Positions 1-64,000 of a DNA stretch of 64,000 nucleotides are shown in pieces; the stretch's first letter is position 1, and each line of letters opens with the position of its first letter. The notes under the pieces were generated by a model that made no database searches, had not been told where the DNA came from, and worked only from the letters and a program-made list of their open reading frames with translations. The DNA comes from Rhodococcus pseudokoreensis. Its GTDB lineage: Bacteria > Actinomycetota > Actinomycetes > Mycobacteriales > Mycobacteriaceae. The position numbers and the translations under genes were made by a program. The stretch is taken from the NCBI RefSeq assembly GCF_017068395.1, contig NZ_CP070619.1:124001-188000 (forward strand), in the 5' to 3' direction.

Positions 1-67
1 CGGACTCTCGATCTGAACCGAACGGGACCGGGTCGATCGGCTGAGCCCGCCGCCAGGCATGGGAGCC

Positions 68-604
68 TCAGCCGATCGACGTCGCGGTCTCCGGGTTCTC
101 CGGCCACTTCAGGCGCTTGTACAGCGGATCGTTCTGGTCGCGCGTGCCCCGGAAGTGGCCGCCCGGCACGGCATTCTGGCAGGGCACCGTCCCGTCCCAC
201 TCCATCACCACGCGGCGGTAGGTGATCTTCCAGCCGTCCTCGGTGCGCTGGAAGTAATCGAGATAGCGCCCGATCGACTGGTAGAGCCGGTCTTCGGCGG
301 TCTGCATCCAGTAGGCGAAGTACGACTCGCCGTATGCCTCGTCGCCCTCGACGTCGAAGATCGACTGGCCCATCAGGTGGTAGATGAAGCTGGAGGCCGA
401 CGTGAAACCGGGGTTGTTACAGATGAACTCGGCGAACTCCTCGCGGCTCCCCCGGAAGCGGCCGTGGTCGTCGAAGGACTTCTCGGAATAGCAGGCCAGT
501 ATCCCGTCGCGGTCCATCCGGTCCACGGCGCGCTCGAGCTTGGCCACCAGTTCGGTGAGCTCCATCTTGTCGGCCAGCAGCGCCAGGTCAAGCGTGGCAG
601 TCAT
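68..604 (-). CDS. SnoaL-like / NTF2-fold protein (178 aa)
   Basis: A one-domain protein of the SnoaL-like NTF2 fold, which includes polyketide cyclases, ketosteroid-isomerase-like enzymes and the small subunits of ring-hydroxylating enzymes. The N-terminal helix pair (LAKLERAVDRMDRDGILACYSE-type spacing) is followed by the usual curved sheet with a Trp/Tyr-rich core (SYFAYWMQT, YLDYFQRTEDGWKI). The ATG follows a GGAG ribosome site six bases upstream. It is divergent from the ABC lipoprotein gene, so both may share the region at 605-833. It could isomerise, hydrate or simply bind a catabolic intermediate; the sequence does not decide. A second, unrelated-looking SnoaL-type gene lies at 21.6 kb. 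Confidence 0.7.
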   Translation of the reverse strand: MTATLDLALLADKMELTELVAKLERAVDRMDRDGILACYSEKSFDDHGRFRGSREEFAEFICNNPGFTSASSFIYHLMGQSIFDVEGDEAYGESYFAYWMQTAEDRLYQSIGRYLDYFQRTEDGWKITYRRVVMEWDGTVPCQNAVPGGHFRGTRDQNDPLYKRLKWPENPETATSIG

Positions 605-833
605 GTATCACTCCTTCAGCCAGAACGTCGACAGTTGTTGTCAACTTATGCTCAAAAGAGGCTAGCGTCATCGGTCCACATCGTCCAGCACGTGCGATTT
701 CTCTATTTCGGAGTCGTAATCAAGTGCGTTTACTGTTATGTAATAAGTAGACAAGTGATGCTCGTCTCATCTATGTTCCCTTCAGAGGACACCCGTCGCC
801 CGATGACGGGACCCGAACACACGAGGAGCATCG
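605..833. promoter_or_regulatory. divergent promoter region with TTATG-type element
   Basis: This AT-rich stretch lies between divergent genes. Around 732-746 it contains ctgttatgtaataag, close to the TTATGT element seen before other operons here. The downstream GTG of the lipoprotein gene has a GAGGAG ribosome site at 823-828. No start site can be assigned with certainty. Confidence 0.35.
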
Positions 834-2138
834 GTGTCATCCAGGATTCTCACCCTCAACAAGGCAATGCGGGTCGGTGCCGTGTTCGCCGTGGCCGGCG
901 TGGCCAGCGTGGCACTCACAGCGTGCGGCGGCAGCAGCAACGACACATCCACGTCAGGCCTCAGCAGCGGCGGCAGCTCGTCGAGCTTGACCGGAACGCC
1001 GATCAAGATCGGTTATGTCGCTTCCAAGTCCGGCGCCCAGGCCACGAACGGCCTCGCGGCCGAGGCCGTCGCACACGCCTGGCAGGAGTCCACCAACGCA
1101 AGCGGCGGCATCCTCGGTCACCCGGTCGAGATCGACATGGTCGACTCCAAGAACACCGTTCCGGGCGCCACCTCGGCGGCCAAGGCATTCCTCGCCGACG
1201 ACAGCGTCGACGCCATCTTCATGACCGATCTGGTCGCCGAGGGGGCGATGGCTGATCTGTTCAAGGACACTCCTGTCCCGGTGATCAGTGGCGGCGGCTC
1301 CAGCGACCTGCTCTGGTCGAAGGTCCCCGGCGTCTTCCAGAACGTCTCCGGTTCGGACTACACCATCAAGTCCTACATCGACCAGTCCAAGGCGGCAGGT
1401 GCGAAGAGTTTCGGCTGGGCCGCCTGCGCCGAGGTCGCCGTCTGCGCGACCAACGGTGAAAAGGCCGAGGACTACGTCAAGTCCATCGGCATGACCGCGA
1501 CCGGCGTGCAGCAGTTCTCGGCGTCGGCCACCGACTACACCGCCCAGTGCCTGGCCTTCACCGGCAAGGACACCGATGCGATCGCGTTCAACATCGGCTA
1601 TGCCGTCGGCGCCCGTGTCGCGACCGACTGCCTGCAACAGGGCTACGACGGCATCTTCTCGGTCATCAACTCAGGTTTCGACCAGGAGGCGTTCAGCAAG
1701 GTCTCCGGCTTCAAGTCGGCCGGTGGCACTCAGGGCTTCCCGTGGTGGTCCGACGACGCGAAGGTCGTGGCCTACCGCGACGCCATGAACAAGTACTCGC
1801 CCGACGGCGTCTACACCTCGGGTAATTCCACCGCCATCTGGTCCAGCTTCGAACTGCTCCAGAAGGCACTGGAGAACGCCAAGCCGGCCGAGATCAACCG
1901 GTCGACGGTGATGGACGCGATGTACACCATCAAGGACGAGACCCTCGACGGCCTGCTCCCGGAGCCGATCACCTACACCAAGGGCCAGCCCTCCAAGCCG
2001 GTCGGCTGCAACTGGCTGTTCACCTTCAACGCCGGCGACGACAACCCCGAGGGCATCGCGCCGGCAACGTCCGGCAACAGTGCGACGGGCGACCTCGCCA
2101 GCACCTGCGGCGGCTACCTGCCCGGCCTGGGCATCTGA
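834..2138 (+). CDS. branched-chain-type ABC transporter substrate-binding lipoprotein (434 aa)
   Basis: Extracytoplasmic solute receptor of the Peripla_BP_6 (LivJ-like) family. The N-terminus has basic residues, a hydrophobic stretch and the lipobox LTAC with the lipidated Cys at about residue 31, followed by a Ser/Gly-rich linker. The body starts with IKIGYVASKSGAQA, the usual first strand of this fold. The GTG start is chosen for its GAGGAG site seven bases upstream and because it gives a complete signal peptide. The transporter membrane and ATPase parts lie downstream on the opposite strand (2467-5933). In catabolic clusters such receptors bind aromatic, alicyclic or acid substrates as often as amino acids, so the ligand is unknown. 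A strong hairpin ends the transcript. Confidence 0.88.
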   Translation: MSSRILTLNKAMRVGAVFAVAGVASVALTACGGSSNDTSTSGLSSGGSSSSLTGTPIKIGYVASKSGAQATNGLAAEAVAHAWQESTNASGGILGHPVEIDMVDSKNTVPGATSAAKAFLADDSVDAIFMTDLVAEGAMADLFKDTPVPVISGGGSSDLLWSKVPGVFQNVSGSDYTIKSYIDQSKAAGAKSFGWAACAEVAVCATNGEKAEDYVKSIGMTATGVQQFSASATDYTAQCLAFTGKDTDAIAFNIGYAVGARVATDCLQQGYDGIFSVINSGFDQEAFSKVSGFKSAGGTQGFPWWSDDAKVVAYRDAMNKYSPDGVYTSGNSTAIWSSFELLQKALENAKPAEINRSTVMDAMYTIKDETLDGLLPEPITYTKGQPSKPVGCNWLFTFNAGDDNPEGIAPATSGNSATGDLASTCGGYLPGLGI

Positions 2139-2161
2139 TCCACCGCACACACATCACCGAA

Positions 2162-2193
2162 GGCCCGCGTCCTCCGTCCGGAGGGCGCGGGCC
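2162..2193 (+). terminator. hairpin terminator after the ABC lipoprotein gene
   Basis: A 14-base inverted repeat (GGCCCGCGTCCTCC, one mismatch in the second arm) with a four-base loop is followed by TTT. It begins 23 bases after the stop codon. The 328-base stretch 2139-2466 holds no gene, only this hairpin and the one at 2414. Confidence 0.7.
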
Positions 2194-2413
2194 TTTGCCT
2201 ATCTCCTCCGTTGGGCCGCGGGCCTTCGGCCATTTCCTACGTACGGCTCAGGGTGGGTGCCGGTGCATACCCGCGCTCAACTCCCTACCCCGGCAACCGG
2301 ATCACTTTGCGCCACAACACTGCCCGCGACTCGACCGAGCCGACCCGCTGGAACGCCGCGGCCCCGTGCCCGGGGCGTAGTTCGAACGACCTGGACCGCG
2401 ATGAGGCTCGACG

Positions 2414-2452
2414 CAACTGAGTCCGCCCCCGATCGGGGGGCGGACTCGGTTG
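2414..2452. terminator. hairpin at the convergent end of the liv genes
   Basis: An inverted repeat with arms GAGTCCGCCCCC / GGGGGGCGGACTC, extended by CAAC / GTTG, loops on gatc. It sits 15 bases beyond the stop of the minus-strand livF gene and probably stops transcription from both directions. Confidence 0.65.
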
Positions 2453-2466
2453 CGTTTGCGGGGGAC

Positions 2467-3225
2467 TCAGGCGGCGCCGTCGCCGATGTACTGATCGAGG
2501 ACGTTGCCCTGAAGCAGGGTCTCAGCGCTGCCGTCGTAGGCGATCTCGCCGCGGCGCAGTACGTAGGCGTGGTCGGCGATCGACAGGGTGCGCAGCGCGT
2601 ACTGGTCGACGAGGAGTAGCGCGACGCCCTTCTCGCGCAGGGTGCGGAGGAAGTCGAAGACCAGGTCCACGATGATCGGCGCCAGTCCGAGCGAGGGCTC
2701 GTCGACGAGAACCAGACGCGGGTTGGCGACGTAGGCGGCTGACAGCGCGAGCATCTGCTGCTCACCGCCCGACATGGTGCCGGCCTTCTGGTTCAGCCGC
2801 TCGCCCAGACGCGGGAAGACGCCGGTCGCGATCTCGATGCTCTCCTGGGCGTTGAATGCGTTGGACTGCATCAGCAAGTTCTCCCGCACGGTGAGGTTGC
2901 GGTAGACGCCCCGGCCTTCGGGTACGTGGCACAGTCCCGCGCGCGAGCGCCGCGCCGCCGAGGTCCGCGTGACCTCGTCACCGTCGATCAGCACCTCGCC
3001 CGACGAGGGTCGAATCAGCCCCGAGGCGACGCGCAGCGACGTGGTCTTGCCGGCACCGTTCGGGCCGATCAGGGCCGTCACCGAACCCGGCTCCACCCGC
3101 AGGGACACATCCCGCAGCACCGAGGTGGTCCCGTAGCTGGCGTTGACATTGCGCAGTTCGAGGGCCGGAGTCCCGGTGAGGGCGACTCCCCCTGCGGCCT
3201 CGGTCGTCGTCTGTCGTTCGGTCAT
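2467..3225 (-). CDS. livF: ABC transporter ATP-binding protein, LivF type (252 aa)
   Basis: Second ATPase of a branched-chain-type importer. Visible motifs are the Walker A GPNGAGKTT, the signature MSGGEQQMLALS, Walker B LVLVDEPSLGLAP and a switch-region DQ in place of the usual EH (LLLVDQYA), typical of LivF. The ATG overlaps the stop of the fused upstream gene in an ATGA, so the two are translationally coupled. Together with the fused LivHMG protein and the lipoprotein at 834-2138 it makes a complete importer. Last gene of a minus-strand operon that may begin with the esterase gene at 9349. Confidence 0.9.
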   Translation of the reverse strand: MTERQTTTEAAGGVALTGTPALELRNVNASYGTTSVLRDVSLRVEPGSVTALIGPNGAGKTTSLRVASGLIRPSSGEVLIDGDEVTRTSAARRSRAGLCHVPEGRGVYRNLTVRENLLMQSNAFNAQESIEIATGVFPRLGERLNQKAGTMSGGEQQMLALSAAYVANPRLVLVDEPSLGLAPIIVDLVFDFLRTLREKGVALLLVDQYALRTLSIADHAYVLRRGEIAYDGSAETLLQGNVLDQYIGDGAA

Positions 3226-5933
3226 CGGACCATCTCCTCGATGAGGTCGTCGGCGATCTCGATCTCGGCGTCGGTCTCGGAGCCGAGATACGCCGCCTGG
3301 ACGACGGGGCTGTTGCGGACCTCGCTCGGCGTGCCGTGGAAGAGCATCTTGCCGAAGTCGAGGACGTGGATCTGGGCGCAGATCCTGAGCACGAGAGCCA
3401 TGTCGTGCTCGACCAGCAGGATCCCGCAACCGCGGGTCTCGACGATCTGGGTCAGGGTCTCGCCGAACTTCTCCGTCTCCACCGGATCCAGGCCGGAGGA
3501 CGGCTCGTCCAGCAGCAGGACGTCGAAGGGGCCGCTGAGGCAGCGGGCCAGCTCGACGAGGCGCCGCTGTCCGGTGGAGAGCTCGCCCGCGTTCACGTCA
3601 CGCAGATCTGCGATCCCGCACAGCTCCATCGCGTACTCGGCCGCCTCCCGGGTCGCCCTGCGTTCCTTCCGGGTCGCGATCAGTTGACCGCGCAGGCTGG
3701 AGCCGGCCATGCCGGACTCGACGCCGAGCGCGACGTTCTGCGCCACCGTGAGCGAATCCGCCAACTGCATGAGCTGGAAGGTCCGGCCGAGACCGCGGCG
3801 GCCGCGGGCGGCGGCACCGAGGCCGGTGACGTCCTGGCCGTGCAGCATGACCTGGCCGGTTGTCGGGGTGAGCAGGCCGCTCGCCGCGTTGAACAGCGTG
3901 GTCTTGCCCGCACCGTTGGGGCCGATCAGACCGGTGATCTGGCCGACCGGAGCCGTCAGCACCGCCTTGTCGAGCGCGGTCCGACCGCCGTACTTGATCG
4001 TCAGGTCGCGGATCTCCAGGCCGGTCGCCGCCGACGGGATCTGCCACGGATCGTCGGCGACGGCGACGTTCGGTGCCTCCTTACGACGCCGGAAGTGGGT
4101 CTCGATGAAGTCGCGGGCACGCTGCGGGAGGGTGTCCGCGCCGCCGCGGGTGGCGATCATGATGGCGCCGACGCCGAAGAGCACGCTGAGCCACGGCGTA
4201 GCGGTCTCGCTGTGCCAGTACGCCGGGATCATCGCCGAGACGACGCCCACGACCGCGTACCACGGCTCGCGGAACGGCATCAGTGCCAGCGTGGCGACCA
4301 GGACCAGCGAGTAGTAGGCGGCGTAGTTGCTGTCGCCGAGCACCGCGTAGTGGATGGTGCTTCCGTAGAGCGTGCCGCCGATACCGGCGATGTAGCCGGC
4401 GATGCAGAAGACGATGAGGCGCAACAGGTTGGTGTTGAGTCCGAGGGTGCGCACCGCGAGCGTCGCCTCCGACAGTCCGCGCAGCACCCGGCCCAGCCGG
4501 CTCTGGTGGATGAGCACCATCACGAGTGCGGTGACGACGAAGAAGGCGAGCACGATGTAGTACCACGCCTCGTCGCCGGCGTCGCCCGGTCGCGGCATCG
4601 GCAGGCCGGTGCCCGTCGTACCGAAGAACCAGCTCTTCTGGTAGAGCCAGGCCTCCGCGGACAGGCCGAAACCGAGTGTGGCCAGGGCGAGGAAGAGTCC
4701 CTGCAGGCGGATGGCCGGCAGTGCGAGCAGCGCCGCCACCGGGACGACGACCAGGGCGGAGAGCAGAACGCCGACCAGCCACGGCAGACCCCAGTGAGCA
4801 CTGATCTGGGCGAAGGTGACGGCACCGATCGCGGCGAAAACGGCCTGGCACAGCGAGACCATGCCACCGGTGCGTACGACCAGACCGAGCGAGAGCAGCA
4901 CGATCGCCTGCGTGAGGCCGACGGTCAGGAAGGTCAGGTTGGAGGAGAAGATCTGCGGACCGAGGAGCAGGAAGATCAGCACGACGGCACCGCCGATGAG
5001 ACGAGTGCTGGGCGGGCCGTGGTACGGGATCTTGGGCGCCTGCTCGGCTCGCGCCGGCGTGTCGAGGTGCCGCTTGGGCGTCACCATGAGAGCGACGATC
5101 AGGACGATGAAGGGCAGCGCCGTCGACATGCCCTGCAGGGACGGGATGTCGATCGCGAACTTGGTGAAGAGGCTCGAGGCGACGCCGATCACCAGCGCGC
5201 CGACGTAGGTCAACGGGATGTTCGAGAACCCGCCCAGGGCGGCGGCGCCGAAGGCCTGTACGAACAGGAAGGTCATCGCGACCGCCTCGATGCCGGCGGT
5301 CGGAGCGATCAGCACGCCCGACAGTGCCGCGAGCGAGGCGCCGATGCCCCAGGACAGCCGCTGGACGGCCTGCGGGCTGGTGCCGTGCAGGGCGACGAGG
5401 TCGGGATCGTTGACCACCGCGCGCATGGCCAGGCCGACCCGGCTGAAGCGGAAGAAATAGAACAGCGCGGCGACGATCACCAACGAGATCACGATGATCG
5501 TCAGCTGGGCATAGGTCACGTTGACGCCGGCGATCCGCGTGATCGTGGTGGCGCCGGGCAGGAACGGCTCGGGCCGCAGCGGGTTGAATCCGAACTTGAC
5601 CGTGGACAGGCCCTGGACGAGCAGGACGATGCCCACCGTGGCCACCACCTTGAAGGCGGGCCTCTGGTTGCTCAGTTTGAGACTCACCGCAGAGAGGACC
5701 AGGCCGCTCAGCGGGCCGAACACCAGGACCGACAGCAGCATCGCGAGCCACCAGTTCATGGCGAGCTCGACATGGAGCCAGTAGAAGATGTAGGCGGCCG
5801 CGGCGGCGATCGCGCCATGGCCGATGTTGAACAGGCCGGACGTCTTGTACGTCAGAACCAGCCCGGTCCCGGCGAGGCCGAGCACAGATCCGGTCACCAG
5901 TCCGGCGACGATGAAGGGCAGGAGAGTGTCCAC
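3222..5933 (-). CDS. fused LivH-LivM-LivG importer subunit (903 aa)
   Basis: One polypeptide carries three subunits of a branched-chain-type ABC importer. Residues about 1-285 are a LivH-like permease (GTGLVLTYKTSGLFNIGHGA at the first membrane segments), about 310-600 a LivM-like permease, and about 640-895 a LivG-like ATPase with Walker A GPNGAGKTT, signature LSTGQRRLVELARC, Walker B LLLDEPSSGLD and a final EH switch (LLVEHDMAL). The GTG at 5933 is preferred over one 33 bases upstream because CGAGGT lies six bases before it and the protein then starts directly at the first membrane helix. MG fusions are known in actinobacteria; the triple fusion fixes subunit ratio. The stop overlaps the livF start. 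Confidence 0.88.
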   Translation of the reverse strand: MDTLLPFIVAGLVTGSVLGLAGTGLVLTYKTSGLFNIGHGAIAAAAAYIFYWLHVELAMNWWLAMLLSVLVFGPLSGLVLSAVSLKLSNQRPAFKVVATVGIVLLVQGLSTVKFGFNPLRPEPFLPGATTITRIAGVNVTYAQLTIIVISLVIVAALFYFFRFSRVGLAMRAVVNDPDLVALHGTSPQAVQRLSWGIGASLAALSGVLIAPTAGIEAVAMTFLFVQAFGAAALGGFSNIPLTYVGALVIGVASSLFTKFAIDIPSLQGMSTALPFIVLIVALMVTPKRHLDTPARAEQAPKIPYHGPPSTRLIGGAVVLIFLLLGPQIFSSNLTFLTVGLTQAIVLLSLGLVVRTGGMVSLCQAVFAAIGAVTFAQISAHWGLPWLVGVLLSALVVVPVAALLALPAIRLQGLFLALATLGFGLSAEAWLYQKSWFFGTTGTGLPMPRPGDAGDEAWYYIVLAFFVVTALVMVLIHQSRLGRVLRGLSEATLAVRTLGLNTNLLRLIVFCIAGYIAGIGGTLYGSTIHYAVLGDSNYAAYYSLVLVATLALMPFREPWYAVVGVVSAMIPAYWHSETATPWLSVLFGVGAIMIATRGGADTLPQRARDFIETHFRRRKEAPNVAVADDPWQIPSAATGLEIRDLTIKYGGRTALDKAVLTAPVGQITGLIGPNGAGKTTLFNAASGLLTPTTGQVMLHGQDVTGLGAAARGRRGLGRTFQLMQLADSLTVAQNVALGVESGMAGSSLRGQLIATRKERRATREAAEYAMELCGIADLRDVNAGELSTGQRRLVELARCLSGPFDVLLLDEPSSGLDPVETEKFGETLTQIVETRGCGILLVEHDMALVLRICAQIHVLDFGKMLFHGTPSEVRNSPVVQAAYLGSETDAEIEIADDLIEEMVR

Positions 5934-6110
5934 GTAATACCTCGAGGTTGCTGGGAACGATGGCACGCGCCCCGGGACCGGGCGTCAGGGTCTATTGATG
6001 TTCTATGAATCCCACAATGATTCGTAATGGTCCTCTAATAATGCTTAGAGATCTGGGTCACGTCAATCGTCAGAGCGGACGAATACGACAGAAAGGTTGT
6101 CGCTCTCGCG

Positions 6111-6950
6111 TCACGAGCCGGCAGGCGGCGGAGTCGCCGCGCCGACGATCGCGGCTCGCTGCGCCGCGCTGAGCCCCCAGCGGGGTGGGCGCCGCTCGAC
6201 GAACGCGGCAGTGCCCTCCGTATGGTCCGACGAGCCGCGCACGACGTCCATCGCCTCTGCGGTGACCCCCCAGCCCAGCTCCTCACCGGGCTCCTCGATC
6301 CGCTCCAGTCCGCGCAGGATCTGGGCCACCGACTCGGGTGCGCTCGCGATCGCATCCAGTGCGAGGTCGAACGCGGTCCGGAGCACCGCTCCGGGCTCCA
6401 CCAGCCGATTGACCAGTCCCAGGTCGTAGGCGCGCGCGGCATCCAGACGGGCGCCGGTGAGCATCATTTCGACGGCCACGTTGCGGGGCAGTCGCGCCGG
6501 AGCGCGCATCAGTCCGCCCGCGCCCGGCAGCCGTCCCCGAGCGCCCTCGGGGAGCGCGAACCAGGCGTTGCACGACGCCACTACGAGATCGGCCGCGAGC
6601 ACCATCTCGAAGCCGCCGCCCAGCGCAGGCCCGTCGACCGCGGCGACGAGAGGCTTGGTGCGGGAGCGCCGGATCATGCCGTACTGCCCGCCATCGGCGG
6701 TATGCGGGCCCGCGCCCAGGACGAGATCGCTTCCGGCGCAGAAGAAGTCGCCGGCCGCTGCCAGGACGCAGACCCGAAGGTCGGGATCCGCCTCCAGCCG
6801 GGCGAATGCCGCCTCCAGGCCGAGGGTCATCGCCGGGTCCACCGCGTTGCGCTTGTGTGGTCGGTCGAGGGTGACCTGCAGCACCGGTCCGACTGCCCGG
6901 ACACGGACCGCGCCGCCGGGCCGTCCCTCCTCCGCACGAGGATCAGTCAT
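6111..6950 (-). CDS. enoyl-CoA hydratase/isomerase family protein (279 aa)
   Basis: Crotonase-fold enzyme acting on CoA thioesters. The start LDRPHKRNAVD, the oxyanion-hole segments AAAGDFFCAGSDL and AVDGPALGGGFEMVLAADLVVAS, and both Glu positions used by hydratases (LPEGARGRLPGAGG and VEMMLTG) are present, so true hydratase activity is likely. The gene starts inside the last codons of the amidohydrolase gene (8-base overlap) and so is in the same operon. It probably hydrates an unsaturated CoA ester in beta-oxidation of the imported compound. A Pro/Ala-rich C-terminal tail is not informative. Confidence 0.85.
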   Translation of the reverse strand: MTDPRAEEGRPGGAVRVRAVGPVLQVTLDRPHKRNAVDPAMTLGLEAAFARLEADPDLRVCVLAAAGDFFCAGSDLVLGAGPHTADGGQYGMIRRSRTKPLVAAVDGPALGGGFEMVLAADLVVASCNAWFALPEGARGRLPGAGGLMRAPARLPRNVAVEMMLTGARLDAARAYDLGLVNRLVEPGAVLRTAFDLALDAIASAPESVAQILRGLERIEEPGEELGWGVTAEAMDVVRGSSDHTEGTAAFVERRPPRWGLSAAQRAAIVGAATPPPAGS

Positions 6951-7788
6951 CGAAGGGCTCGGGCCAGTCCAGCCAGGTGGTCAGCGCCCGACCGGCGACC
7001 AGTGCGCGCTCGGCCTCGCTCAGCGCGGGGAGACGAGCGACGAAGACGTCCGACAGCTCGGCATAGGGCACCGTCAGCCGCGACAGATCGGATCCGAAGA
7101 AGACACGTTCGGCGCCGAACGACTCCACCAACCGGTAGATCGCCTCGGTGATGGACGGGAACGGGTGCGGCTCGCGTAGGAAGCACGGCAGCGCCGATGC
7201 CTTGACCGCGATGCCGGGATAGCGGCCCAGGTCGGCGAGCGGCGCCACCGCCTCGGGCAGGGGAACCTCGGCGGTCTCGACGGCAGCATGGTCGACGGCG
7301 ATCTTCAGACCCGGGAACTCCTCGGCCAGTCCGGCGTAGAGCCCGTAGCGACCGGGGGCGTAGATGCTGAGGGGCACGCCGTAGCGCTCGGCGGCCGCGA
7401 AGAACCCGCTGCGTCGCGCCGCTTCCAGCGTCCCCTCGACGTCGCCGCGGTTGAGCGACATCCTGATGGCCCGCATCCCCGCGATGTCGCGCCACTGCGC
7501 CAGCCGCTCGACCGCTTCCGGGTCGCCGGTGGCGAAGCGGCAGATCGCGCCGAAACGCGCCGGGTCGGCCGCTGCCACCTCGAGCACGTAGTCGTTGCGC
7601 GATCCCTCCCAGGTCGGCCCGAGCAGGAGAGCACCGCTGACCCCGGCAGCGGCCATCTCGTCCAGCACCTCGGGCACCTCCAGCGGAACGGGCCGCTGGG
7701 GCTCGATGGCGTCGAGGGGCCAGGGACGGTCCGGCGTCGAGGCCTTCCAGACATGGATCTGAGCGTCGATCAATCGAGTTGGAGTCAT
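6943..7788 (-). CDS. amidohydrolase_2 / TIM-barrel metal hydrolase (281 aa)
   Basis: Member of the amidohydrolase_2 family, which covers lactonases and decarboxylases such as 2-pyrone-4,6-dicarboxylate lactonase. It begins with LIDAQIHVW, where the first His of the HxH metal pair is replaced by Gln, a variation seen in several members that bind little or no metal. Further barrel residues are VDHAAVE and FFGSDLSRL near the end, the latter with the catalytic Asp. No Shine-Dalgarno is seen; instead a TATGAT lies nine bases before the ATG, so the start may be close to leaderless. In this cluster it may open a lactone or ring intermediate. Confidence 0.75.
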   Translation of the reverse strand: MTPTRLIDAQIHVWKASTPDRPWPLDAIEPQRPVPLEVPEVLDEMAAAGVSGALLLGPTWEGSRNDYVLEVAAADPARFGAICRFATGDPEAVERLAQWRDIAGMRAIRMSLNRGDVEGTLEAARRSGFFAAAERYGVPLSIYAPGRYGLYAGLAEEFPGLKIAVDHAAVETAEVPLPEAVAPLADLGRYPGIAVKASALPCFLREPHPFPSITEAIYRLVESFGAERVFFGSDLSRLTVPYAELSDVFVARLPALSEAERALVAGRALTTWLDWPEPFDD

Positions 7789-7831
7789 GATTCTAGGATC
7801 ATAGCGTCATCATTTGTCCACGAGAAGGATC

Positions 7832-9349
7832 TCAGAACGCGATACCCTGCCAGGCCCGTCTGGCGAACGCCAACGGGTCCTGCACCAGCGAGTCGGTGAC
7901 GTCGAGGCGGCAGAACGTCCTGTCCTCGCCATATGCCGGCCACCCGGGCTCGCCGGTCGCGACGAACGCGACCCAGGCGCCGTGCATCCGGGTGGCCAGC
8001 TCCCGCGGCGCGCCGGCACCGCGCAGCTCGATCCCCCAGGGATCGTCCAGGGTGTCGAAGACGAAGGGGACCTCGAGTGTGTGGCAGGCGCCCAGCCGGC
8101 CGTCGAACGTCGTCGGCCGCCAAGCGAATTGGTAGGCGTACGACGCCTTCCCCGCCGCCTGCCGAGCCTCGAGGAGCCGGTCGGTGGGGGCGATGCAGAA
8201 CCAGTCCGACTGCACCGCCACGAACAGCTCGGCCGGCGTCGCCTCGGGCAGCTGCTCGTGGTACGTCGCGAGCATTGCACCCGGGTTCTCGCACAGCCTC
8301 GCCGTGGTGGCGGTGAGCACCTGGGCGGTCATCGCGTCGGCCAGGCCGGTGGGTGCCACGAAGAGCCCGTACTCCTCGGCGTTCACCCCGATCAGCAGGT
8401 CGACGTCCGCGGCGGCGCCGGCCGCGATCGCGTCCACCGGGTGCTCGGGCAGGAAGTCGCCGTCGACCACCGGCTGGAACACCAACCGCCGGAACTCGGC
8501 GAAGCGCGGGTCCTGGCCGGAGGTCAGCCGGGTGATCACCGCGTTGGTGGCGGTGTGCAGCTCCGCGACCGGGACCTTCGTCAGGGCAAGGGCATTCGCC
8601 TCGACACCGAGCTCGACGCCCAGCTCGGCGGCGACGGTCTCGGCCCGTGCCCGGGTGTGCACGTGATGCCCGGACCCGCTCTGCGAGATGGCCCGATGGA
8701 AGAGCCCGCGCGCGCTCGGGACAGCGAGCAGGGTGCACACCGCCATCGCGCCTGCGGACTCGCCCGCGATGGTCACCCGCAAAGGATCCCCACCGAACGC
8801 TGCGATGTTGTCGCGGATCCACTCCAGCGCCGCGACCTGGTCACGCAGTCCGCGGTTGGCATGGGCATCGGGAAGCAGCGCGAAGCCCTCCACTGCCAGC
8901 CGGTAGTTGATCGTCACGGCGAGTACGCCGTCGCGTGCGAACGCCGAGCCGTCGAAGGCCGTGGTGGAACCGGCGCCGGTAGCGAATCCGCCGCCGTGGA
9001 TGAAGACCAGCACCGGTGCGCTGCCCTCCGGATCCGGCGACCAGAGGTTGAGGTTCAGGCCGTTCTCGCCGTCCCGGTGCGGGTCCGGTAGCAGGGCGTC
9101 GATCACCGCGGAGCGCTGTGGCGGGGTGGAGACAGTCGGCCCCCAGTCGGTGGCGTCCGCGATTCCCTGGTGCGGCACCGGAGGGCGCGGGGCGTCGAAG
9201 CGGGCCTCGCCGACCGGCGGTGCGGCGTACGGGACACCCTTGAAGGCCCAGCCACTGCCGGTGCGCGCGCCGCGGAAGGCGCCCTGCGCGATGCTCACCA
9301 CCCTCGTCTCGGCCGCTTCGTCCACCACTGCCGTCTCCGCCTCTGACAT
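7832..9349 (-). CDS. type-B carboxylesterase (505 aa)
   Basis: Alpha/beta hydrolase of the carboxylesterase type-B family. It has the oxyanion-hole HGGGF near residue 125, the nucleophile elbow GESAGA near residue 200, the early FKGVPYAAPPVG block, and the family C-terminal half with the Glu/His region (ACHTLEVPFVFD). The ATG has a GGGAGG site six bases upstream. No signal peptide is evident, so it probably acts in the cytoplasm. First gene of the minus-strand run leading to the ABC importer, and divergent from the CoA ligase. It may free an acid or alcohol from an ester substrate, or open a lactone. Confidence 0.87.
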   Translation of the reverse strand: MSEAETAVVDEAAETRVVSIAQGAFRGARTGSGWAFKGVPYAAPPVGEARFDAPRPPVPHQGIADATDWGPTVSTPPQRSAVIDALLPDPHRDGENGLNLNLWSPDPEGSAPVLVFIHGGGFATGAGSTTAFDGSAFARDGVLAVTINYRLAVEGFALLPDAHANRGLRDQVAALEWIRDNIAAFGGDPLRVTIAGESAGAMAVCTLLAVPSARGLFHRAISQSGSGHHVHTRARAETVAAELGVELGVEANALALTKVPVAELHTATNAVITRLTSGQDPRFAEFRRLVFQPVVDGDFLPEHPVDAIAAGAAADVDLLIGVNAEEYGLFVAPTGLADAMTAQVLTATTARLCENPGAMLATYHEQLPEATPAELFVAVQSDWFCIAPTDRLLEARQAAGKASYAYQFAWRPTTFDGRLGACHTLEVPFVFDTLDDPWGIELRGAGAPRELATRMHGAWVAFVATGEPGWPAYGEDRTFCRLDVTDSLVQDPLAFARRAWQGIAF

Positions 9350-9410
9350 CGGTCGCCTCCCTGTCGTGCTCGTGCCGCGGTCTTGCTGCGCGCATCGCGC
9401 TTGTACTTAT

Positions 9411-9430
9411 TTTGCTATTATGTACAACTA
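9411..9430 (+). promoter_or_regulatory. extended -10 promoter before the CoA-ligase gene
   Basis: TGCTATTAT at 9413-9421 is an extended -10 element followed by GTACAAC. The same TGCTATTAT occurs before the plus-strand genes at 34.2 and 43.7 kb. It lies about 100 bases upstream of the ligase ATG in the esterase-ligase intergenic region. Confidence 0.55.
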
Positions 9431-9525
9431 TTGCAGAAGTCGCGCTGAGACGCGACCGGCCTCCGCCGGACCGAGACCTGTCCGCGGCGGGCGCTCGAGA
9501 GGCATTCGCGAAAGGTAGCGCCACC

Positions 9526-11253
9526 ATGACCCTGGACGAGACGACTCGACTCCGGCTCCTCACCGCACCCGACGGGGCGTTCCCCTTGACGGAGATCGCC
9601 GTCGACGGCGTGCGCCTGGAGATGTTCGACCGCGATCCGCGCACGATGCGCGACGCCTTCCTCGCCACCCGGGAGCACCGCAACCGGACCGCGGTCGTGT
9701 ACGGCGAGGAGCGCTGGACCTACGAGGACCAGTGGCAGGAGGTCGTGGCGCTCGCCCACGCCCTGCGCGACGAGCTCGGCGTGCGCAAGGGCGACCGGGT
9801 CGGCCTGGCCATGCGCAACTACCCGGAGTTCATCTTCACCTTCTGGGCGACCCAGCTGCTCGGTGCCGTGCTGGTGCCGTACAACGGCTGGCTCCGCACC
9901 CGCGAACTCGCCGACCTGATCGCCGGGTCGGGACCGGTGGTGCTGGTGGCCGACCGCGAGCGCGTCGCCCTGCTGGCGGAGGAGGATCTGGCCGCCGCCG
10001 GTGTACGCACCGTCATCGGGGTCCGGGCCGAGGACGCCACCGCCACCGAGCGCGGACGCAACGCGGTGATTTTCTACGCCGACCTCGTGCGGCGCGCCGG
10101 GCACCCGGCCGAGCCGCCGGCCGAGGAGGTCCGCCCGGAGGACCCCGCCACGATCCTCTACACCTCGGGCACCACCGGGAAACCGAAGGGCGCGCTGCAC
10201 CGCCACCGCAACCACTCGGCTTCCCTGCTCAACAAGCTGATCCGCGCCATGCGGGTCGTGCCTGCGACCGCCACCGAGCCGCTCCAGGTCCTGCCGCCGG
10301 CTCCGTCGACGAAGCTGATGACGTTCCCGATGTTCCACATCGCCGGGATGAACACGCTCTACACGGCGGCGTACTCGGGCCACACCCTGGTGCTGATGTA
10401 CAAGTGGAACGCCGAGCTGGCGGTCGAACTGGTCGAGCGCGAGGCGGCCAACGAGATCGCAGGACCGCCGTTCGTCATCCAGACCTTCCTCGACGCCGTC
10501 GCAACCACCGAGCGCGACCTGAACAGCCTGCGCATCATCGGGATGGGTGGCTCGGCAGCGTCCCTCCAGGTGGTTGACGCCATACGGGAGCGCTTCGGCG
10601 ACCAGATCACGCCCCGCACCGGGTACGGCCTGACCGAGACCACCTCGGGTGTCCTGTCCATTCCGGCCGGCGACTTCGCCCGTCATCCCGACAGCGTCGG
10701 GCGCCCGCTCCCCACCGTGCAGGTAGCCATCCTGGGCGAGGACGGTCGCTCTCTCGCGACCGGCGAGGTGGGTGAGATCGCGATCTGCGGACCTCAGGTC
10801 GTCAGCGGCTACTTCGACCTGCCGGACGCCGAGGACTTCCGCGACGGATGGTTCCACACCGGTGACCTCGGCCGGATCGACGAGGAGGGCCTGGTCTACA
10901 TCACCGGTCGCCTCAAGGACGTGGTCATCCGCGGCGGCGAGAACATCTACTGCGCCGAGGTCGAGGCCGCGCTCAACGCACATCCCGACCTACTCGAGGC
11001 AGCCGCGTTCGGCGCGCCGCACGCCGCGCTCGGCGAGGAGCTGGTCGCGGTCGCACGTGTCCGGTCCGGCAGCAACCTCGAGCCGGAGGAGCTGCGCACC
11101 TTCGCCGCCGAGCGCCTGGCCGCCTTCAAGGTGCCTGCGCGGATCGCGATCGTCGACGCCGAGCTCCCCCGCACGCCGAGCGGCAAGATCGTCAAGCGCG
11201 ACATCGCCACCACGCTCGACGTCGCCGACCTGCTCAACCCCGTCGATGCCTGA
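9526..11253 (+). CDS. AMP-forming acyl-CoA synthetase (575 aa)
   Basis: ANL-superfamily ligase that activates a carboxylic acid with ATP and CoA. Motifs in order: P-loop YTSGTTGKPKG at about 211, GYGLTET at about 365, the TGD adenylate-binding Asp at about 444, the hinge RLKDVVIRGGENI at about 462 and the C-terminal catalytic Lys in PRTPSGKIVKR at about 552. The ATG is preceded by AAAGGTAGCG. Upstream in-frame codons give no recognisable sequence. The HtaA-domain gene overlaps its 3' end by eight bases and is therefore co-expressed. It probably forms the first CoA ester of the pathway, but substrate cannot be read from sequence. Confidence 0.9.
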   Translation: MTLDETTRLRLLTAPDGAFPLTEIAVDGVRLEMFDRDPRTMRDAFLATREHRNRTAVVYGEERWTYEDQWQEVVALAHALRDELGVRKGDRVGLAMRNYPEFIFTFWATQLLGAVLVPYNGWLRTRELADLIAGSGPVVLVADRERVALLAEEDLAAAGVRTVIGVRAEDATATERGRNAVIFYADLVRRAGHPAEPPAEEVRPEDPATILYTSGTTGKPKGALHRHRNHSASLLNKLIRAMRVVPATATEPLQVLPPAPSTKLMTFPMFHIAGMNTLYTAAYSGHTLVLMYKWNAELAVELVEREAANEIAGPPFVIQTFLDAVATTERDLNSLRIIGMGGSAASLQVVDAIRERFGDQITPRTGYGLTETTSGVLSIPAGDFARHPDSVGRPLPTVQVAILGEDGRSLATGEVGEIAICGPQVVSGYFDLPDAEDFRDGWFHTGDLGRIDEEGLVYITGRLKDVVIRGGENIYCAEVEAALNAHPDLLEAAAFGAPHAALGEELVAVARVRSGSNLEPEELRTFAAERLAAFKVPARIAIVDAELPRTPSGKIVKRDIATTLDVADLLNPVDA

Positions 11254-11740
11254 GACCTCGGGCGCGGAGCTGCGCTGGAGCATCCGGGCCAGCTTTCTCC
11301 GCTACGTGGCGGCGCTGCCGGACGCACGGGCGTCGGTGTCCGACGGCGCGCGGCTGACCCGCGACGACCCGCAGCTCGTCGTCTATCCGGCGGACCCGGA
11401 CGCGACCACCGATTCGACCCTGGCCTTCCGCGGTGACCTGCGGCTGTCGGGTCACGGCGGGCTGCTCTTCGTCCGCCTGGCCGGGCCGCGGATCGAGCTG
11501 GGTATCGACGGCGGTACGGCGGTGCTCAGCGTCGAGGACCCGACCTCCGAGGACGGGACCGGGCCGCGCCTGCCGCTCGTCACCGTGACCCTGACCCGGA
11601 CCGAGGACGGCTGGTCCGGCTCGGACGCCGCGCTCACCGCGGACGGCGTGGCGCTGTTCAACCACGTCTACCCCGCCGGTGCTCCGTTCGACCCGCTCGA
11701 GATCGTCACCACGGCCACCGCGGCCCACGTCGTTCTTTGA
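11246..11740 (+). CDS. HtaA-domain protein without signal peptide (164 aa)
   Basis: The whole protein matches the pattern of the HtaA domain known from corynebacterial surface haem-binding proteins: an opening LRWSIRASFLRYV, a central FRGDLRLSGHGGLLFVRLAGPR and the ending LTADGVALFN...AGAPFDPL. Unlike those proteins it has no signal peptide, membrane anchor or tandem domains, so it should be cytoplasmic. Its ATG overlaps the CoA-ligase stop (ATGCCTGA). A paralogue lies at 39742-40263, also beside a CoA-activating gene. Function in this pathway is unknown; haem or a hydrophobic ligand are possibilities. The family call is from motif memory, not a search. Confidence 0.65.
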   Translation: MPETSGAELRWSIRASFLRYVAALPDARASVSDGARLTRDDPQLVVYPADPDATTDSTLAFRGDLRLSGHGGLLFVRLAGPRIELGIDGGTAVLSVEDPTSEDGTGPRLPLVTVTLTRTEDGWSGSDAALTADGVALFNHVYPAGAPFDPLEIVTTATAAHVVL

Positions 11741-11779
11741 GCGCCCTGGATCCTCGTCGAGGCGGGGATCCAGGGCGCC
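11741..11779. terminator. bidirectional hairpin between convergent genes
   Basis: Perfect 13-base arms (GCGCCCTGGATCC and its complement) around a 12- to 13-base loop, directly after the stop of the plus-strand gene and 17 bases from the end of the minus-strand SDR gene. Confidence 0.75.
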
Positions 11780-11796
11780 GGGGTCGGAGGTCCCGA

Positions 11797-12627
11797 TCAG
11801 ACCTTCAGCTCGGGTTCGGGAGTGTCGACGTTGAAGACGATGCTGTTGCCGCCGTCGACGATGATCGTCTGACCGGTGACGTGGCCGGCCAGCGGCGAGC
11901 TCAGAAACAGCAGCACGGCGGCGATGTCCGAGGGATAGGCGACCTTGCGCAGCGGTGTCTTGTCCACGTTGGCGACCACGAGGTCGTGGGTCCAGCGCGG
12001 GTTGGTCTGTTGCCGCGGCGTGCGCACCACGCCCGGGGCGGCGGCGTTGACCCGGATGCCCAGCGGACCGAGTTCGACTGCGGACGTGCGTACCAGCGAC
12101 ATCAGTGCCGCCTTCATCGCGCCGTACGCGCTGGTCTTCGGAGCGCTGGTCATCCCGGCGACGGAAGCGACGAAGGAGATCGAGCCGCCGGTGCCGGTCC
12201 GCTCCCAGAACCGGCCGGCGTACGTGAGCGCGAGGTACGCGTGCTTGAGCACGATGTCGACGTGGAACGTCCAGTCGTCGTCGGTCAGGTCGACCAGCGA
12301 CTTGTACATCGCCAGCCCGACGATGTCGACCACGCCGTCCAGCCGGCCACACTGTTCCTCGACGAAGCCGAAGAGCGAGGCGATCGCCTCTCGGTCGGTG
12401 ATGTCTCCCGTCCAGGCAAGGCCGCCGACCTCCGCGGCGACAGCGGCGGCGCGTTCCTCCTCGCGATCCACGCAGACGACCGTCGCGCCGTTGGCCGCCA
12501 GGGCCCGGCATGCCTGCAGGCCGATGCCGAACCCGCCGCCGAGGACCACGTGGACCTCACCGTCCAGGCGCAGCATCGACGCGTAGTCCGGGCTCCAGTC
12601 CGCGTCGCGGTCCACCCACTCGGTCAC
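11797..12627 (-). CDS. short-chain dehydrogenase/reductase (276 aa)
   Basis: Classical SDR. The cofactor loop reads GGGFGIG, slightly off the usual TGxxxGIG; the acidic residue after strand 2 (CVDRE) suggests NAD(H). Catalytic Ser (SFVASVAG) and YGAMK are present, and the C-terminus has the family ending GQTIIVDGG. The GTG start overlaps the enoyl-CoA hydratase stop in GTGA, so the two form a coupled pair. Possible 3-hydroxyacyl-CoA dehydrogenase following that hydratase. Residues 1-25 form a short extension before the Rossmann fold. Confidence 0.85.
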   Translation of the reverse strand: MTEWVDRDADWSPDYASMLRLDGEVHVVLGGGFGIGLQACRALAANGATVVCVDREEERAAAVAAEVGGLAWTGDITDREAIASLFGFVEEQCGRLDGVVDIVGLAMYKSLVDLTDDDWTFHVDIVLKHAYLALTYAGRFWERTGTGGSISFVASVAGMTSAPKTSAYGAMKAALMSLVRTSAVELGPLGIRVNAAAPGVVRTPRQQTNPRWTHDLVVANVDKTPLRKVAYPSDIAAVLLFLSSPLAGHVTGQTIIVDGGNSIVFNVDTPEPELKV

Positions 12628-13553
12628 TTCGCGGCCACCGTCGTCTGCTGAGTGGTCTGTTCCGGGTCCTGATCGGGATCCGCCGAGGACTCCCGTTTGC
12701 GCCACTGGACAGCGCCGTCCTCGACGGTCGCGTGGGCGACCCGGCCGCCGTGGATCTCCGCCCAGTGGGAGTGGTTGATCTGGTGCAGGCTGAAGCAAGC
12801 CTGCAGTGCGTTGTGGAAACCCATGTTGTCCTGGGTCTGGTTGACCGCTTCCTTGATCATCAAAGCGGTCATGGTGGGCCGCTTGGCGATTTCGCGGGCG
12901 TAGTCGAGAGTGCGCTCCTCGAGCTCGTCGGCGGGGAAGATCTTCTGGACCATGCCGAGGAGGTGGGCCTCCTCGATCGTGACCTCGCCGCCGGTGAGCA
13001 TCAGCTCCTTGGTGCGTCGCAGGCCGAACTCCCAGGGGTGGGCGAAGTACTCGACGCCGCACATGCCGAGCCGGGTGCCCACCGGATCGGCGAAGGTCGC
13101 GCCCTCGGCGCCGACGATCAGGTCGCACGACCAGGCGAACGTGAGTCCCGCCGCATGCACCGGTCCTTGGACCGAGCAGACGGTGATCTTGCGCAGGTTC
13201 CGCCACCGCAGCGAGTTCTGGTAGTAGAAGTGCCACTCCTGGGTCATCCGCTTCTCGGCGCTGACCTTGGTCGCTCCGTGGCTCTGGAACGTCGGGTGCT
13301 GATCGGGACCGGCCTCGCGCTCCACCGCCCGGTCAGGCGTGCCCATGTCGTGCCCGGAGGAGAACGTCATACCGTTGCCCGCCAGGATCACCACACGCAC
13401 GGTGTCGTCGGCCTCGGCACGGAGCATCGCCGCGTCGAGTTCGACGAGCAGGCTGCGGTTCTGGGCGTTGCGGTAGCGGGGACGGTTCAGGGTGATGCGC
13501 GCGATGACGCCTCCGTCCAGCTCCTCATAGGTGATGAACTTGTACTCCGACAT
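12624..13553 (-). CDS. enoyl-CoA hydratase/isomerase family protein (309 aa)
   Basis: Crotonase-fold protein. It opens with ARITLNRPRYRNAQN and has oxyanion segments GMTFSSGHDMG and SVQGPVHAAGLTFAWSCDLIVG. The loop between the first and second segments is longer than in standard hydratases, and the helix after LTGGEV carries EEAHLLGMVQKIFP. The Glu pair of hydratases is not in its usual context, so it may act as an isomerase, C-C hydrolase or hydratase. The ATG at 13553 has AGAGGA five bases upstream; longer reading frames start inside the promoter. Coupled to the SDR downstream. Confidence 0.82.
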   Translation of the reverse strand: MSEYKFITYEELDGGVIARITLNRPRYRNAQNRSLLVELDAAMLRAEADDTVRVVILAGNGMTFSSGHDMGTPDRAVEREAGPDQHPTFQSHGATKVSAEKRMTQEWHFYYQNSLRWRNLRKITVCSVQGPVHAAGLTFAWSCDLIVGAEGATFADPVGTRLGMCGVEYFAHPWEFGLRRTKELMLTGGEVTIEEAHLLGMVQKIFPADELEERTLDYAREIAKRPTMTALMIKEAVNQTQDNMGFHNALQACFSLHQINHSHWAEIHGGRVAHATVEDGAVQWRKRESSADPDQDPEQTTQQTTVAAK

Positions 13554-13602
13554 GAGCGTCCTCTCCGGCGCGACGACCGTGTCGCCCCATTCTTCGATCG
13601 AT

Positions 13603-13627
13603 ACATAGAAACAACATAATTGCGGTC
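13603..13627 (-). promoter_or_regulatory. promoter element GCAATTATGTTGT before the hydratase-SDR pair
   Basis: On the minus strand GCAATTATGTTGT occupies 13623-13611. The identical 13 bases occur on the minus strand at 23580-23568 before an aldehyde dehydrogenase gene. Either TATGTT or AATTAT could be the -10 hexamer. Confidence 0.5.
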
Positions 13628-14626
13628 CTACTTGACCGCGATCGGGTTCAACGGCGAGCCGACGGCTCCCGTCACCGTCAGTGGCTGGGCACTGAGGAAG
13701 AACTCGTAGATGCCGTCTGCGGCGCAGTCGGCGGCGAGCTGATCGAGGTCCCACATCTCACCGATGAGGACACCGGCGTTGACCAGGAAGATCACGTGCA
13801 GCGCGAACTTCGCCTCCGGCAACGACTCGCTGGGGACCGACTCGAGCCCCCAGGTGTCGGAGGCGACCGCCGCGATCTTGCGCGGGAGCAGGTAGTCGGC
13901 CGCGCTCACGCCCAGCCCCGGCGCGGGACCGGCGGCGTAATCGCCCCAGTGCTCCTCGCCCTCCTCGCGCCGGCGCCGCATGTGACCGGTGCGGATCAGC
14001 ACGATGTCGCCCTCGCCGATCTCGACGCCCTGCGCCTCGGCGCAGGCCTCCACGTCGACGTCCTGGATCGCCGCCTCGGGCTCGAGCCAGTCGACGCCGT
14101 AGAAGCGCGGAAAGTCGAGCAGCACACCGCGGCCCACCACCCGGTCGCTCACCTGGGCGATGCTGTTGTGCACGGCCCCCTGGCTCGTCACCGTCTGCGG
14201 ACCGTGACCGTTGTAGGTGACGCCGTCGTAGAACACATGGCAGAAGGCGTCCCACTGGGTGGCGCACTGCAGCGGCATGTAGATGCCGTCGTCGGTGGAC
14301 TGCATCCCGTGCCGGGCGTTGTCCCAGTCGGCCAGTAGGTCGCCGCCGTGCTTGTACATCACGTGCTGCGGGTTGACCCGTGCCGACCGTGCCGGCATCG
14401 GCCCGTTCCGGTCGAGCGGGATGGCCAGGGAGAACGACTTTCCGGTGCGGATCAGCGCACCGGCAGCGGTTATTCGCTCCCGCGTGATGTAGTTGAGTGA
14501 GCCGGCCTCGTCGTCACTCCCCCAGCGCCCCCAGGTGCGGTAGCGCTGGGCGATCTCGTCGAGTTGTGCCTTGCTGTAGCTGCGCCGGGGCGAGACAGTC
14601 GGGCGGGTGCTGATCGTCTTCTCCAT
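13628..14626 (-). CDS. cyclase-family (kynurenine-formamidase-like) metal hydrolase (332 aa)
   Basis: Member of the cyclase family (PF04199-type swivelling beta-barrel), whose metal site is normally HxGTHxDxPxH. Here the segment is QCATQWDAFCHV, the variant of the longer cyclase-like subgroup. Other landmarks are the N-terminal RWGSDDEAGSLNYIT, GRGVLLDFPR and the final half with LGVSAADYLL. Known members hydrolyse amides, cyclic diketones or C-C bonds. In this cluster a ring-opening hydrolase would fit. The ATG follows the aldehyde dehydrogenase stop by 19 bases on the same strand, suggesting one operon. Confidence 0.8.
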   Translation of the reverse strand: MEKTISTRPTVSPRRSYSKAQLDEIAQRYRTWGRWGSDDEAGSLNYITRERITAAGALIRTGKSFSLAIPLDRNGPMPARSARVNPQHVMYKHGGDLLADWDNARHGMQSTDDGIYMPLQCATQWDAFCHVFYDGVTYNGHGPQTVTSQGAVHNSIAQVSDRVVGRGVLLDFPRFYGVDWLEPEAAIQDVDVEACAEAQGVEIGEGDIVLIRTGHMRRRREEGEEHWGDYAAGPAPGLGVSAADYLLPRKIAAVASDTWGLESVPSESLPEAKFALHVIFLVNAGVLIGEMWDLDQLAADCAADGIYEFFLSAQPLTVTGAVGSPLNPIAVK

Positions 14627-14645
14627 TCTCTGCGTCGGGTCCGGG

Positions 14646-16037
14646 TCAGCCGCCGATGCCGTACGTCTTCATGTTGGCGAACTGGTCCATGCCGCTGCGC
14701 CCGAGTTCACGGCCGACACCGGAGCGCTTGGTGCCACCGAAGGGCACCTCGGTCGGCGAACCCAGGAAGGCGTTGATGCCGACACCACCGGTGTCGAGGC
14801 GTGCGGCGATCCGCATGGCCTCCTCCTCGGCGCCGAAGACGGCGCCGCCGAGACCGTAGGGGTTGTCGTTGGCGAGCGCCACGGCCGCTTCTGCGTCGGC
14901 GACCCGGAATATCATTCCGAGCGGGCCGAAAGGCTCCTCCCTGTAGACCCGCATCTCCGGCGTGACACCTGCGATGACGGCAGGCGCGAAGTACGACCCG
15001 GGGCCGTCGACCTTGCCGCCCGCGAGCAGCACCGTCGCACCCTTCTCGATCGCGTCCTCCATCTGCTCCTGGAGCAGGTCGGCCGCAGCCTGACTCGACA
15101 TGGGGCCCACGGTCGACTTCTCGTCGAACGGGTCGCCGAGAACCTGCCCGGCGAACGCAGCGACATACTTCTCGGTGAACTCGTCGGCGATTCCATCGGT
15201 CACGATGACGCGTTTCGGCAGCGCGCAGGCCTGGCCGCCGAGAACGAGGCGACAGGCCGCCGCGGTGCCCGCAGCGACGTCGACGTCGGCCGAGTCCAGC
15301 ACGATGAACGCGTCCGACCCACCGAGCTCGAGGACGACCGGCTTGATGTGCTTGCTCGCCTGGGCGCCCACGGCCGATCCCGCCCGGTCGGAGCCGGTGA
15401 GGGTCACAGCCCGGATGCGGTCGTCGGCGATCAGGGTCGAGCACTGCTCGGGGGTGGCGAGGACGGTCTGGTAACAACCCTCGGGGAACCCGGCCTCACG
15501 GAAGATCTCGTCGTACATCAGTGTCGAGCCGGCGCAGATCTCGGCAGGCTTCACCAGCACGGTGTTGCCGAGCATCAGGTTCGGTGCGGTCGCGCGCATC
15601 GCCTGGTAGAGCGGGGCGTTCCACGGCTCGATGCCGAGAACGACACCGACTGCCTCCCGCCGCAGGATCACCTTGGCGAAGCCGGGAACCTCGATCAGCT
15701 CGTCCGCGAGCAGTTCCTCGCCGTGCTTGGCGTAGTAACGGAACATGTCCACGGCACCACTGCCCTCGGCCATCGAATGTGGCAGCACCTTGCCCATCTC
15801 CAGGGTCGCCTGGTGGGCGAGTTCGGGGAGCCTTGCTTCGATCAGGTCCGCGACCGCAAGGAAGAGGGCGACCTTCTCCGAGATGGGGACGTCGCGCCAG
15901 GCGAGGTGGGCTGCGTGTGCGGTCGCCAGCTTCGCCTCCAGATCCGCGTTGTCGATGAAGGCGAACTCTCGGAGCAGCTCACCCGTGGCGGGGTTGAGAG
16001 TTCGGTATGTGCGCTGGGCGGGCATCGTGGCAGTCAC
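14646..16037 (-). CDS. NAD(P)-dependent aldehyde dehydrogenase (463 aa)
   Basis: Aldehyde dehydrogenase superfamily, closest in style to succinate-semialdehyde-type enzymes. Cofactor and active-site blocks visible: GIEPWNAPLYQ, the Lys in VLVKPAE, LTGSDRAG, the general-base Glu in ELGGSD (about 237), the nucleophilic Cys in GGQAC (about 271) and EEPFGPLG. A GTG start is chosen because AGGAGG lies five bases upstream; an in-frame ATG follows four codons later. It would oxidise an aldehyde made by the GMC or zinc alcohol dehydrogenase to an acid. Divergent from the P450 gene. Confidence 0.88.
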   Translation of the reverse strand: MTATMPAQRTYRTLNPATGELLREFAFIDNADLEAKLATAHAAHLAWRDVPISEKVALFLAVADLIEARLPELAHQATLEMGKVLPHSMAEGSGAVDMFRYYAKHGEELLADELIEVPGFAKVILRREAVGVVLGIEPWNAPLYQAMRATAPNLMLGNTVLVKPAEICAGSTLMYDEIFREAGFPEGCYQTVLATPEQCSTLIADDRIRAVTLTGSDRAGSAVGAQASKHIKPVVLELGGSDAFIVLDSADVDVAAGTAAACRLVLGGQACALPKRVIVTDGIADEFTEKYVAAFAGQVLGDPFDEKSTVGPMSSQAAADLLQEQMEDAIEKGATVLLAGGKVDGPGSYFAPAVIAGVTPEMRVYREEPFGPLGMIFRVADAEAAVALANDNPYGLGGAVFGAEEEAMRIAARLDTGGVGINAFLGSPTEVPFGGTKRSGVGRELGRSGMDQFANMKTYGIGG

Positions 16038-16167
16038 GTGGTCCTCCTGTGGACGGGTCCGTAATTAGCTTTCAACACTAGTACAACAAGACTTAAAAAG
16101 GTATGTTCCCTTATTGAAACTCGTCAGCCCGGCGGCGCCCGGGATCTCTCTCCTTCCAGAGGTGCGC
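16038..16167. promoter_or_regulatory. divergent promoter region, aldehyde dehydrogenase / P450
   Basis: This 130-base AT-rich spacer holds caacactagtacaac (16074-16088) and ggtatgttcccttattg, both related to the TATGTTC/ACAAC element found before other operons. It should carry promoters for both divergent genes; individual hexamers are not certain. Confidence 0.35.
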
Positions 16168-17385
16168 ATGGACATCAACCTGCTCGACCCGGCCCACTAC
16201 GTGAACGGCCAGCCCTATGAGCTCTATCGCCATCTGCGCGAGACCGACCCCGTGCACTGGCACGAGGAGTCCTACGGCGGACCGGGCTACTTCGCCCTGA
16301 CGCGCTACGCCGACATCAAGGCGGTCGAGACCGACTCCGCGACGTTCGCGAACGCACCGACAACGCTGATCAACGACGACGCTCGCGTCGGCGATGAGAC
16401 CCATCAGCACCTGATCTTCTCCGACCCTCCGCACCACACCGAGCACCGCAAATTCCTCAGCCCGGAACTGGGCGTGCTCGCGGTTCGCACGGGAGAGGAC
16501 CGCCTCCAGGAGTTGGTCCACGACATCGTCGACCGGGTCATCGAAAAGGGCGAGTGCGACTTCGTCGAGGACATCGCCGGCAGGATGGCCAGTTTCGTCA
16601 TGGCCGACCTCATCGGGCTGCCGCGCGAACAGTCGCTGGTGATGTTCGACGCCGCGGCCGTCCTCGCCAGCGGTGCCGACACCTCGAAGGGCCGCGGCCT
16701 CGAGGCGGCGACGATCATGTATCAGTGGGCCGATGAGGCCCGCAAGGAGCGGCTCGAGAGCCCCCGTGACGACATGCTGACCCGGATCGCGCACGGGGAG
16801 GTGCTCGGCATCCCGTTCGACGAGTTTCAATTCCAGCTCGACTTCCAGCTCCTGGTCAGCGCAGGCAGCGATACCTCGCGGAACGTGCTCGCGACGGGCA
16901 TGCTCCGGCTCTTCGAGAACCCGGACCAGTACCGCGCCCTGGTGGCGGACCCGAGCCTCGTCCCCCAGGCCGTCGAGGAGATGCTGCGGTTCGACCCGCC
17001 GATCGTCTTCCAACGCCGCACGGTGATGCGCGATACGGAGATCGGTGGCGTCACGATCCGAGAGGGCCAGAAGGTGGCGAGCTACTACGGCGCCGCGAAC
17101 CGTGATCCCGCCGTCTTCGCCGATCCCGACACCTTCGACATCCGCCGCTCCCCCAACCCGCACCTCGCCTTCGGCGCAGGCAGGCACTTCTGCCTCGGCA
17201 CGCACCTCGCGCGGGCCGAACTGGTGGCGATGTTCACCGCGCTGGTGACCCGGATGCCCGACCTGCGTGCGACCGGCGACACCGTCTGGCACGAGTCGCC
17301 CGAGACCCCGTCCGTAGTCGGCCCGACGGCGATTCCGGTGGCGTTCACTCCCGGCGTCCGACTGGGCAGCGCCGCACTCATCTGA
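16168..17385 (+). CDS. cytochrome P450 (405 aa)
   Basis: Soluble bacterial P450. The I-helix oxygen-activation motif is AGSDTSRN, the K-helix ExxR is EEMLR, and the haem-binding loop is FGAGRHFCLG with the thiolate Cys at about 342. The ATG has a GAGG site upstream; earlier in-frame codons from a TTG at 16114 add a proline-rich stretch with no P450 similarity and are rejected. No ferredoxin gene is adjacent; the only matching electron-transfer gene in this region is the ferredoxin reductase at 37122. It probably hydroxylates a non-activated carbon early in the pathway. Confidence 0.9.
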   Translation: MDINLLDPAHYVNGQPYELYRHLRETDPVHWHEESYGGPGYFALTRYADIKAVETDSATFANAPTTLINDDARVGDETHQHLIFSDPPHHTEHRKFLSPELGVLAVRTGEDRLQELVHDIVDRVIEKGECDFVEDIAGRMASFVMADLIGLPREQSLVMFDAAAVLASGADTSKGRGLEAATIMYQWADEARKERLESPRDDMLTRIAHGEVLGIPFDEFQFQLDFQLLVSAGSDTSRNVLATGMLRLFENPDQYRALVADPSLVPQAVEEMLRFDPPIVFQRRTVMRDTEIGGVTIREGQKVASYYGAANRDPAVFADPDTFDIRRSPNPHLAFGAGRHFCLGTHLARAELVAMFTALVTRMPDLRATGDTVWHESPETPSVVGPTAIPVAFTPGVRLGSAALI

Positions 17386-17399
17386 CGTCCGGTTTTCAC

Positions 17400-17453
17400 C
17401 CATCCCAATTATGTTTATAGTGAGGCAACTCACCTGCTCTAGTTATGTTCAAC
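17400..17453 (+). promoter_or_regulatory. promoter/operator region before the acyl-CoA dehydrogenase pair
   Basis: Contains caattatgttta (17406-17417), a perfect inverted repeat GTGAG-gcaa-CTCAC (17420-17433), and agttatgttcaac (17441-17453). The two ATTATGTT-like copies are 35 bases apart with the inverted repeat between them. Confidence 0.45.
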
Positions 17454-17499
17454 CGAGTAGGTTGGTTGCCGTCACTACCCCCGGCTGCGAAGGATCACC

Positions 17500-18696
17500 A
17501 TGACAACCGCGCCCCCTGCGACCACCAGCGAAACCCTGGTCGAGGAGACCGCCCGCCGAGTGGTGGCCGAGCATCCGCCGGCCACCACCCCGCTGCCCGA
17601 ACTGATGGGCGCCTGGTACGACGCCGGCCTCACCTGGGTGCACTTCCCCCTCGGCCTGGGTGGCCTGGACGCGCCGCGCTCGCTGCAACCGCTCGCCAAC
17701 CGGATCCTCCGCGAGGCAGGCGGTCCCGAACCGCGCACCGTCAACACCATCGGCTACGGCATCGTCGCCGGCACCATCCGGCGATACGCCGACACCGCGC
17801 TGGCCGCTCGCCTGTTGCGCCCGTTGGCCACCGGCGAGGAGAAGTGGTGCCAGCTGTTCAGCGAGCCCGGCGCCGGCTCCGATCTCGCCGGCCTGGCGAC
17901 CCGCGCCGTACGCGAGGGGGACGGCTGGCGGATCAACGGCCAGAAGGTGTGGAACAGCCTCGCTCACCTCTCCCGCTGGGCGGTCCTGCTGGCCCGGACC
18001 GATCCCGACCTGCCCAAGCACAAGGGCCTCACCTACTTCATCGTCGACATGCAGACTCCGGGCATCGAGGTCCGGCCGTTGCGCCAGCTGACCGGACGGG
18101 CCTCGTTCAACGAGGTCTTCCTCGACGACGTCTTCATCCCGGACAGTCAGCGCTTCGGCGAGGTCGGCGAGGGCTGGATCGTGGCCAACAGCACCCTCGG
18201 CGACGAACGGACCTCCTTGGGTGACCGCGTCGCCGCCCGCGGAAGTGGTGCCATCGCCGACGCCCTCGCACTGTGGGCCGCCCACCCCGAGCGGCACACC
18301 CCGGTACTGCGCGAGCGCCTGGTCCGGCTGTGGGTGCGGGCGGAGAGCCAGCGGCTGACCGGCAACCGGGCCCGTGTGGCCGCCACCAAGGGCGTGATCG
18401 GTCCCGAGAGCGCCATCATCAAGCTGCTCAATTCCGAACTCACACAACATGTCTACGAGTTCTGCATCGAGTTGCTCGGACCCGAGGCGACGCTGATCGA
18501 CACCTACTCCCTCGATGCCCCGGACGACGAGAGCGGCCCGACAGCGATCCAGCGCAAGTACCTCCGTTCCCGGGCCACCACCCTGGAGGGCGGCACCTCG
18601 GAGATCATGCGCAACGTCATCGGCGAGCGCGTCCTGAAGCTCCCGCAAGAACTGCGCGCCGACAAGGGCATCCCGTGGAAGGACATCCCCCGATGA
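17500..18696 (+). CDS. acyl-CoA dehydrogenase, catalytic subunit of a pair (398 aa)
   Basis: FAD-dependent acyl-CoA dehydrogenase. The flavin and substrate segments CQLFSEPGAGSDLAGL and INGQKVWNS are intact, and the C-terminal LEGGTSEIMRN retains the Glu that serves as catalytic base in this region. The ATG has AAGGA five bases upstream. The next gene is a second dehydrogenase lacking that Glu. This arrangement matches the heteromeric alpha2beta2 dehydrogenases known from actinobacterial steroid side-chain degradation, so a bulky or cyclic acyl-CoA is the probable substrate. A 17-codon reading frame begins in an ATGA at its stop and ends in the ATGA of the next gene; it may only help translational coupling. 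Confidence 0.87.
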   Translation: MTTAPPATTSETLVEETARRVVAEHPPATTPLPELMGAWYDAGLTWVHFPLGLGGLDAPRSLQPLANRILREAGGPEPRTVNTIGYGIVAGTIRRYADTALAARLLRPLATGEEKWCQLFSEPGAGSDLAGLATRAVREGDGWRINGQKVWNSLAHLSRWAVLLARTDPDLPKHKGLTYFIVDMQTPGIEVRPLRQLTGRASFNEVFLDDVFIPDSQRFGEVGEGWIVANSTLGDERTSLGDRVAARGSGAIADALALWAAHPERHTPVLRERLVRLWVRAESQRLTGNRARVAATKGVIGPESAIIKLLNSELTQHVYEFCIELLGPEATLIDTYSLDAPDDESGPTAIQRKYLRSRATTLEGGTSEIMRNVIGERVLKLPQELRADKGIPWKDIPR

Positions 18697-18742
18697 GCGC
18701 GACCCCGACCACCCCCAGCTTCCCCACACGACAGGCAGGCCG

Positions 18743-19879
18743 ATGACGCAGGAGTTCGAGTTCAGCGACGAGTTGGTGGAGCTGCGCACCATGGTGCGCG
18801 ACTTCTGCCGGGAGTTCTCCCCCGAGGCCGTCGTACGCGAGGCGATGGAGAGCGACACCGGCCACGACCCTGCGCTGTGGCGACGGTTCGGTAGCGAACT
18901 CGGCGTGCTCGGGCTCGCCGTTCCCGAGGCGTACGGCGGCGATGACGCCGGTCTGGTCGCGCAGGCCGTCGCCGTCGAGGAGATGGGGGTCGCTCTGGTC
19001 TGCGGCCCGGTTCTCGGCACCGTTGCTCTGGCGATGCCTGCCCTCGCCGCGCTGACCGACGAGGACGCCAAGCGCGAACTGCTGCCGGAGCTGTGCTCCG
19101 GCGCGAAGCTCGCGACGCTGGTCGCGCCGCTCTCCGACGGCACCCTCGACGTGGATGCCGTCACCGTGACGGCGACGACCGCGGACGGCGCCTGGCGGCT
19201 CGGCGGTGAAGTCACGCAGGCCCCCGACGCCGGCACCGCCGACCTGCTCCTGGTCGTGGCGACCACCGACGAGGGACCTGCACTGTTCGCGGTCGCAGGC
19301 GATGCCGCCGGGCTGACGCGTACGCCGCTGACCACCCTCGACCTCACCCGCCGTCAGGCCGCACTCTCGTTCGCCGGAACTCCGGCACGGCTGCTGGCCA
19401 CCGGCGCCGAAGCGCTCGGTGCTTGTGCTCGCGCCGCTCTGGTCGCCGGCGTGCTGCTCGCCGTCGAGCAGGTCGGTGGCGCCCAGCGGATGCTCGACAT
19501 CACCGTGGCGCACGTGGCCAACCGCAAGCAGTTCGGTCAGGCCGTGGGCGCGTATCAGGCGGTCAAGCACCGGTGCGCGAACATGCTCATCGCGGTGGAG
19601 ACGGCGCGGTCCGCGGCCTACCACGGTGTCTGGGCGCTGCAGGACGGCACCGACGACCCGCAACTCGCGGCGAGCCTGGCCAAGGCGGTGGCAAGCGAGT
19701 CCTACGCGTGGGTCAGCACCAGCGCGATCCAGATGCACGGCGGGCTCGGCTTCACCTGGGAAGGCACCCCGCAGCTCTACTTCAAGCGCGCTACCACCGA
19801 CTCGCTCACCCTCGGCACCGCCGACCAGCACCTCGACCGGATCGCTGGACACGTGCTCGATGGGCTCGTGCGGGCCTGA
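18743..19879 (+). CDS. acyl-CoA dehydrogenase, partner subunit lacking catalytic Glu (378 aa)
   Basis: Acyl-CoA dehydrogenase fold: N-terminal helical domain (DELVELRTMVRDFCREFSPE), middle sheet and a C-terminal domain with RKQFGQAVGAYQAVKH and MHGGLGFTWEGTPQLYFKRA. Where catalytic members have xEGTSEI, this protein has TLGTADQ, so the base is missing. The usual SEPxAGSD flavin segment is also degraded. It is thus best seen as the non-catalytic half of a heterotetramer with the preceding gene. Only 46 bases separate the two genes and the GMC oxidoreductase follows after 70 bases, suggesting one transcript. Confidence 0.85.
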   Translation: MTQEFEFSDELVELRTMVRDFCREFSPEAVVREAMESDTGHDPALWRRFGSELGVLGLAVPEAYGGDDAGLVAQAVAVEEMGVALVCGPVLGTVALAMPALAALTDEDAKRELLPELCSGAKLATLVAPLSDGTLDVDAVTVTATTADGAWRLGGEVTQAPDAGTADLLLVVATTDEGPALFAVAGDAAGLTRTPLTTLDLTRRQAALSFAGTPARLLATGAEALGACARAALVAGVLLAVEQVGGAQRMLDITVAHVANRKQFGQAVGAYQAVKHRCANMLIAVETARSAAYHGVWALQDGTDDPQLAASLAKAVASESYAWVSTSAIQMHGGLGFTWEGTPQLYFKRATTDSLTLGTADQHLDRIAGHVLDGLVRA

Positions 19880-19949
19880 GGTCCCGTCGCCCAACACAAT
19901 TCGGGCCGGCTCCGTGAGCCGGTTCACGCAGCGAGGAGAAGAGAAGACC

Positions 19950-21563
19950 GTGGAGTACGACTACGTCATCATCGGATCGGGCGCGGGTGGCTCCGTACTG
20001 GCAGACCGGCTCTCCGCCGGCTCCGACGCGAGCATCCTGGTCATCGAGGCCGGCGGCAGCGACCGCAACCCGATGCATCTGGTCCCGAAAGGCTTCTTCT
20101 TCACGATGCACTCGGACAAGTACGCCAAGAGGTTCGACGCCGGCCCGTTCGGGCCCAACGACTGTGTCGATGCCTGGTGGCGCGGCCGGGTGCTCGGCGG
20201 CTCCACCACGATCAACGGTCTGGTCTGGAACCGCGGGTGGGCGGGAGACTTCGACAGCTTGGTCGAGGACGGTAATCCCGGCTGGGGCTGGGACACCTTC
20301 CTGGCCGCCTACCGGGAGATCGAGTCCTTTCAATTCGGGGCCTCCGAACTCCACGGCGGCAGCGGCCCGGTGAGCGTGGAGATCACCGCCCCCGCCGAGC
20401 CGGTGTCGGAGGCGTTCATGGCCTCGTCCGCCGCCATCGGCGCGACGCGGGTCATGGACATCAATGGCTCCGACCTGGAGCGGGCCGGTTACACCCAGTT
20501 CTCCACCCGTCGCGGGCTGCGGGTCACGGCGGCAACATCGTTTCTGCGTCCCGCGTTGCGCCGACCGAACGTGACCCTGATGACCCGCACCGAGGTCGCC
20601 CGCATCCTCTTCGACGGCACCCGCGCCGTCGGCGTGCTCGCGCGGCGGCGGGGCGAGAAGGTGGAGATCAAGGCCCGCCGCGAGGTACTGGTCTGCGGCG
20701 GCTCACTGGACTCCCCCATCTTGCTGGAGCGCTCGGGCATCGGCCGCGGCGACGTGCTCGCAGCCGCGAGCGTCAAACAGGTCGCGGAGAGCCCGAACCT
20801 CGGCGAGCGGCTCAACGAGCACCGCGGACTGCGGTTCATGTACAAGCTGAACGGGCGCACCGCTGCCGAGAACGGATTCAACCCGCTCGTCGGCAGTTCC
20901 GTGAAGCAGATGACCCAGGGGGCCAAGTACCTCGTCCGCCGGGACGGCATCATCGCGCAGGGGTCGGCCACCTGTCTGCTCTACTTCAAGGCGGACCCCA
21001 CCTCGGACAGGCCCGACACCATCGGCTTTTTCAACCCGATCTCGATGAAGGCCCCGACCATGCACAACGACAAGCTCGCGGTGGACGACGAACCCGGCCT
21101 GATGCTGGCGGCGTACCCCTTGCGCCCGACAAGCCAGGGCAACATCCACATCACCGGCCCGCACCCGGGCGACCCGGTGGCGATCCAGCCCAATTTCCTC
21201 GACACCGAGGAGGACCGGCGGATCCTGTCGAAGGTCGGACCGCGGGTGCGTGAGCTGTTCGCCAGCGGCCCCATCGCCGACCTGGTCACCGAGGAGCGCG
21301 TTCCTGGCAGCGGCGTCCGCACCGAGACCGACTTCGAGCAACTCGGGCTCAACGCGGGCTCCTCGGGTTACCACCCGCTCGGCAGTTGCGCCATCGGACC
21401 GAACGCGGACGATGTCGTCGATGCCCGGCTGCGGGTGCGCGGCGTCGAGGGCGTGCGGGTGGTCGACGCCTCCGTCTTTCCCCGCCAACCCTCGGGCAAC
21501 ACCTCGGCACCGACCCAGGCGCTGGCCTGGCACGCGGCCAAACTGATCCTGGAGGATGCGTGA
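19950..21563 (+). CDS. GMC-family FAD oxidoreductase (537 aa)
   Basis: Glucose-methanol-choline family alcohol oxidase/dehydrogenase. It begins with YDYVIIGSGAGGSVLADRL (flavin ADP-binding) and VIEAGG, then RGRVLGGSTTINGLVWNRG (family signature 1), GGSLDSPILLERSGIG (signature 2), and the active-site pair His in SSGYHPLGSC and Asn in QPSGNTSAPTQ. The GTG at 19950 places the Rossmann strand at residue 3, as usual; the longer frame upstream is antisense-like and rejected. It would oxidise a primary or cyclic alcohol intermediate. Cholesterol-oxidase-like enzymes belong to the same superfamily, but no secretion signal is present here. Confidence 0.9.
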   Translation: MEYDYVIIGSGAGGSVLADRLSAGSDASILVIEAGGSDRNPMHLVPKGFFFTMHSDKYAKRFDAGPFGPNDCVDAWWRGRVLGGSTTINGLVWNRGWAGDFDSLVEDGNPGWGWDTFLAAYREIESFQFGASELHGGSGPVSVEITAPAEPVSEAFMASSAAIGATRVMDINGSDLERAGYTQFSTRRGLRVTAATSFLRPALRRPNVTLMTRTEVARILFDGTRAVGVLARRRGEKVEIKARREVLVCGGSLDSPILLERSGIGRGDVLAAASVKQVAESPNLGERLNEHRGLRFMYKLNGRTAAENGFNPLVGSSVKQMTQGAKYLVRRDGIIAQGSATCLLYFKADPTSDRPDTIGFFNPISMKAPTMHNDKLAVDDEPGLMLAAYPLRPTSQGNIHITGPHPGDPVAIQPNFLDTEEDRRILSKVGPRVRELFASGPIADLVTEERVPGSGVRTETDFEQLGLNAGSSGYHPLGSCAIGPNADDVVDARLRVRGVEGVRVVDASVFPRQPSGNTSAPTQALAWHAAKLILEDA

Positions 21564-21596
21564 GCGTGAGCTCTCCGTCCTCGACGGCGCGATGAT

Positions 21597-21626
21597 CGGC
21601 GCGCCCGTGCCGACACGGGCGCGCCG
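21597..21626. terminator. hairpin between convergent GMC and SnoaL genes
   Basis: Perfect 13-base arms CGGCGCGCCCGTG / CACGGGCGCGCCG with a four-base loop, located 34 bases after one stop and 6 bases before the other. It probably ends transcription from both sides. Confidence 0.7.
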
Positions 21627-21631
21627 CTCCG

Positions 21632-22081
21632 TCAGCCGCGCGTGACCTCGTCCCTCACCCGTCGAGTCTCCTTCCACTTCATGAAGACTCGACGCTCGGT
21701 GATCCGCCATCCTGCGTCCGTTCGCGCCAGCGTGTCCTCGTAGGCGCCACCGCCGGACACCCGCACGATCTCGCCCTCGCTCTCCCCGCGTCGCCCGGTC
21801 TCCATCTGATAGTGGGAGAAGGCTTTTGCGGTGTCGCCCGCGAGCTCGATGACTGTGTTGTACAGCGGATGCTGGGCGAACAACCATGCCGGGTCGGGCT
21901 TGCCGAGACGCTCGCGCATCTGTGCGGGAGTCTCGCGCTTGCCCCCCATCGGCGTGAAGTCGATTGCCGCGTCGGCCGCGAAGGCCAGATCCCACTCCTC
22001 CCAGCGACGCTCGTCGAGTCCGATCGCGTAGTGGCGCAGTGCCTTCTCGATATCGAGCCGGTCCTGTAGTTGATCAATCAT
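21632..22081 (-). CDS. SnoaL-like NTF2-fold protein (149 aa)
   Basis: Small alpha+beta cone-fold protein of the SnoaL_4 type. The first helices carry DRLDIEKALRHYAIGLDERRWEEWDLAFAADAAIDF, a hallmark pattern with an Asp and Trp pair; the later strands hold HPLYNTVIELAGDTAKAFSHYQ and the ending GWRITERRVFMKWKETRR. The ATG at 22081 is preferred (GAGGAG nine bases upstream) over a GTG two codons earlier. It follows the aldehyde dehydrogenase gene by 24 bases on the same strand. Likely an isomerase, dehydratase or ligand carrier for a cyclic intermediate. Confidence 0.75.
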   Translation of the reverse strand: MIDQLQDRLDIEKALRHYAIGLDERRWEEWDLAFAADAAIDFTPMGGKRETPAQMRERLGKPDPAWLFAQHPLYNTVIELAGDTAKAFSHYQMETGRRGESEGEIVRVSGGGAYEDTLARTDAGWRITERRVFMKWKETRRVRDEVTRG

Positions 22082-22105
22082 GTTCACTGTCTCCTCGTCT
22101 TCGGC

Positions 22106-23554
22106 TCAGTGCGGCCATTGGATGGTGAAGTACTGCGTCTCGAGGAACTCGTCGAGACCGGCGCGGGCGCCCTCGCGGCCGAGGCCACTCTGCTTCATGC
22201 CGCCGAACGGCGCCGATGGATCGGAGACGAGTCCGCGGTTGATGCCGACCATTCCGGCATCGATCCGCTCGGAGATCCGCAGTGCGCGGCCCAGCTCGCC
22301 GGAGACGACGTACGCCGCCAGTCCCATCTCGGTGTCGTTGACCAGGCTCAGCATCTGCTCCTCGTCCGTCCACGTCACGATCGGGGCGACCGGCCCGAAG
22401 ATCTCCTGGGTGACCACGTCGGCATCGGGCGCCACATCGACCAGCACCGTCGGCGCGTAGAAGAAGCCGGCGTCCTCCGGCGTCGCGGCGCGGTGGCTGA
22501 CGCGGGCACCGCCCGCCACCGCGCGCTCGACCAGGCTGCCGACCTCCTCGACGGCACGAGCGGAGATGAGCGGGCCGATGTCGTGGCCCTGCGCCGCGGG
22601 GCCGACGCTGAGCTTCTCCACCGCGTTGCCGAACCGCTCGGCGAATTCGTCTGCGACGGCGACATGTACGTAGAAGCGGTTCGCGGCGGTGCAGGCCTGC
22701 CCCGCACCGCGGAACTTCGCCACCATCGCGGCCTCGACGGCCAGTTCGAGGTCGGCATCGTCGGTAACCACGAACGGCGCGTTGCCGCCGAGTTCCATCG
22801 AGGCGTTGAGCACACGGTCGGACGCCTGGCGCAGCAGGGTGCGACCGACTTCCGTCGAACCGGTGAAGGAAATCTTGCGCACGCGTGGATCGGAGAGCCA
22901 CGTCGAGACGAGAGGACCGGACCGCTTGGTCGAGACGACATTGACGACCCCGGCGGGGAGACCGGCCTCGACCATCAGCCGAACGACGGCGAGGGTGGTC
23001 AGCGGAGTTTCCGAGGCCGGCTTCACCACGGTCGTGCATCCGGCCGCCAGTGCCGGTGCGAGCTTGCGGGTGGCCATCGCTGCCGGGAAGTTCCAGGGGG
23101 TGACCAGCGCCGCGACGCCGACGGGCTTGTGCGTGACGACGGTGCGGGTCCCGCCGGCCGGCGCGACGCCGTAGTCGCCGGCGGTCCGCACGCCCTCCTC
23201 GGCGAACCAGCGGAAGAACTCCGCCGCGTACGTCACCTCGGCGCGGGCGTCGGCGAGCGCTTTGCCGTTCTCGGCACTGATGAGGGCAGCCAGTTCCTCG
23301 CGGTCGCGCAACATGAGTTCGTAGGTACGGCGCAGCAGTTCCGAGCGCTCGCGCGGCGCCGTTGCGGCCCAGCCTGGTAGCGCCTCGGCTGCGGCATCGA
23401 CGGCAGCGGTGCCGTCGGCCTCGTTGCCGTCCGCGATCGTGGCGACCACGTTGCCGTCAGCCGGGTCGAAGACGTCGAACTCGCCGGCGCCACCCGCCCG
23501 CCAGACGCCTCCGATGTACAGGCCATTGTGGATGTTTTCATTACTTGAAGTCAT
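22106..23554 (-). CDS. aldehyde dehydrogenase, succinate-semialdehyde type (482 aa)
   Basis: NAD(P)-dependent aldehyde dehydrogenase. Blocks in order: VTPWNFPAAM, VVKPASETPL, FTGSTEVGRTLL, general-base Glu in MELGGNAPF, nucleophilic Cys in GQACTAANRF (about 286), EIFGPVAPI and the C-terminal PFGGMKQSGLGREG. The closest style is GabD-like. There is no Shine-Dalgarno; an AATAAT hexamer ends exactly six bases before the ATG at 23554, which suggests a leaderless transcript. The upstream ATG-less extension to 23605 would overlap the promoter and is rejected. Divergent from the large HTH regulator gene. Confidence 0.87.
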   Translation of the reverse strand: MTSSNENIHNGLYIGGVWRAGGAGEFDVFDPADGNVVATIADGNEADGTAAVDAAAEALPGWAATAPRERSELLRRTYELMLRDREELAALISAENGKALADARAEVTYAAEFFRWFAEEGVRTAGDYGVAPAGGTRTVVTHKPVGVAALVTPWNFPAAMATRKLAPALAAGCTTVVKPASETPLTTLAVVRLMVEAGLPAGVVNVVSTKRSGPLVSTWLSDPRVRKISFTGSTEVGRTLLRQASDRVLNASMELGGNAPFVVTDDADLELAVEAAMVAKFRGAGQACTAANRFYVHVAVADEFAERFGNAVEKLSVGPAAQGHDIGPLISARAVEEVGSLVERAVAGGARVSHRAATPEDAGFFYAPTVLVDVAPDADVVTQEIFGPVAPIVTWTDEEQMLSLVNDTEMGLAAYVVSGELGRALRISERIDAGMVGINRGLVSDPSAPFGGMKQSGLGREGARAGLDEFLETQYFTIQWPH

Positions 23555-23610
23555 ATAAGCATTATTCACAACATAATTGCAGTCGTCCAGGCGCCACCTC
23601 GCCACCGATC
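23555..23610 (-). promoter_or_regulatory. leaderless-type promoter of the aldehyde dehydrogenase gene
   Basis: On the minus strand AATAAT is followed by GCTTAT and the ATG, placing the start of transcription at or next to the A of the start codon. A weak -35 (TGGACG) lies 17 bases upstream. The spacer contains GCAATTATGTTGTG, the same element as at 13611-13623, suitable as an operator or activator site. Confidence 0.5.
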
Positions 23611-23741
23611 TGGGCTACCGTGCCGCCTCGGTGCCCGTCGGACGGTGCCGTCCATGACAGGATTACTACAAGACCAATAGAAATCAGAATCCTGGGTTCG
23701 CTTCGGACGCCGACCCGCTCGTGAATAGGATGAGGGCCATC

Positions 23742-25388
23742 ATGCAGAGCCAACGGGACGAGTCCATCTCGATCGCACTCGAGCGACTCGCCCTCACCCT
23801 GGGCGAGAGCGGCGCCGTGCCCGTGGCCGAACTCGTCCGCGCCCTCGAGCGTGCAGCGGAGCGGCTGCGCACCAAGTCGGTCGCCGACGAGAACCCCATC
23901 GACCTGGTCACCCAGGCGGACGCATCGCGCGCTGTGGGGGTCAGCCGCCAAGCGGTCAACCAGTGGGTACGCAACGGCGTGGTGCGCTCCTACGCCGGCT
24001 CGGGCACCAGCGGCCGCTACGGCCCGATGGTGTCGCTGGCCGAGATCGCGATCGCCGCCAACCGCCGGACCCGCGACGTACCGTTCTCGAACAGACGGCG
24101 CCGAGAACTGGTCGACTTCCTCGGGCTGATCGCCCGGAGCACGGCGGCCCCGGTCGCAGCGGAGATCCTCCGCGCGCTCGAGGACGACAGCTACGAGAGC
24201 CGCACCCCCGAGAAGACCCGGGTTCTGGGCGAGTTCGTGACGGCGTCGATGGGTCTGGGCGACCAGCAGCGCGAGTTCACGCCCGAGGGACTCCGTCTGC
24301 TCTCCCAGCTCGAACCTGCGATCACCGTCGACACCGACTCGCCGTTCGGGGGGTTTACGGACTCACTGGGGCTGCTGATTCACTCGTCGGGCGGCGAGGC
24401 AGGCTTCGACTCTCCCTCGACCGCGCTGCTGTCCATGTTCGGCTGTGCGACCGTCGGCGCGCTCTACTCCGGCGCCGACGCGGGGATCGGTCGCGACATC
24501 GCCGACGCGGCGCAGGAGGTGTGGGGAGAGGATTGGGTCGAGCGCCTGCTCGATGCCGTCTTCCACCTCGGCGAACTGCGCCGCTCGCCGCTGACACGGT
24601 TCACCGCCTCGTTGACGTACCTGGACAACAACCGATTCCTGCGCAACGCCCAAGCGGCCGGAGTGAGCATCGCCTACTCGCGTGGGCCGGGCCCGTTGCT
24701 CCCCCACCGCTTGTATGGCGGTCCGATCTTCCGGGACATGATGTCGGACGCGGGACGGCGCACCACCCCGTGGGGCTTCTCGCCCGCCTCCGCCCAGGTG
24801 GGGCGTCCGGCCGAGCTCGAGAGCGGGCTCAACCCGTTCCGCGTGATGAACTACGAATTCGGGCTGCTCGACCCTCACGTGCACGGCATTCGCCGGTACT
24901 GCTTCTCGACGACGGATGCCCGGCGTGACCTTCGGGCGTACGTCGAATCGCTCCACGGGAGCGAGCGCGAACGCTACATCGGATATGCCGTCGACGGCCT
25001 CGCCCGCACCTTGCACCAGCAGAACATCGAGCTGGCCGCGATCGATTCCGAGCAGGATTTCGACTGGTGGAAGGACCACATCATCCGCTCCTCGGAGCAG
25101 GAGATCCTGCTCGGTCTGCGCGACGAGCGCGCCCGCAAGGTCGCGCACGCCCTGCTGGTCTCGACGAGCCTGCTTCCCGAGGTGGTCAGCGCCGCACACA
25201 CCGACGGCGCGTTGCGCGACCGGCTGCGGATCTATGTGAAGAACCTCGAGTTCGACGTCATCGACGCCCGCTACCGCGACGACCTACGCCGCGGCGCCTC
25301 CCGTGTCATCAAGGGTGGCGGTGTCGCCTTCGACGAAGCCAAGGCCACCGAGGTCGCGACGACAGAGATTCAGGCGATGCTCGCCTGA
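23742..25388 (+). CDS. helix-turn-helix protein of unknown family (548 aa)
   Basis: I do not recognise the family. Near residues 50-85 it has a clear helix-turn-helix, DLVTQADASRAVGVSRQAVNQWVRNG, resembling MerR/excisionase-type recognition helices, preceded by a helical segment (SIALERLALTLGE, VAELVRALERAAERL). The remaining 450 residues show no membrane segments and no known ligand domain that I can identify; they are mixed alpha/beta with several Trp and Arg-rich helices near the end. The ATG at 23742 has GAGGG five bases upstream; GTG and ATG codons at 23721 and 23730 lack such a site. Its position, divergent from the catabolic aldehyde dehydrogenase, suggests a pathway regulator. Its 3' end overlaps the convergent oxidoreductase gene by 19 bases. 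Confidence 0.7.
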   Translation: MQSQRDESISIALERLALTLGESGAVPVAELVRALERAAERLRTKSVADENPIDLVTQADASRAVGVSRQAVNQWVRNGVVRSYAGSGTSGRYGPMVSLAEIAIAANRRTRDVPFSNRRRRELVDFLGLIARSTAAPVAAEILRALEDDSYESRTPEKTRVLGEFVTASMGLGDQQREFTPEGLRLLSQLEPAITVDTDSPFGGFTDSLGLLIHSSGGEAGFDSPSTALLSMFGCATVGALYSGADAGIGRDIADAAQEVWGEDWVERLLDAVFHLGELRRSPLTRFTASLTYLDNNRFLRNAQAAGVSIAYSRGPGPLLPHRLYGGPIFRDMMSDAGRRTTPWGFSPASAQVGRPAELESGLNPFRVMNYEFGLLDPHVHGIRRYCFSTTDARRDLRAYVESLHGSERERYIGYAVDGLARTLHQQNIELAAIDSEQDFDWWKDHIIRSSEQEILLGLRDERARKVAHALLVSTSLLPEVVSAAHTDGALRDRLRIYVKNLEFDVIDARYRDDLRRGASRVIKGGGVAFDEAKATEVATTEIQAMLA

Positions 25389-26419
25389 TCCTCGGACTGC
25401 GGCTCGGGAGCCACCCGCACCAGGCGCTTGCCCAGGTGCTCGCCCGCGAGCATTCCCAGGAAAGCCGACGGTGCGTTGACCAACCCGTCCACCACGTCCT
25501 CGTGATGGACCACGTCGCCGGCGCGGAGCCAGTCCGCCACCTCGCGCTCGAAGGTGGGCCGCAGGTACTCGAAGTCACTGAACACGAACCCCCGCAACGT
25601 GATACTCCGTGTCACCAGCCCGGACATCAGGCCGTCGGCGTCGGTATCCAGACCTGTCGCAGCCGCGCTGTACGCCGAGGCGACGCCGCAGACCGGCACC
25701 CTCGCGTGCCGGTTCAGGCGGGGCCAGACCGCCTGCCGGACCCGCCCGCCGACGCTCTCGACGTAGACATCGATACCGTCCGGCGTGGCATCGGCGAGAT
25801 TGCTCTCGAAGTCCGGATCGCGGTGGTCGAGGGCGACGTCGAAGCCTGCGGCGCGCAGCCAGCGGACCTTGCGCTCGCCACCGGCGATGCCGACGACGCG
25901 GGAGCCCTCCAGGCGGGCCATCTGCCCGGCCAACGATCCGACGGTCCCGGTCGCGGCGGCGACGACGACCGTCTCCCCCGGCCGCGGCCTGCCGATCTCG
26001 CGGATGGCGGCGTACCCGGTCAATCCGGGCATGCCCCGCACACCCAGCGCTGTGGAGACGGGTGCATCAGCAGGATTCAGGCGCCGGACGGCGGCCGCCG
26101 GAGCAACGGCGAACTGCTGCCAGCCGGTGGCTGCGGCGACGACGTCACCCGGCACGAAGCGCGGGTCCCGGCTGACGACGACTTCCCCGACGGTGCCCCC
26201 CTCCATCACCGCGCCGAGGGTGACCGGCTGAGTGCCGGAGGAATGCGATGCCGAGGAGCCCATCCGGCCGCGGAGGTAGGGATCGAGCGACAGATACAGC
26301 GTGCGCAACAGAAGCTGTCCCGCCGCCGGCTCCGGGATCGGGCCCGAGGTCACCGCGAAGTCTTCCGGCCGGGGTGCGCCGTCGGGACGTGCTGCGAGCA
26401 CGATCCGGGTCTGGGTCAT
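25370..26419 (-). CDS. zinc-free MDR oxidoreductase, NADP-dependent enoyl reductase-like (349 aa)
   Basis: Medium-chain dehydrogenase/reductase of the leukotriene-B4-dehydrogenase / NADP-dependent oxidoreductase (YfmJ-like) group. Typical features are the opening with SLDPYLRGRM, MPGLTGYAAI, the nucleotide loop VVAAATGTVGSLAGQ and the GGERKVRWL segment. The zinc ligands of alcohol dehydrogenases are absent. Such enzymes reduce activated C=C bonds of enones or oxidise 15-hydroxy groups. A reduction step on a cyclic enone would suit the cluster. The ATG has GAGG five bases upstream. It follows the winged-helix gene by 49 bases on the same strand. Confidence 0.85.
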   Translation of the reverse strand: MTQTRIVLAARPDGAPRPEDFAVTSGPIPEPAAGQLLLRTLYLSLDPYLRGRMGSSASHSSGTQPVTLGAVMEGGTVGEVVVSRDPRFVPGDVVAAATGWQQFAVAPAAAVRRLNPADAPVSTALGVRGMPGLTGYAAIREIGRPRPGETVVVAAATGTVGSLAGQMARLEGSRVVGIAGGERKVRWLRAAGFDVALDHRDPDFESNLADATPDGIDVYVESVGGRVRQAVWPRLNRHARVPVCGVASAYSAAATGLDTDADGLMSGLVTRSITLRGFVFSDFEYLRPTFEREVADWLRAGDVVHHEDVVDGLVNAPSAFLGMLAGEHLGKRLVRVAPEPQSEDQASIA

Positions 26420-26468
26420 CGTTACCTCGCGGTGGTTGTCGGGAGCCTCACCGCGAGGCGGTGGGCAC

Positions 26469-27011
26469 TCAGTCGGCGGAGCGGGCCGCCACGGCGTCGT
26501 CCCCGCGCGCCGCCGAGCTGAGCGGCTGGGAGAGCAACTCGGCGATCTGATTGCGCGCGATCTCGAGACGTCGGGCGTACTGGTCGCGCTCGGCCGCAAT
26601 CTGGTCGGTCGTGGTGCCGGCCGCTGGTGCGGCTTCGCGTTGCGCCTCCGCGGTGGCCGACAGCAGCTCGGCGACCAGAGCCTGCGCGAGCAGCTTGTAG
26701 TCGAGCTCGATCGTGGGCTGGCCCGAACCGGTGATCACCGTGGTCCGACTCGTCGAGGCCATCGCCTCGGACGAGGGCATCACCGGGACGCCGATCCCCT
26801 CGATCTTGTAGGTGCGCTTGCCGCTGATCTCCCGCTCGATCTCGCCGTCACGGTCCATGGCGGCGATCAGCTGGATGAACGCGACAGCGGATCCGGTGTA
26901 ACCGACAGCGTCCTTCAGCAGGCTCGTGGCATAGCCCGACGGGTCGACGATCGGACCCGAAGTTGCGAGGTACTGCCGGATGCGCGTGCGCGCAGTGCGG
27001 TCTCGTGACAT
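26469..27011 (-). CDS. putative winged-helix DNA-binding protein with coiled coil (180 aa)
   Basis: Not assigned to a named family. The first 70 residues look like a winged helix-turn-helix: TRIRQYLATSGPIVDPSGYATSLLKD, then FIQLIAAMDRDGEIEREISGKRTYKIEGIG, where the last part is a typical wing hairpin. Residues about 100-165 form a long amphipathic helix (LLAQALVAELLSATAEAQREA, QYARRLEIARNQIAELLSQPL) suited to dimerisation. The ATG follows GGAGGAG closely. No ligand domain is visible. It lies upstream of and in line with the MDR oxidoreductase, and may regulate this segment of the cluster. Confidence 0.6.
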   Translation of the reverse strand: MSRDRTARTRIRQYLATSGPIVDPSGYATSLLKDAVGYTGSAVAFIQLIAAMDRDGEIEREISGKRTYKIEGIGVPVMPSSEAMASTSRTTVITGSGQPTIELDYKLLAQALVAELLSATAEAQREAAPAAGTTTDQIAAERDQYARRLEIARNQIAELLSQPLSSAARGDDAVAARSAD

Positions 27012-27162
27012 TGCTCCTCCAATGATGCATCGCCCATGGCCCGTCCAGTGCCGCCGGTCGGGCGACGCGTCTGGATCCAGTCATGAGCACAATAACACAT
27101 CAACTTAAGGATAAGTACAGCAACGGCCCGCGAACAGCCGCCGATCGACCGCACGACGGTGA

Positions 27163-27909
27163 TCAGCTGCGCTGGGCCAGCACCTCCAGCCCGACGTCGA
27201 GGGTGCGCAGTCCGGTCACCGACGCGAGCTCCAGCACCTCGAGGATCGCCTCGGGACTTACACCGATCTGCAGCGCTTCGCGCATGTGCTTGCGCAGCCC
27301 GTCGACGTAGTGCTGAGGACTCACCGCGTCTATCGCGATCGAGAGAAGGTGCTTGACCCCGTCATCCAGCACTGCCTCCTGCTCCCACGGAAGGTCGATG
27401 AAGCGCACCCGCGCCGCGAAATAGTCCGGGTCCATGCGGAGAATCCCGCCATAGATCCGATTGAGCGGACGCGGCCGCGGACCCGTGGTCTCCAGCGCCC
27501 GCTGTAGCTGACGCTGACGCATCGTCTGCTCGGGCAGCGCACGGCCGGCCAGTTCCATCTCCTCGATCAGCAGAGGAAGACCGACCGAAACGGTATGCAA
27601 GCCGATCGAGCAGGCGATCTCGAGGGTACAGAGCACCTCGGCCTCGCTCGCGCCATCAGCAAGGGCCTGGTCGATGGCCGCGGCGATGCGCGGCTCGTCG
27701 GCCTGGGGGATGACCGACTCGACGGCCAGAACAATCAACGCGCGCACCGAATTCGAGAGCAAGCCAGTTCGGTGGGGATGGCCCACCAGTTCCTCAGCCG
27801 CCCGGGCGAAGGCGGGGTCCATCCGCTCCAGCAGCGCTGCGGTCCGCAGATGCCGGGAGAGGTAGCCGTCGCTCGGACGCTGCGCGGCTCTGGTGGACAC
27901 GGTACTCAT
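27163..27909 (-). CDS. carboxymuconolactone-decarboxylase-like protein (248 aa)
   Basis: Two AhpD/CMD-like helical units: one around SNSVRALIVLAVESVIPQADEPRIAAAIDQALADGASEAEVLCTLEIA and a second around LSIAIDAVSPQHYVDGLRKHMREALQIGVSPEAILEVLELAS. The CxxC pair of AhpD peroxidases is absent, so it is not an alkylhydroperoxidase. The fold is used by gamma-carboxymuconolactone decarboxylase and by many uncharacterised catabolic proteins. Here it may decarboxylate or isomerise a ring-derived intermediate. Divergent from the small-protein gene at 28058. Confidence 0.72.
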   Translation of the reverse strand: MSTVSTRAAQRPSDGYLSRHLRTAALLERMDPAFARAAEELVGHPHRTGLLSNSVRALIVLAVESVIPQADEPRIAAAIDQALADGASEAEVLCTLEIACSIGLHTVSVGLPLLIEEMELAGRALPEQTMRQRQLQRALETTGPRPRPLNRIYGGILRMDPDYFAARVRFIDLPWEQEAVLDDGVKHLLSIAIDAVSPQHYVDGLRKHMREALQIGVSPEAILEVLELASVTGLRTLDVGLEVLAQRS

Positions 27910-28057
27910 CTGCTCCTCGTTCTATTGCTGTCGACACAGTCTCCACGACTCACCAAAAGTTGTCAATGGCATCACTTGACGGACGCAAAATGACGACATA
28001 GCGTGCGTGACGGCGGTTACATCAGGGTCGCTGCAACACGACGAGAGAAGGCGCACC

Positions 28058-28426
28058 ATGGCCGACGAGCGAATGATGTTGATGGCCGGACAGGTCGCGT
28101 CCCTGCTACCCGAACCGCCGGCCTCGCATGACGCGTTCGGCTATCTTGCGTGGGAGGAGCTCGTGCTCACTACGGCCCAGCGGCTTCGCGCTTATCTTCC
28201 CGACTCCGCGCTCCAACGCCCGGTCCGGCTTTCGTCTCTGTCCCTCTCGCCCCAGACCGGTCGCCTGGCCGCCGGCTCACTCACGGCGCTCGCCACACTG
28301 CTGGCGCACGAGGTCGACACGGCCTCGTGCGAGGTGCTCCTGCTTCAGGCCACCGAAGCCTGGCAAGCCGAAGCCCGGCAAGCAGATGCCGGGACCTCCG
28401 CGCCGGCGCTCGCACGCCGCGCCTGA
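28058..28426 (+). CDS. small helical protein of a local family (122 aa)
   Basis: Function unknown. The N-terminal 45 residues carry LLPEPPASHDAFGYLAWEEL followed by VLTTAQRLRAYLP, and almost the same block occurs in the protein at 46413-46889. The C-terminal half is amphipathic helix with no membrane segment or recognisable active site. The ATG has GAGAAGG upstream. The gene stands alone between divergent and convergent neighbours and is followed by a hairpin terminator, so it is its own transcription unit. A small ligand-binding or regulatory protein is possible. Confidence 0.6.
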   Translation: MADERMMLMAGQVASLLPEPPASHDAFGYLAWEELVLTTAQRLRAYLPDSALQRPVRLSSLSLSPQTGRLAAGSLTALATLLAHEVDTASCEVLLLQATEAWQAEARQADAGTSAPALARRA

Positions 28427-28460
28427 CAGGAAGCACCGGCCACCACGAACACCCAGCAGA

Positions 28461-28488
28461 AACCCGGCGTCTGTCGAGACGTCGGGTT
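28461..28488 (+). terminator. hairpin terminator after the small-protein gene
   Basis: Twelve-base arms AACCCGGCGTCT / AGACGTCGGGTT (one mismatch) with loop gtcg, followed by CTATTG. Confidence 0.65.
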
Positions 28489-28527
28489 CTATTGTCCGAT
28501 AATGGAGTTCGCCGGAGGAGGTGCGGA

Positions 28528-28567
28528 GACGACAGTGGCCGATCCGTTCGGATCGGCCACTGTCGTC
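28528..28567. terminator. 18-bp perfect hairpin ending the CoA-transferase gene
   Basis: Perfect inverted repeat with 18-base arms (28528-28545 and 28550-28567) around the loop gttc, 17 bases beyond the minus-strand stop. It can form on either strand. Confidence 0.75.
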
Positions 28568-28584
28568 ACGATGTGCGCTGTTGC

Positions 28585-31089
28585 TCAGACGCGGGCGTCC
28601 CGCCAGCGAGCCGACGGCACTTCGACCTCGACGTCGGTCGTCTGCAGGCCGAATTCCGCTGCCACCAGCGCGGTGTCCGCACCCGGGATCGGAGCGCCTG
28701 CAGCGGCAAGATCGGGGGCGGCGCTGAGCTTCAACGGCGCATTGGCGACCTCGATGCCGTCGACGAGGTCAATGTCCGACAACCGGAGCCGCATGCCGCG
28801 CGCGACCGCCTGCGGGTGCGCGAACGCCTCCCCGACGCTCAGGACGACGGCGCCCGGGAGCTTCAGTGAGTAGTAGAGCGCCTCCCACTCCTGCGCCGTG
28901 CGCGCGAAGAAGTTCGGCTCCACGAGCGCATAGAGGTCGTCCTCGTTCTCCCGACGCAGTGGCTCGGTGACGAACCGCGGGTCGTCGATCCATTCGGGGT
29001 GACCGGCGGCCTCACAGAACTTCGCCCAGAATTGCTGTGTGATGCAGATCGTGAACCACTTGTCGTCAGCGGTGCGGAACACGCCGAAAGGCAGCGAACC
29101 GCTGCCGCCGCGGCGCGGTTCGGGCACGAACTCCTTGCCGACCGTGACCGCCTGGGGAGCGCGGTAGGACAGGAGCGCGACCTGGGAGTCGAAGAGGCTG
29201 ATGTCGAGCCGCTGCCCGTGTCCGCGCAGGCTACGCAGTCGCAGTGCACCGAGCGTTCCGAGGGCCGCGAACATCGCGCCGGTCAGCCCGCCGATCGGGT
29301 TCCCCCAGCGGATCGGCACCTCGGGTCGGGTGTGGTCGACGGTGATACTCATGCCGCCGCCGAGAGCCTGGATGGCGTTGTCGAATGCGGGATAGGCGCT
29401 CCACGGACCGCTGTGTCCGAAGCCGGTGATCGAGGTGGCGATCAGCTTGTCGTTGTTCGCGCTGAGCGTGTCGTAGTCCAGGCCGAGGCGCTCGAGTACA
29501 CCGGGACGGTAGTTGTCGATCATTACGTCGGCGTGGCCGGCCAGACCGAGGAGGAAGTCGAGCCCCTCGGGCGTCTTGAGGTCGGCGACGACGCTCCGCT
29601 TGCCACGGTTCAGGCCCGCCCGGAAGGACGCCTCGCGGCTCTCGTCCGGGTAGGGCTCCATCACCTGACCGAACGGACGCTCGACGCGGATCACGTCGGC
29701 ACCGAGGTCGGCCAGTAGTTGGGCGGCGAACGCCTTGCTGGGCTCGTCGCCGTTCATCTCCAGGACTGTCGTGCCTTCCAGTGGCCGGCCGATCTGCCGG
29801 GAAGGCTCGGGTGCGGCGGACGGGACCACCCGCTCGCGAAGCGGCAGACTCCCGCGATCGTCGCCGCAGTGAATCACGCCTGCGCCGGCGAGCCGGTCCA
29901 GTTCGGGCCCGTCGAGACCGAGGAGGGTGCGCAGCACCATCGCGGTATCCGCGCCGACCTGGCGTGGCGCCCGCCAGGTCGAGACGTCGCTGAACTTCAG
30001 TGAGTCGCCGACCACGGTTGCGGTTCGGCCGAATTCGTCGGTGATGTCGACTGACATGCCACGTGCCTGGACCTGCGGGTGACGGAAGACGTCGGCGACT
30101 CGCGTCACCTTTCCGCAGACCACGCCGGCTGCCATCAGGTTTTCCTGCCACCAGTCGGCGGGGCGCTGCTTGAACACCTCCTGCAGCAGCGCGACCAGTT
30201 CCTCACGGTGCGCGTGCCGTGCCTGTCCGGTGTTGAACCGGTCGTCGGTGAGCAGATCCGGCCGGTCCATCACCCTGGCGGCGGCGGGCCACATCCGCTG
30301 GCTGATGCACGTGGCGACCCAGCCCTCGCTGCACTCGAAGTTGCCGAAGGGAACCGTTCCCTGGCCGCCCTCGAAAGGCGCGGGCAGAGGCTCCTGGCCG
30401 AAGGTCAGCGCCTGCGGCACGCGGTAGGTGTTGAGCGCGAGCATCACGTCGAGCATGGAGACGTCGACGTGCTGGCCTGCGCCGGTCCGGTCGCGATGGA
30501 TCACCGCTGCGACCAGGCCGATCGCGCTGAAGATGCCGGCGAAGAGGTCGCCGATCGGGATTCCCCAGCGAACCGGGGGTGTGCCCTCGTCGAGTCGGGT
30601 GTAGTTCATCGTGCCGCACATCGCCTGCACGATCGGGTCATAGGCCGGCATCGTGGACCATGGACCGTCGCCACCGAAGCCGGTCAGCGAGCACGTGATG
30701 ATCGCCGGATTGAACTCGAGCAACGACTCTCGGTCGACCCCGAGCCGTCGGGTGACTCCGGGACGGAAGTTGTCCACGACGACATCGGCCTGCGCCGCCA
30801 TCTCCTGGAAGAGCCGGCGTCCCTCGTCGGACTTGAGATTGATGCCGACCGAGTGCTTGTTGCGACTCAGCCCCCAGTTGAAGGCCTCGTCCTCGCTGAG
30901 TCGGGTGTGATCGATCTTCGCGGCCGAGCCGGGCGCGGGGACCGACTCGACCCGGATCACCTCCGCACCGAGATCCGCCAGGAGCAGGGAGCCGAACGGA
31001 CCCGAGACGACCCGGCACAGGTCGAGGACCCGCAGCCCGGACAGTGGGGCTGACGGCGATGACGTCGGAACGGTCGCTGAAGCTTTCAT
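28585..31089 (-). CDS. tandem CaiB/BaiF (class III) CoA-transferase, two domains fused (834 aa)
   Basis: Two complete class III CoA-transferase units in one chain, about 1-415 and 430-825. Each opens with the VLDLCRVVSGPFG / VLEMNGDEPSKAFA strand, continues with LLADLGADVIRVE, SRNKHSVGINLKS / NRGKRSVVADLKT, and keeps the Asp that carries the acyl-anhydride in family enzymes (PAYDPIVQ, about 151; PAFDNAIQ, about 571). Other class III enzymes are homodimers of interlocked rings, so the fusion may make a pseudo-dimer with two different active sites. There is no Shine-Dalgarno; a TATTAT lies only twelve bases before the ATG, so the leader is very short. It probably swaps CoA between pathway acids. 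Confidence 0.88.
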   Translation of the reverse strand: MKASATVPTSSPSAPLSGLRVLDLCRVVSGPFGSLLLADLGAEVIRVESVPAPGSAAKIDHTRLSEDEAFNWGLSRNKHSVGINLKSDEGRRLFQEMAAQADVVVDNFRPGVTRRLGVDRESLLEFNPAIITCSLTGFGGDGPWSTMPAYDPIVQAMCGTMNYTRLDEGTPPVRWGIPIGDLFAGIFSAIGLVAAVIHRDRTGAGQHVDVSMLDVMLALNTYRVPQALTFGQEPLPAPFEGGQGTVPFGNFECSEGWVATCISQRMWPAAARVMDRPDLLTDDRFNTGQARHAHREELVALLQEVFKQRPADWWQENLMAAGVVCGKVTRVADVFRHPQVQARGMSVDITDEFGRTATVVGDSLKFSDVSTWRAPRQVGADTAMVLRTLLGLDGPELDRLAGAGVIHCGDDRGSLPLRERVVPSAAPEPSRQIGRPLEGTTVLEMNGDEPSKAFAAQLLADLGADVIRVERPFGQVMEPYPDESREASFRAGLNRGKRSVVADLKTPEGLDFLLGLAGHADVMIDNYRPGVLERLGLDYDTLSANNDKLIATSITGFGHSGPWSAYPAFDNAIQALGGGMSITVDHTRPEVPIRWGNPIGGLTGAMFAALGTLGALRLRSLRGHGQRLDISLFDSQVALLSYRAPQAVTVGKEFVPEPRRGGSGSLPFGVFRTADDKWFTICITQQFWAKFCEAAGHPEWIDDPRFVTEPLRRENEDDLYALVEPNFFARTAQEWEALYYSLKLPGAVVLSVGEAFAHPQAVARGMRLRLSDIDLVDGIEVANAPLKLSAAPDLAAAGAPIPGADTALVAAEFGLQTTDVEVEVPSARWRDARV

Positions 31090-31214
31090 AATGCTTTGAC
31101 CATAATACGTGCCTCATTACGGCACAACTAGAAGTGGCTCATATCATCATTAGAGGCTGTCGCCGGCGTAGGGCGGCCGCATTCGCGACCGTCCAGCCCC
31201 GGACGTGAGCAGGA
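31090..31214 (-). promoter_or_regulatory. promoter of the tandem CoA-transferase gene
   Basis: On the minus strand CGTATTATGGTCAAAG (about 31110-31095) resembles the TATTATGTTCAA element before the monooxygenase gene at 34.2 kb. The remaining AT-rich stretch up to the LuxR gene end holds no gene. Confidence 0.45.
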
Positions 31215-33542
31215 TCAGGCCGGGGCGGGTGGTGCGGGCGACCGCGTCGTCGCGATCAGCGCCGCCACCTGGCTCCGCGAGGTGAAGTCGAGCTTGGTCA
31301 GGATGCGCTGCACGTGCGTGTCGACGGTGCGTGGTGAGATCACCAACTCGTCCGCGATCTCCCGGTTCGTCTTTCCGGTCGCGACCAGTCGAGCGATCTC
31401 CTGCTCGCGTCGCGTCAGCGGCAGATCCTGGAGAGGGTTGTCGATGTCGTCCGGCTTTGCCAACATCTCTCCCAGCGCGACCGAGGCCGCCTCGTCGAGG
31501 GTGAGTCGCCGACCGTGCCCGAGCGCGGACCGATAGCCGCTCACGCCGAGCCCCGTCGCGGCTCGGGCCGCATAGCGGTCGTGCCACTCCCGCATCCCAC
31601 CGAAGCCGTGGAACGGAGGGCCGAAGTCCCCGGCGTGTGCCTCTCCGACACCGAACAGCACCGCAGCCCGCTGAGCGTCGCCGACTTCGACCGCCGTCCA
31701 GGCCAGGAGCTCGATCGCCCAGACGATCCCCTGCCGGTTGTCGAGGGCACGCTTGCGCACCAGGCTCTCCCGCGCCAGGCCGGCGGCCGACTCGGCATGC
31801 CCGCGCAGCAGTTCCTCCAGGCCCAGGAAGGCGAGCGCCCAGGACAGCAGCAGCCCCTCGCCGTAGGCGGCGCACAGGTGGCTCGCCTCGGTCAACACCT
31901 CGTGCGCCTCGTCGAGCCTGCCCAGGTAGCAGTAGGCCAGCCCCAGGTTGAGCAGCGCATCGGCGAGGTACGGCGGACCGCCCGGCACGGCGCGCTCCAT
32001 CTCGACCCCCGCCTCGAGGTGTTCGATCGCCGGCTCGAGCCTGCCGTCGAACAGCTCGGCGACGCCCAGTGAGCTCCGCGCGTGGGCCGCGCTCGCAGCA
32101 TCTCCGACCTTCGCGGCGGTCCGCTCACACTCCGCGAGCTGCTCCCGTGCCGCCGGATAGTCGCCGTTGACAGCGCACAGGAAGCCGTGAATCCACAACG
32201 CCGCCGCGCGCTCGGGGTCAGTTGGCTCACTGGCAGCGAGCAGCCGGCTCAGCCATCGCCGCCCCTCCCCGGGCAGTCCCAAGCTGATCCAGAACATCCA
32301 CAGCGAGCTCGCTATCCGCAGCCCCGTGCCCGCCCTTCCCGGGCTGGTGAGAGCGCCTTCGAGCGCGGCGCGCACGTTGGCCTGGTCCGCTGACACCAGG
32401 CTGAGCAGTCTCAGCTGGTGCGGACCGAACCAGCCTTCCTCCACCGATTCGGCCATGGCAAGCACATGGCGCAGGTGCGTCTCACGCACGGCCTCGAGTT
32501 CGCCCGCCTGGTCGAGGCGCTGGGCCCCGTAGAGCCGGATGGTCTCGAGCATCGTGTAGCGCGATCCGTCCAGTACGACCAGGGATTTGTCGGTCAGCTC
32601 ACACAGCGCGGTCCACACCGCGTCGGCCGGCAGATCGGGTCCGGCACAGACCGCCTGCACCGCGTCGAGCGTCGCACCGCCACGGAACACCGACAGCCGA
32701 GCCCAGAGCACGCGTGCCTGGGACGTGCACAGCTCGTAGCTGTAGTCGAGGCTCGCCCGCAACGAGCGGTGCCGCTCCGGAGTCGAGCGCGAGACCCTGG
32801 TTGCCGGCGCCAGCGGGTCACCGCCGTGGGTCAGCATCGACTCCACCGACAGCCATCGGCTCCCCGCGGCAGCCAGTTCGATGGCGAGGGGGAGGCCGTC
32901 CAGTTGTCGGCACAACTCGACGACCGACTGCTCGTCGTATCGACCGGCGGCGATGTCGGGATTCAGCGCCCCCGCCCGCTCCAGGAAGAGCGCGACACCG
33001 GCATAGCTCTGCGCCGCCCCGGGTTGCAGACCCGCCTCCCGGCAGGGCAGTGCCAGCGGCGGGACTCGGAAGGGCGCCTCGCCCTCGACGCGCAGCACCT
33101 CCCTGCTGGTCGCCAGCACCCGGAGCGAGGGACAGCCGCGCAGCAGGGCGAAGGTCAGGTCCGCGGCGGCGTCTACAAGGTGCTCGCAGTTGTCCAGCAC
33201 GAGGAGCATCTGCCGATCGTCGATCGCCGCGACGAGGTCCCCCAGGTCGTCGCCGGCGGACAGGCTGATACCTATCCGCGCTGCCACGGTAGTCGCGATC
33301 AGATCGGGCTGGGAGAGGTCCGCCAGCGGGATCGTCCAGACACCGTCGGCGAAGGCGCCGCGGACCTGGCGGGCGACGTGATACCCCAGGCGGGTCTTCC
33401 CCACGCCGCCGGGTCCGATCAGCGTCACGAGTCGGGAGTGTGCGAGCAGCCTCTTGACCTCGGCAGTCTCGGTCTGTCGACCGACCAGGCTGGTGATCTC
33501 TACGGGCAGCGTGTCCCGGAGACGCGCGTCTCTGCGCACCAT
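31215..33542 (-). CDS. LuxR-type regulator with N-terminal STAND-like ATPase (775 aa)
   Basis: Large transcription activator of the ATPase-TPR-LuxR architecture. The start LVGRQTETAEVKRLL leads into Walker A LIGPGGVGKTRLG and Walker B MLLVLDNCEHLVD, followed by a helical repeat region (about 350-680) and a C-terminal LuxR helix-turn-helix, LTRREQEIARLVATGKTNREI with SPRTVDTHVQRILTKL. The ATG at 33542 is the best in-frame start near the ATPase domain, but its ribosome site overlaps and other starts up to 33734 are possible. It is the most likely pathway-specific activator in this region, sensing an inducer through the repeats. Confidence 0.85.
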   Translation of the reverse strand: MVRRDARLRDTLPVEITSLVGRQTETAEVKRLLAHSRLVTLIGPGGVGKTRLGYHVARQVRGAFADGVWTIPLADLSQPDLIATTVAARIGISLSAGDDLGDLVAAIDDRQMLLVLDNCEHLVDAAADLTFALLRGCPSLRVLATSREVLRVEGEAPFRVPPLALPCREAGLQPGAAQSYAGVALFLERAGALNPDIAAGRYDEQSVVELCRQLDGLPLAIELAAAGSRWLSVESMLTHGGDPLAPATRVSRSTPERHRSLRASLDYSYELCTSQARVLWARLSVFRGGATLDAVQAVCAGPDLPADAVWTALCELTDKSLVVLDGSRYTMLETIRLYGAQRLDQAGELEAVRETHLRHVLAMAESVEEGWFGPHQLRLLSLVSADQANVRAALEGALTSPGRAGTGLRIASSLWMFWISLGLPGEGRRWLSRLLAASEPTDPERAAALWIHGFLCAVNGDYPAAREQLAECERTAAKVGDAASAAHARSSLGVAELFDGRLEPAIEHLEAGVEMERAVPGGPPYLADALLNLGLAYCYLGRLDEAHEVLTEASHLCAAYGEGLLLSWALAFLGLEELLRGHAESAAGLARESLVRKRALDNRQGIVWAIELLAWTAVEVGDAQRAAVLFGVGEAHAGDFGPPFHGFGGMREWHDRYAARAATGLGVSGYRSALGHGRRLTLDEAASVALGEMLAKPDDIDNPLQDLPLTRREQEIARLVATGKTNREIADELVISPRTVDTHVQRILTKLDFTSRSQVAALIATTRSPAPPAPA

Positions 33543-33888
33543 CCTTGCGCACCATCCCGTTCGGTCGTGGTCCTTGGTGACCGCATCAAGTCCGCTCGGC
33601 CGACCGCGAGAGCTCTCGTGGCGCCGATGTGAGGAACCTAACATACGTAGCCGCGTACGCCGTTCTACTGATGCGTGGCCCAACCGTTCGGCGGGAGGCT
33701 TCCGTGACACAGCACACAACGACGTGGAGGTCATCCAGATGGAGTGTCGCGCTCACAACGCCGTAGTACGCCGCGGTTCGCACCGGCCGGGACGAAGCGA
33801 TCACCGAGGCCCGATCGCGGACCGCTGCCCCGGCCGGCGATCGGGTGCCCACGCCGTTCGGAATCAAGCCCGGCCCCCGGCACCCGCT
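33543..33888. other. intergenic region between the LuxR gene and a small ORF
   Basis: About 350 bases without a confident gene. Frames are open on both strands because of high GC, but none has a ribosome site or recognisable product. The stretch around 33640-33670 (acatacgtagccgcgtacg) is the most AT-rich and is the likely promoter of the regulator. Confidence 0.4.
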
Positions 33889-34143
33889 ATGGACGAGCCC
33901 CTGGTCCGCGCGGCGGAGCTCATCACCCGCGTCGCCGCCCTGATCCCCCTGCCGAGCGAATCTCTGACCGGCGACGACACCGCCTGGTCGGCCTTCGAGG
34001 CACTCCTGGGCGAGGCCGCGACGTTGCTGGCCGGCGCGCTCGGGCACGACGGCCGCGCCGTGCTGTGTGCGCTGGCGGATTCACCGCTGAGCGCCAATCC
34101 CCTGTGCGCGCTGCTGATGGAACGCTGCAGCCACACCTTCTAA
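33889..34143 (+). CDS. possible small helical protein (84 aa)
   Basis: Short reading frame ending just before the monooxygenase promoter. The translation is almost wholly helical (RAAELITRVAALIPLPSES, then TAWSAFEALLGEAATLLAGAL). The pattern loosely follows the small proteins at 28058 and 46413 (helix, LxPxP, short linker, AWxxLxxxAxxL). Start choice is uncertain because no clear ribosome site is seen, and an ATG further upstream (33739) is in frame. It may be a diverged third family member or a chance frame. Confidence 0.35.
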   Translation: MDEPLVRAAELITRVAALIPLPSESLTGDDTAWSAFEALLGEAATLLAGALGHDGRAVLCALADSPLSANPLCALLMERCSHTF

Positions 34144-34151
34144 AGTAATGC

Positions 34152-34168
34152 TGCTATTATGTTCAATG
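34152..34168 (+). promoter_or_regulatory. extended -10 promoter before the first BVMO gene
   Basis: TGCTATTAT at 34152-34160, followed by GTTCAATG, matches the extended -10 elements at 9413 and 43648. The transcript would start about 55-60 bases ahead of the GTG. Confidence 0.55.
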
Positions 34169-34225
34169 AATTGATTACATGAGTGCACCTTCAGTGTGCC
34201 TCACCAAGTGCACAGGAGGAGCTTC

Positions 34226-35836
34226 GTGACGGAGCCACAGTCCGGGGCGACAACACTCGACGCCCTCGTCATCGGTGCCGGCATTTCCGGCATCTACCAG
34301 CTCTACGCGCTCCGCGAGCTCGGACTCGATGTACAGACGCTCGAGGCCGGCTCCGGAGTGGGCGGAGTCTGGTACTGGAACCGCTACCCCGGCGCCCGCT
34401 TCGACGCCGAGAGCTATACCTACGGCTACTTCTTCTCCAAAGAGCTCATCGACGAGTGGGACTGGAGCGAGGAGTACGCCGCCCAGCCCGAGATCGAGCG
34501 CTACCTCAACTACGCGGTCGACAGGTTCGGGCTGCGCGAGCGGATCAACCTCGAGCAACGGGTCTCCTCGGCCGTCTGGGACGCATCGAGCGGGCGCTGG
34601 ACCGTGACCACCGAGAGCGGCCGGGTCTGGCGGCCGCGCTACCTCGTCACCGCGCTGGGCATCCTCTCGGCGCCGGCCTTCCCGAAGGTTCCCGGTCTCG
34701 AGGACTTCCGCGGCGAGTGGGCGCACACCGGCCTGTGGCCGGCCGACGGCGTCGACTTCACCGGCAAGAAGGTCGCCGTGATCGGCACCGGATCCAGTGG
34801 CGTCCAGATCATTCCGATCGTCGCCAAGGACGCCGACAGCCTGGTCGTCTTCCAGCGCCGCCCCAACTGGTGCACACCGATCAACAACTTCGACATCACA
34901 CCCGAACGGATGGACGACATCCGCGACCGGATCGACGAGATCTTCGAGGCCACCCAGCTCTCCCCCTCCGGCTCGCCGCACAGTCCGATGACGGAGTCCT
35001 CCCTCGACCTGGACCCCGAGGAGCGACGCAGGCGCTTCGAGAAGCTCTACGACTCCCCCGGCCTCGTGATGGCGTTGGGCAACTTCCGCGACGTCGCCCT
35101 CGACAAGCGCGCCAACGACAACTGCACCGCCTACATCGCCGAGCGGATCCGCGCCCGGGTCGACGACCCTGCGGTCGCCGACCGGCTCATCCCCACCGAC
35201 CACGGTTTCGGACAGAAGCGGCCGCCGCTGGAGAACGGCTACTACGAGGTCTTCAACGAGCCGCACGTCACACTGGTCTCCACCTTGGAGGAGTCCATGG
35301 TCCGGTTCACCGAGACCGGCATCGAGACGAGCGCAGGCCATTACGACGTCGACGTGATCGTCTTCGCCACCGGCTTCGACGCCGTCGTCGGCTCGTACAA
35401 CAAGATCGACATCCGTGGCGAGAACGGACTCAGCCTGAAGGAGCACTGGGAAGCGGGTCCGCGCACCTGGTTCGGCATGCAGACGGCAGGCTTCCCCAAC
35501 CTCTTCATGATCGGCGGAGCCCAGAGCGTGACGGGGACCATTCCGCGCATCACGGATTTCCAGGCCGACTGGGTCGCCTCCGCCGTCGAGTACGCCCGCG
35601 ACCACGGCCACACCACGATCGCTACCACCGAGGCGGCCGAGGACGAGTGGATCGACCACGTCAACGGCGGCATCGTCGGGACCCTGCAGGAGAAGGCCGA
35701 ATCCTGGGCCTTCGGCTCCAACGTCCCCGGTCGCAAGCGCGCCTACCTGCTCTATGCCGGTGGCCTGCCGCAATATCGCGAGCGGGTCCGCGCCGCCACG
35801 GACGACGACTTCCGGGGTTTGACCTTCTCGTCCTGA
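34226..35836 (+). CDS. Baeyer-Villiger-type flavin monooxygenase, cyclohexanone-monooxygenase-like (536 aa)
   Basis: FAD/NADPH enzyme inserting oxygen next to a ketone. The FAD loop is VIGAGISGIYQ, the Baeyer-Villiger fingerprint FRGEWAHTGLWP lies at about 161-172, the NADPH loop is VIGTGSSGVQ, and the segment ATGFD precedes the C-terminal domain. Length and the GVWYWNRYPGARFD block are typical of cyclohexanone/cyclopentanone-type enzymes. GTG is the start because AGGAGG lies seven to eight bases upstream; a longer frame from 34196 lacks a site. The zinc alcohol dehydrogenase follows, so alcohol-to-ketone-to-lactone chemistry is encoded side by side. Confidence 0.92.
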   Translation: MTEPQSGATTLDALVIGAGISGIYQLYALRELGLDVQTLEAGSGVGGVWYWNRYPGARFDAESYTYGYFFSKELIDEWDWSEEYAAQPEIERYLNYAVDRFGLRERINLEQRVSSAVWDASSGRWTVTTESGRVWRPRYLVTALGILSAPAFPKVPGLEDFRGEWAHTGLWPADGVDFTGKKVAVIGTGSSGVQIIPIVAKDADSLVVFQRRPNWCTPINNFDITPERMDDIRDRIDEIFEATQLSPSGSPHSPMTESSLDLDPEERRRRFEKLYDSPGLVMALGNFRDVALDKRANDNCTAYIAERIRARVDDPAVADRLIPTDHGFGQKRPPLENGYYEVFNEPHVTLVSTLEESMVRFTETGIETSAGHYDVDVIVFATGFDAVVGSYNKIDIRGENGLSLKEHWEAGPRTWFGMQTAGFPNLFMIGGAQSVTGTIPRITDFQADWVASAVEYARDHGHTTIATTEAAEDEWIDHVNGGIVGTLQEKAESWAFGSNVPGRKRAYLLYAGGLPQYRERVRAATDDDFRGLTFSS

Positions 35837-35889
35837 CCCCCGACAAGTACTGCGCCCGACGCCGTTGACGTCTTCTAATGATGTCCACT

Positions 35890-35907
35890 ATGTTGTTTAA
35901 ACAACAT
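35890..35907. promoter_or_regulatory. perfect 18-bp palindromic operator before the alcohol dehydrogenase gene
   Basis: ATGTTGTTTAAACAACAT is an exact palindrome 43 bases upstream of the ATG. It is the most symmetric form of the ATGTTGT half-site scattered through the cluster. The size and symmetry suit a dimeric repressor such as a TetR- or GntR-type protein. Confidence 0.6.
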
Positions 35908-35949
35908 TAGGCGCCGGGCGCAGTGCGTTCGACGACAAGAGAGGCAGCG

Positions 35950-37050
35950 ATGAGCACCAGAGCAGCAATCCTGTGGGGCACGGGCGAGAAGTGGAGCGTC
36001 GAAGACGTGGAGCTCGCCGATCCCGGCCCGGGCCAGGTGCGGGTCAAGATCCGCGCGACCGGCCTGTGCCACTCCGACGACCACGCCGTCACCGGTGACA
36101 TGCCGACCCCCCTGCCCCTTGTCGGTGGCCACGAGGGTGCGGGAGTCGTCGAGGCGGTAGGGCAGGGCGTGACGCGGGTGGCGCCCGGCGACCACGTCAT
36201 CCTCATCTTCCAGCCGCCGTGCGGCTACTGCCGCAACTGCGCGCGCGGACGCTCCAACCTGTGTCTCAACGCCTCGCTGCAGGAGTACGGCGCCTCCAAG
36301 TCGTTCCGAGCCCGGGGCCAGGAGATCGCCGCTACCGGCGACCTGGGGACCTTCGCCGACGCCACGGTCATCTCGGAGCGCTGCGTGGTGAAGATGGACA
36401 AGGACATCCCGTTCAACGTCGCCGCCCTGCTCGGCTGCGCCGTCACCACCGGCTGGGGAGCGGCGGTCTACCTCGCCGAGGTGGAGCCGGGTGACAACGT
36501 CGTCGTCATCGGCAGCGGCGGAGTCGGTGTCAACTCGATCCAGGGCGCCAAGAACGCCGGCGCGAACTTGATCATCGCTGTCGACACGGTGGAGATAAAG
36601 CGGCAGAAGGCGCTCGAGTTCGGCGCTACCCACGCCGTCGGCTCGATCGAGGAGGCGCAGGCGCTGCTCGCCGACCTCGCGCCCGGGCGGGGCGCGGACG
36701 CGGCGATCCTGTCGGTCGGTGTGGGCGACGGCAGCAAGCTGGGCGAGATCGTCGACCTCACCGGGCCGGCGGGCATCACTGTGATCACGTCCGTCTCGCC
36801 GATCGCCTCCGACAGTGTCAACATGAACCTCGCGATGTTCACGCTGACCCAGAAGACGCTGCGCGGCAACGTGTATGGCGGCGTGCAGGTGCACCGCGAC
36901 ATACCGCTCCTGCTCGACCTCTACCGCCAGGGGAAGCTCAAGCTCGACGAGCTGATCACCCAGACGTACACCCTCGACCAGATCAACGAGGGCTATGCGG
37001 ACATGCACGCGGGCAAGAACCTGCGTGGCGTCATCGAGTTCTCCGCCTGA
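35950..37050 (+). CDS. NDMA-dependent (mycofactocin-type) zinc alcohol dehydrogenase (366 aa)
   Basis: Zinc alcohol dehydrogenase of the medium-chain family. The opening AAILWGTGEKWSVEDVEL and ATGLCHSDDHAVTGDMPTPLPLVGGHEGAG match the subgroup assayed with nitroso-dimethylaniline, whose NAD stays bound and whose genes co-occur with mycofactocin synthesis. Catalytic zinc ligands are the Cys of GLCHSD and His-Glu of GGHEGAG; structural zinc Cys are in CGYCRNCARGRSNLC. The cofactor loop is IGSGGVGVNS. It would oxidise an alcohol for the upstream monooxygenase. Mycofactocin genes are not in this window. Confidence 0.9.
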   Translation: MSTRAAILWGTGEKWSVEDVELADPGPGQVRVKIRATGLCHSDDHAVTGDMPTPLPLVGGHEGAGVVEAVGQGVTRVAPGDHVILIFQPPCGYCRNCARGRSNLCLNASLQEYGASKSFRARGQEIAATGDLGTFADATVISERCVVKMDKDIPFNVAALLGCAVTTGWGAAVYLAEVEPGDNVVVIGSGGVGVNSIQGAKNAGANLIIAVDTVEIKRQKALEFGATHAVGSIEEAQALLADLAPGRGADAAILSVGVGDGSKLGEIVDLTGPAGITVITSVSPIASDSVNMNLAMFTLTQKTLRGNVYGGVQVHRDIPLLLDLYRQGKLKLDELITQTYTLDQINEGYADMHAGKNLRGVIEFSA

Positions 37051-37071
37051 CCGCCCGAACCTTCAGCTCCA

Positions 37072-37106
37072 GGCAGGGGCCGCACCTTACGGGGTGCGGC
37101 CCCTGC
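37072..37106. terminator. bidirectional hairpin terminator
   Basis: Fifteen-base perfect arms (GGCAGGGGCCGCACC and complement) around ttacg, located between the convergent alcohol dehydrogenase and ferredoxin reductase genes. Confidence 0.75.
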
Positions 37107-37121
37107 CGTCCTACATGTGGG

Positions 37122-38324
37122 TCAGACGCGGGCGGTCTTCAGCTCGGCGGTGAGTCGCTGCAGGTAGGCCCCCATGCTCTTGGGCATCCCGAGCAGCACG
37201 ACGCCGACCAGCGCGCCGCCGCGCCGGTAGCCGACGGCCGCCTCGCCACCCAGCTCGCCCTCCAGCACCTCGACTTCGTCGCCGAGACCGGGCTGGCCGA
37301 GCGCGCGCAGGCTCACTGCTCCCTGGTCGGACCAGAACGTGGGGATCGTGCCGAACGGCTCGGTCCACGGCGTTTCCGCCAGATCACCGAGCAGCACCTT
37401 GGCTGCATACATGCTCGTGTCCACTGCCACCTGCCAGTGCTCGATGCGGCGCGGCTCGGCGTCGTACAGCGCGTTCGGGAAGCGCCCGACGTCGCCCACA
37501 GCGACGATGCCCGAGAGTCCGCCCGGACGAAGAAACTGATCGCAGACGACGCCGTTGGTCAGATCGAGTCCGTTGTCCTCGAGCCAGCCCGTGTTCGGCT
37601 CCGAGCCGATCGCCTCCACGACGACGTCCGCGAGGAGCCGGCTGCCGTCGGTGAGAACCACCGCGCCAGGCTCGACCGCCGCCACACCGGTGCCGAGGTG
37701 GAACCTCACGCCCGCCGCCGCATGCCGACGACGCAGCTCGGCGCCGACCACGGCGCCGAGCGGAACCTGCATCGGCACGTCGTCGACAGCCACCATCGCC
37801 ACCTCGCAGCCACGGGCGATCGCCGTGGCGGCCACCTCACAGCCGATGAAGCCGGCGCCGATCACGACCACGCGCGAGCCGGGCCGCAGCCTGTTCCCGA
37901 GGGCGATCGCGTCGTCGAGCGTGCGCAGCGCCGTGGCCGGGCCGCCTATCTCGGGCGGCAGCCTGCGGGCCCGGACCCCCGTCGCCGCGACGAGTCCGTC
38001 GTAGCTCAGCTCCGTGCCGTCATCGAGCACGACGACCCGGCGGCGGAGATCCGACGAGACGACGGCGCAGCCCAGCAGCCACTCGATCGGATGCTCGCTG
38101 TCACGCCGACGGAGTTCGACACCGGCGTGATCGCCGCCGTCGGCGAGCAGCTTCTTCGACAGCGGCGGCCTGGTGTAGGGGTAGTGCACCTCGTCGCCGA
38201 CGATCGTGATCTTCCCCGTCCAGCCGTGCCGGCGCAGACCCTCCGCCGTGCGCAGTCCGGCCAGGCCGGCACCGGCGACGACGATGGTGCGCTCGTCGGG
38301 ATCGAGTGTCTCCAAATGACCCAT
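37122..38324 (-). CDS. ferredoxin--NAD(P)+ reductase, P450/oxygenase type (400 aa)
   Basis: FAD-dependent pyridine-nucleotide reductase of the putidaredoxin-reductase/BphA4 family. The FAD loop is VVAGAGLAGLRTAEGLR, the YTRPPLSKKLL block is diagnostic, the NAD loop is VIGAGFIGCEVA, and the second FAD motif is GIVAVGDVGRFPN. It passes electrons from NADH to a small ferredoxin and on to an oxygenase. No ferredoxin gene was found next to it or beside the P450 at 16168, so one must lie elsewhere. Followed on the same strand direction by nothing; the CoA-transferase gene lies 42 bases upstream, suggesting an operon. Confidence 0.9.
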   Translation of the reverse strand: MGHLETLDPDERTIVVAGAGLAGLRTAEGLRRHGWTGKITIVGDEVHYPYTRPPLSKKLLADGGDHAGVELRRRDSEHPIEWLLGCAVVSSDLRRRVVVLDDGTELSYDGLVAATGVRARRLPPEIGGPATALRTLDDAIALGNRLRPGSRVVVIGAGFIGCEVAATAIARGCEVAMVAVDDVPMQVPLGAVVGAELRRRHAAAGVRFHLGTGVAAVEPGAVVLTDGSRLLADVVVEAIGSEPNTGWLEDNGLDLTNGVVCDQFLRPGGLSGIVAVGDVGRFPNALYDAEPRRIEHWQVAVDTSMYAAKVLLGDLAETPWTEPFGTIPTFWSDQGAVSLRALGQPGLGDEVEVLEGELGGEAAVGYRRGGALVGVVLLGMPKSMGAYLQRLTAELKTARV

Positions 38325-38366
38325 TGACGTACTCCTCCTGGTTCGTGGTGAAAGGTTGGTGCGGCG

Positions 38367-39572
38367 TCAGACGACGCCGTCGGCGTGCAGCTTTTCGATG
38401 GCGCCGGGCTCGAGTCCGAACTCGGCCAGCAGCGCGTCGGTGTGCTCCCCCAGGGCGGGTACGTCGCCCATCACCGGCGTCACGCCCGCGATGTCGATCG
38501 GCGGTGCGAGGGCGGGCGCCGGGCCGCCGGGCGTCTGCACCTCGTGCCAGCGCCCGCGCTCGCGCAGGACGGGGTGGTCGAGGAATTCGGCCACCTGGTT
38601 GATGCGCGCGTTGGCGATCCGCAGCCTGTCGAGCAGTGCGACCACCTCGTCGCTGGTACGCCGGGCAAAGGCCGCTGTCACGAAGACATCCAGTGCTGCC
38701 CGGTTCGCGACCCGATTCGCACCGGAGCTGAACCGCTCGTCGTCGACGATCGCCGCATCCTCGAGGAAGTCGGTGCAGAACGTCTTCCACTCGAGGTCGT
38801 TCTGGATCGAGAACAGCACCTCGGTCCCGTCGGCGGCCGGGTAGGCCCCGTACGGCGCGATGGTGGCGTGGTGGGTGCCGAGCCGACGCGGCTCGACCCC
38901 GGTGAACGCGGTGTAATACGCCGGCTGGCTCATCCACTCCGCGAGCGCGTCGAACAGGGAGACCTCGACGGGGCGTGCCACGCCGGTGGTGGCACGGGCG
39001 AGCAGCGCGGCCAGGACTCCGCTGAAGGCATACATGCCGGCGGCGATGTCGGCCACGGAGATGCCGACCCGGGCACCGGTCTCGGGACCACCCGTGATCG
39101 AGACCAGGCCGGTCTGGCACTGGATCAGCAGGTCATAGGCCTTGCGCTGCGCCCACGAGCCGGTGCTCCCGTAGCCGTTCACCGCGCAGTCGACCAGGCG
39201 CGGGTTGAGCTCGGCCAAGGCCTCCACCCCGAACCCGAGCCGGCCGACGGCGCCGGGTCCGAGGTTGTGCACGAAGACATCGGCCTTCTCCAGGAGTGTG
39301 CCCAGCACGGCCCGTCCGCTGTCGGACTTCACATCGAGGGTCAGGGACTCCTTGCCCCGGTTGAGCCAGACGAAGTAGCTCGAGAGCCCGTGCACGGCGG
39401 TGTCGTAGCCGCGGGCGAAGTCGCCTGACCCAGGGCGCTCGACCTTGATTACGCGGGCCCCGAGATCGGCCAGCTGGCGGGTGGCGAAGGGAGCCGCCAC
39501 GGCCTGCTCGAGACTGACGACGAGTAGGCCTTCCAACGGGCGCGGTGCGGCAGGGGACGGCATGGTCGGCAA
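38367..39572 (-). CDS. CaiB/BaiF (class III) CoA-transferase (401 aa)
   Basis: Single-domain class III CoA-transferase. Landmarks: LLVVSLEQAVAAPFATRQLADLGARVIKVERPGSGDFARG, LNRGKESLTLDVKS, and the catalytic Asp in RKAYDLLIQCQTG. A TTG start at 39572 is preferred over the ATG three codons later because AGGAG lies seven bases before the TTG and sixteen before the ATG. It probably moves CoA from a donor thioester such as succinyl-CoA to a pathway acid. It is distinct from the tandem transferase at 28585. Confidence 0.85.
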   Translation of the reverse strand: MPTMPSPAAPRPLEGLLVVSLEQAVAAPFATRQLADLGARVIKVERPGSGDFARGYDTAVHGLSSYFVWLNRGKESLTLDVKSDSGRAVLGTLLEKADVFVHNLGPGAVGRLGFGVEALAELNPRLVDCAVNGYGSTGSWAQRKAYDLLIQCQTGLVSITGGPETGARVGISVADIAAGMYAFSGVLAALLARATTGVARPVEVSLFDALAEWMSQPAYYTAFTGVEPRRLGTHHATIAPYGAYPAADGTEVLFSIQNDLEWKTFCTDFLEDAAIVDDERFSSGANRVANRAALDVFVTAAFARRTSDEVVALLDRLRIANARINQVAEFLDHPVLRERGRWHEVQTPGGPAPALAPPIDIAGVTPVMGDVPALGEHTDALLAEFGLEPGAIEKLHADGVV

Positions 39573-39741
39573 GTTATTGCTCCTGACGGGATCTCTGTAG
39601 TGGATTTGTTGTTCAAACCTCACTCAGCCGGTTGATCAATAATGGACTTCCACGATTGCAACCTTGGTCATATAGTGCAAACATCGTAACCGAGCATTAT
39701 TGGATCGGGCAGTGTAGCCCCGGGTCGAAGGCGGAACACCG

Positions 39742-40263
39742 ATGGACACCTCCACAGACACCACCTCGCCGGCGCAGCGTCGCCTGGCTCCCGGCCTGCG
39801 CTGGGGCATCAAAGGCTCGTTCGTCGACTACGTGCGCCGGATGCCGGACGGCAAGGGCTCGGTCGGCGAGGGCGCGACACCCGTCGGCACCGGTGATCTC
39901 TTCTATGAGTACGACGCGGCAGCGAGCAGCGCCGGCGACGACGCGGGCAGGCAGGTGTGGGCCTTCCGCGGCGACGTCCGGTTCAGCGGCCACTTCGGAA
40001 TGCTCTTCGTTCGGATCGCCCATCCCTGGGTGGAGGTCGACGGGTCGCGGGCCGTGCTCACCATCGAGGATCCCCAGGCGCGTGAGGGTGCGCCGCGGGT
40101 GCCGCTGGTGACGGCCCGGCTGGAGCGCATCGCCACCGACGACGGGTCCGTGGTCTGGGGTGCCGACGACGTGGCCCTGACCGCCGACGGCGTGACGCTC
40201 TTCAACGACGTCTACGCCGAGGGCGAGCCGTTCGATCCGCTGGTGGTCCAACTGCCCTCGTGA
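39742..40263 (+). CDS. HtaA-domain protein without signal peptide (173 aa)
   Basis: Second cytoplasmic HtaA-like protein. It has the opening LRWGIKGSFVDYVRRM, the central FRGDVRFSGHFGMLFVRIAHPW and the closing LTADGVTLFNDVYAEGEPFDPL. The paralogue at 11246-11740 shares the same order of motifs. There is no signal sequence, Cys or anchor. It is divergent from the CoA-transferase gene and convergent with the lactonase-like gene, ending only seven bases from its stop. Role unknown; retention of two copies in one catabolic island argues for a function linked to CoA-ester chemistry, haem supply for P450 or substrate binding. Confidence 0.65.
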   Translation: MDTSTDTTSPAQRRLAPGLRWGIKGSFVDYVRRMPDGKGSVGEGATPVGTGDLFYEYDAAASSAGDDAGRQVWAFRGDVRFSGHFGMLFVRIAHPWVEVDGSRAVLTIEDPQAREGAPRVPLVTARLERIATDDGSVVWGADDVALTADGVTLFNDVYAEGEPFDPLVVQLPS

Positions 40264-40270
40264 CTGGCGA

Positions 40271-41227
40271 TCATCGCTCCATTCCCAGCGCCCGAGCCAG
40301 GACGGCGATCTCCTCGGCCAGGTAGCGGCGGGACATACCGGCCGACGGCTCGGCGGTGAAGGCCGCATGGAACGCGCCGGGGAAGCGGTGCGCCTCGACC
40401 GCCACTCCCGCCTCGGCCAGCATCGCCGCGTAGGAGAGACCCTCGTCGCACAATGGGTCCAGTTCCATCACCGCAACGTACGCCGGCGGCAGACCGCGCA
40501 GGTCGTCGATGCTCGCGCGTCCGGGGGCCGCCTCCGCCGGCACATCAGCCGATCCCGGGGCGAGGTCGCCCAGGTAGTGGGCCCAGCTGACCTCGCCCAC
40601 ACGACGGCTCCAGATCGGGGTGTCGTCGTAGCGCAGCATGCTCGCCGTGGCCAGTCGGTCGTCGGTGATGGGCACCGAAAGGAACTGGAAGCACGGCGCG
40701 AGTTCGCCGCGTACCCGGATCGCCAGGCCGGCTGCCAAGGCACCGCCGGCGCTGACACCGTGGAGGGCGATCCGTCCCGGATCGACACCGAGGTCGGTGG
40801 CGGCGGCGATCAGCCAGCGCAGCGCCGTCTCACAGTCGTCGAGCGGTGCAGGGTAGGGGTGCTCGGGCGCCCGGCGGTAGTCGACCGAGACCACGACCGC
40901 CCCCAGCTCGCGGCTCAGCTCCACGTTGCGGGCGTGGCTGGCATCGGACGAGCCGCTGACGAATCCGCCACCGTGCAGGTGCAGGACCGCGGGCCGGGGC
41001 TCGGGTCGCGCCGGTGGCCGGTAGAGCCGGACCGATGCAGTCCGGCCGTCGGGGCCGACCTCCCGGTCGGCGATCTCGATTTCCCCGGGTTCGACCTCGC
41101 GGGCGCGGGCCGCTGCCCCGGCATCCGAAGCTGCGCGGAAACGCTGGTAGTCCACGAAGTCGACCGCGGGCAAGGCGTCGAGCACAGGCTCCAGCTCGGG
41201 GTCGAGGAGCTCGCGCCAGCGGCTCAT
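40271..41227 (-). CDS. HSL-family alpha/beta hydrolase, lactone-hydrolase candidate (318 aa)
   Basis: Hormone-sensitive-lipase (GDXG-group) hydrolase. It has the oxyanion HGGGFVSGS, SVDYRRAPEHPYPAPLDD, the nucleophile elbow GVSAGGALA, the acid Asp in VAVMELDPLCDEG and the His in FPGAFHAAF. Monoterpene epsilon-lactone hydrolase of Rhodococcus belongs to this group. Its ATG overlaps the monooxygenase stop in ATGA, giving a two-gene unit that makes and then opens a lactone. This coupling is the main reason for the lactonase proposal; ester hydrolysis remains possible. Confidence 0.83.
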   Translation of the reverse strand: MSRWRELLDPELEPVLDALPAVDFVDYQRFRAASDAGAAARAREVEPGEIEIADREVGPDGRTASVRLYRPPARPEPRPAVLHLHGGGFVSGSSDASHARNVELSRELGAVVVSVDYRRAPEHPYPAPLDDCETALRWLIAAATDLGVDPGRIALHGVSAGGALAAGLAIRVRGELAPCFQFLSVPITDDRLATASMLRYDDTPIWSRRVGEVSWAHYLGDLAPGSADVPAEAAPGRASIDDLRGLPPAYVAVMELDPLCDEGLSYAAMLAEAGVAVEAHRFPGAFHAAFTAEPSAGMSRRYLAEEIAVLARALGMER

Positions 41228-42693
41228 GCGCCCGTCCCGCGGCGCAGCCCGTAGGTGCCGAGCGGTCGGCCGAGTTTGAGTAGCAGCCATTGCAACGTGA
41301 TGCTCCCGTCGAACTGTGTGACGATCCGCCCCGAGGGGTGCTTGAAGTAGTTGCTCGATCGGGCCCAGGTCGTGCGCCGCAGGCGGCGCTGCAGCCAGGC
41401 GTTGTATGCCGTACAGGCCAGCTCGTGGGTGTCGATCGCACTGAAACCGCGTCGCTGCATTCGGCGCAGGTCAGCGACGACCCACGCCGCCTGCTGCTCG
41501 GACTTCCAATAGATGCTGACGGCGCCGGAACCGTTGGTGTTGGGGCCGAAGAGCATGTAGAAGTTCGGGTAGCCGGGGACCGTGACCCCCACATGCGCGA
41601 ACGCGCCGTCCGCCCAGGTGTCGCGCAGTCGGCGTCCCCGTCGTCCGATCACGTCGTAGCCGGCGAGAAGCTCTGCGGCGGTGAACCCGGTCGCCGTGAC
41701 GATCACATCCACCTCGTGATGCTCTCCGTCGACATCGACCAGACCGGTCGGCGTCGCCGAGGCCACCGGCCGCGGGATCAGGCGGACGTTGTCGCGCTTG
41801 AGTGCCGGATAGAAGTCATCGGAGAACACCACTCGCTTTCCCTCGAAAGGGTAAGTGGGCGTGACTGCCTCACGTAGGTCGGGACGATCGGCGAAGGTGG
41901 CGCCGATGTAGTCGCGCGCCATCCGATCCATCGCCCGGTTGCGCCTACTGCCCGCGACATAGCTCGGCCGGCCGCTGAGGTTGCGCCACTCCTTACGGAT
42001 GATCTGGACGCTGCGGTCCAGCCGCCGGTGCCACGCGCGGGAAGTGCGGCGCAATTCGCCTGCGTCGTAGGTGCGCTCGCCCTTCGGCAGCACCCATCCG
42101 GGTTCCCTCTGGAAGACGTTGACCGAGCGGGCGACCGGCGCAATCGCCGGAACGACCTGTGCCGAGGACGACCCGACCCCGACCACCGCCACCCGCGCAT
42201 CGGCCAGGTCGACGTCGTGGCGCCACTGCTGGGTGTGCATGACGGAGCCTCCGAAGGTGTCGAGGCCCGGCCACGCGGCGAGGTTCGGGTTGCTGAGCAG
42301 CCCGACGGCGCTGACGAGGACTTCGGCCTGGTAGGTCTCACCCGCTGCCGTCGTGACGCTCCAGAGATGTTCGTCCTCGTTCCAGCGGGCCTCGGTGACC
42401 CGCGTCCCGAAGACGAAGTGCCGCCCGAGGTCGGCCTCCTCGGCCACCTGTTCGAGATAATCCAGCACCTCCTGCCGGCGAGCGTGGGTGCGTTGCCACG
42501 GATGGGTGCGGAAGCCGAATTGGAAGATCAGCGACGCAATGTCGACCGCCGCACCGGGATAGGTGTTGATCCGCCAGGTCCCGCCCACGCCGTCGGTCTC
42601 GTCGAGGATGCGGAAGTCATCGATTCCCGCTCGCTTCAACCGGACTCCCATGGCGATTCCGCTGATTCCGGCGCCGATCACGAGGACACGCAC
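41224..42693 (-). CDS. flavin monooxygenase with Baeyer-Villiger fingerprint (489 aa)
   Basis: Second class-B type monooxygenase. FAD loop VLVIGAGISGIAMG, GVGGTWRINTYPGAAVD block, Baeyer-Villiger-like motif FGGSVMHTQQW at about 144, and NADPH loop VVGVGSSSAQVV. ATGFTAAELL precedes the C-terminal part. GTG at 42693 is chosen because GGAGGAG ends six bases upstream; the longer frame would start inside that site. It is more distant from cyclohexanone monooxygenases than the one at 34226 and closer to the 4-hydroxyacetophenone/steroid-type group by overall look. Coupled to the lactone-hydrolase candidate. Confidence 0.87.
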   Translation of the reverse strand: MRVLVIGAGISGIAMGVRLKRAGIDDFRILDETDGVGGTWRINTYPGAAVDIASLIFQFGFRTHPWQRTHARRQEVLDYLEQVAEEADLGRHFVFGTRVTEARWNEDEHLWSVTTAAGETYQAEVLVSAVGLLSNPNLAAWPGLDTFGGSVMHTQQWRHDVDLADARVAVVGVGSSSAQVVPAIAPVARSVNVFQREPGWVLPKGERTYDAGELRRTSRAWHRRLDRSVQIIRKEWRNLSGRPSYVAGSRRNRAMDRMARDYIGATFADRPDLREAVTPTYPFEGKRVVFSDDFYPALKRDNVRLIPRPVASATPTGLVDVDGEHHEVDVIVTATGFTAAELLAGYDVIGRRGRRLRDTWADGAFAHVGVTVPGYPNFYMLFGPNTNGSGAVSIYWKSEQQAAWVVADLRRMQRRGFSAIDTHELACTAYNAWLQRRLRRTTWARSSNYFKHPSGRIVTQFDGSITLQWLLLKLGRPLGTYGLRRGTGA

Positions 42694-42792
42694 GACCAAC
42701 TCCTCCAATCAAGACCCTCCCCAACGATCCGCAGGAGGAGCTAGGGTGACAAACATAACAAGAAATCATTAGTGGAAGGTTAGCAACAAGAT
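42694..42792. promoter_or_regulatory. divergent promoter region, BVMO / carveol-type SDR
   Basis: AT-rich spacer with ttatgtttgt on the minus strand (42760-42751), another copy of the TTATGTT-type element. Both divergent genes must be read from these 99 bases, suggesting shared control. Confidence 0.45.
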
Positions 42793-43626
42793 ATGGGACG
42801 TGTCAGCGGGAAAGTTGCCTTCATCACCGGGGCCGCACGCGGTCAGGGCCGTAGCCATGCGGTCCGGCTCGCCGAGGAGGGTGCCGACATCATCGCCGTC
42901 GACCTGTGCGACGACGTACCGGAGATGGCCTATCCGGGCGGGACCCGCGAGGAGCTGGACGAGACGGTGCGCCTGGTCGAGCGGACCGGGCGCACGATCG
43001 TCGCCCAGCAGGCGGACGTGCGTGACTTCACCCAGTTGCAGCGGGCGGTCGATGCAGGTGTCGCCGAGCTGGGCCGGCTCGACGTCGTCGTTGCAAACGC
43101 CGGTGTCCTGACCGCAATCGGGCCGTTCGACCAGATGAGCGAGGCCGCCTTCACCGATCTCGTCGACATCAACCTCACCGGGGTGTGGCGCACCGTCAAG
43201 GCGGCGATGCCGCACCTACGCGCCGGCGGTCCGGGCGGCTCGATCATCCTGACCAGCTCGAGCGCCGGCATCCGGGCGTCGCGCAGCACCGCCCACTACG
43301 TCGCCAGCAAGTTCGGGGTCGTCGGTCTGATGCGAGCGATGGCACTCGAACTCGGCCCGGAGATGATCAGGGTCAACAGCGTGAACCCGGCGCAGGTCGA
43401 CACCCCGATGATCCAGAACGACTTCATGTACCGGCGCGCCTGCCCCGGCGTGGACAGCCCCGGCCGTGAGGAGCTCGCCGCGGCGTCGCTCACGCGGATG
43501 GCGATGCCGATCCCGTGGGTCGACTCGGTCGAGATCTCGCACGCGGTCGTCTTCCTCGCCTCCGACGAGTCGCGCTACGTGACCGGCCTGGCCATGACGG
43601 TCGACGGCGGGATCAGCATTGCCTGA
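42793..43626 (+). CDS. mycofactocin-coupled SDR, carveol-dehydrogenase type (277 aa)
   Basis: SDR with the unmistakable N-terminal loop TGAARGQGRSHAVRLAEEGA followed by DIIAVDLCDDV, the mark of the mycofactocin-coupled SDR group that includes carveol dehydrogenase. These enzymes keep NAD bound and pass electrons to mycofactocin. A roughly 20-residue insertion after strand 2 (MAYPGGTREELDETVRLVE) is also typical. Catalytic residues are Ser in LTSSSAG and HYVASK. It would oxidise a cyclic secondary alcohol to the ketone used by the divergent monooxygenase. Confidence 0.9.
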   Translation: MGRVSGKVAFITGAARGQGRSHAVRLAEEGADIIAVDLCDDVPEMAYPGGTREELDETVRLVERTGRTIVAQQADVRDFTQLQRAVDAGVAELGRLDVVVANAGVLTAIGPFDQMSEAAFTDLVDINLTGVWRTVKAAMPHLRAGGPGGSIILTSSSAGIRASRSTAHYVASKFGVVGLMRAMALELGPEMIRVNSVNPAQVDTPMIQNDFMYRRACPGVDSPGREELAAASLTRMAMPIPWVDSVEISHAVVFLASDESRYVTGLAMTVDGGISIA

Positions 43627-43636
43627 CCCCTGATCG

Positions 43637-43660
43637 CCAATTATGCTTGCTATTATCTTT
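43637..43660 (+). promoter_or_regulatory. extended -10 promoter before the FAD monooxygenase gene
   Basis: TGCTATTAT at 43648-43656 is the third exact copy of this extended -10 in the cluster. An additional caattatg lies ten bases upstream. Confidence 0.55.
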
Positions 43661-43725
43661 GTAGATAAATAGACCACATCTGGCCGCCGGGCGACGAGGC
43701 GTCTCCCGCCCAATCAGGAGCACCC

Positions 43726-45111
43726 ATGACAACCCCATTCCTCGGCCGCGCGATCATCATCGGCGGCAGCATCGGCGGCACTCTGGCCGCAGCCGCGATC
43801 GCCGATCACTTCCGCGAGGTGGTGCTGATCGAGCGTGACGAGCTACCCACCGAGCCGGTCTTCCGGAAGGGAGTGCCACAGGGCGCCCACTTCCACGCGC
43901 TCTTGGCCGCCGGCCGGGCCGCGATGGACTCTCTGCTACCCGGCTTCTCCGATCACGCCTTCGAGATGGGCGCGGTGCGACTCGACTCCGCACAAGACGT
44001 GATGCGCCTGGACAGGGTCGGCTGGTCGCCTCGGTTCGAGTCGGGCCTCGAGTTCCTGATGGCGAGTCGGCCGTTGATCGAGAAGGCGCTTCGCGACAAG
44101 GCTGCCGAGCTCGACGGCGTGCAGTACCGCTCGGGCGTAGAGGTGGCCGGACTGATCGGAGCCGACGGTCGGGTCACGGGAGTGCGCACCACCAACGGGG
44201 AAGAGCTGTCCGCCGATCTGGTGATCGACGCCAGCGGTCGGTTCTCCGAGTCTCCGACGTGGCTGCAGGCGCTCGGTTACCCCACTCCCCGAGAGGAAGT
44301 CGTCAACGCGCACTGGGGCTACTCCTCCACCTTCCTGGAGGTACCCGAGGACTGGGACCCGGGCTTCCAGGCACTCGCACTCACCGCGTTCGGGGACGGT
44401 GCCCTGACCCCCGAATCGGCGTCCCGGGCAATGGCGATGTGGGTCGTCGAGGGCGAGCGCCGCTGGATCCTGACCGCTCAGGGCTCCGCCGGCGACCACC
44501 CGCCCCGGACCGAGGAGAAGCTGCGCGACTTCATCTCGAGCATCGGGGTGCCCGAGCTGGACAAGGCGCTGTCGCAGGTGACGTTCCCCGAGAAGATCTC
44601 GATGTGGCGTGATACCCGCAGCCGGCTTCGCGACTTCGCCGGCCAGCCGGAGCGGCCCGAATGCTTTCTCGCCATCGGTGACGCCTGGATGGGCTTCAAC
44701 CCCGTCTATGGGCAGGGGATGACCGCCGCCGCGCTGGAGGCCTCGGACCTGCGCACCGAGTTGGCCGCTCACCTGACCGAGCGCACCGATGAGCTGACCG
44801 GACTGGCGGGGCGGTACTACGCCAAGGCCGATGCCCTGATCAAGTACTGCTGGACCTCCTCGAACACGCTCGACCACCGCATTCCCGGTGTGGAGTACAC
44901 GGTCGACGGCGTCGCCCAGGAGGTCGATCCGACCTCGTCGGACTTCTCCGACCGGCTCGCCGCCTACATGGCGCTCGACCCGGAGCGCTACGTCCGTTAC
45001 CGCGAAACCACTCAGCTGCTGCGCTCTCCCGAGTGGCTGGCCGGCGACGAGATCGTCGACGCCGTACGCGAACGCTGGGACGAGCTGGGCAAGGCTGTCG
45101 TTCCCCGCTGA
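43726..45111 (+). CDS. FAD-dependent monooxygenase/oxidoreductase, PHBH-like fold (461 aa)
   Basis: Single-component flavoprotein with the GGSIGGTLAAAA Rossmann loop, the VIDASGR segment after the second strand, and the late FAD ribityl motif GDAWMGFNPVYGQGMTAAALEA. This layout is that of aromatic hydroxylase/geranylgeranyl-reductase-like proteins. An epoxidase, hydroxylase or C=C reductase are equally possible. The ATG has CAGGAG upstream. It is the last gene of the catabolic island; the region beyond it is repeat debris. Confidence 0.8.
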   Translation: MTTPFLGRAIIIGGSIGGTLAAAAIADHFREVVLIERDELPTEPVFRKGVPQGAHFHALLAAGRAAMDSLLPGFSDHAFEMGAVRLDSAQDVMRLDRVGWSPRFESGLEFLMASRPLIEKALRDKAAELDGVQYRSGVEVAGLIGADGRVTGVRTTNGEELSADLVIDASGRFSESPTWLQALGYPTPREEVVNAHWGYSSTFLEVPEDWDPGFQALALTAFGDGALTPESASRAMAMWVVEGERRWILTAQGSAGDHPPRTEEKLRDFISSIGVPELDKALSQVTFPEKISMWRDTRSRLRDFAGQPERPECFLAIGDAWMGFNPVYGQGMTAAALEASDLRTELAAHLTERTDELTGLAGRYYAKADALIKYCWTSSNTLDHRIPGVEYTVDGVAQEVDPTSSDFSDRLAAYMALDPERYVRYRETTQLLRSPEWLAGDEIVDAVRERWDELGKAVVPR

Positions 45112-45860
45112 CGTGGGGTTGAGTCGGCACCTGCGCTGCCAGCCTTCGAGAGTCTCACAGAGAGCGAAGGGCTAGCACGGACGGCAGGGAGACCAGGCAT
45201 GACATCTTGACGAGACGGTCTCAGGCATCGAGCCTCCGAACGCACCAACGTCTACGCGATCGTCGGACTGTTTGCGCCTTGATAGGAGCGTTCATTCCTG
45301 CAATGGTCTTCGGCCGCACTCAACACGAATTATCAGCCCCTAACAAACACACCGCTGCCCACCATGAACCTTTGGACAACAGCGATGCGCCGAACATCGA
45401 GCCTCTTCACTGATCAGCAACAAGCTCCACGATGCGTCGGACGTCCGGCGCAGCAGTTGGGCTCGAGCTAGCCTTACGGCTCGCTCGAGCCCGGCCACAT
45501 CTTGCGGTGGCGGACGCGTCGACGTCTCACCTTGCTCGCCTACCGCGGGGACCGCCTGCAACGCCACCACAAGCAGGCCAACCAGCAACACACCACTTCA
45601 CACAGATCCCGGGACGCCAGGCATAGTTCGGGCCAGAGCGACCGGTGACGTGCGCCTTCTGGGTCGTCGGCGCCTACCAAGCCGTGTCATCTGGTGGCCC
45701 CGATCCGGGCGGTGCGCGCCGCGACCTCCTCGTCCACCAGGTCACGGTCGACGTGCTCTGTCGATGCCATACGTGCCTTCTGCTCGGTGCGGCCGCAATC
45801 CACACCGGTGGCGCCGAGAGACCTGTTCCCCACCGCCACCGCCGGACCACAATCTCTGTC
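45112..45860. other. gene-poor boundary of the catabolic island
   Basis: About 750 bases with no supportable gene. An imperfect hairpin at 45138-45175 (gccagccttcg / cgaagggctagc) may be the terminator of the FAD monooxygenase gene. Base composition drops and codon-like periodicity is lost. Short open frames on both strands have no ribosome sites or recognisable domains. Confidence 0.5.
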
Positions 45861-46277
45861 GTGAACGTGGCCGAACGGCAGCGCAGCGAAGTAGTGCGCG
45901 AACACTTGATCCAGCGATACCACCACCTCGCCCACGATCGGGTCGAGGATGCGGTCGCGGCCGCCCATCACCGCTTCGGCGACTACCGAATCCGAGACTT
46001 CGTACCCCTGCTCGTCGAACGCGCAGCCACCCACGCACTCGATCAACTCCATCGACCGCCTACCCGACGGTGCCCTCGGCACCGTAGCCACGCCGTACCG
46101 AACGCCGGCGCCTGCGCTCCGGACGGGCTTCGATGGTCCTCCTCGCGATGTCGGCGACCGGGTGTTCGAGCCTGGTGCGAGCTGGACCATCATCGCGAGC
46201 GCCCGCTTTGCCGGGCAAAAGTGTGTGACATCCGGTTTCTCGGAAGATGCTGCGGAAGCAATTCACTACGGCACTAA
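45861..46277 (+). CDS. three-helix-bundle dimerisation-domain protein, possibly decayed (138 aa)
   Basis: The first 65 residues match a small actinobacterial domain with a helical pattern of Leu/Ile and the conserved ending RIRDFVPLLVERAA (QRSEVVREHLIQRYHHLAHDRVEDAV earlier). In known proteins this domain ends soon afterwards, yet here the frame continues 70 residues with Arg/Pro-rich sequence that looks untranslated or shifted. A GTG opens the domain, with no clear ribosome site. I read it as an old, perhaps broken, regulatory or anti-sigma-like gene. Confidence 0.45.
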   Translation: MNVAERQRSEVVREHLIQRYHHLAHDRVEDAVAAAHHRFGDYRIRDFVPLLVERAATHALDQLHRPPTRRCPRHRSHAVPNAGACAPDGLRWSSSRCRRPGVRAWCELDHHRERPLCRAKVCDIRFLGRCCGSNSLRH

Positions 46278-46412
46278 CCCGCAGATACCAGGGGAATTGT
46301 ACCCACAGCCCAATAGGAACAACGAATCTGTGGGCTCCTGGTCCATTGGAATGCTGGTGGCGGACCAATAACGTCCAATGTGACCGGGATTACATTTAGT
46401 AGAGGAGCCCAA

Positions 46413-46889
46413 GTGGAACAGATTGCTCACTTCGCCACCTTGGCCCGACGAATCGCAGAACTGCTGCCAGAACCACCATCGCCGGATGATCCCTTCGGTT
46501 ATCTCGCGTGGGAAGAACTCGTGCTCACGGCGGCAGGGCGCCTCGGCGCACAGGCCCGTCTCCACCTTGGCGCCCTCTCTCATCACAGCGCCGGCACACC
46601 GGACTCCCACCGCGTCACCTCGCAGGATCTCATCCGCGTCGCCTCGCTGGTCGAGTTCGGAGCAACACCGGCCGCGACTCAGCAACTACTCGACGACATC
46701 GTGCACCGCATCACTGCATCAGTACCGTCGGGTGTTGCCGTTCGCGCCGACCACGACTACATGAGATCGGCAGATGGGCTCGCACTCCGCGCCCATTGCC
46801 ACCCACGTGTGACGGCTTCGGACACGACGACGCGGAGGCATCGTCGCCGAGATCTTCGCTCCGATCCGGCGGTAGGCTCGTGGAGCTAG
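46413..46889 (+). CDS. small helical protein of a local family, upstream of the PucR gene (158 aa)
   Basis: N-terminal 40 residues share ELLPEPPSPDDPFGYLAWEE and LVLTAAGRLGAQ with the protein at 28058, at clearly conserved spacing. The rest differs: helices with DLIRVASLVEFGATPAATQQLLDD, then a basic tail. A GTG preceded by GAGGAG five bases away is the start. The gene ends 23 bases before the regulator ATG, so the two probably share a transcript. Unknown function; association with regulator and P450 genes suggests sensing or adapting to substrate. Confidence 0.6.
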   Translation: MEQIAHFATLARRIAELLPEPPSPDDPFGYLAWEELVLTAAGRLGAQARLHLGALSHHSAGTPDSHRVTSQDLIRVASLVEFGATPAATQQLLDDIVHRITASVPSGVAVRADHDYMRSADGLALRAHCHPRVTASDTTTRRHRRRDLRSDPAVGSWS

Positions 46890-46912
46890 CTCTAGGGGTG
46901 AGCACTAGGAGA

Positions 46913-48223
46913 ATGACAAGACTCGACAGCGACGGCGACGGCGTGTCGCCCGACACCGATCAGCGGTCCGCAGTTCGAACACTCGTGGCCACCGTCTATT
47001 CCGCGACAAACGCCCACAGCGTCGACATCGCAGAAGAAATGATCGCGCGCACCGTCTCGGAGATCGACGAAGTCACCACCGACCTCAACCTCGTACAACT
47101 TCTCACCGCGTGCGCGGAGGCCGCAACGTCGCTGAGCCTGGCGATGCTCGAACACGACCGCGACACCGAGGCGATGCCGATGCCCACAGCAATGTCCGAG
47201 TACGCCCGCGTACTCGCTCGACGTGGCCTTCCCATCACAGTTCTCGACCGCGGCTATCGGCTGACGCACAACACGATTTTGCGTTGGTGTCTGGAGCAAC
47301 TCGAGACACTCGGCACCGATCCGGCCGTCGTCGCGCAGGCGGCGGTGGAGATCATGACGCGGCTGTCCACTCAGATCGACGGCCTCTACGAACAGATGCT
47401 CGACACCTACGAACTCGAATACGAGACGTGGCTCCGCCACCGCAGCACCGCCCGTTCCGCTCGGATCGGCGACCTCCTCGACGGCCGCCCCGTCGACGTG
47501 ACGGCAGCCGAGTCCACACTCGGATATCAACTCGACCAATTCCACCTGGGCCTCATCGCGTGGATCGAACCCGGCGGCACGGCCGGCGACCTTCCCGCCT
47601 TCGAGCGTGCGGTGACCGCACTCGCCGAGCACCTCGGCTGCCGCGAACGGCCGTTGTTCGAACCCCGTGACGAACGCACCGTGTGGGCGTGGCTCCCGCT
47701 CGGCAGTAACACACACGTCGACGTTGCGGGATGGACCACGACGGTCGAACAGTGGGACCAACCGATCACGGTCGCCCTGGGCGCCCCGCAGCACGGGATG
47801 ATCGGATTCGTCCGCACCCACCGTCAAGCCGCCCAGGCCACGGTCGTGGCACGCGCCTCGAATGTGCCCGGTCCGCGCGTGGTTCCCATCGGGTTGGTCG
47901 GTGCAGTGGCGCTGATGTGCGAAGACCTCGACTCCGCTCGCAGGTGGGTGCGCGATGCCCTCGGCCCGCTTGCAATCGACGACCCCACCGCGGCGCTGCA
48001 CCGTCAGACACTCCGAACCTTCTTCTCGACCGGGGGAAGCTATACCGCATCCGCCGCCGCATTGACCATGCACAAGAACACGGTCATCTACCGGATACAC
48101 AAGATCGAGGAGTTGCTCGGGAAGAACGTCCGGGAGGGACGCCTCGAACTCGAGAACGCGCTGGCACTCTGTCACTGGCTTGGAACCGCGGTTCTCGATT
48201 CCGGCACGAACACCACCGAATGA
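46913..48223 (+). CDS. PucR/CdaR-type transcription regulator (436 aa)
   Basis: C-terminal helix-turn-helix of the PucR_HTH type is plain: TFFSTGGSYTASAAALTMHK, NTVIYRIHKIEELLGK and LENALALCHWL. Residues about 150-330 form the GGDEF-like sensory region usual in these proteins, preceded by a helical N-terminal domain. The ATG has AGGAGA directly upstream. It lies ahead of the reductase and P450 on the same strand and is the likely activator of that pair. Confidence 0.87.
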   Translation: MTRLDSDGDGVSPDTDQRSAVRTLVATVYSATNAHSVDIAEEMIARTVSEIDEVTTDLNLVQLLTACAEAATSLSLAMLEHDRDTEAMPMPTAMSEYARVLARRGLPITVLDRGYRLTHNTILRWCLEQLETLGTDPAVVAQAAVEIMTRLSTQIDGLYEQMLDTYELEYETWLRHRSTARSARIGDLLDGRPVDVTAAESTLGYQLDQFHLGLIAWIEPGGTAGDLPAFERAVTALAEHLGCRERPLFEPRDERTVWAWLPLGSNTHVDVAGWTTTVEQWDQPITVALGAPQHGMIGFVRTHRQAAQATVVARASNVPGPRVVPIGLVGAVALMCEDLDSARRWVRDALGPLAIDDPTAALHRQTLRTFFSTGGSYTASAAALTMHKNTVIYRIHKIEELLGKNVREGRLELENALALCHWLGTAVLDSGTNTTE

Positions 48224-48855
48224 TGCTCAGCAACAAAGCACTTCACGCCCGCTCGTGGTTGCTCTCGTTAACCACGCATCGGCAGTGGAGCTGTACGAAA
48301 ACTGCTGATATCACGGGTTGTTCATGCATTCACGGACAGCTCGGCCGAATCTGACGGGGTGATGTACGAGAACTCGAATACGCACAGCTGTAACCTGAAC
48401 TGGACACCCGGTGAACGATTCTGCGAAGTTTGCACGCGAGATTGCCCGAGAAATGTTGTCGGCACGTATCTTTCGCCCCAGATTCTCTTCCCGGAGCAAT
48501 CGCTGCGCCGGCGAGCGCGTCGAGCGCGACCTGTGCGATACGCTCGATGTCGGGTCCGCCGTGGAGTTGGATCGCGGCCGCCAACACCGTCGAATCACTC
48601 TTGGCGGCAACGTTTTTTGCGAGATCGGCAACCAGAAGCTGATACGAGGCACGCGTCGGGCAGCGGACGCACTCTGCACAACCGGAGGTCCACGTCAGCT
48701 TTCGTGGTGGGCACCTCCGGAGACGCGTGAACCTCCCCGCGAGTCCTGTTTATCTTGTTTCATTGATGTTAGATTTATGTTTGTTACTCGAACAGCCTCT
48801 TACGGCGTAGTAGCCAGTTGGCGGAATCCCGTCCAGTCCGAACAGGTGGAAAGTC
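48224..48855. other. intergenic region with a decayed minus-strand gene fragment
   Basis: No intact gene. On the minus strand between about 48690 and 48500 a coherent fragment can be read: SGCAECVRCPTRASYQLLV, ADLAKNVAAKSDSTVLAAAI, QLHGGPDIERIAQVALDALA. It lacks a start and runs into unrelated sequence, so it is a remnant. A related short remnant is present at 57005-57079. The AT-rich part at 48740-48810 probably carries the promoter of the reductase gene. Confidence 0.45.
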
Positions 48856-49854
48856 ATGTCCGATACCATGATCAGTGAATCGAGGGAGGCTCCGGTGGGT
48901 TCGAACCTCGAACAGTCGAGAACCCTGACGTTGACGCGCAGGGAGAATCTAGCCTCCGACGTCGTGCTGCTCGAGCTGTCTTCCCCGGACGGTTCCCCGC
49001 TGCCGCCCTGGGAGCCGGGTGCACATATCGACCTCCTCCTTCCGGGCGACACGGTGCGGCAGTACTCGTTGTGCAGCGATCCCCGGAACCGCGCATCGTG
49101 GCAGGTCGGGATCCTGCGCGAAGTCGAGGGTCGGGGTGGCTCGATCTACGTCCACGACCAGCTCGAGGTAGGCGCCGCCGTCGAGGTGCGGGGACCGCGG
49201 AACAACTTCCCCCTCGAACCGGCAGGCAACTACATCTTCGTCGCGGGCGGTATCGGTGTGACCCCGATGATTCCGATGATCCTGGCCGCCGAGGAACGCG
49301 GCATTCCGTGGGAACTGCTGTACGGCGGGCGTTCACGGTCGAGCATGTCGTACGTCGACCATCTCGAATCCACTTACGGGGACAAGGTGTCCGTCCGCCC
49401 GCAAGACGAGTTCGGCCTACTCGATCTCGACGGCCTCCTCGGAACGGTACGAACCGACACGATCATCTACTGCTGCGGCCCCGAACCCCTGCTCCAGGCG
49501 ATCGAAACAGCAACAGCGAGCTGGCCGTCCGGTTCCCTCCATATCGAACGATTCAGCCCCAAATTGCTCGAGACACCGGCCCTGTCCGGATCGTTCGAGG
49601 TCGAGCTGTCCATCTCCGACCAGGTCGTGACGGTTCCGCCCGAAAAGTCGATCCTGGAGGCCCTCGAGGAACAGGGCGTGCCGGTAGTCGCGTCGTGCCA
49701 GGAGGGCATATGCGGGTCCTGCGAGACCGTCGTGCTGGACGGCACACCCGAACACCGCGACTCGATTCTCAGTCCGGCCGAGAAGGAGGCCAACGAGACG
49801 ATGATGGTCTGCGTCTCACGATCACGCACTCCGCGCCTCGTTCTCGAGATCTGA
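48856..49854 (+). CDS. phthalate-dioxygenase-reductase-type FMN/2Fe-2S reductase (332 aa)
   Basis: Three-domain electron-transfer protein. The flavin-binding RQYSLCSDP is at about 72-80, the NAD-binding GGIGVTPMIPM follows, and a plant-type 2Fe-2S domain sits at the C-terminus with Cys at about 281, 286, 289 and 319 (CQEGICGSC and MMVC). This is the PDR/VanB order. No Rieske oxygenase is nearby; instead a P450 follows after 220 bases. P450RhF (CYP116B) of Rhodococcus is a natural fusion of a P450 with exactly such a reductase, so this pair may be a two-gene version. Confidence 0.9.
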   Translation: MSDTMISESREAPVGSNLEQSRTLTLTRRENLASDVVLLELSSPDGSPLPPWEPGAHIDLLLPGDTVRQYSLCSDPRNRASWQVGILREVEGRGGSIYVHDQLEVGAAVEVRGPRNNFPLEPAGNYIFVAGGIGVTPMIPMILAAEERGIPWELLYGGRSRSSMSYVDHLESTYGDKVSVRPQDEFGLLDLDGLLGTVRTDTIIYCCGPEPLLQAIETATASWPSGSLHIERFSPKLLETPALSGSFEVELSISDQVVTVPPEKSILEALEEQGVPVVASCQEGICGSCETVVLDGTPEHRDSILSPAEKEANETMMVCVSRSRTPRLVLEI

Positions 49855-50074
49855 ACACTCCGAACGCATTTCACCTTTCAACGCCCCTCGCGACGGGTGG
49901 CCTCCACGAGGTCGTTCGGGGCCGCATCACCGCACCCCTGCCGTCACCACTCTCGATTTTTTTCGGCCGCAGCGCGTCTGGCCAACGCTATCGTGTTTCG
50001 TTACTATGTAACTCACGCCATAACAACGGTTGCAACACCAGTGCCGTATTCCCTCACCATTCCTGGAGTCCCCA

Positions 50075-51334
50075 ATGACCACAGAACTCACGCTCGACGA
50101 CCTGCGTCGGCAGTATCGCCGCGACTACGACCCGTACAACCCTGTTCCGATCGCCGAACATCTCGCGGAGATGGCCGACCGACGTGAGAAGCTGCCGATC
50201 AGCTACTCGACGCGAGGCAACGGATGCTGGGTCCTCACGCGCTACGACGACATCTCGAGTGTGTTGCGGCGCAGCAACCGTGGCTTCATCAGCTTCCCCA
50301 ACGACCCCGACGGCATCAACACGCAAGGTTCCGAGGAGGGCATGGTCCCGATCGAGATCGACGGTCCCCGCCACAAACAGTTCCGTGCACTCCTCGACCC
50401 GCACTTCGCGCCCAAGAAGGTCGCGCTGCTGGAAGACGGCCTGCGCGACTGGGCCAACCGACTCATCGACGACTGGATCGAGGACGGCACGTGCGACTTC
50501 GTCGACGGCTTCGCCCTCCCCTTCCCCGGCGTCACCGTCCTGACCATCATGGGCTGGCCGTTGGATGACCTCCACACCATGAACGCCTGGGTGTCGACGC
50601 TGCTGCACGGTGTCGTCGGAGGCACCCAGGACGAGACGAATGCCGCACGCGGCAAGGCCCACGGTGAGATTCGCCAGTACATGCTCGACCTGATCGCAGC
50701 GAGACGAAGCGCGCCTCACCGGGACGACGTCACCTCCGCGGCTCTGGACGCCGAGATCGACGACAAGAAACTCACCGACCTGGAACTGTTCGACATGTTC
50801 CTGCTCATGATGCTGGCCGGCCTCGACACCGTCCAGAGCGTGCTCGCACAGTCGATGGTCTACCTCGCACAGCACCCGGAACAGTGGGACGCGATGTTCG
50901 CGACGCCGGACAGTCTCGAGCCCGCGATCGAGGAACTACTCCGCTGGGCGGCACCTGCCGTGCCGACACGCACCGTCGTCCACGATTCGGTCGACGTCGC
51001 AGGCATCACGCTCACCAAGGGCGAGCGCGTGCATTTCCCGCTCGCCGTGGCCAACCGTGATCCGCAGTACTACCCGCAGCCCGACGAGGTGAACTTCGAC
51101 CGCGAGGCCAAGCCGCACCTGGCGTTCGGGCTCGGCCCGCATCGCTGCGTCGGCCTGCATCTGGCCCGGCTCGAGCTGAAGATCGCGTTCACCGAATTGC
51201 GCCGCAGGATGCCCAAATTCGAACTCGTTTCCGGCGTCGAACCACACGAACATCTCGGCCTCGCCTGGGGAGTCGAGAACGTCCACCTCACCTTCCCCGC
51301 GGGAACGCGAGAAACGGAGGGATCCGGACGATGA
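50075..51334 (+). CDS. cytochrome P450 (419 aa)
   Basis: Soluble P450 with I-helix MLAGLDTVQS, ExxR in EELLR, and haem loop FGLGPHRCVG with thiolate Cys at about 358. The ATG is the first in frame with a complete N-terminal domain (LDDLRRQYRRDYDPYNPVP). Ribosome site GGAG lies nine bases upstream. Its presumed electron donor is the preceding reductase. The coding sequence is intact, but right after its stop a frame-shifted stub of a ferredoxin reductase begins, so the original operon seems to have been cut. Confidence 0.9.
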   Translation: MTTELTLDDLRRQYRRDYDPYNPVPIAEHLAEMADRREKLPISYSTRGNGCWVLTRYDDISSVLRRSNRGFISFPNDPDGINTQGSEEGMVPIEIDGPRHKQFRALLDPHFAPKKVALLEDGLRDWANRLIDDWIEDGTCDFVDGFALPFPGVTVLTIMGWPLDDLHTMNAWVSTLLHGVVGGTQDETNAARGKAHGEIRQYMLDLIAARRSAPHRDDVTSAALDAEIDDKKLTDLELFDMFLLMMLAGLDTVQSVLAQSMVYLAQHPEQWDAMFATPDSLEPAIEELLRWAAPAVPTRTVVHDSVDVAGITLTKGERVHFPLAVANRDPQYYPQPDEVNFDREAKPHLAFGLGPHRCVGLHLARLELKIAFTELRRRMPKFELVSGVEPHEHLGLAWGVENVHLTFPAGTRETEGSGR

Positions 51335-51420
51335 TTCGCTCGCAGGCTCCCGCAACCGTACGATCGCGGTCGTCGGAGCCTCGATCGGCGGGCGGCGCAC
51401 GGTCGACGCGGTCGCCGGCG
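51331..51420 (+). pseudogene. N-terminal stub of a ferredoxin reductase
   Basis: In the frame shifted relative to the P450 stop one reads SLAGSRNRTIAVVGASIGG followed by RRTVDAV, the start of the first Rossmann fold of a putidaredoxin-reductase-like protein. After about 30 residues similarity stops and transposon-like debris follows. No in-frame start codon is available, so it is not expressed. It suggests that this P450 once had a ferredoxin-reductase partner. Confidence 0.55.
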
Positions 51421-51743
51421 TGCCGCAAGAACTGGCGAGCGTACGGTTCGTGATCTACCCCGCCGAACATGGCTCCGTGGTCCGCGCCGCCACGCTCGCG
51501 CTGCGCGCGGCAGAAAGATTTGCCCGTTGCCGTCTTTGTGGTCCCGTTCCTCGGGATTGCGGTCGCCATGTTCGGTATGACTTCTTCCCCCTGTCTCTCG
51601 AATAATCCTGGGGCCCTGCGGCGGTCCCGCCGAATCCGACAGTCCGGCAAACGCAAACTCACCACGCTCGCGGCCAAGCACGCACCCCGCATGGGTGCCC
51701 GACTCGCCACCGAGATCCTCACCACCCGGAAACGCAATCGGTG
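51421..51743. other. junction debris between reductase stub and IS110 remnant
   Basis: No intact gene. Frames are interrupted and no motif is clear. Part of it (51640-51740) reads as a basic segment such as TTLAAKHAPRMGARLATEIL, possibly more transposase. Confidence 0.4.
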
Positions 51744-52060
51744 ACGGTGTCCGGCAGCAAGGCCGCCGAGATCGTCCTGCCGACGCTCGCCGACTCCCTG
51801 AAAGAAGTCTTTCAGCAACGGAATACGATCGGCAGCACGGATCCTGCTCGAGATCGGCGACGGTTCCGCATTCAAGTCCGCCGGGCACCTCGCCGCCTAT
51901 GCCGGCTTTGCCCCGGTCACCCACCGATCCGGCTCCTCCATTCGCGGTGAACACCCTGCCCGGTCAGCCAACCGCAAGCTCAAACGTGCCCTGTTTCTGT
52001 CCCCGTTCTCAGCTCTCGGCGATCGGACCAGCCGCGACTGTGGCCACCGTCGCCGAATGC
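51744..52060 (+). mobile_element. decayed IS110-family transposase fragment
   Basis: Two pieces in different frames. The first (51744-51835) reads GSKAAEIVLPTLADSLKEVF. The second (from about 51835) reads ARILLEIGDGSAFKSAGHLA, AYAGFAPVTHRSGSSIRGEH and RSANRKLKRALFLSPFSALG, the C-terminal IS116/IS110/IS902 domain. A deletion and frameshift separate them; the N-terminal DEDD catalytic half is missing, so it is inactive. No ends were identified. Confidence 0.8.
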
Positions 52061-52133
52061 GTCGAGGAACCCTGGGTTGTACTCACGCAGCAGGGCGCGC
52101 AGTTTGTGACAGTCATTCGAGACAGGACCACGC

Positions 52134-52420
52134 GATGACCACTGCCCACGATATCGACCTGCGCGAGGTTCTGACCGACCGGACCTCCCCCTCCAGTCCC
52201 GATCTGCTGCGTCGCCTGCTGTCCACGTTCATCGAATCGAGGTCACCTCCGCCGAGGACGGGGCCGGCTGGCTGGCGTTCTTCCGATCGCTGGTCGCCCA
52301 CCGTGAGCGGGGCCCGGTTGGTGACCTCCGACGCCCACGCCGGCCTCGTCGCGGCAATCGGGGCGTCGCTGCCCGGGGCTGCCCGGCAGAGATGTCGAAC
52401 GCTGCACAGGATCAGGCTCC
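52134..52420 (+). mobile_element. internally deleted IS256-family transposase
   Basis: The start MTTAHDIDLREVLTDRTS with PDLLRRLLSTFIE is a typical IS256-type N-terminus. It is joined directly to a later part of the same protein, SAEDGAGWLAFFRSLVA and RLVTSDAHAGLVAAIGASLP, which holds a catalytic Asp region. Roughly the segment in between is missing and the frame changes. It is not functional and shows insertion followed by deletion next to the IS110 fragment. Confidence 0.78.
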
Positions 52421-52488
52421 GCACCACGTGCGCTTCTGGCAGGCTATTGCCCCACCTGTCCCCTACATGCCGATTACCGTCTGCTGGT

Positions 52489-53430
52489 ATGGGTACCACC
52501 TTCCACGGGCCGAGCCCGTGGCCACACATCACCCGCGCGATCCGCACCCGCGGCACGAGGTACGCGGCGATCGGCTACCTCGGCCAGGACGCACCCGACC
52601 TGCTGCCACTGCGAGCCGGGGACATTCTCGTCGTCAACGCCTCCAAGTCCGCGGTAAAAGCGCACGCCACCTCCCCCGCCGCCCTCGCGCACTACCTGAA
52701 CAAAGGTGTCCGGGTACTTTCCTGCCCCACCCTGCACGCCAAAGTCATCGCCACCACCACGCGGGCGGTGATCGGGTCGGCGAACGCCTCCGAGAACTCG
52801 ACCCTCGCCGACGACGGTGTGGTCATCACCGACGATCCCGAGATCATCGCCTCGGTACGGAAGTTCATCGACGCTCTCACCGAGATCACCGAGGTCGATC
52901 AGGTGTTCCTCGACGGCGCCATCCGGGAGTGGGAGATCGGCCGGGCCGTCCCGCTTCCCGGTGTCACCGGCCGGATCCGCCCCGAAGCGGACTTCCTGCC
53001 CGCACCGGTCACCCGGATGTTCGTCAAACACGCCGTCGACTACGAACCCACCCCTACCGAGAAACTGGTGCTCGACAGGCAACGGGGCGCCCACGCCACC
53101 GGTGGGCCGGCGGTGAAATACCAACTCGACTCCCTCCGCCTCGAGAAACCCGGCACCATCCGGCGGGGCGATGTGATCGTCTTCGTCTCCGCCGACGACC
53201 AGTGGCTCCACCCACCGGCGGTGGTGACCTCCGATGCCATGCGGGTCCCGCGGTCCGGCGGGGCGGTGCTGCATTTCCTGCGCACCCGCACCGACCTACC
53301 GGCCCTGCCCCTCACTGACGCAGCGAAGGCGCTCACCGATCTCGGACATCCGGGCTCCCGGCTACGCACCGATCACTACGTCCGCTCCCCGAGCCTGCGA
53401 GCCGCGTTGCTCGGGCTGTGGGAGCTGTAA
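52489..53430 (+). CDS. PLD-like domain protein (313 aa)
   Basis: Contains one phospholipase-D/nuclease-type segment, TLHAKVIATTTRAVIGSANA, at about 82-101: His and Lys of the HKD motif and the following GSxN are present, but the Asp is replaced by Thr. The N-terminal part (RAIRTRGTRYAAIGYLGQD) fits the first strand of such domains; the C-terminal 150 residues are unassigned. The ATG is used because upstream in-frame sequence is the IS256 remnant. It lies tail-to-tail with tpg. It could be a nuclease or DNA-binding protein of a mobile or defence type. Confidence 0.6.
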   Translation: MGTTFHGPSPWPHITRAIRTRGTRYAAIGYLGQDAPDLLPLRAGDILVVNASKSAVKAHATSPAALAHYLNKGVRVLSCPTLHAKVIATTTRAVIGSANASENSTLADDGVVITDDPEIIASVRKFIDALTEITEVDQVFLDGAIREWEIGRAVPLPGVTGRIRPEADFLPAPVTRMFVKHAVDYEPTPTEKLVLDRQRGAHATGGPAVKYQLDSLRLEKPGTIRRGDVIVFVSADDQWLHPPAVVTSDAMRVPRSGGAVLHFLRTRTDLPALPLTDAAKALTDLGHPGSRLRTDHYVRSPSLRAALLGLWEL

Positions 53431-53530
53431 CCGGAACCGACCCGGGTGGGCTTTCGCGGGATCGCAACAAAAGCGCACGCCGGCATAGTGGTCGGGTTCG
53501 GCTCGTGCCCCGCAGCTGTGCTCTCGGTCG

Positions 53531-54328
53531 TCAGATCCAGTCGATGTGGACGGAGTCGATGTGGTCGAAATGGAATCCGAACTGGTCGCTGTATTTGTCG
53601 AAGCCCTTGTTCTCGGGGTAGTCGAGGGTGGCATGTCGTTCGAGGAGTGCCACGACGCGAGCGTGGTCGTCGCCTGCCAGTGCGGCGGCGAGTTCACGGG
53701 ATTCGTCGCTGCTGAACGGTGTGTCCGAGTTGGCGAAATCCAGTGTGCGGACACGATAGTCGTATCCCTCGTCGGCGCCGTTGCGGACCATCACCCCGCC
53801 CCTGACGCGAATGACGGCCTTCTTCGGTGTTCCGTCCGGGCGGAGTACGCCGGCGCGTTTCATGATGTCCTGGGCTGTGACGTTCCTGAGTTTCTTGCCG
53901 GCGTCGGCACGCAGTTCATTCGTGTCCCCGGACCGGTATCGGGAAACGGCGGATCGGGACCGTCCGATCTTCGCGGCAACGGCGTCGATGCCGCCGAGGC
54001 GTTCGATCGCTGCGCGGCGTTGCGCACGCTCGAGGACGTCGGCGTGCGGGATGCGGCCAAGTTGGGCCCATCGACGCAGTGTGCGGTCCGACGGCGGTGT
54101 CCGGCCGGCATCGATCGCCGCCTGGCGCAGTCCCTCGTTGCCGAGCTCTTTGCGCAGCTGCGTGACCGAGACCTTGCTGGTCAGCCCGGCCAGTCCACCG
54201 CTCTTGACCTGCTTCGACTTTTCGACGCCGGTCGTTGCGGCGCCCGCGACCGAGACCTTGAGGCCGTCGAGACCGACCGTTTGCTGGGGCGGCTTCGTGG
54301 TCCGCGGCTTCGGAAGATGAAGCGCCAT
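53531..54328 (-). CDS. tpg: telomere terminal protein Tpg homologue (265 aa)
   Basis: Homologue of the protein covalently attached to 5' ends of linear actinobacterial replicons. Two helix-turn-helix-like segments are visible: SDRTLRRWAQLGRIP (about 80-95) and DAVAAKIGRSRSAVSRYRSG (about 112-131). The C-terminal half has AVIRVRGGVMVRNGADEGYD, where Streptomyces Tpg has a similar RVRARFG strand, and the end DQFGFHFDHIDSVHIDWI parallels the VEFTDIDYIELDL ending of Tpg. It is longer than the 185-residue Streptomyces protein through an N-terminal extension. The ATG shares its A with the tap stop (TGATG), so translation is coupled. Confidence 0.75.
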   Translation of the reverse strand: MALHLPKPRTTKPPQQTVGLDGLKVSVAGAATTGVEKSKQVKSGGLAGLTSKVSVTQLRKELGNEGLRQAAIDAGRTPPSDRTLRRWAQLGRIPHADVLERAQRRAAIERLGGIDAVAAKIGRSRSAVSRYRSGDTNELRADAGKKLRNVTAQDIMKRAGVLRPDGTPKKAVIRVRGGVMVRNGADEGYDYRVRTLDFANSDTPFSSDESRELAAALAGDDHARVVALLERHATLDYPENKGFDKYSDQFGFHFDHIDSVHIDWI

Positions 54329-56094
54329 CACTCGTCCTCTTCCTCGGCGAAGGCCGCTTTGATCGCCAGATTCACGTCGTGAACGTCCTCGGCGGAAGCG
54401 AAGGCGGATAGGAGTGTATCCGTGACGATGGTGTCCTTCTCCACCGACATCTTCCCGAGCGCCTCACTCGGGTCGGCGATGTCCTCGCCGCCGGCGAGCA
54501 GATACACCCAGGAGTCGGTGACGGTGCGGATCGGCCAGCGGCCGTGCTCACGGGCAATCCGCATCGCGACGCGGCGGCCGCGCCACCGGCAATGCGCGAT
54601 GATCGCCGCCCGCCACAGCGGCTGGTGATGGTGCTGCATTCGTGTCGCAGTCCACATGTCGGGGTTGACCATCCGCCCGATGTAGCCCTTGTAGCAAGAT
54701 CCGACGAACCGTTTCGTCGGCGCGTCGTCGATGTCCACCGCGGCGCGTCGGGCCTCGCGCAGGATCTTCGCCCACTTGTCCAGCACCCGGCCCTGCTGCG
54801 GATACACCCAGGCCTCGGTGATGTCGAGATCGTCGAGATCGGCGCCGATCCCGCCATCGGCCACCGGCGAGCACAATCCGTCGAGGCTGACCGAGGTGAC
54901 CCAGGTCTGCACGGGCTGGTCGTCGAGCATGTGCGGGTGCGGCAACGGCAGCTTGCCGGGCAGCGACAGCGTCTGCCCGGGCGGCAGGGTCACCCGCCAC
55001 AGCCCGAACGGGGCACCCTTGTCCCCTGCTGCCGCAGCGGCAGCCGCCTCACCGGTCAGATGCTCGGGCTGCCCGTACCCGAATTCGAGCATGCCCGCGG
55101 AGGCGAGGTAGGCGGCGCGTTGGTCGATGGACACCACCCGGCTCGTTCCGTCGAGGTCCTCGGCGTCGGGCACCCTGGTCCAGCCGACTGCGGGTTCGAG
55201 GTCGCCGCGTGGGGCGCCGTCGAGGGGCGGTACCGGGCCCGCGGTCGCCACGACGAGGCCCTTCCCCGAGCGGGTGCGTTCCCGCTTGATCTTGTCGACG
55301 ATCGCGGCGCCGGTGCGTGCGGGTGTCGGCCCGGGGAGCACCCCGAGATTCTTCGCGGACCATGCCAGCCGGCGTCCCAGCTCGCGTGCTGCCGGGAGGT
55401 CGTCGTCCGGGAGATACGTTCCGGCGGTGGGTGAGCCGAGAATGCCCATCTCGCCGACCCGGTTGTTCCAGCCGAAGTCCTTGTTCCAGTACGTCCACAC
55501 GTACGGCTCGATCACCACATCGACCATCGAGGTGAACTTGCCGACGGACCGGGACAGGTGCACCACATGCCCCGGGTCGCCCCGCAACTCCCATCCCGCA
55601 TTCAGCATCGGTGTCAGGGTTGCCTGCAGGACCGCGGTCAGATCGGAAGCGGCACGGGTGCGCAGCGCCTCCATGTCCTCGAAGTCGTCTTCCGAGCCGG
55701 GGTCGATCACCCACCCCAACGCCTCGCACGCACCCTGGCCCACGATCCACACCTGCGGAGGCGCACCCAGCGGGGTCAGGGCGGCCCAACGAATCAGCTT
55801 GTCGAGCTTGTCGACCGAATCCACCGGACCGGTCAGCTCACGGCCGGACGGTGTGTACGTACCCTCGACGGTCACGATCAGGGCGTGGCCATCAGCTTCG
55901 TCTCCCCCCGGGAGCGTCTCCCACGCCGGTGGGGTGGCGGCTGCGGCACTGCCTGTTTCCGGGGGTGGTGGGGTCGAGATAGCTTCGGCAACGTCGGGTT
56001 GTTCGTCCGGTTCGGGTTCGGGGGGAACGTCAGCCGGGTCGACGTGTGTTGTGGTGTCATCGAATTCGAACAGTGCGTATTGGTCGTCTGCCAT
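54328..56094 (-). CDS. tap: telomere-associated protein Tap homologue (588 aa)
   Basis: Homologue of Tap, the partner that brings Tpg to single-stranded telomere ends. The first 60 residues are acidic and proline-rich; the middle holds GGxx-type strands; the second half matches Tap order: VVSIDQRAAYLASAGMLEFG (about 321), WVYPQQGRVLDKWAKILREA, TKRFVGSCYKGYIGRM (about 460) and RAAIIAHCRWRGRRVAMRIA with TVTDSWVYLLAGG (about 524). These resemble polymerase motifs A, B and C. The helix-turn-helix of Streptomyces Tap was not found at the N-terminus. ATG at 56094 has GGGAGG seven bases upstream. Coupled to tpg, as in Streptomyces. Confidence 0.75.
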   Translation of the reverse strand: MADDQYALFEFDDTTTHVDPADVPPEPEPDEQPDVAEAISTPPPPETGSAAAATPPAWETLPGGDEADGHALIVTVEGTYTPSGRELTGPVDSVDKLDKLIRWAALTPLGAPPQVWIVGQGACEALGWVIDPGSEDDFEDMEALRTRAASDLTAVLQATLTPMLNAGWELRGDPGHVVHLSRSVGKFTSMVDVVIEPYVWTYWNKDFGWNNRVGEMGILGSPTAGTYLPDDDLPAARELGRRLAWSAKNLGVLPGPTPARTGAAIVDKIKRERTRSGKGLVVATAGPVPPLDGAPRGDLEPAVGWTRVPDAEDLDGTSRVVSIDQRAAYLASAGMLEFGYGQPEHLTGEAAAAAAAGDKGAPFGLWRVTLPPGQTLSLPGKLPLPHPHMLDDQPVQTWVTSVSLDGLCSPVADGGIGADLDDLDITEAWVYPQQGRVLDKWAKILREARRAAVDIDDAPTKRFVGSCYKGYIGRMVNPDMWTATRMQHHHQPLWRAAIIAHCRWRGRRVAMRIAREHGRWPIRTVTDSWVYLLAGGEDIADPSEALGKMSVEKDTIVTDTLLSAFASAEDVHDVNLAIKAAFAEEEDE

Positions 56095-56115
56095 TGATCG
56101 CCCTCCCCCGTTCAT

Positions 56116-56406
56116 CTATTCAGCGACCTCGCCGTTGGAGTCCACGTCGGGCACGCCGTTGCGTGCGAAGAACTCCTGCAGCGCAACGTCGACGACATTG
56201 GTCACCGAATATCCGTACTCCTGAGTGAACCACCCCAGCCGCCGCGACGTACTCACGAGCACGCGGGTATTGAGGGGCTCCTTGTCCGGTCCCTTTTTCG
56301 GCTCCAGTGCCGAGGTAATTCGTGGCGTCGAGGTGGGTGTTTCGGACCTCTCGGCGCGATGCCGGGATCGGGCATTTCGACTTCCCAGTCCGCGAGAATC
56401 GGGCAT
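56116..56406 (-). CDS. small ribbon-helix-helix-like DNA-binding protein (96 aa)
   Basis: Basic, disordered N-terminus (SRGLGSRNARSRHRAERSE) followed by a C-terminal segment with the pattern of a ribbon-helix-helix fold: LNTRVLVSTSRRLGWFTQ, EYGYSVTNVVDVALQEFFAR. Similar small proteins act as repressors or partition proteins of actinobacterial plasmids. The ATG at 56406 has GAGAGGA nine bases upstream; a longer frame to 56487 lacks a site. It is 21 bases ahead of tap, so it is the first gene of the telomere operon and may bind the palindromes at 56520-56555. Confidence 0.6.
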   Translation of the reverse strand: MPDSRGLGSRNARSRHRAERSETPTSTPRITSALEPKKGPDKEPLNTRVLVSTSRRLGWFTQEYGYSVTNVVDVALQEFFARNGVPDVDSNGEVAE

Positions 56407-57158
56407 CGCACGTTGTCCTCTCCACATCCCGGTCGCCGGCGTTGCGTCACAGCCCGCCGACCTCGAATCGGCTTTGAACGTAGCCAACCGCCCTGGGAGC
56501 GAACTTACGTGCTAGCTTCCTTGCGCGCAAGAATACGTGAATATTTGCGCGCAAGGTGCCTCCGATCTGTCCCACCGGGAGAGCCCTCAGCTAATGCGGC
56601 AAGAGGCGCCTCTGCACGTAAACACCGCGGTGACCAGGTCGTATGCGGCTCCACTGACAAGGTCTTGCCGGCAACTATTCGTCGTAATGGGTCTCGATGC
56701 CCAAGGGGCGTGCACTTGGAATCTCGTTCACCGCGCTGGAATCTCGCGAATGAAACGCTCCCCCGCGGGAAGAAGTGAGTGTCCGCTGCGCGATTCGAAC
56801 GCGCGCAGAGCACGCGCAGAGTCGGTCGATGAGGCCGATCGGCGGGGACCTGACCGTGCGGGTAACTACCAGATCTGAGCACGCACGCTGGCCACGCGCT
56901 GACTAAATTCAAGATAGGGCGCTTCCGAATTCAATCGCACATAGCGCTATTCCTGCCAACGGAATCGGTTAGGGGAAAGCCGGGACGGATGCCGTTCGAG
57001 GTGTTCAGGCGAACAATGCCGAGTTGAGAAGTGAATCGATGCGGTCTTCTGCCACAACGTTTTTCGCGAGTTTACTCGATTATTCTACTTCCGGTTGCCG
57101 AGTGGTCCAGGAAGCGGATCCAGGCGCAGTCCCCGTGAACCACAGTCAGACACCCGAA
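56407..57158. other. upstream region of the telomere operon and adjoining gene-free stretch
   Basis: No intact gene in about 750 bases. It holds the paired TTGCGCGCAA palindromes (next entry), a T-arm-like GCGCG-TTCGAAT-CGCGC on the minus strand near 56790 without the rest of a tRNA, and at 57005-57079 (minus) a remnant reading SSKLAKNVVAEDRIDSLLNS related to the fragment at 48500-48690. Confidence 0.45.
56520..56555. promoter_or_regulatory. two palindromes TTGCGCGCAA, 24 bp apart
   Basis: CTTGCGCGCAAG at 56520-56531 and TTGCGCGCAAG at 56545-56555 are each self-complementary, with AT-rich sequence between. They are about 115-150 bases upstream of the ribbon-helix-helix-like gene. Spacing slightly over two helix turns suits cooperative binding of a dimeric repressor, or iteron-like replication sites. 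Confidence 0.55.
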
Positions 57159-57608
57159 TCACGCCGCCGGTCGCCTCTTCGGCACCAGTAACGCCACAAA
57201 CGCGACGATCAGGCCACCGCCGGCGAGGTACAGCCCCCAGCGATCGGTGAGCACGGTGTCGTAGTGGTCCCGAAGGTAGCCACCGACACGATCATTGAGC
57301 CGCCACCCGAACACCGCGAGCGTGCCGATCCCCACGATCACGCCCAGCCACTCGGCCGCACGGGAACCCACCAACGCGGCGACCAGCAGCAAGGCCGCAG
57401 CGCCCAGCAGCAGTGCCGTCATCGACTTGTAGAAGGTCACGGCCTGATTCTCGATCTGCTCAACGTCGGTGATTCCGGTGGGGAAGCCGTCACGGAGATC
57501 GATCACCGCGACGTCGCCTGGCGTAACGCCGCCGACGACGGGAAGGAAGGCACCGATCGCGACCGCAATGGCGCACGCGAACAGGACCAGATGGATGAAG
57601 CTGCGCAT
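57159..57608 (-). CDS. small four-helix membrane protein (149 aa)
   Basis: Unknown function. Four hydrophobic helices are visible: LVLFACAIAVAIGAFLPVVG, MTALLLGAAALLLVAALVG, WLGVIVGIGTLAVFGW and GLYLAGGGLIVAFVALLVP. The loop after helix 1 (VTPGDVAVIDLRDGFPTGIT) is extracytoplasmic in the expected topology. The ATG at 57608 has AGGAG seven bases upstream; an ATG two codons earlier abuts that site. Similar small proteins are common in mycobacteria and rhodococci. Stands alone on the minus strand. Confidence 0.65.
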   Translation of the reverse strand: MRSFIHLVLFACAIAVAIGAFLPVVGGVTPGDVAVIDLRDGFPTGITDVEQIENQAVTFYKSMTALLLGAAALLLVAALVGSRAAEWLGVIVGIGTLAVFGWRLNDRVGGYLRDHYDTVLTDRWGLYLAGGGLIVAFVALLVPKRRPAA

Positions 57609-57849
57609 CGGCATTCTCCTCGGTATCGGGCGGATGATACGGCGTCGGTTTCGGTTACTCGTCCGGCACCGGGGGCGGCCCGAAGCTGATCGATCGACAA
57701 CGACACCGTAGTGCTGCGGACCGCACCGAACCGGGACCGTGCCGCAGCAAGAGGCTCCGCCATCGCCGCTCGCCGGGCGAACCGGGGCCGCAGCGCATAT
57801 GCTTCCGGTCCCCCGCCGGCACACACAGCAACACAGAGCGGAGCGCACG

Positions 57850-58077
57850 ATGACCATCACGATCTACGCCAAACCGGCCTGCGTGCAATGCACCGCCACC
57901 TACCGCGCCCTGGACAAGGAAGGCCTCGAATACACGGTCGTCGACATCACCCGCGACCTCGACGCCCACGACTATGTGCGGGCTCTCGGCTACCTGCAGG
58001 CGCCCGTCGTCGTGGCCGGTGACGACCATTGGGCCGGCTTCCGCCCCGACCGCATCAAGGCCCTCACCGCAGCCTGA
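57850..58077 (+). CDS. NrdH-type glutaredoxin-like redoxin (75 aa)
   Basis: Thioredoxin-fold redoxin of NrdH size. It starts with ITIYAKPACVQCTATYRALD, where CVQC is the redox pair (family usual CVQC), and the later AGDDHWAGFRPDRI matches the W-S-G-F-R-P-D-x-I block of NrdH. It normally reduces class Ib ribonucleotide reductase with thioredoxin reductase; nrdI and nrdEF are not beside it. Convergent with the Lrp gene. Confidence 0.88.
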   Translation: MTITIYAKPACVQCTATYRALDKEGLEYTVVDITRDLDAHDYVRALGYLQAPVVVAGDDHWAGFRPDRIKALTAA

Positions 58078-58094
58078 CCGCGACTCCAGGCACC

Positions 58095-58640
58095 TCAGCG
58101 GCCCGACGACGGCTCGACCTGAGGCGCCCGGAGTCGCGGGCGCACATGCTCGAAGATCAGGATGGTCTCGGTCGAGGCGACCGCAGGATGCGCACTGAGG
58201 TGGTCGAGGACGAAACGCCTCAGCTCCTCGCTGCTCCCGGTCGCGACGTGGATCAGGTAATCGTCGGCGCCGGCGATGAAGTACACGTTCAGCACGTCGT
58301 CGAGGGTGGCGAGTTGCTCGGCGAGCTGCCCGAGGTGCTGTCGTGCATTGGCCTGCACGCGGACTGCGATCATCGCCTGCAGGTCCCTGCCCAGGGTGGC
58401 GGGGTCGATGTCCGCGTGAAAGCCGCGGATCACTCCTCGGTCGATCAGGGAGCGCACGCGACCCAGGCAGGTAGACGGTGCGATGCCCGCGAGAGCGGCG
58501 AGTGCGTTGTTGGGGGTACGGGCGTCCCGCGAGAGTTGATCGAGGAGGATCCGATCGATGTCGTCTATCGCCGCCCCCGCTCGAACATCATTCGATCGCG
58601 GGCCGTCGGAATACGGCGTCCCCGGAATATTCTTCTTCAT
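58095..58640 (-). CDS. Lrp/AsnC-family transcription regulator (181 aa)
   Basis: N-terminal AsnC-type helix-turn-helix, IDDIDRILLDQLSRDARTPN then LAALAGIAPSTCLGRVRSLI, and a C-terminal RAM ligand domain (LQAMIAVRVQANARQHLG, VYFIAGADDYLIHVA). The ATG is followed upstream by AT-rich sequence with TTCTTC repeats that may be its own binding sites. It is divergent from the NADH dehydrogenase gene. Likely senses an amino acid; target unknown. Confidence 0.88.
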   Translation of the reverse strand: MKKNIPGTPYSDGPRSNDVRAGAAIDDIDRILLDQLSRDARTPNNALAALAGIAPSTCLGRVRSLIDRGVIRGFHADIDPATLGRDLQAMIAVRVQANARQHLGQLAEQLATLDDVLNVYFIAGADDYLIHVATGSSEELRRFVLDHLSAHPAVASTETILIFEHVRPRLRAPQVEPSSGR

Positions 58641-58835
58641 CGGCTCAGTCTAGAGAATTTTCTTCTTACACCTTGGATTCGGTGCGCCGATTGTTCACCA
58701 TTGATGCCTGTCAGCCGAATTTTCCGGCAGACCTTCACGAACCACGAGCACCCGCCCCTACTCCCCTGCTCCACGGCTGCAAAATGCCCCGACACCGAGA
58801 TCGTCGCCGCCCAGCGTGATCGGAAAGGCTCCAAC

Positions 58836-60227
58836 ATGAGCAACCCACAGTCCCCGTCCGCGCGCCACCGCGTCGTCGTGATCGGATCCGGCTTCGGTGG
58901 GTTGTTCGCGACCAAGGCCCTCCGCCGCGCGGACGTCGACGTCACGGTGATCGACCGCACCACCCACCACCTGTTCCAGCCCCTCCTCTATCAGGTGGCG
59001 ACCGGCATCCTCTCCGAGGGTGAGATCGCCCCGTCGACGCGGATGATCCTCAAGGACCAGGCCAACACCGCCGTCCGCCTCGGTGACGTCACCGGAATCG
59101 ACCTCACCGAACGCACCGTGACGTCCGAACACCTCGGCCAGTCCACCGTCACCGGATACGACAGCCTCATCGTCTCCGCCGGGGCGCAGCAGTCGTATTT
59201 CGGCAACGACCACTTCGCCGAACACGCCCCGGGAATGAAGTCCATCGACGACGCCCTCGAACTCCGCGGCCGCATCCTCGGCGCGTTCGAGCAGGCCGAG
59301 GTGACCGCCGACCCGCAGGAGCGGGCACGCCTGCTCACGTTCGTCGTGGTCGGTGCCGGGCCCACCGGCGTCGAGATGGCCGGTCAGATCGCCGAACTCG
59401 CCCACCGAACCCTCGTCGGGGCCTACACCAACTTCGACCCCCGCGACGCACGGATCATCCTGCTCGACGCAGCCTCCGCGGTATTGCCGCCGTTCGGTGA
59501 CAACCTGGGTTCGGAGGCGGCGGAAACCCTCGAGAAGCTCGGGGTCGAGGTGCGGCTGGGTGCGTCGGTGACCGACGTCGACGCCGGCGGACTGACCGTC
59601 CGGGATGCCGAGGGCACCGAGCACCGCATCGCGTCCGTCTGCAAGGTCTGGTCCGCAGGGGTGGCGGCCAGCCCACTCGGCGCGCAACTCGCCGCCCAGT
59701 CGGGTGCCGCCCTCGACCGCGCAGGCCGCGTCGCCGTCGAAGAAGATCTCACGCTGCCGGGCCATCCCGACGTGTTCGTCGTCGGCGACATGATGTCGCG
59801 TGATCGCCTGCCCGGCGTCGCCCAGGTCGCGATCCAGGGTGGCCGCTACGCCGCGAAGCGGATCGCCGCCGAGGTCGCCGCGGCAGCCACGGGACGCCCG
59901 GCGCCGGAACGGCCGCCGTTCCGGTACCGCGACAAGGGCTCGATGGCCACGATTTCCCGGTTCAACGCGGTCGCCAAGATCGGCGGTGTCGAGCTGACCG
60001 GTTTCCTCGCGTGGGTCATCTGGCTGGCGGTGCACGTGGTCTACGTCGTCGGGTTCCGGAGCCGTGTCGCCACCCTGCTGTCGTGGGCGTGGACTTTCCT
60101 CGGCACCTGGCGCGGGCAACTGACCAACACACATCAGCAGATCACCGCCCGCAATGCGATCGCGCAACTGCACAGCCTCGAACGTCGCGCCGAGGATGCG
60201 GAAGTAGTTGTCGCACAAGTGATCTGA
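58836..60227 (+). CDS. ndh: type II NADH:quinone dehydrogenase (463 aa)
   Basis: Single-subunit, non-proton-pumping NADH dehydrogenase. FAD loop VVVIGSGFGGLFATKALRR, quinone-side HHLFQPLLYQVATGIL, NADH loop VVVGAGPTGVEMAGQI, and ADVFVVGD-type FAD motif (DVFVVGDMMS). The C-terminus has a membrane-anchoring hydrophobic helix FLAWVIWLAVHVVYVVGFRS. ATG follows AAAGG. It passes electrons from NADH to menaquinone at the inner membrane face. Confidence 0.9.
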   Translation: MSNPQSPSARHRVVVIGSGFGGLFATKALRRADVDVTVIDRTTHHLFQPLLYQVATGILSEGEIAPSTRMILKDQANTAVRLGDVTGIDLTERTVTSEHLGQSTVTGYDSLIVSAGAQQSYFGNDHFAEHAPGMKSIDDALELRGRILGAFEQAEVTADPQERARLLTFVVVGAGPTGVEMAGQIAELAHRTLVGAYTNFDPRDARIILLDAASAVLPPFGDNLGSEAAETLEKLGVEVRLGASVTDVDAGGLTVRDAEGTEHRIASVCKVWSAGVAASPLGAQLAAQSGAALDRAGRVAVEEDLTLPGHPDVFVVGDMMSRDRLPGVAQVAIQGGRYAAKRIAAEVAAAATGRPAPERPPFRYRDKGSMATISRFNAVAKIGGVELTGFLAWVIWLAVHVVYVVGFRSRVATLLSWAWTFLGTWRGQLTNTHQQITARNAIAQLHSLERRAEDAEVVVAQVI

Positions 60228-60305
60228 CGATCACATACGCCGTCGGCGCACAATCGTGAACGACGGCGATCTCGCTCGCGCGGCACACGGCTAGACGATC
60301 CACAC

Positions 60306-60342
60306 TTGTGGTTTCGGTTTGCCGAACATTATGATTCGCCGC
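60306..60342 (+). promoter_or_regulatory. promoter with operator in the spacer, metal-transport operon
   Basis: A -35-like TTGTGG (60306-60311), the inverted repeat TTCGG-tttg-CCGAA (60313-60326) in the 18-base spacer, and a -10 TATGAT (60330-60335) are followed after seven bases by GTG at 60343. Layout indicates repression by a metal-sensing DtxR/MntR-type protein and a leaderless message. Confidence 0.55.
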
Positions 60343-61290
60343 GTGAAAACAACGTCCTTCAAGGTGGGTGCGCGACGACGGCCGGTGACCGCTGCCGCGG
60401 TACTGACAGCGCTGGCCACGACGCTGCTGCTGTCCGCGTGCGGCAAGGGCAGCGGCCCCGCCGACGACAAACCGGTGGTGCTGACCACGTTCACCGTGCT
60501 CGCCGACATCGCCGCGAACGTCGGCGGCGAGCACCTGACCGTCGAATCGATCACCAAGGCGGGCGCCGAAATTCACGGATACGAGCCCACCCCCGGCGAC
60601 ATCAAGAAGGCCGCGCAGGCCGACCTGATCCTCGACAACGGCATGAACCTGGAGGCCTGGTTCGGCCAGTTCGTCGACGGGGTGGACGTCGAGCACATGG
60701 TCGTCAGTGACGGCGTGGAGCCGATCGCCATCGGTGAGGACGCGTACGCGGGGAAACCGAATCCGCACGCCTGGATGTCACCGCTGAACGTGCAGATCTA
60801 CGTCGACAACATGGTCGCCGCGTTCAGCGAACTCGATTCCGCTCACACCGCCGACTACCGCTCCAACGGCGACGCGTACAAGGCGCAGTTGCAGAAGGTG
60901 CAGGACGAATTGGTCGCCGAACTGGGCGCCCTGCCGGTCAACGAACGGGCGCTGGTCACGTGCGAGGGAGCGTTCTCGTATCTGGCCCGTGACGCGGGGC
61001 TGACAGAGAAGTACATCTGGCCGGTCAATGCCGAACAACAGGCCACTCCCCAGCAGATCGCGTCGACGATCGAGTTCGTGAAGCAGAACCGGGTTCCCGC
61101 GGTGTTCTGCGAGTCCACGGTGTCGGATGCGCCGATGCAACGGGTCGTCGAAGCGTCCGGCGCCGCGTTCGGTGGCACCCTGTACGTCGACTCGCTGTCC
61201 GAGGCGGACGGGCCCGTGCCGACGTATCTGGATCTGATCCGGCACGACGCCGACACTCTCACCTCCGCACTGAACGGGCAGCGGTCGTGA
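60343..61290 (+). CDS. manganese/iron-type ABC transporter substrate-binding lipoprotein (315 aa)
   Basis: Cluster A-I metal receptor like PsaA/SitA/MntC. Signal peptide ends in LLLSAC with the lipidated Cys. Metal ligands: His in EIHGYEPTPGD, His in PHAWMSP, Glu in CEGAFSYLARD (zinc receptors have His here), and Asp in ESTVSDAPMQ. The Glu/Asp pattern points to Mn2+ or Fe2+ rather than zinc. GTG at 60343 is chosen from the promoter layout; an ATG four codons upstream overlaps the -10. First gene of a three-gene operon. Confidence 0.87.
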   Translation: MKTTSFKVGARRRPVTAAAVLTALATTLLLSACGKGSGPADDKPVVLTTFTVLADIAANVGGEHLTVESITKAGAEIHGYEPTPGDIKKAAQADLILDNGMNLEAWFGQFVDGVDVEHMVVSDGVEPIAIGEDAYAGKPNPHAWMSPLNVQIYVDNMVAAFSELDSAHTADYRSNGDAYKAQLQKVQDELVAELGALPVNERALVTCEGAFSYLARDAGLTEKYIWPVNAEQQATPQQIASTIEFVKQNRVPAVFCESTVSDAPMQRVVEASGAAFGGTLYVDSLSEADGPVPTYLDLIRHDADTLTSALNGQRS

Positions 61291-62024
61291 CCACCCAGCC
61301 TGCGGTCGAGGTCCGGGACGTCACCGTCCACTACGGCGACGTCCTCGCGCTCGACCGGGTCTCCCTCGCCCTTCGCCCCGGACGCGTCTGCGGACTCGTC
61401 GGCATGAACGGCTCCGGAAAGTCCACCCTGTTCAAGGCGATCATGGGCACGGTCAAACCCGACACCGGCACGGTCCGCATCAACGGTGCGGCGCCGGCCG
61501 CGGCGCGCAAAGCCGGGGTGCTGGGTTACGTTCCGCAAAGCGAGGACGTGGACTGGACGTTCCCGCTCTCGGTGCGGGACGTGGTGATGACCGGCAGGTA
61601 CGGGCGAATGGGACCGACCCGGCGGCCCAAAAAGGCCGACCGCGACGCCGTCGAGCACGCTCTCGAACGCGTCGAACTCACGGACCTGGCGGACCGGCAG
61701 ATCGGGCAACTGTCCGGCGGTCAGAAGAAGCGCACGTTCGTCGCCCGGGGAATCGCGCAGGGCGCCACCATCCTTCTGCTCGACGAACCGTTCGCCGGGG
61801 TGGACAAACGCTCCGAGGCCACCATCACCGCGCTGCTGCGGGAACTCGCCGACGCGGGTGCGGCGATCCTGGTCTCCACCCACGACCTGCACGCGCTACC
61901 CGACCTGGCCGACGAGGCGATCCTGCTGCTGCGCACGGTGCTGATGCACGGCGACCCCGGCGTCGTTCTGCAACCGGACAATCTGGCGGCCGCCTTCGGC
62001 CTCGACGTGATGACAAGGACCTGA
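61287..62024 (+). CDS. metal ABC transporter ATP-binding protein (245 aa)
   Basis: ATPase of the Mn/Zn/Fe importer. Walker A GMNGSGKSTLF, Q-loop VPQSEDVDW, signature LSGGQKKRTFVARGI, Walker B ILLLDEPFAGVD and switch STHDLHALPD are intact. The GTG overlaps the receptor stop in GTGA. The VPQ..DVDW(T/N)FP segment is the common form in Mn-type ATPases (MntB/SitB). Confidence 0.9.
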   Translation: MTTQPAVEVRDVTVHYGDVLALDRVSLALRPGRVCGLVGMNGSGKSTLFKAIMGTVKPDTGTVRINGAAPAAARKAGVLGYVPQSEDVDWTFPLSVRDVVMTGRYGRMGPTRRPKKADRDAVEHALERVELTDLADRQIGQLSGGQKKRTFVARGIAQGATILLLDEPFAGVDKRSEATITALLRELADAGAAILVSTHDLHALPDLADEAILLLRTVLMHGDPGVVLQPDNLAAAFGLDVMTRT

Positions 62025-62030
62025 GACTCA

Positions 62031-62921
62031 ATGGATGTCATCGATTTCTTCGTCGACCCCCTGCGCTACGACTTCATGGTCCGTGCGCTGATCACCACCC
62101 TGATCGCGGCGGTGGTGTGCGCGGTGCTGTCGTGCTGGCTGGTGCTGATCGGCTGGTCTCTGATGGGTGATGCGGTCTCGCACGCCGTCCTGCCCGGCGT
62201 GGTCCTGGCCTACATCGTCGGCGCCCCGTTCGCGATCGGCGCGGTGATCTTCGGCTTCCTGGCCGTCGCACTGATCGGGCTGGTCCGCGACACCAGCCGG
62301 GTCAAAGAGGACGCCGCGATCGGCATCGTGTTCTCCACCCTGTTCGCCCTCGGTCTGGTGCTGGTCTCGGTCACCCCGAGCCAAACCGACCTGAACCACA
62401 TCATTTTCGGCAACCTGCTGGGTGTCAGCCGGTCCGACCTCGTCCAGATCTCGATCCTCGGGGCGTTCGTCTTCGTCGCACTGATCGTCAAGCGCCGCGA
62501 CTTCACGCTGTACGCGTTCGATCCCACCCATGCGCATGCCATCGGCCTGAACCCGCGGCTGCTCGGGGCGGCGCTGCTGGGACTGCTGGCCCTGACGGCG
62601 GTGGTGGCCCTGCAGGCGGTCGGTGTCATCCTGGTGGTGGCCATGCTGATCATTCCCGGGGCGACGGCGTATCTGCTGACCGACAGTTTCCATCGAATGC
62701 TCGTCATCGCCCCGGCGATCTCGGCGTCCTGCGCCGTCATCGGCCTGTACCTGAGCTATCACCTCGACACCGCCAGCGGCGGAATGGTGGTGCTGTCCCA
62801 GGGTGCGGCGTTCGCGCTGGTCTATCTGTTCGCGCCGCGGCAGGGCGTGATCGGTCGCCGGATCACCGCGTCCCGGCGTCGCCGGGCATCCGCGGCCGCG
62901 AAGGTGGTGGCCGACCGCTGA
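62031..62921 (+). CDS. metal ABC transporter permease (296 aa)
   Basis: ABC-3 family permease with about eight membrane helices. Landmarks are SWSLMGDAVSHAVLPGVVLA near the N-terminus (written here as LIGWSLMGDAVSHAVLPG), VFSTLFALGLVLV, and the late LLALTAVVALQAVGVILVVA with LIIPGATAYLL. ATG six bases after the ATPase stop. The basic C-terminal tail (RRITASRRRRASAAAK) lies in the cytoplasm. Completes the importer. Confidence 0.9.
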   Translation: MDVIDFFVDPLRYDFMVRALITTLIAAVVCAVLSCWLVLIGWSLMGDAVSHAVLPGVVLAYIVGAPFAIGAVIFGFLAVALIGLVRDTSRVKEDAAIGIVFSTLFALGLVLVSVTPSQTDLNHIIFGNLLGVSRSDLVQISILGAFVFVALIVKRRDFTLYAFDPTHAHAIGLNPRLLGAALLGLLALTAVVALQAVGVILVVAMLIIPGATAYLLTDSFHRMLVIAPAISASCAVIGLYLSYHLDTASGGMVVLSQGAAFALVYLFAPRQGVIGRRITASRRRRASAAAKVVADR

Positions 62922-62924
62922 CGG

Positions 62925-63815
62925 TTACGTCGCGGGTGTGTGCCGCGGCACGATCATCACCGGCACGGGGGCGTGCCGCAGGATTTTCGACGCGGCGGAG
63001 CCGAGGAACACGTGGGCGGCGGGTCCGGCGGCTCCCGAACCCAGCACGAGCATGTCGTCGGGCTCCCAGGAGACGGCCTCGACCGCCGCGCGCCAGTCGG
63101 TGCCGCTGCCGATCTCCACGTCCACGTCGGGAACCGGGATGCGGGCGCGCACCGCGTCGAGTTGCCGGGCGATGTCGTCGGTGGTGCGGCGCGTCCACTG
63201 CCGGACGACGAGATCCTCGGTCGACTGCTCGATGGCGCCGCCGAACCGGGACACGGGCCGCACCGTGAACGACACGATCCGCCAGGTCACCGGCCACCGT
63301 GCAGCCATCTCGGCGGTGGCCGCGATGAGGCCGTTGACGTCGGCTTCGCCGCCGTAGGCGGCGGTGAGCCTGCGGATCGGTCCGGGCACCGGTGGGTAGC
63401 CACGCGGCGCGATCGCGACGGGTACGGCCGCGGTGTGCACGAGCCGTTCGGTGACGCTGCCCAGCGCCACCCGGCCCAGCAGACCGGACGACGAAGACCC
63501 GACGACGACGAGGGTGGCGTCGTGGGCGGCGACGAGTTCGATGAGCCCGGTCGGGATCGACGTCGACCGGTGAACGACGGTGGGGATGTCCAGGTCGCCC
63601 GGCAGCCCGGCGACCACCCCGTCGAGTGCCCGCGACGCCTCCGCGGTGACATAGCGCAGGTATTCGCGGTCGATGGGGTCGTCCTTCGCCGGCCACGGCT
63701 GTTCCACGACGGCCGCGGCCACGACCGTCTCGCCGGTCCAGCGCGCGATCCGCGCCGCCAGGTGCAGCGGCGCGGTCCCCTGACGGCTCGAGCTGAATCC
63801 GGCGATGATCGTCAT
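62925..63815 (-). CDS. tandem universal stress protein (296 aa)
   Basis: Two UspA domains. Domain 1 (about 1-140) starts MTIIAGFSSSRQGTAPLHLA and ends with the ATP-binding GSSSSGLLGRVALGSVTERLV and VPVAIAP. Domain 2 (about 150-295) ends with VLGSGAAGPAAHVFLGSAAS and APVPVMIVPR, where the Gly-rich loop is less canonical. The ATG overlaps the stop of the upstream gene in ATGA. It is convergent with the permease gene, ending four bases from its stop. Confidence 0.87.
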   Translation of the reverse strand: MTIIAGFSSSRQGTAPLHLAARIARWTGETVVAAAVVEQPWPAKDDPIDREYLRYVTAEASRALDGVVAGLPGDLDIPTVVHRSTSIPTGLIELVAAHDATLVVVGSSSSGLLGRVALGSVTERLVHTAAVPVAIAPRGYPPVPGPIRRLTAAYGGEADVNGLIAATAEMAARWPVTWRIVSFTVRPVSRFGGAIEQSTEDLVVRQWTRRTTDDIARQLDAVRARIPVPDVDVEIGSGTDWRAAVEAVSWEPDDMLVLGSGAAGPAAHVFLGSAASKILRHAPVPVMIVPRHTPAT

Positions 63816-64000
63816 CGAGCGGGTTTCCCTGCGCCGATCGGGTGCGCGACGACGTGGGTGACCGGCACACCGTGTTCGGCGCGGGCGCGGTCCACGACGT
63901 CGAACCGGTGCCACACCGACTCTTCGGGCGGCAGCGTGGAGATGACGATCTGATCCGGATGGAACGATTCGACGCCGGCGGCCAGGGCGCGCAGCGGCCG
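63812..64000 (-). CDS. C-terminal part of a gene cut by the window end (62 aa visible)
   Basis: Only the last 62 residues are visible: RALAAGVESFHPDQIVISTL, PPEESVWHRFDVVDRARAEH, GVPVTHVVAHP. Similar tails occur in small Usp-like or uncharacterised proteins of actinobacteria in which FHPDQIVISTLP is common. The stop overlaps the universal stress protein start, so the genes are coupled. Start and full function lie outside. Confidence 0.65.
   Translation of the reverse strand, partial: RPLRALAAGVESFHPDQIVISTLPPEESVWHRFDVVDRARAEHGVPVTHVVAHPIGAGKPAR

What the first reader, a model, noticed from the sequence alone, without database searches (positions are those of the whole stretch)
53531..56406. 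Coupled tap-tpg telomere operon with a ribbon-helix-helix-like first gene
The minus-strand operon RHH-like gene, tap, tpg (21-base gap, then a TGATG overlap) encodes the end-patching module known from linear Streptomyces replicons. The C-terminal motifs of both proteins match in order. This implies the whole window sits on a linear replicon and places a catabolic island next to a telomere module. The 265-aa Tpg has an N-terminal extension absent from Streptomyces Tpg, and the RHH-like gene ahead of tap is not part of the classical operon.
Basis: partly seen in the sequence, partly recalled or inferred. Interest (0 to 1): 0.72.

Follow-up and report, generated by a model that had tools for sequence, protein, structure and literature searches.

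The report
Chromosome-end replication operon in Rhodococcus
These genes most likely make a DNA-copying enzyme and its protein primer, which fill in the ends of this soil bacterium's linear chromosome; the enzyme's predicted shape resembles virus polymerases that also start copying from a protein.

Summary
In detail: an RHH-like gene, tap (588/595 aa) and tpg (265 aa) form a coupled minus-strand operon. The window lies on an 8.73-Mb contig, the chromosome by size, whose two ends carry a 16,025-bp, 99.95% inverted repeat; the operon is 178 kb from one end. Both proteins fall far below the curated Streptomyces Tap/Tpg cut-offs but are remote homologues by profile comparison (Tap E 1.2e-8, Tpg E 7.5e-7), and Tap matches the pAL1 telomere-associated protein directly (E 2e-9).

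New point: the Tap model (pLDDT 82) has a family-B DNA polymerase fold; the nine best Foldseek PDB rows are phi29 DNA polymerase, the protein-primed type. Asp331 and Asp534, at the motif A and C positions, are invariant in seven aligned lineages including Streptomyces. A 2015 paper says Streptomyces Tap has no polymerase motif. Sequence searches do not detect the relation, so it rests on predicted fold and motifs.

In Rhodococcus two telomere types go with two Tap types (3 of 3 type-2 ends). Two plasmid records labelled circular that carry the pair have inverted-repeat ends. The operon is a variant of a known kind.

The parts
53531..54328 (-). tpg: terminal protein, 265 aa (HTH about residues 103-140; candidate priming Tyr189, numbered 190 in the 266-aa form)
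54328..56094 (-). tap: telomere-associated protein, 588 aa (595 aa from the ATG at 56115), predicted B-family polymerase fold
55123..55125 (-). codon of Asp331 (motif A position, IDQRAAYL)
   Evidence: invariant in 23 of 23 and in 7 of 7 lineages
54514..54516 (-). codon of Asp534 (motif C position, TVTDS)
   Evidence: invariant in 23 of 23 and in 7 of 7 lineages
56116..56406 (-). RHH-like first gene, 96 aa, probable operon regulator
   Evidence: no Pfam or NCBIfam match
56520..56555 (.). two copies of the palindrome TTGCGCGCAA upstream of the RHH gene; possible operator, not conserved in relatives

Best explanation
The operon encodes the end-patching machinery of the host's linear chromosome. 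Tap is a divergent B-family DNA polymerase of the protein-primed (phi29) type whose exonuclease-like domain has probably lost its catalytic acids. Tpg is the terminal protein that supplies the priming hydroxyl. After replication from an internal origin leaves a 3' overhang, the overhang folds into the telomere palindromes; Tap binds there with Tpg, uses the site formed by Asp331 and Asp534 to add the first nucleotide to Tpg and makes a short primer that a host polymerase extends; Tpg stays on the 5' end. The RHH-like protein probably controls the operon. Shown here: the genes, their homology to studied Tap/Tpg proteins, the predicted fold, the invariant carboxylates, and inverted-repeat ends on the replicon. 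Inferred: catalysis by Tap, the priming residue, loss of exonuclease activity, control by the RHH-like protein. The order of events is carried over from Streptomyces work (PMC4513846, PMC3572947).
Against: No sequence method finds a polymerase: PDB sequences, Pfam for 23 Tap members, hhalign with phi29 polymerase at 0.1%, phage records by tblastn. Motif C has one Asp where phi29 has two; motif B is ambiguous. The Streptomyces Tap model is poor (pLDDT 60, pTM 0.43) and its phi29 hits are not significant (E 0.0076 or worse). TM-scores for the Rhodococcus model are only about 0.4. The outermost telomere is missing from the assembly. Five of 16 tpg contigs show no such ends, and an RHA1-like chromosome with telomere ends has no tpg. 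Both proteins are far below curated cut-offs.
Confidence: 0.8

Rival explanations
1. Tap is a telomere-binding recruiter with an inactive polymerase fold; another polymerase does the nucleotide addition, and Tap only places Tpg.
For: Motif C has a single Asp, motif B is ambiguous and sequence similarity to active polymerases is undetectable.
Against: The motif A and C aspartates are among only 18 invariant columns across seven lineages. Streptomyces Tap, a remote homologue, adds nucleotides to Tpg in a purified system (PMC4513846, passages and Discussion).
Confidence: 0.15
2. The fold match is an artefact of prediction, and Tap is a separate polymerase class, as Yang et al. 2015 proposed.
For: No sequence-level relation; 23-sequence alignment; low TM-scores; poor Streptomyces model.
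Confidence: 0.12
3. The operon is a decayed or borrowed plasmid module sitting in a chromosome that does not use it; the C6 inverted repeat is an assembly effect and the chromosome is circular or uses another system.
For: Neither contig end starts with a known Rhodococcus telomere sequence. The genome holds a second Tap/TP pair on C2 and another tpg on C5. An RHA1-like chromosome with telomere ends lacks tpg.
Against: The repeat is 16,025 bp at 99.95% and starts at the first base of both ends. Another chromosome-sized contig, G027:C2, shows the same pattern and carries tpg 167 kb from an end, and G009:C5, with telomere ends, carries it 195 kb from an end. Tap and tpg are open and conserved; C5 has only fragments of tap.
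Confidence: 0.07

Closest known systems
Streptomyces tap-tpg operon (NCBIfam NF047542, NF047541)
   Same: Gene order, terminal-region location, remote homology of both proteins, invariant motif A and C aspartates.
   Different: Far below curated cut-offs; no N-terminal HTH match in Tap (present in the Streptomyces protein); Tpg 265 aa instead of about 185, with an N-terminal extension; an RHH-like gene in front.
pAL1 (Arthrobacter Rue61a) telomere-associated protein and terminal protein
   Same: Tap core, E 2e-18 over 254 aa; adjacent downstream HTH terminal protein.
   Different: pAL1 Tap has 1707 aa with primase-like N-terminal matches; Rhodococcus has its own pAL1-type pair on other replicons.
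tap/tpg-like genes reported on Rhodococcus linear plasmids (WAY2, DK17, NI86/21)
   Same: The WAY2 plasmids carry this family. The papers speak of distant tap/tpg or of telomere-binding and terminal proteins (PMC7276702, PMC11984191, PMC12915292; passages).
   Different: Here the pair is on the chromosome. The passages read give no polymerase fold and no pairing of telomere type with Tap type.
phi29 DNA polymerase and terminal protein
   Same: Predicted fold of Tap over most of its length; motif A and C spacing; neighbouring polymerase and terminal-protein genes.
   Different: No detectable sequence similarity; one Asp in motif C; gene order reversed; a patching role is expected, not whole-genome replication.

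Membership tests
Streptomyces-type Tap (NF047542 equivalog) | Score above the curated cut-off of 600 bits | tested here: not met
   27.2 bits
Streptomyces-type Tap (NF047542 equivalog) | Homology to Streptomyces Tap | tested here: met
   hhalign 95.6%, E 1.2e-8, 406 columns; control 0.4%
Streptomyces-type Tap (NF047542 equivalog) | N-terminal HTH (HTH_3/HTH_31 in the Streptomyces protein) | tested here: not met
   present in L060, no such match here
Streptomyces-type Tpg (NF047541 equivalog) | Score above the curated cut-off of 90 bits | tested here: not met
   15.3 bits
Streptomyces-type Tpg (NF047541 equivalog) | Homology to Streptomyces Tpg, gene directly downstream of tap | tested here: met
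   hhalign 91.8%, E 7.5e-7, 109 columns; one-base overlap
Streptomyces-type Tpg (NF047541 equivalog) | Thr114 (or Ser) followed by Asp115 as priming site | tested here: inconclusive
   Tyr190-Asp191 invariant in 15 of 15, one residue off in the alignment
Family B DNA polymerases, protein-primed | B-family polymerase fold | tested here: met
   predicted model only
Family B DNA polymerases, protein-primed | Motif A and motif C metal-binding aspartates | tested here: met
   Asp331 and Asp534 invariant; assigned by order, spacing and local sequence, not by a residue-level structural alignment; motif C has one Asp
Family B DNA polymerases, protein-primed | Motif B (Kx3NSxYG) | tested here: inconclusive
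   Gly480 invariant, but the Lys is out of register in the Rhodococcus type
Family B DNA polymerases, protein-primed | Nucleotide addition to a terminal protein | not testable with these tools
   needs purified proteins
Invertron (linear replicon with terminal inverted repeats and 5' protein) | Terminal inverted repeats | tested here: met
   16,025 bp, 99.95%
Invertron (linear replicon with terminal inverted repeats and 5' protein) | Palindromic telomere at the outermost end | tested here: inconclusive
   not in the assembly of C6
Invertron (linear replicon with terminal inverted repeats and 5' protein) | Protein bound to the 5' ends | not testable with these tools
   needs gels or mass spectrometry

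The most novel reading that the evidence does not exclude
Tap proteins of linear actinobacterial replicons, the Streptomyces ones included, are B-family DNA polymerases of the phi29 kind: a virus-like polymerase and its protein primer became the end-replication machine of cellular chromosomes, instead of a new polymerase class that arose independently. In Rhodococcus two such pairs coexist and each serves its own telomere type, so hybrid plasmids need both.
Probability: 0.65. Interest if true: 0.8.

Novelty: new variant of a known kind. Interest (0 to 1): 0.62.

Why it matters
[quoted passage not shown] A predicted phi29-like fold with invariant motif A and C aspartates makes that question testable by two single-residue changes, and suggests where linear bacterial chromosomes got their end-replication enzyme. 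The same family points to a candidate for the terminal protein of the giant M. avium linear plasmids, called 'as-yet-unknown' in 2026 (PMC12803027, passages), and flags linear replicons that databases list as circular.

Tried and rejected
Calling the proteins Tap and Tpg by the curated models: rejected; scores are far below cut-off, and at the loose threshold used both models also ring in 12 of 14 control genomes.

Finding the polymerase by sequence: PDB sequences, Pfam for the 23 members of A1, Pfam for one Streptomyces and one C2-type Tap, hhalign with phi29 polymerase, phage records by tblastn. None showed it.

Streptomyces Tap model: low confidence; its fold hits are told, not relied on.

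The palindrome pair ahead of the RHH gene: in the window only, not repeated in the 15 other loci read (a 17th locus, L173, was dropped because the script did not find its RHH core). Not claimed as an operator.

Motif B through K468 and Y475: I first took this register because the spacing fits phi29, but the seven-lineage alignment puts Gly480 there instead. Left open.

Corrections to my notes: the notebook gives 16 of 29 and 16 of 20 RHH-paired loci; recounting searches gives 17 of 29 and 17 of 20. It also gives 4 of 28 telomeric contigs without tpg (p 5.8e-4); with G027:C5, which joins the telomere cluster, it is 5 of 28 (p 0.0012). Dropped from the contig test: G009:C1 and C2 (small, only their starts were read) and G006:C7-C9 (not read). 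The split tpg on G027:C1 was not counted as full-length. Contigs of one genome are not independent, and relatedness was not controlled.

Full report
What is there. Three coupled minus-strand genes were confirmed at the stated coordinates: an RHH-like gene (56116-56406), tap (54328-56094, or from 56115) and tpg (53531-54328), with a one-base stop/start overlap between tap and tpg. The window is G000:C6:124001-188000; C6 has 8,730,774 of the 9,866,560 bases of a six-contig genome, so by size it is the chromosome.

The replicon is linear. The first bases of both C6 ends begin an inverted repeat of 16,025 bp at 99.95% identity. The operon lies 177.5-180.4 kb from base 1. The outermost telomere is not in the assembly: neither end starts with a known Rhodococcus telomere. 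Two other chromosome-sized contigs carry tpg near an end: G009:C5, with telomere ends, 195 kb away, and G027:C2, with inverted-repeat ends, 167 kb away. A third, G006:C3, has it at 694 and 942 kb and shows no such ends. Streptomyces tap-tpg also lies in the terminal region as a rule (PMC3572947, passages).

Homology. Curated models give 27.2 bits for Tap (cut-off 600) and 15.3 for Tpg (cut-off 90). I took seven Taps and seven Tpgs from loci (Tpgs read). All come from one genus code, which I call Streptomyces because relatives of L060 bear that name. Profile against profile, Tap scores 95.6%, E 1.2e-8, over 406 columns and Tpg 91.8%, E 7.5e-7, over 109; crossed controls give 0.4% and 3.5%. Window Tap also matches the pAL1 telomere-associated protein by tblastn (E 2e-9) and blastp (E 2e-18, 28% over 254 aa). 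The gene pair is not new: the WAY2, DK17 and NI86/21 papers mention tap/tpg-like or telomere-binding and terminal proteins on Rhodococcus linear plasmids (passages), and some database entries for close relatives are already named telomere-binding protein or terminal protein (P0024).

What is in print on Tap as a polymerase. Yang et al. 2015 (PMC4513846; [quoted passage not shown] From recall only, the abstract of the pAL1 enzyme paper (Kolkenbrock 2010; not held) mentions partly conserved family B motifs in its C-terminal segment, so the idea is not without precedent. A 2026 survey of bacterial polymerases (PMC12926913) was searched for six terms: 'terminal protein' and 'protein-primed' do not occur, and no passage shown is about Tap. 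Searches combining Tap or telomere with family B, AlphaFold, phi29 or protein-primed terms listed no paper whose title or abstract start makes this link; apart from the papers named here only those listings were seen, and most subscription papers are not held.

Replicon association. I compared both ends of 44 contigs from the 12 genus genomes (of 28) that have at most nine contigs. Inverted-repeat or telomere-like ends were seen on 11 of 16 contigs with a full-length tpg and 5 of 28 without (p 0.0012). By genome, 7 of 7 with such ends have a full-length tpg, against 2 of 5 without (p 0.045). Exceptions run both ways: the RHA1-like chromosome G005:C1 has telomere ends and no tpg, as do G006:C4, G006:C6, G011:C6 and G027:C5, so the function may act in trans; and five tpg contigs (G000:C5, G006:C3, G010:C2, G010:C3, G015:C2) show no such end, perhaps through incomplete assembly. 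Of 148 plasmid records with a Tap match I opened 11: nine are labelled linear and two circular. Both 'circular' ones have inverted repeats from the first base of each end: about 350 bp at 77% (M. vanbaalenii) and 475 columns at 88% (pMyong2).

Two telomere types, two Tap types. The ends cluster into type 1 (20 ends) and type 2 (3 ends). A pAL1-type Tap occurs in 6 of 28 genus genomes, the six full-length copies lying 1.0-7.4 kb from a contig end. All three type-2 ends (G005:C3 left, G009:C3 left, G011:C6 right) have it 6.0-7.4 kb inward, and the opposite end of each of these contigs is type 1. G006 and G017, with type-1 ends only, lack it. The own genome carries it on C2. The WAY2 paper noted one odd plasmid end; the pairing is my inference, from three cases.

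The RHH-like gene. Its start lies 2-3 kb ahead of the tpg start on the same strand in 17 of 29 full-length loci: 17 of 20 in the group at 91% identity or more, 0 of 9 in the 82-84% group. On two plasmids close to that second group (pBD2, pLP2) a small RHH-type protein and a PemK/MazF toxin stand ahead of tap instead. On four other plasmids a ParA gene lies just upstream. I take the RHH-like protein as an operon regulator; a partition role is possible. RHH is judged by eye from the sequence pattern; no Pfam or NCBIfam match supports it.

Tpg. It has an N-terminal extension of about 75 residues and a weak HTH match. The Streptomyces priming site is T114, with a negative charge required at 115 (PMC3572947, passages). 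The nearest invariant hydroxyl-acid pair here is Y190-D191 (15 of 15), one residue off in the alignment. A tyrosine primer is therefore a guess worth testing.

Verdict. This is an end-patching operon where one would expect it, a divergent variant of a known kind, with good though indirect evidence that its main enzyme is a B-family polymerase.

Noticed in passing
L089 (G000:C2:1-20000), about 1628-4874: A second, pAL1-type Tap (in a 1795-aa open frame) and terminal-protein pair in the same genome, 2.6 kb from the contig end.
   Followed up: partly
L012 (G000:C5), C5:129339-130638: A full-length tpg (91% identical) beside a tap reduced to two short pieces, like the lone tpg genes of Streptomyces plasmids (PMC3572947).
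   Followed up: partly
L209 (M. avium pS2b), 2081-4719: A Tap homologue (hhalign 100%, E 1.6e-43) and, 17 bases on, a 233-aa gene whose HTH part matches Tpg (84.6%, 61 columns): candidate for the terminal protein called as-yet-unknown in PMC12803027.
   Followed up: partly
L198/L199 (NZ_CP126902) and L211/L212 (NC_020276): Plasmid records labelled circular whose two ends are inverted repeats; probably linear.
   Followed up: partly
L059 (pBD2) 5487-6005 and L196 (pLP2) 2130-2648: A small RHH-type protein and a PemK/MazF toxin gene end 28 bases before tap, so that a toxin-antitoxin pair may share its operon.
   Followed up: no
window 52057-53430: A plus-strand ORF beside tpg with a short Mutator/IS256 transposase match at its start and a weak phospholipase-D-like match; pRHL3 also has a phospholipase D family gene near tap.
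   Followed up: no
L207 (G000:C1:266-1438): A partial, 47% identical pAL1-type Tap with one stop at the left end of C1.
   Followed up: no
pRHL2 (NC_008270) 88214-90820: The tap copy is hit in two pieces with an IS5 family transposase annotated under the match.
   Followed up: no
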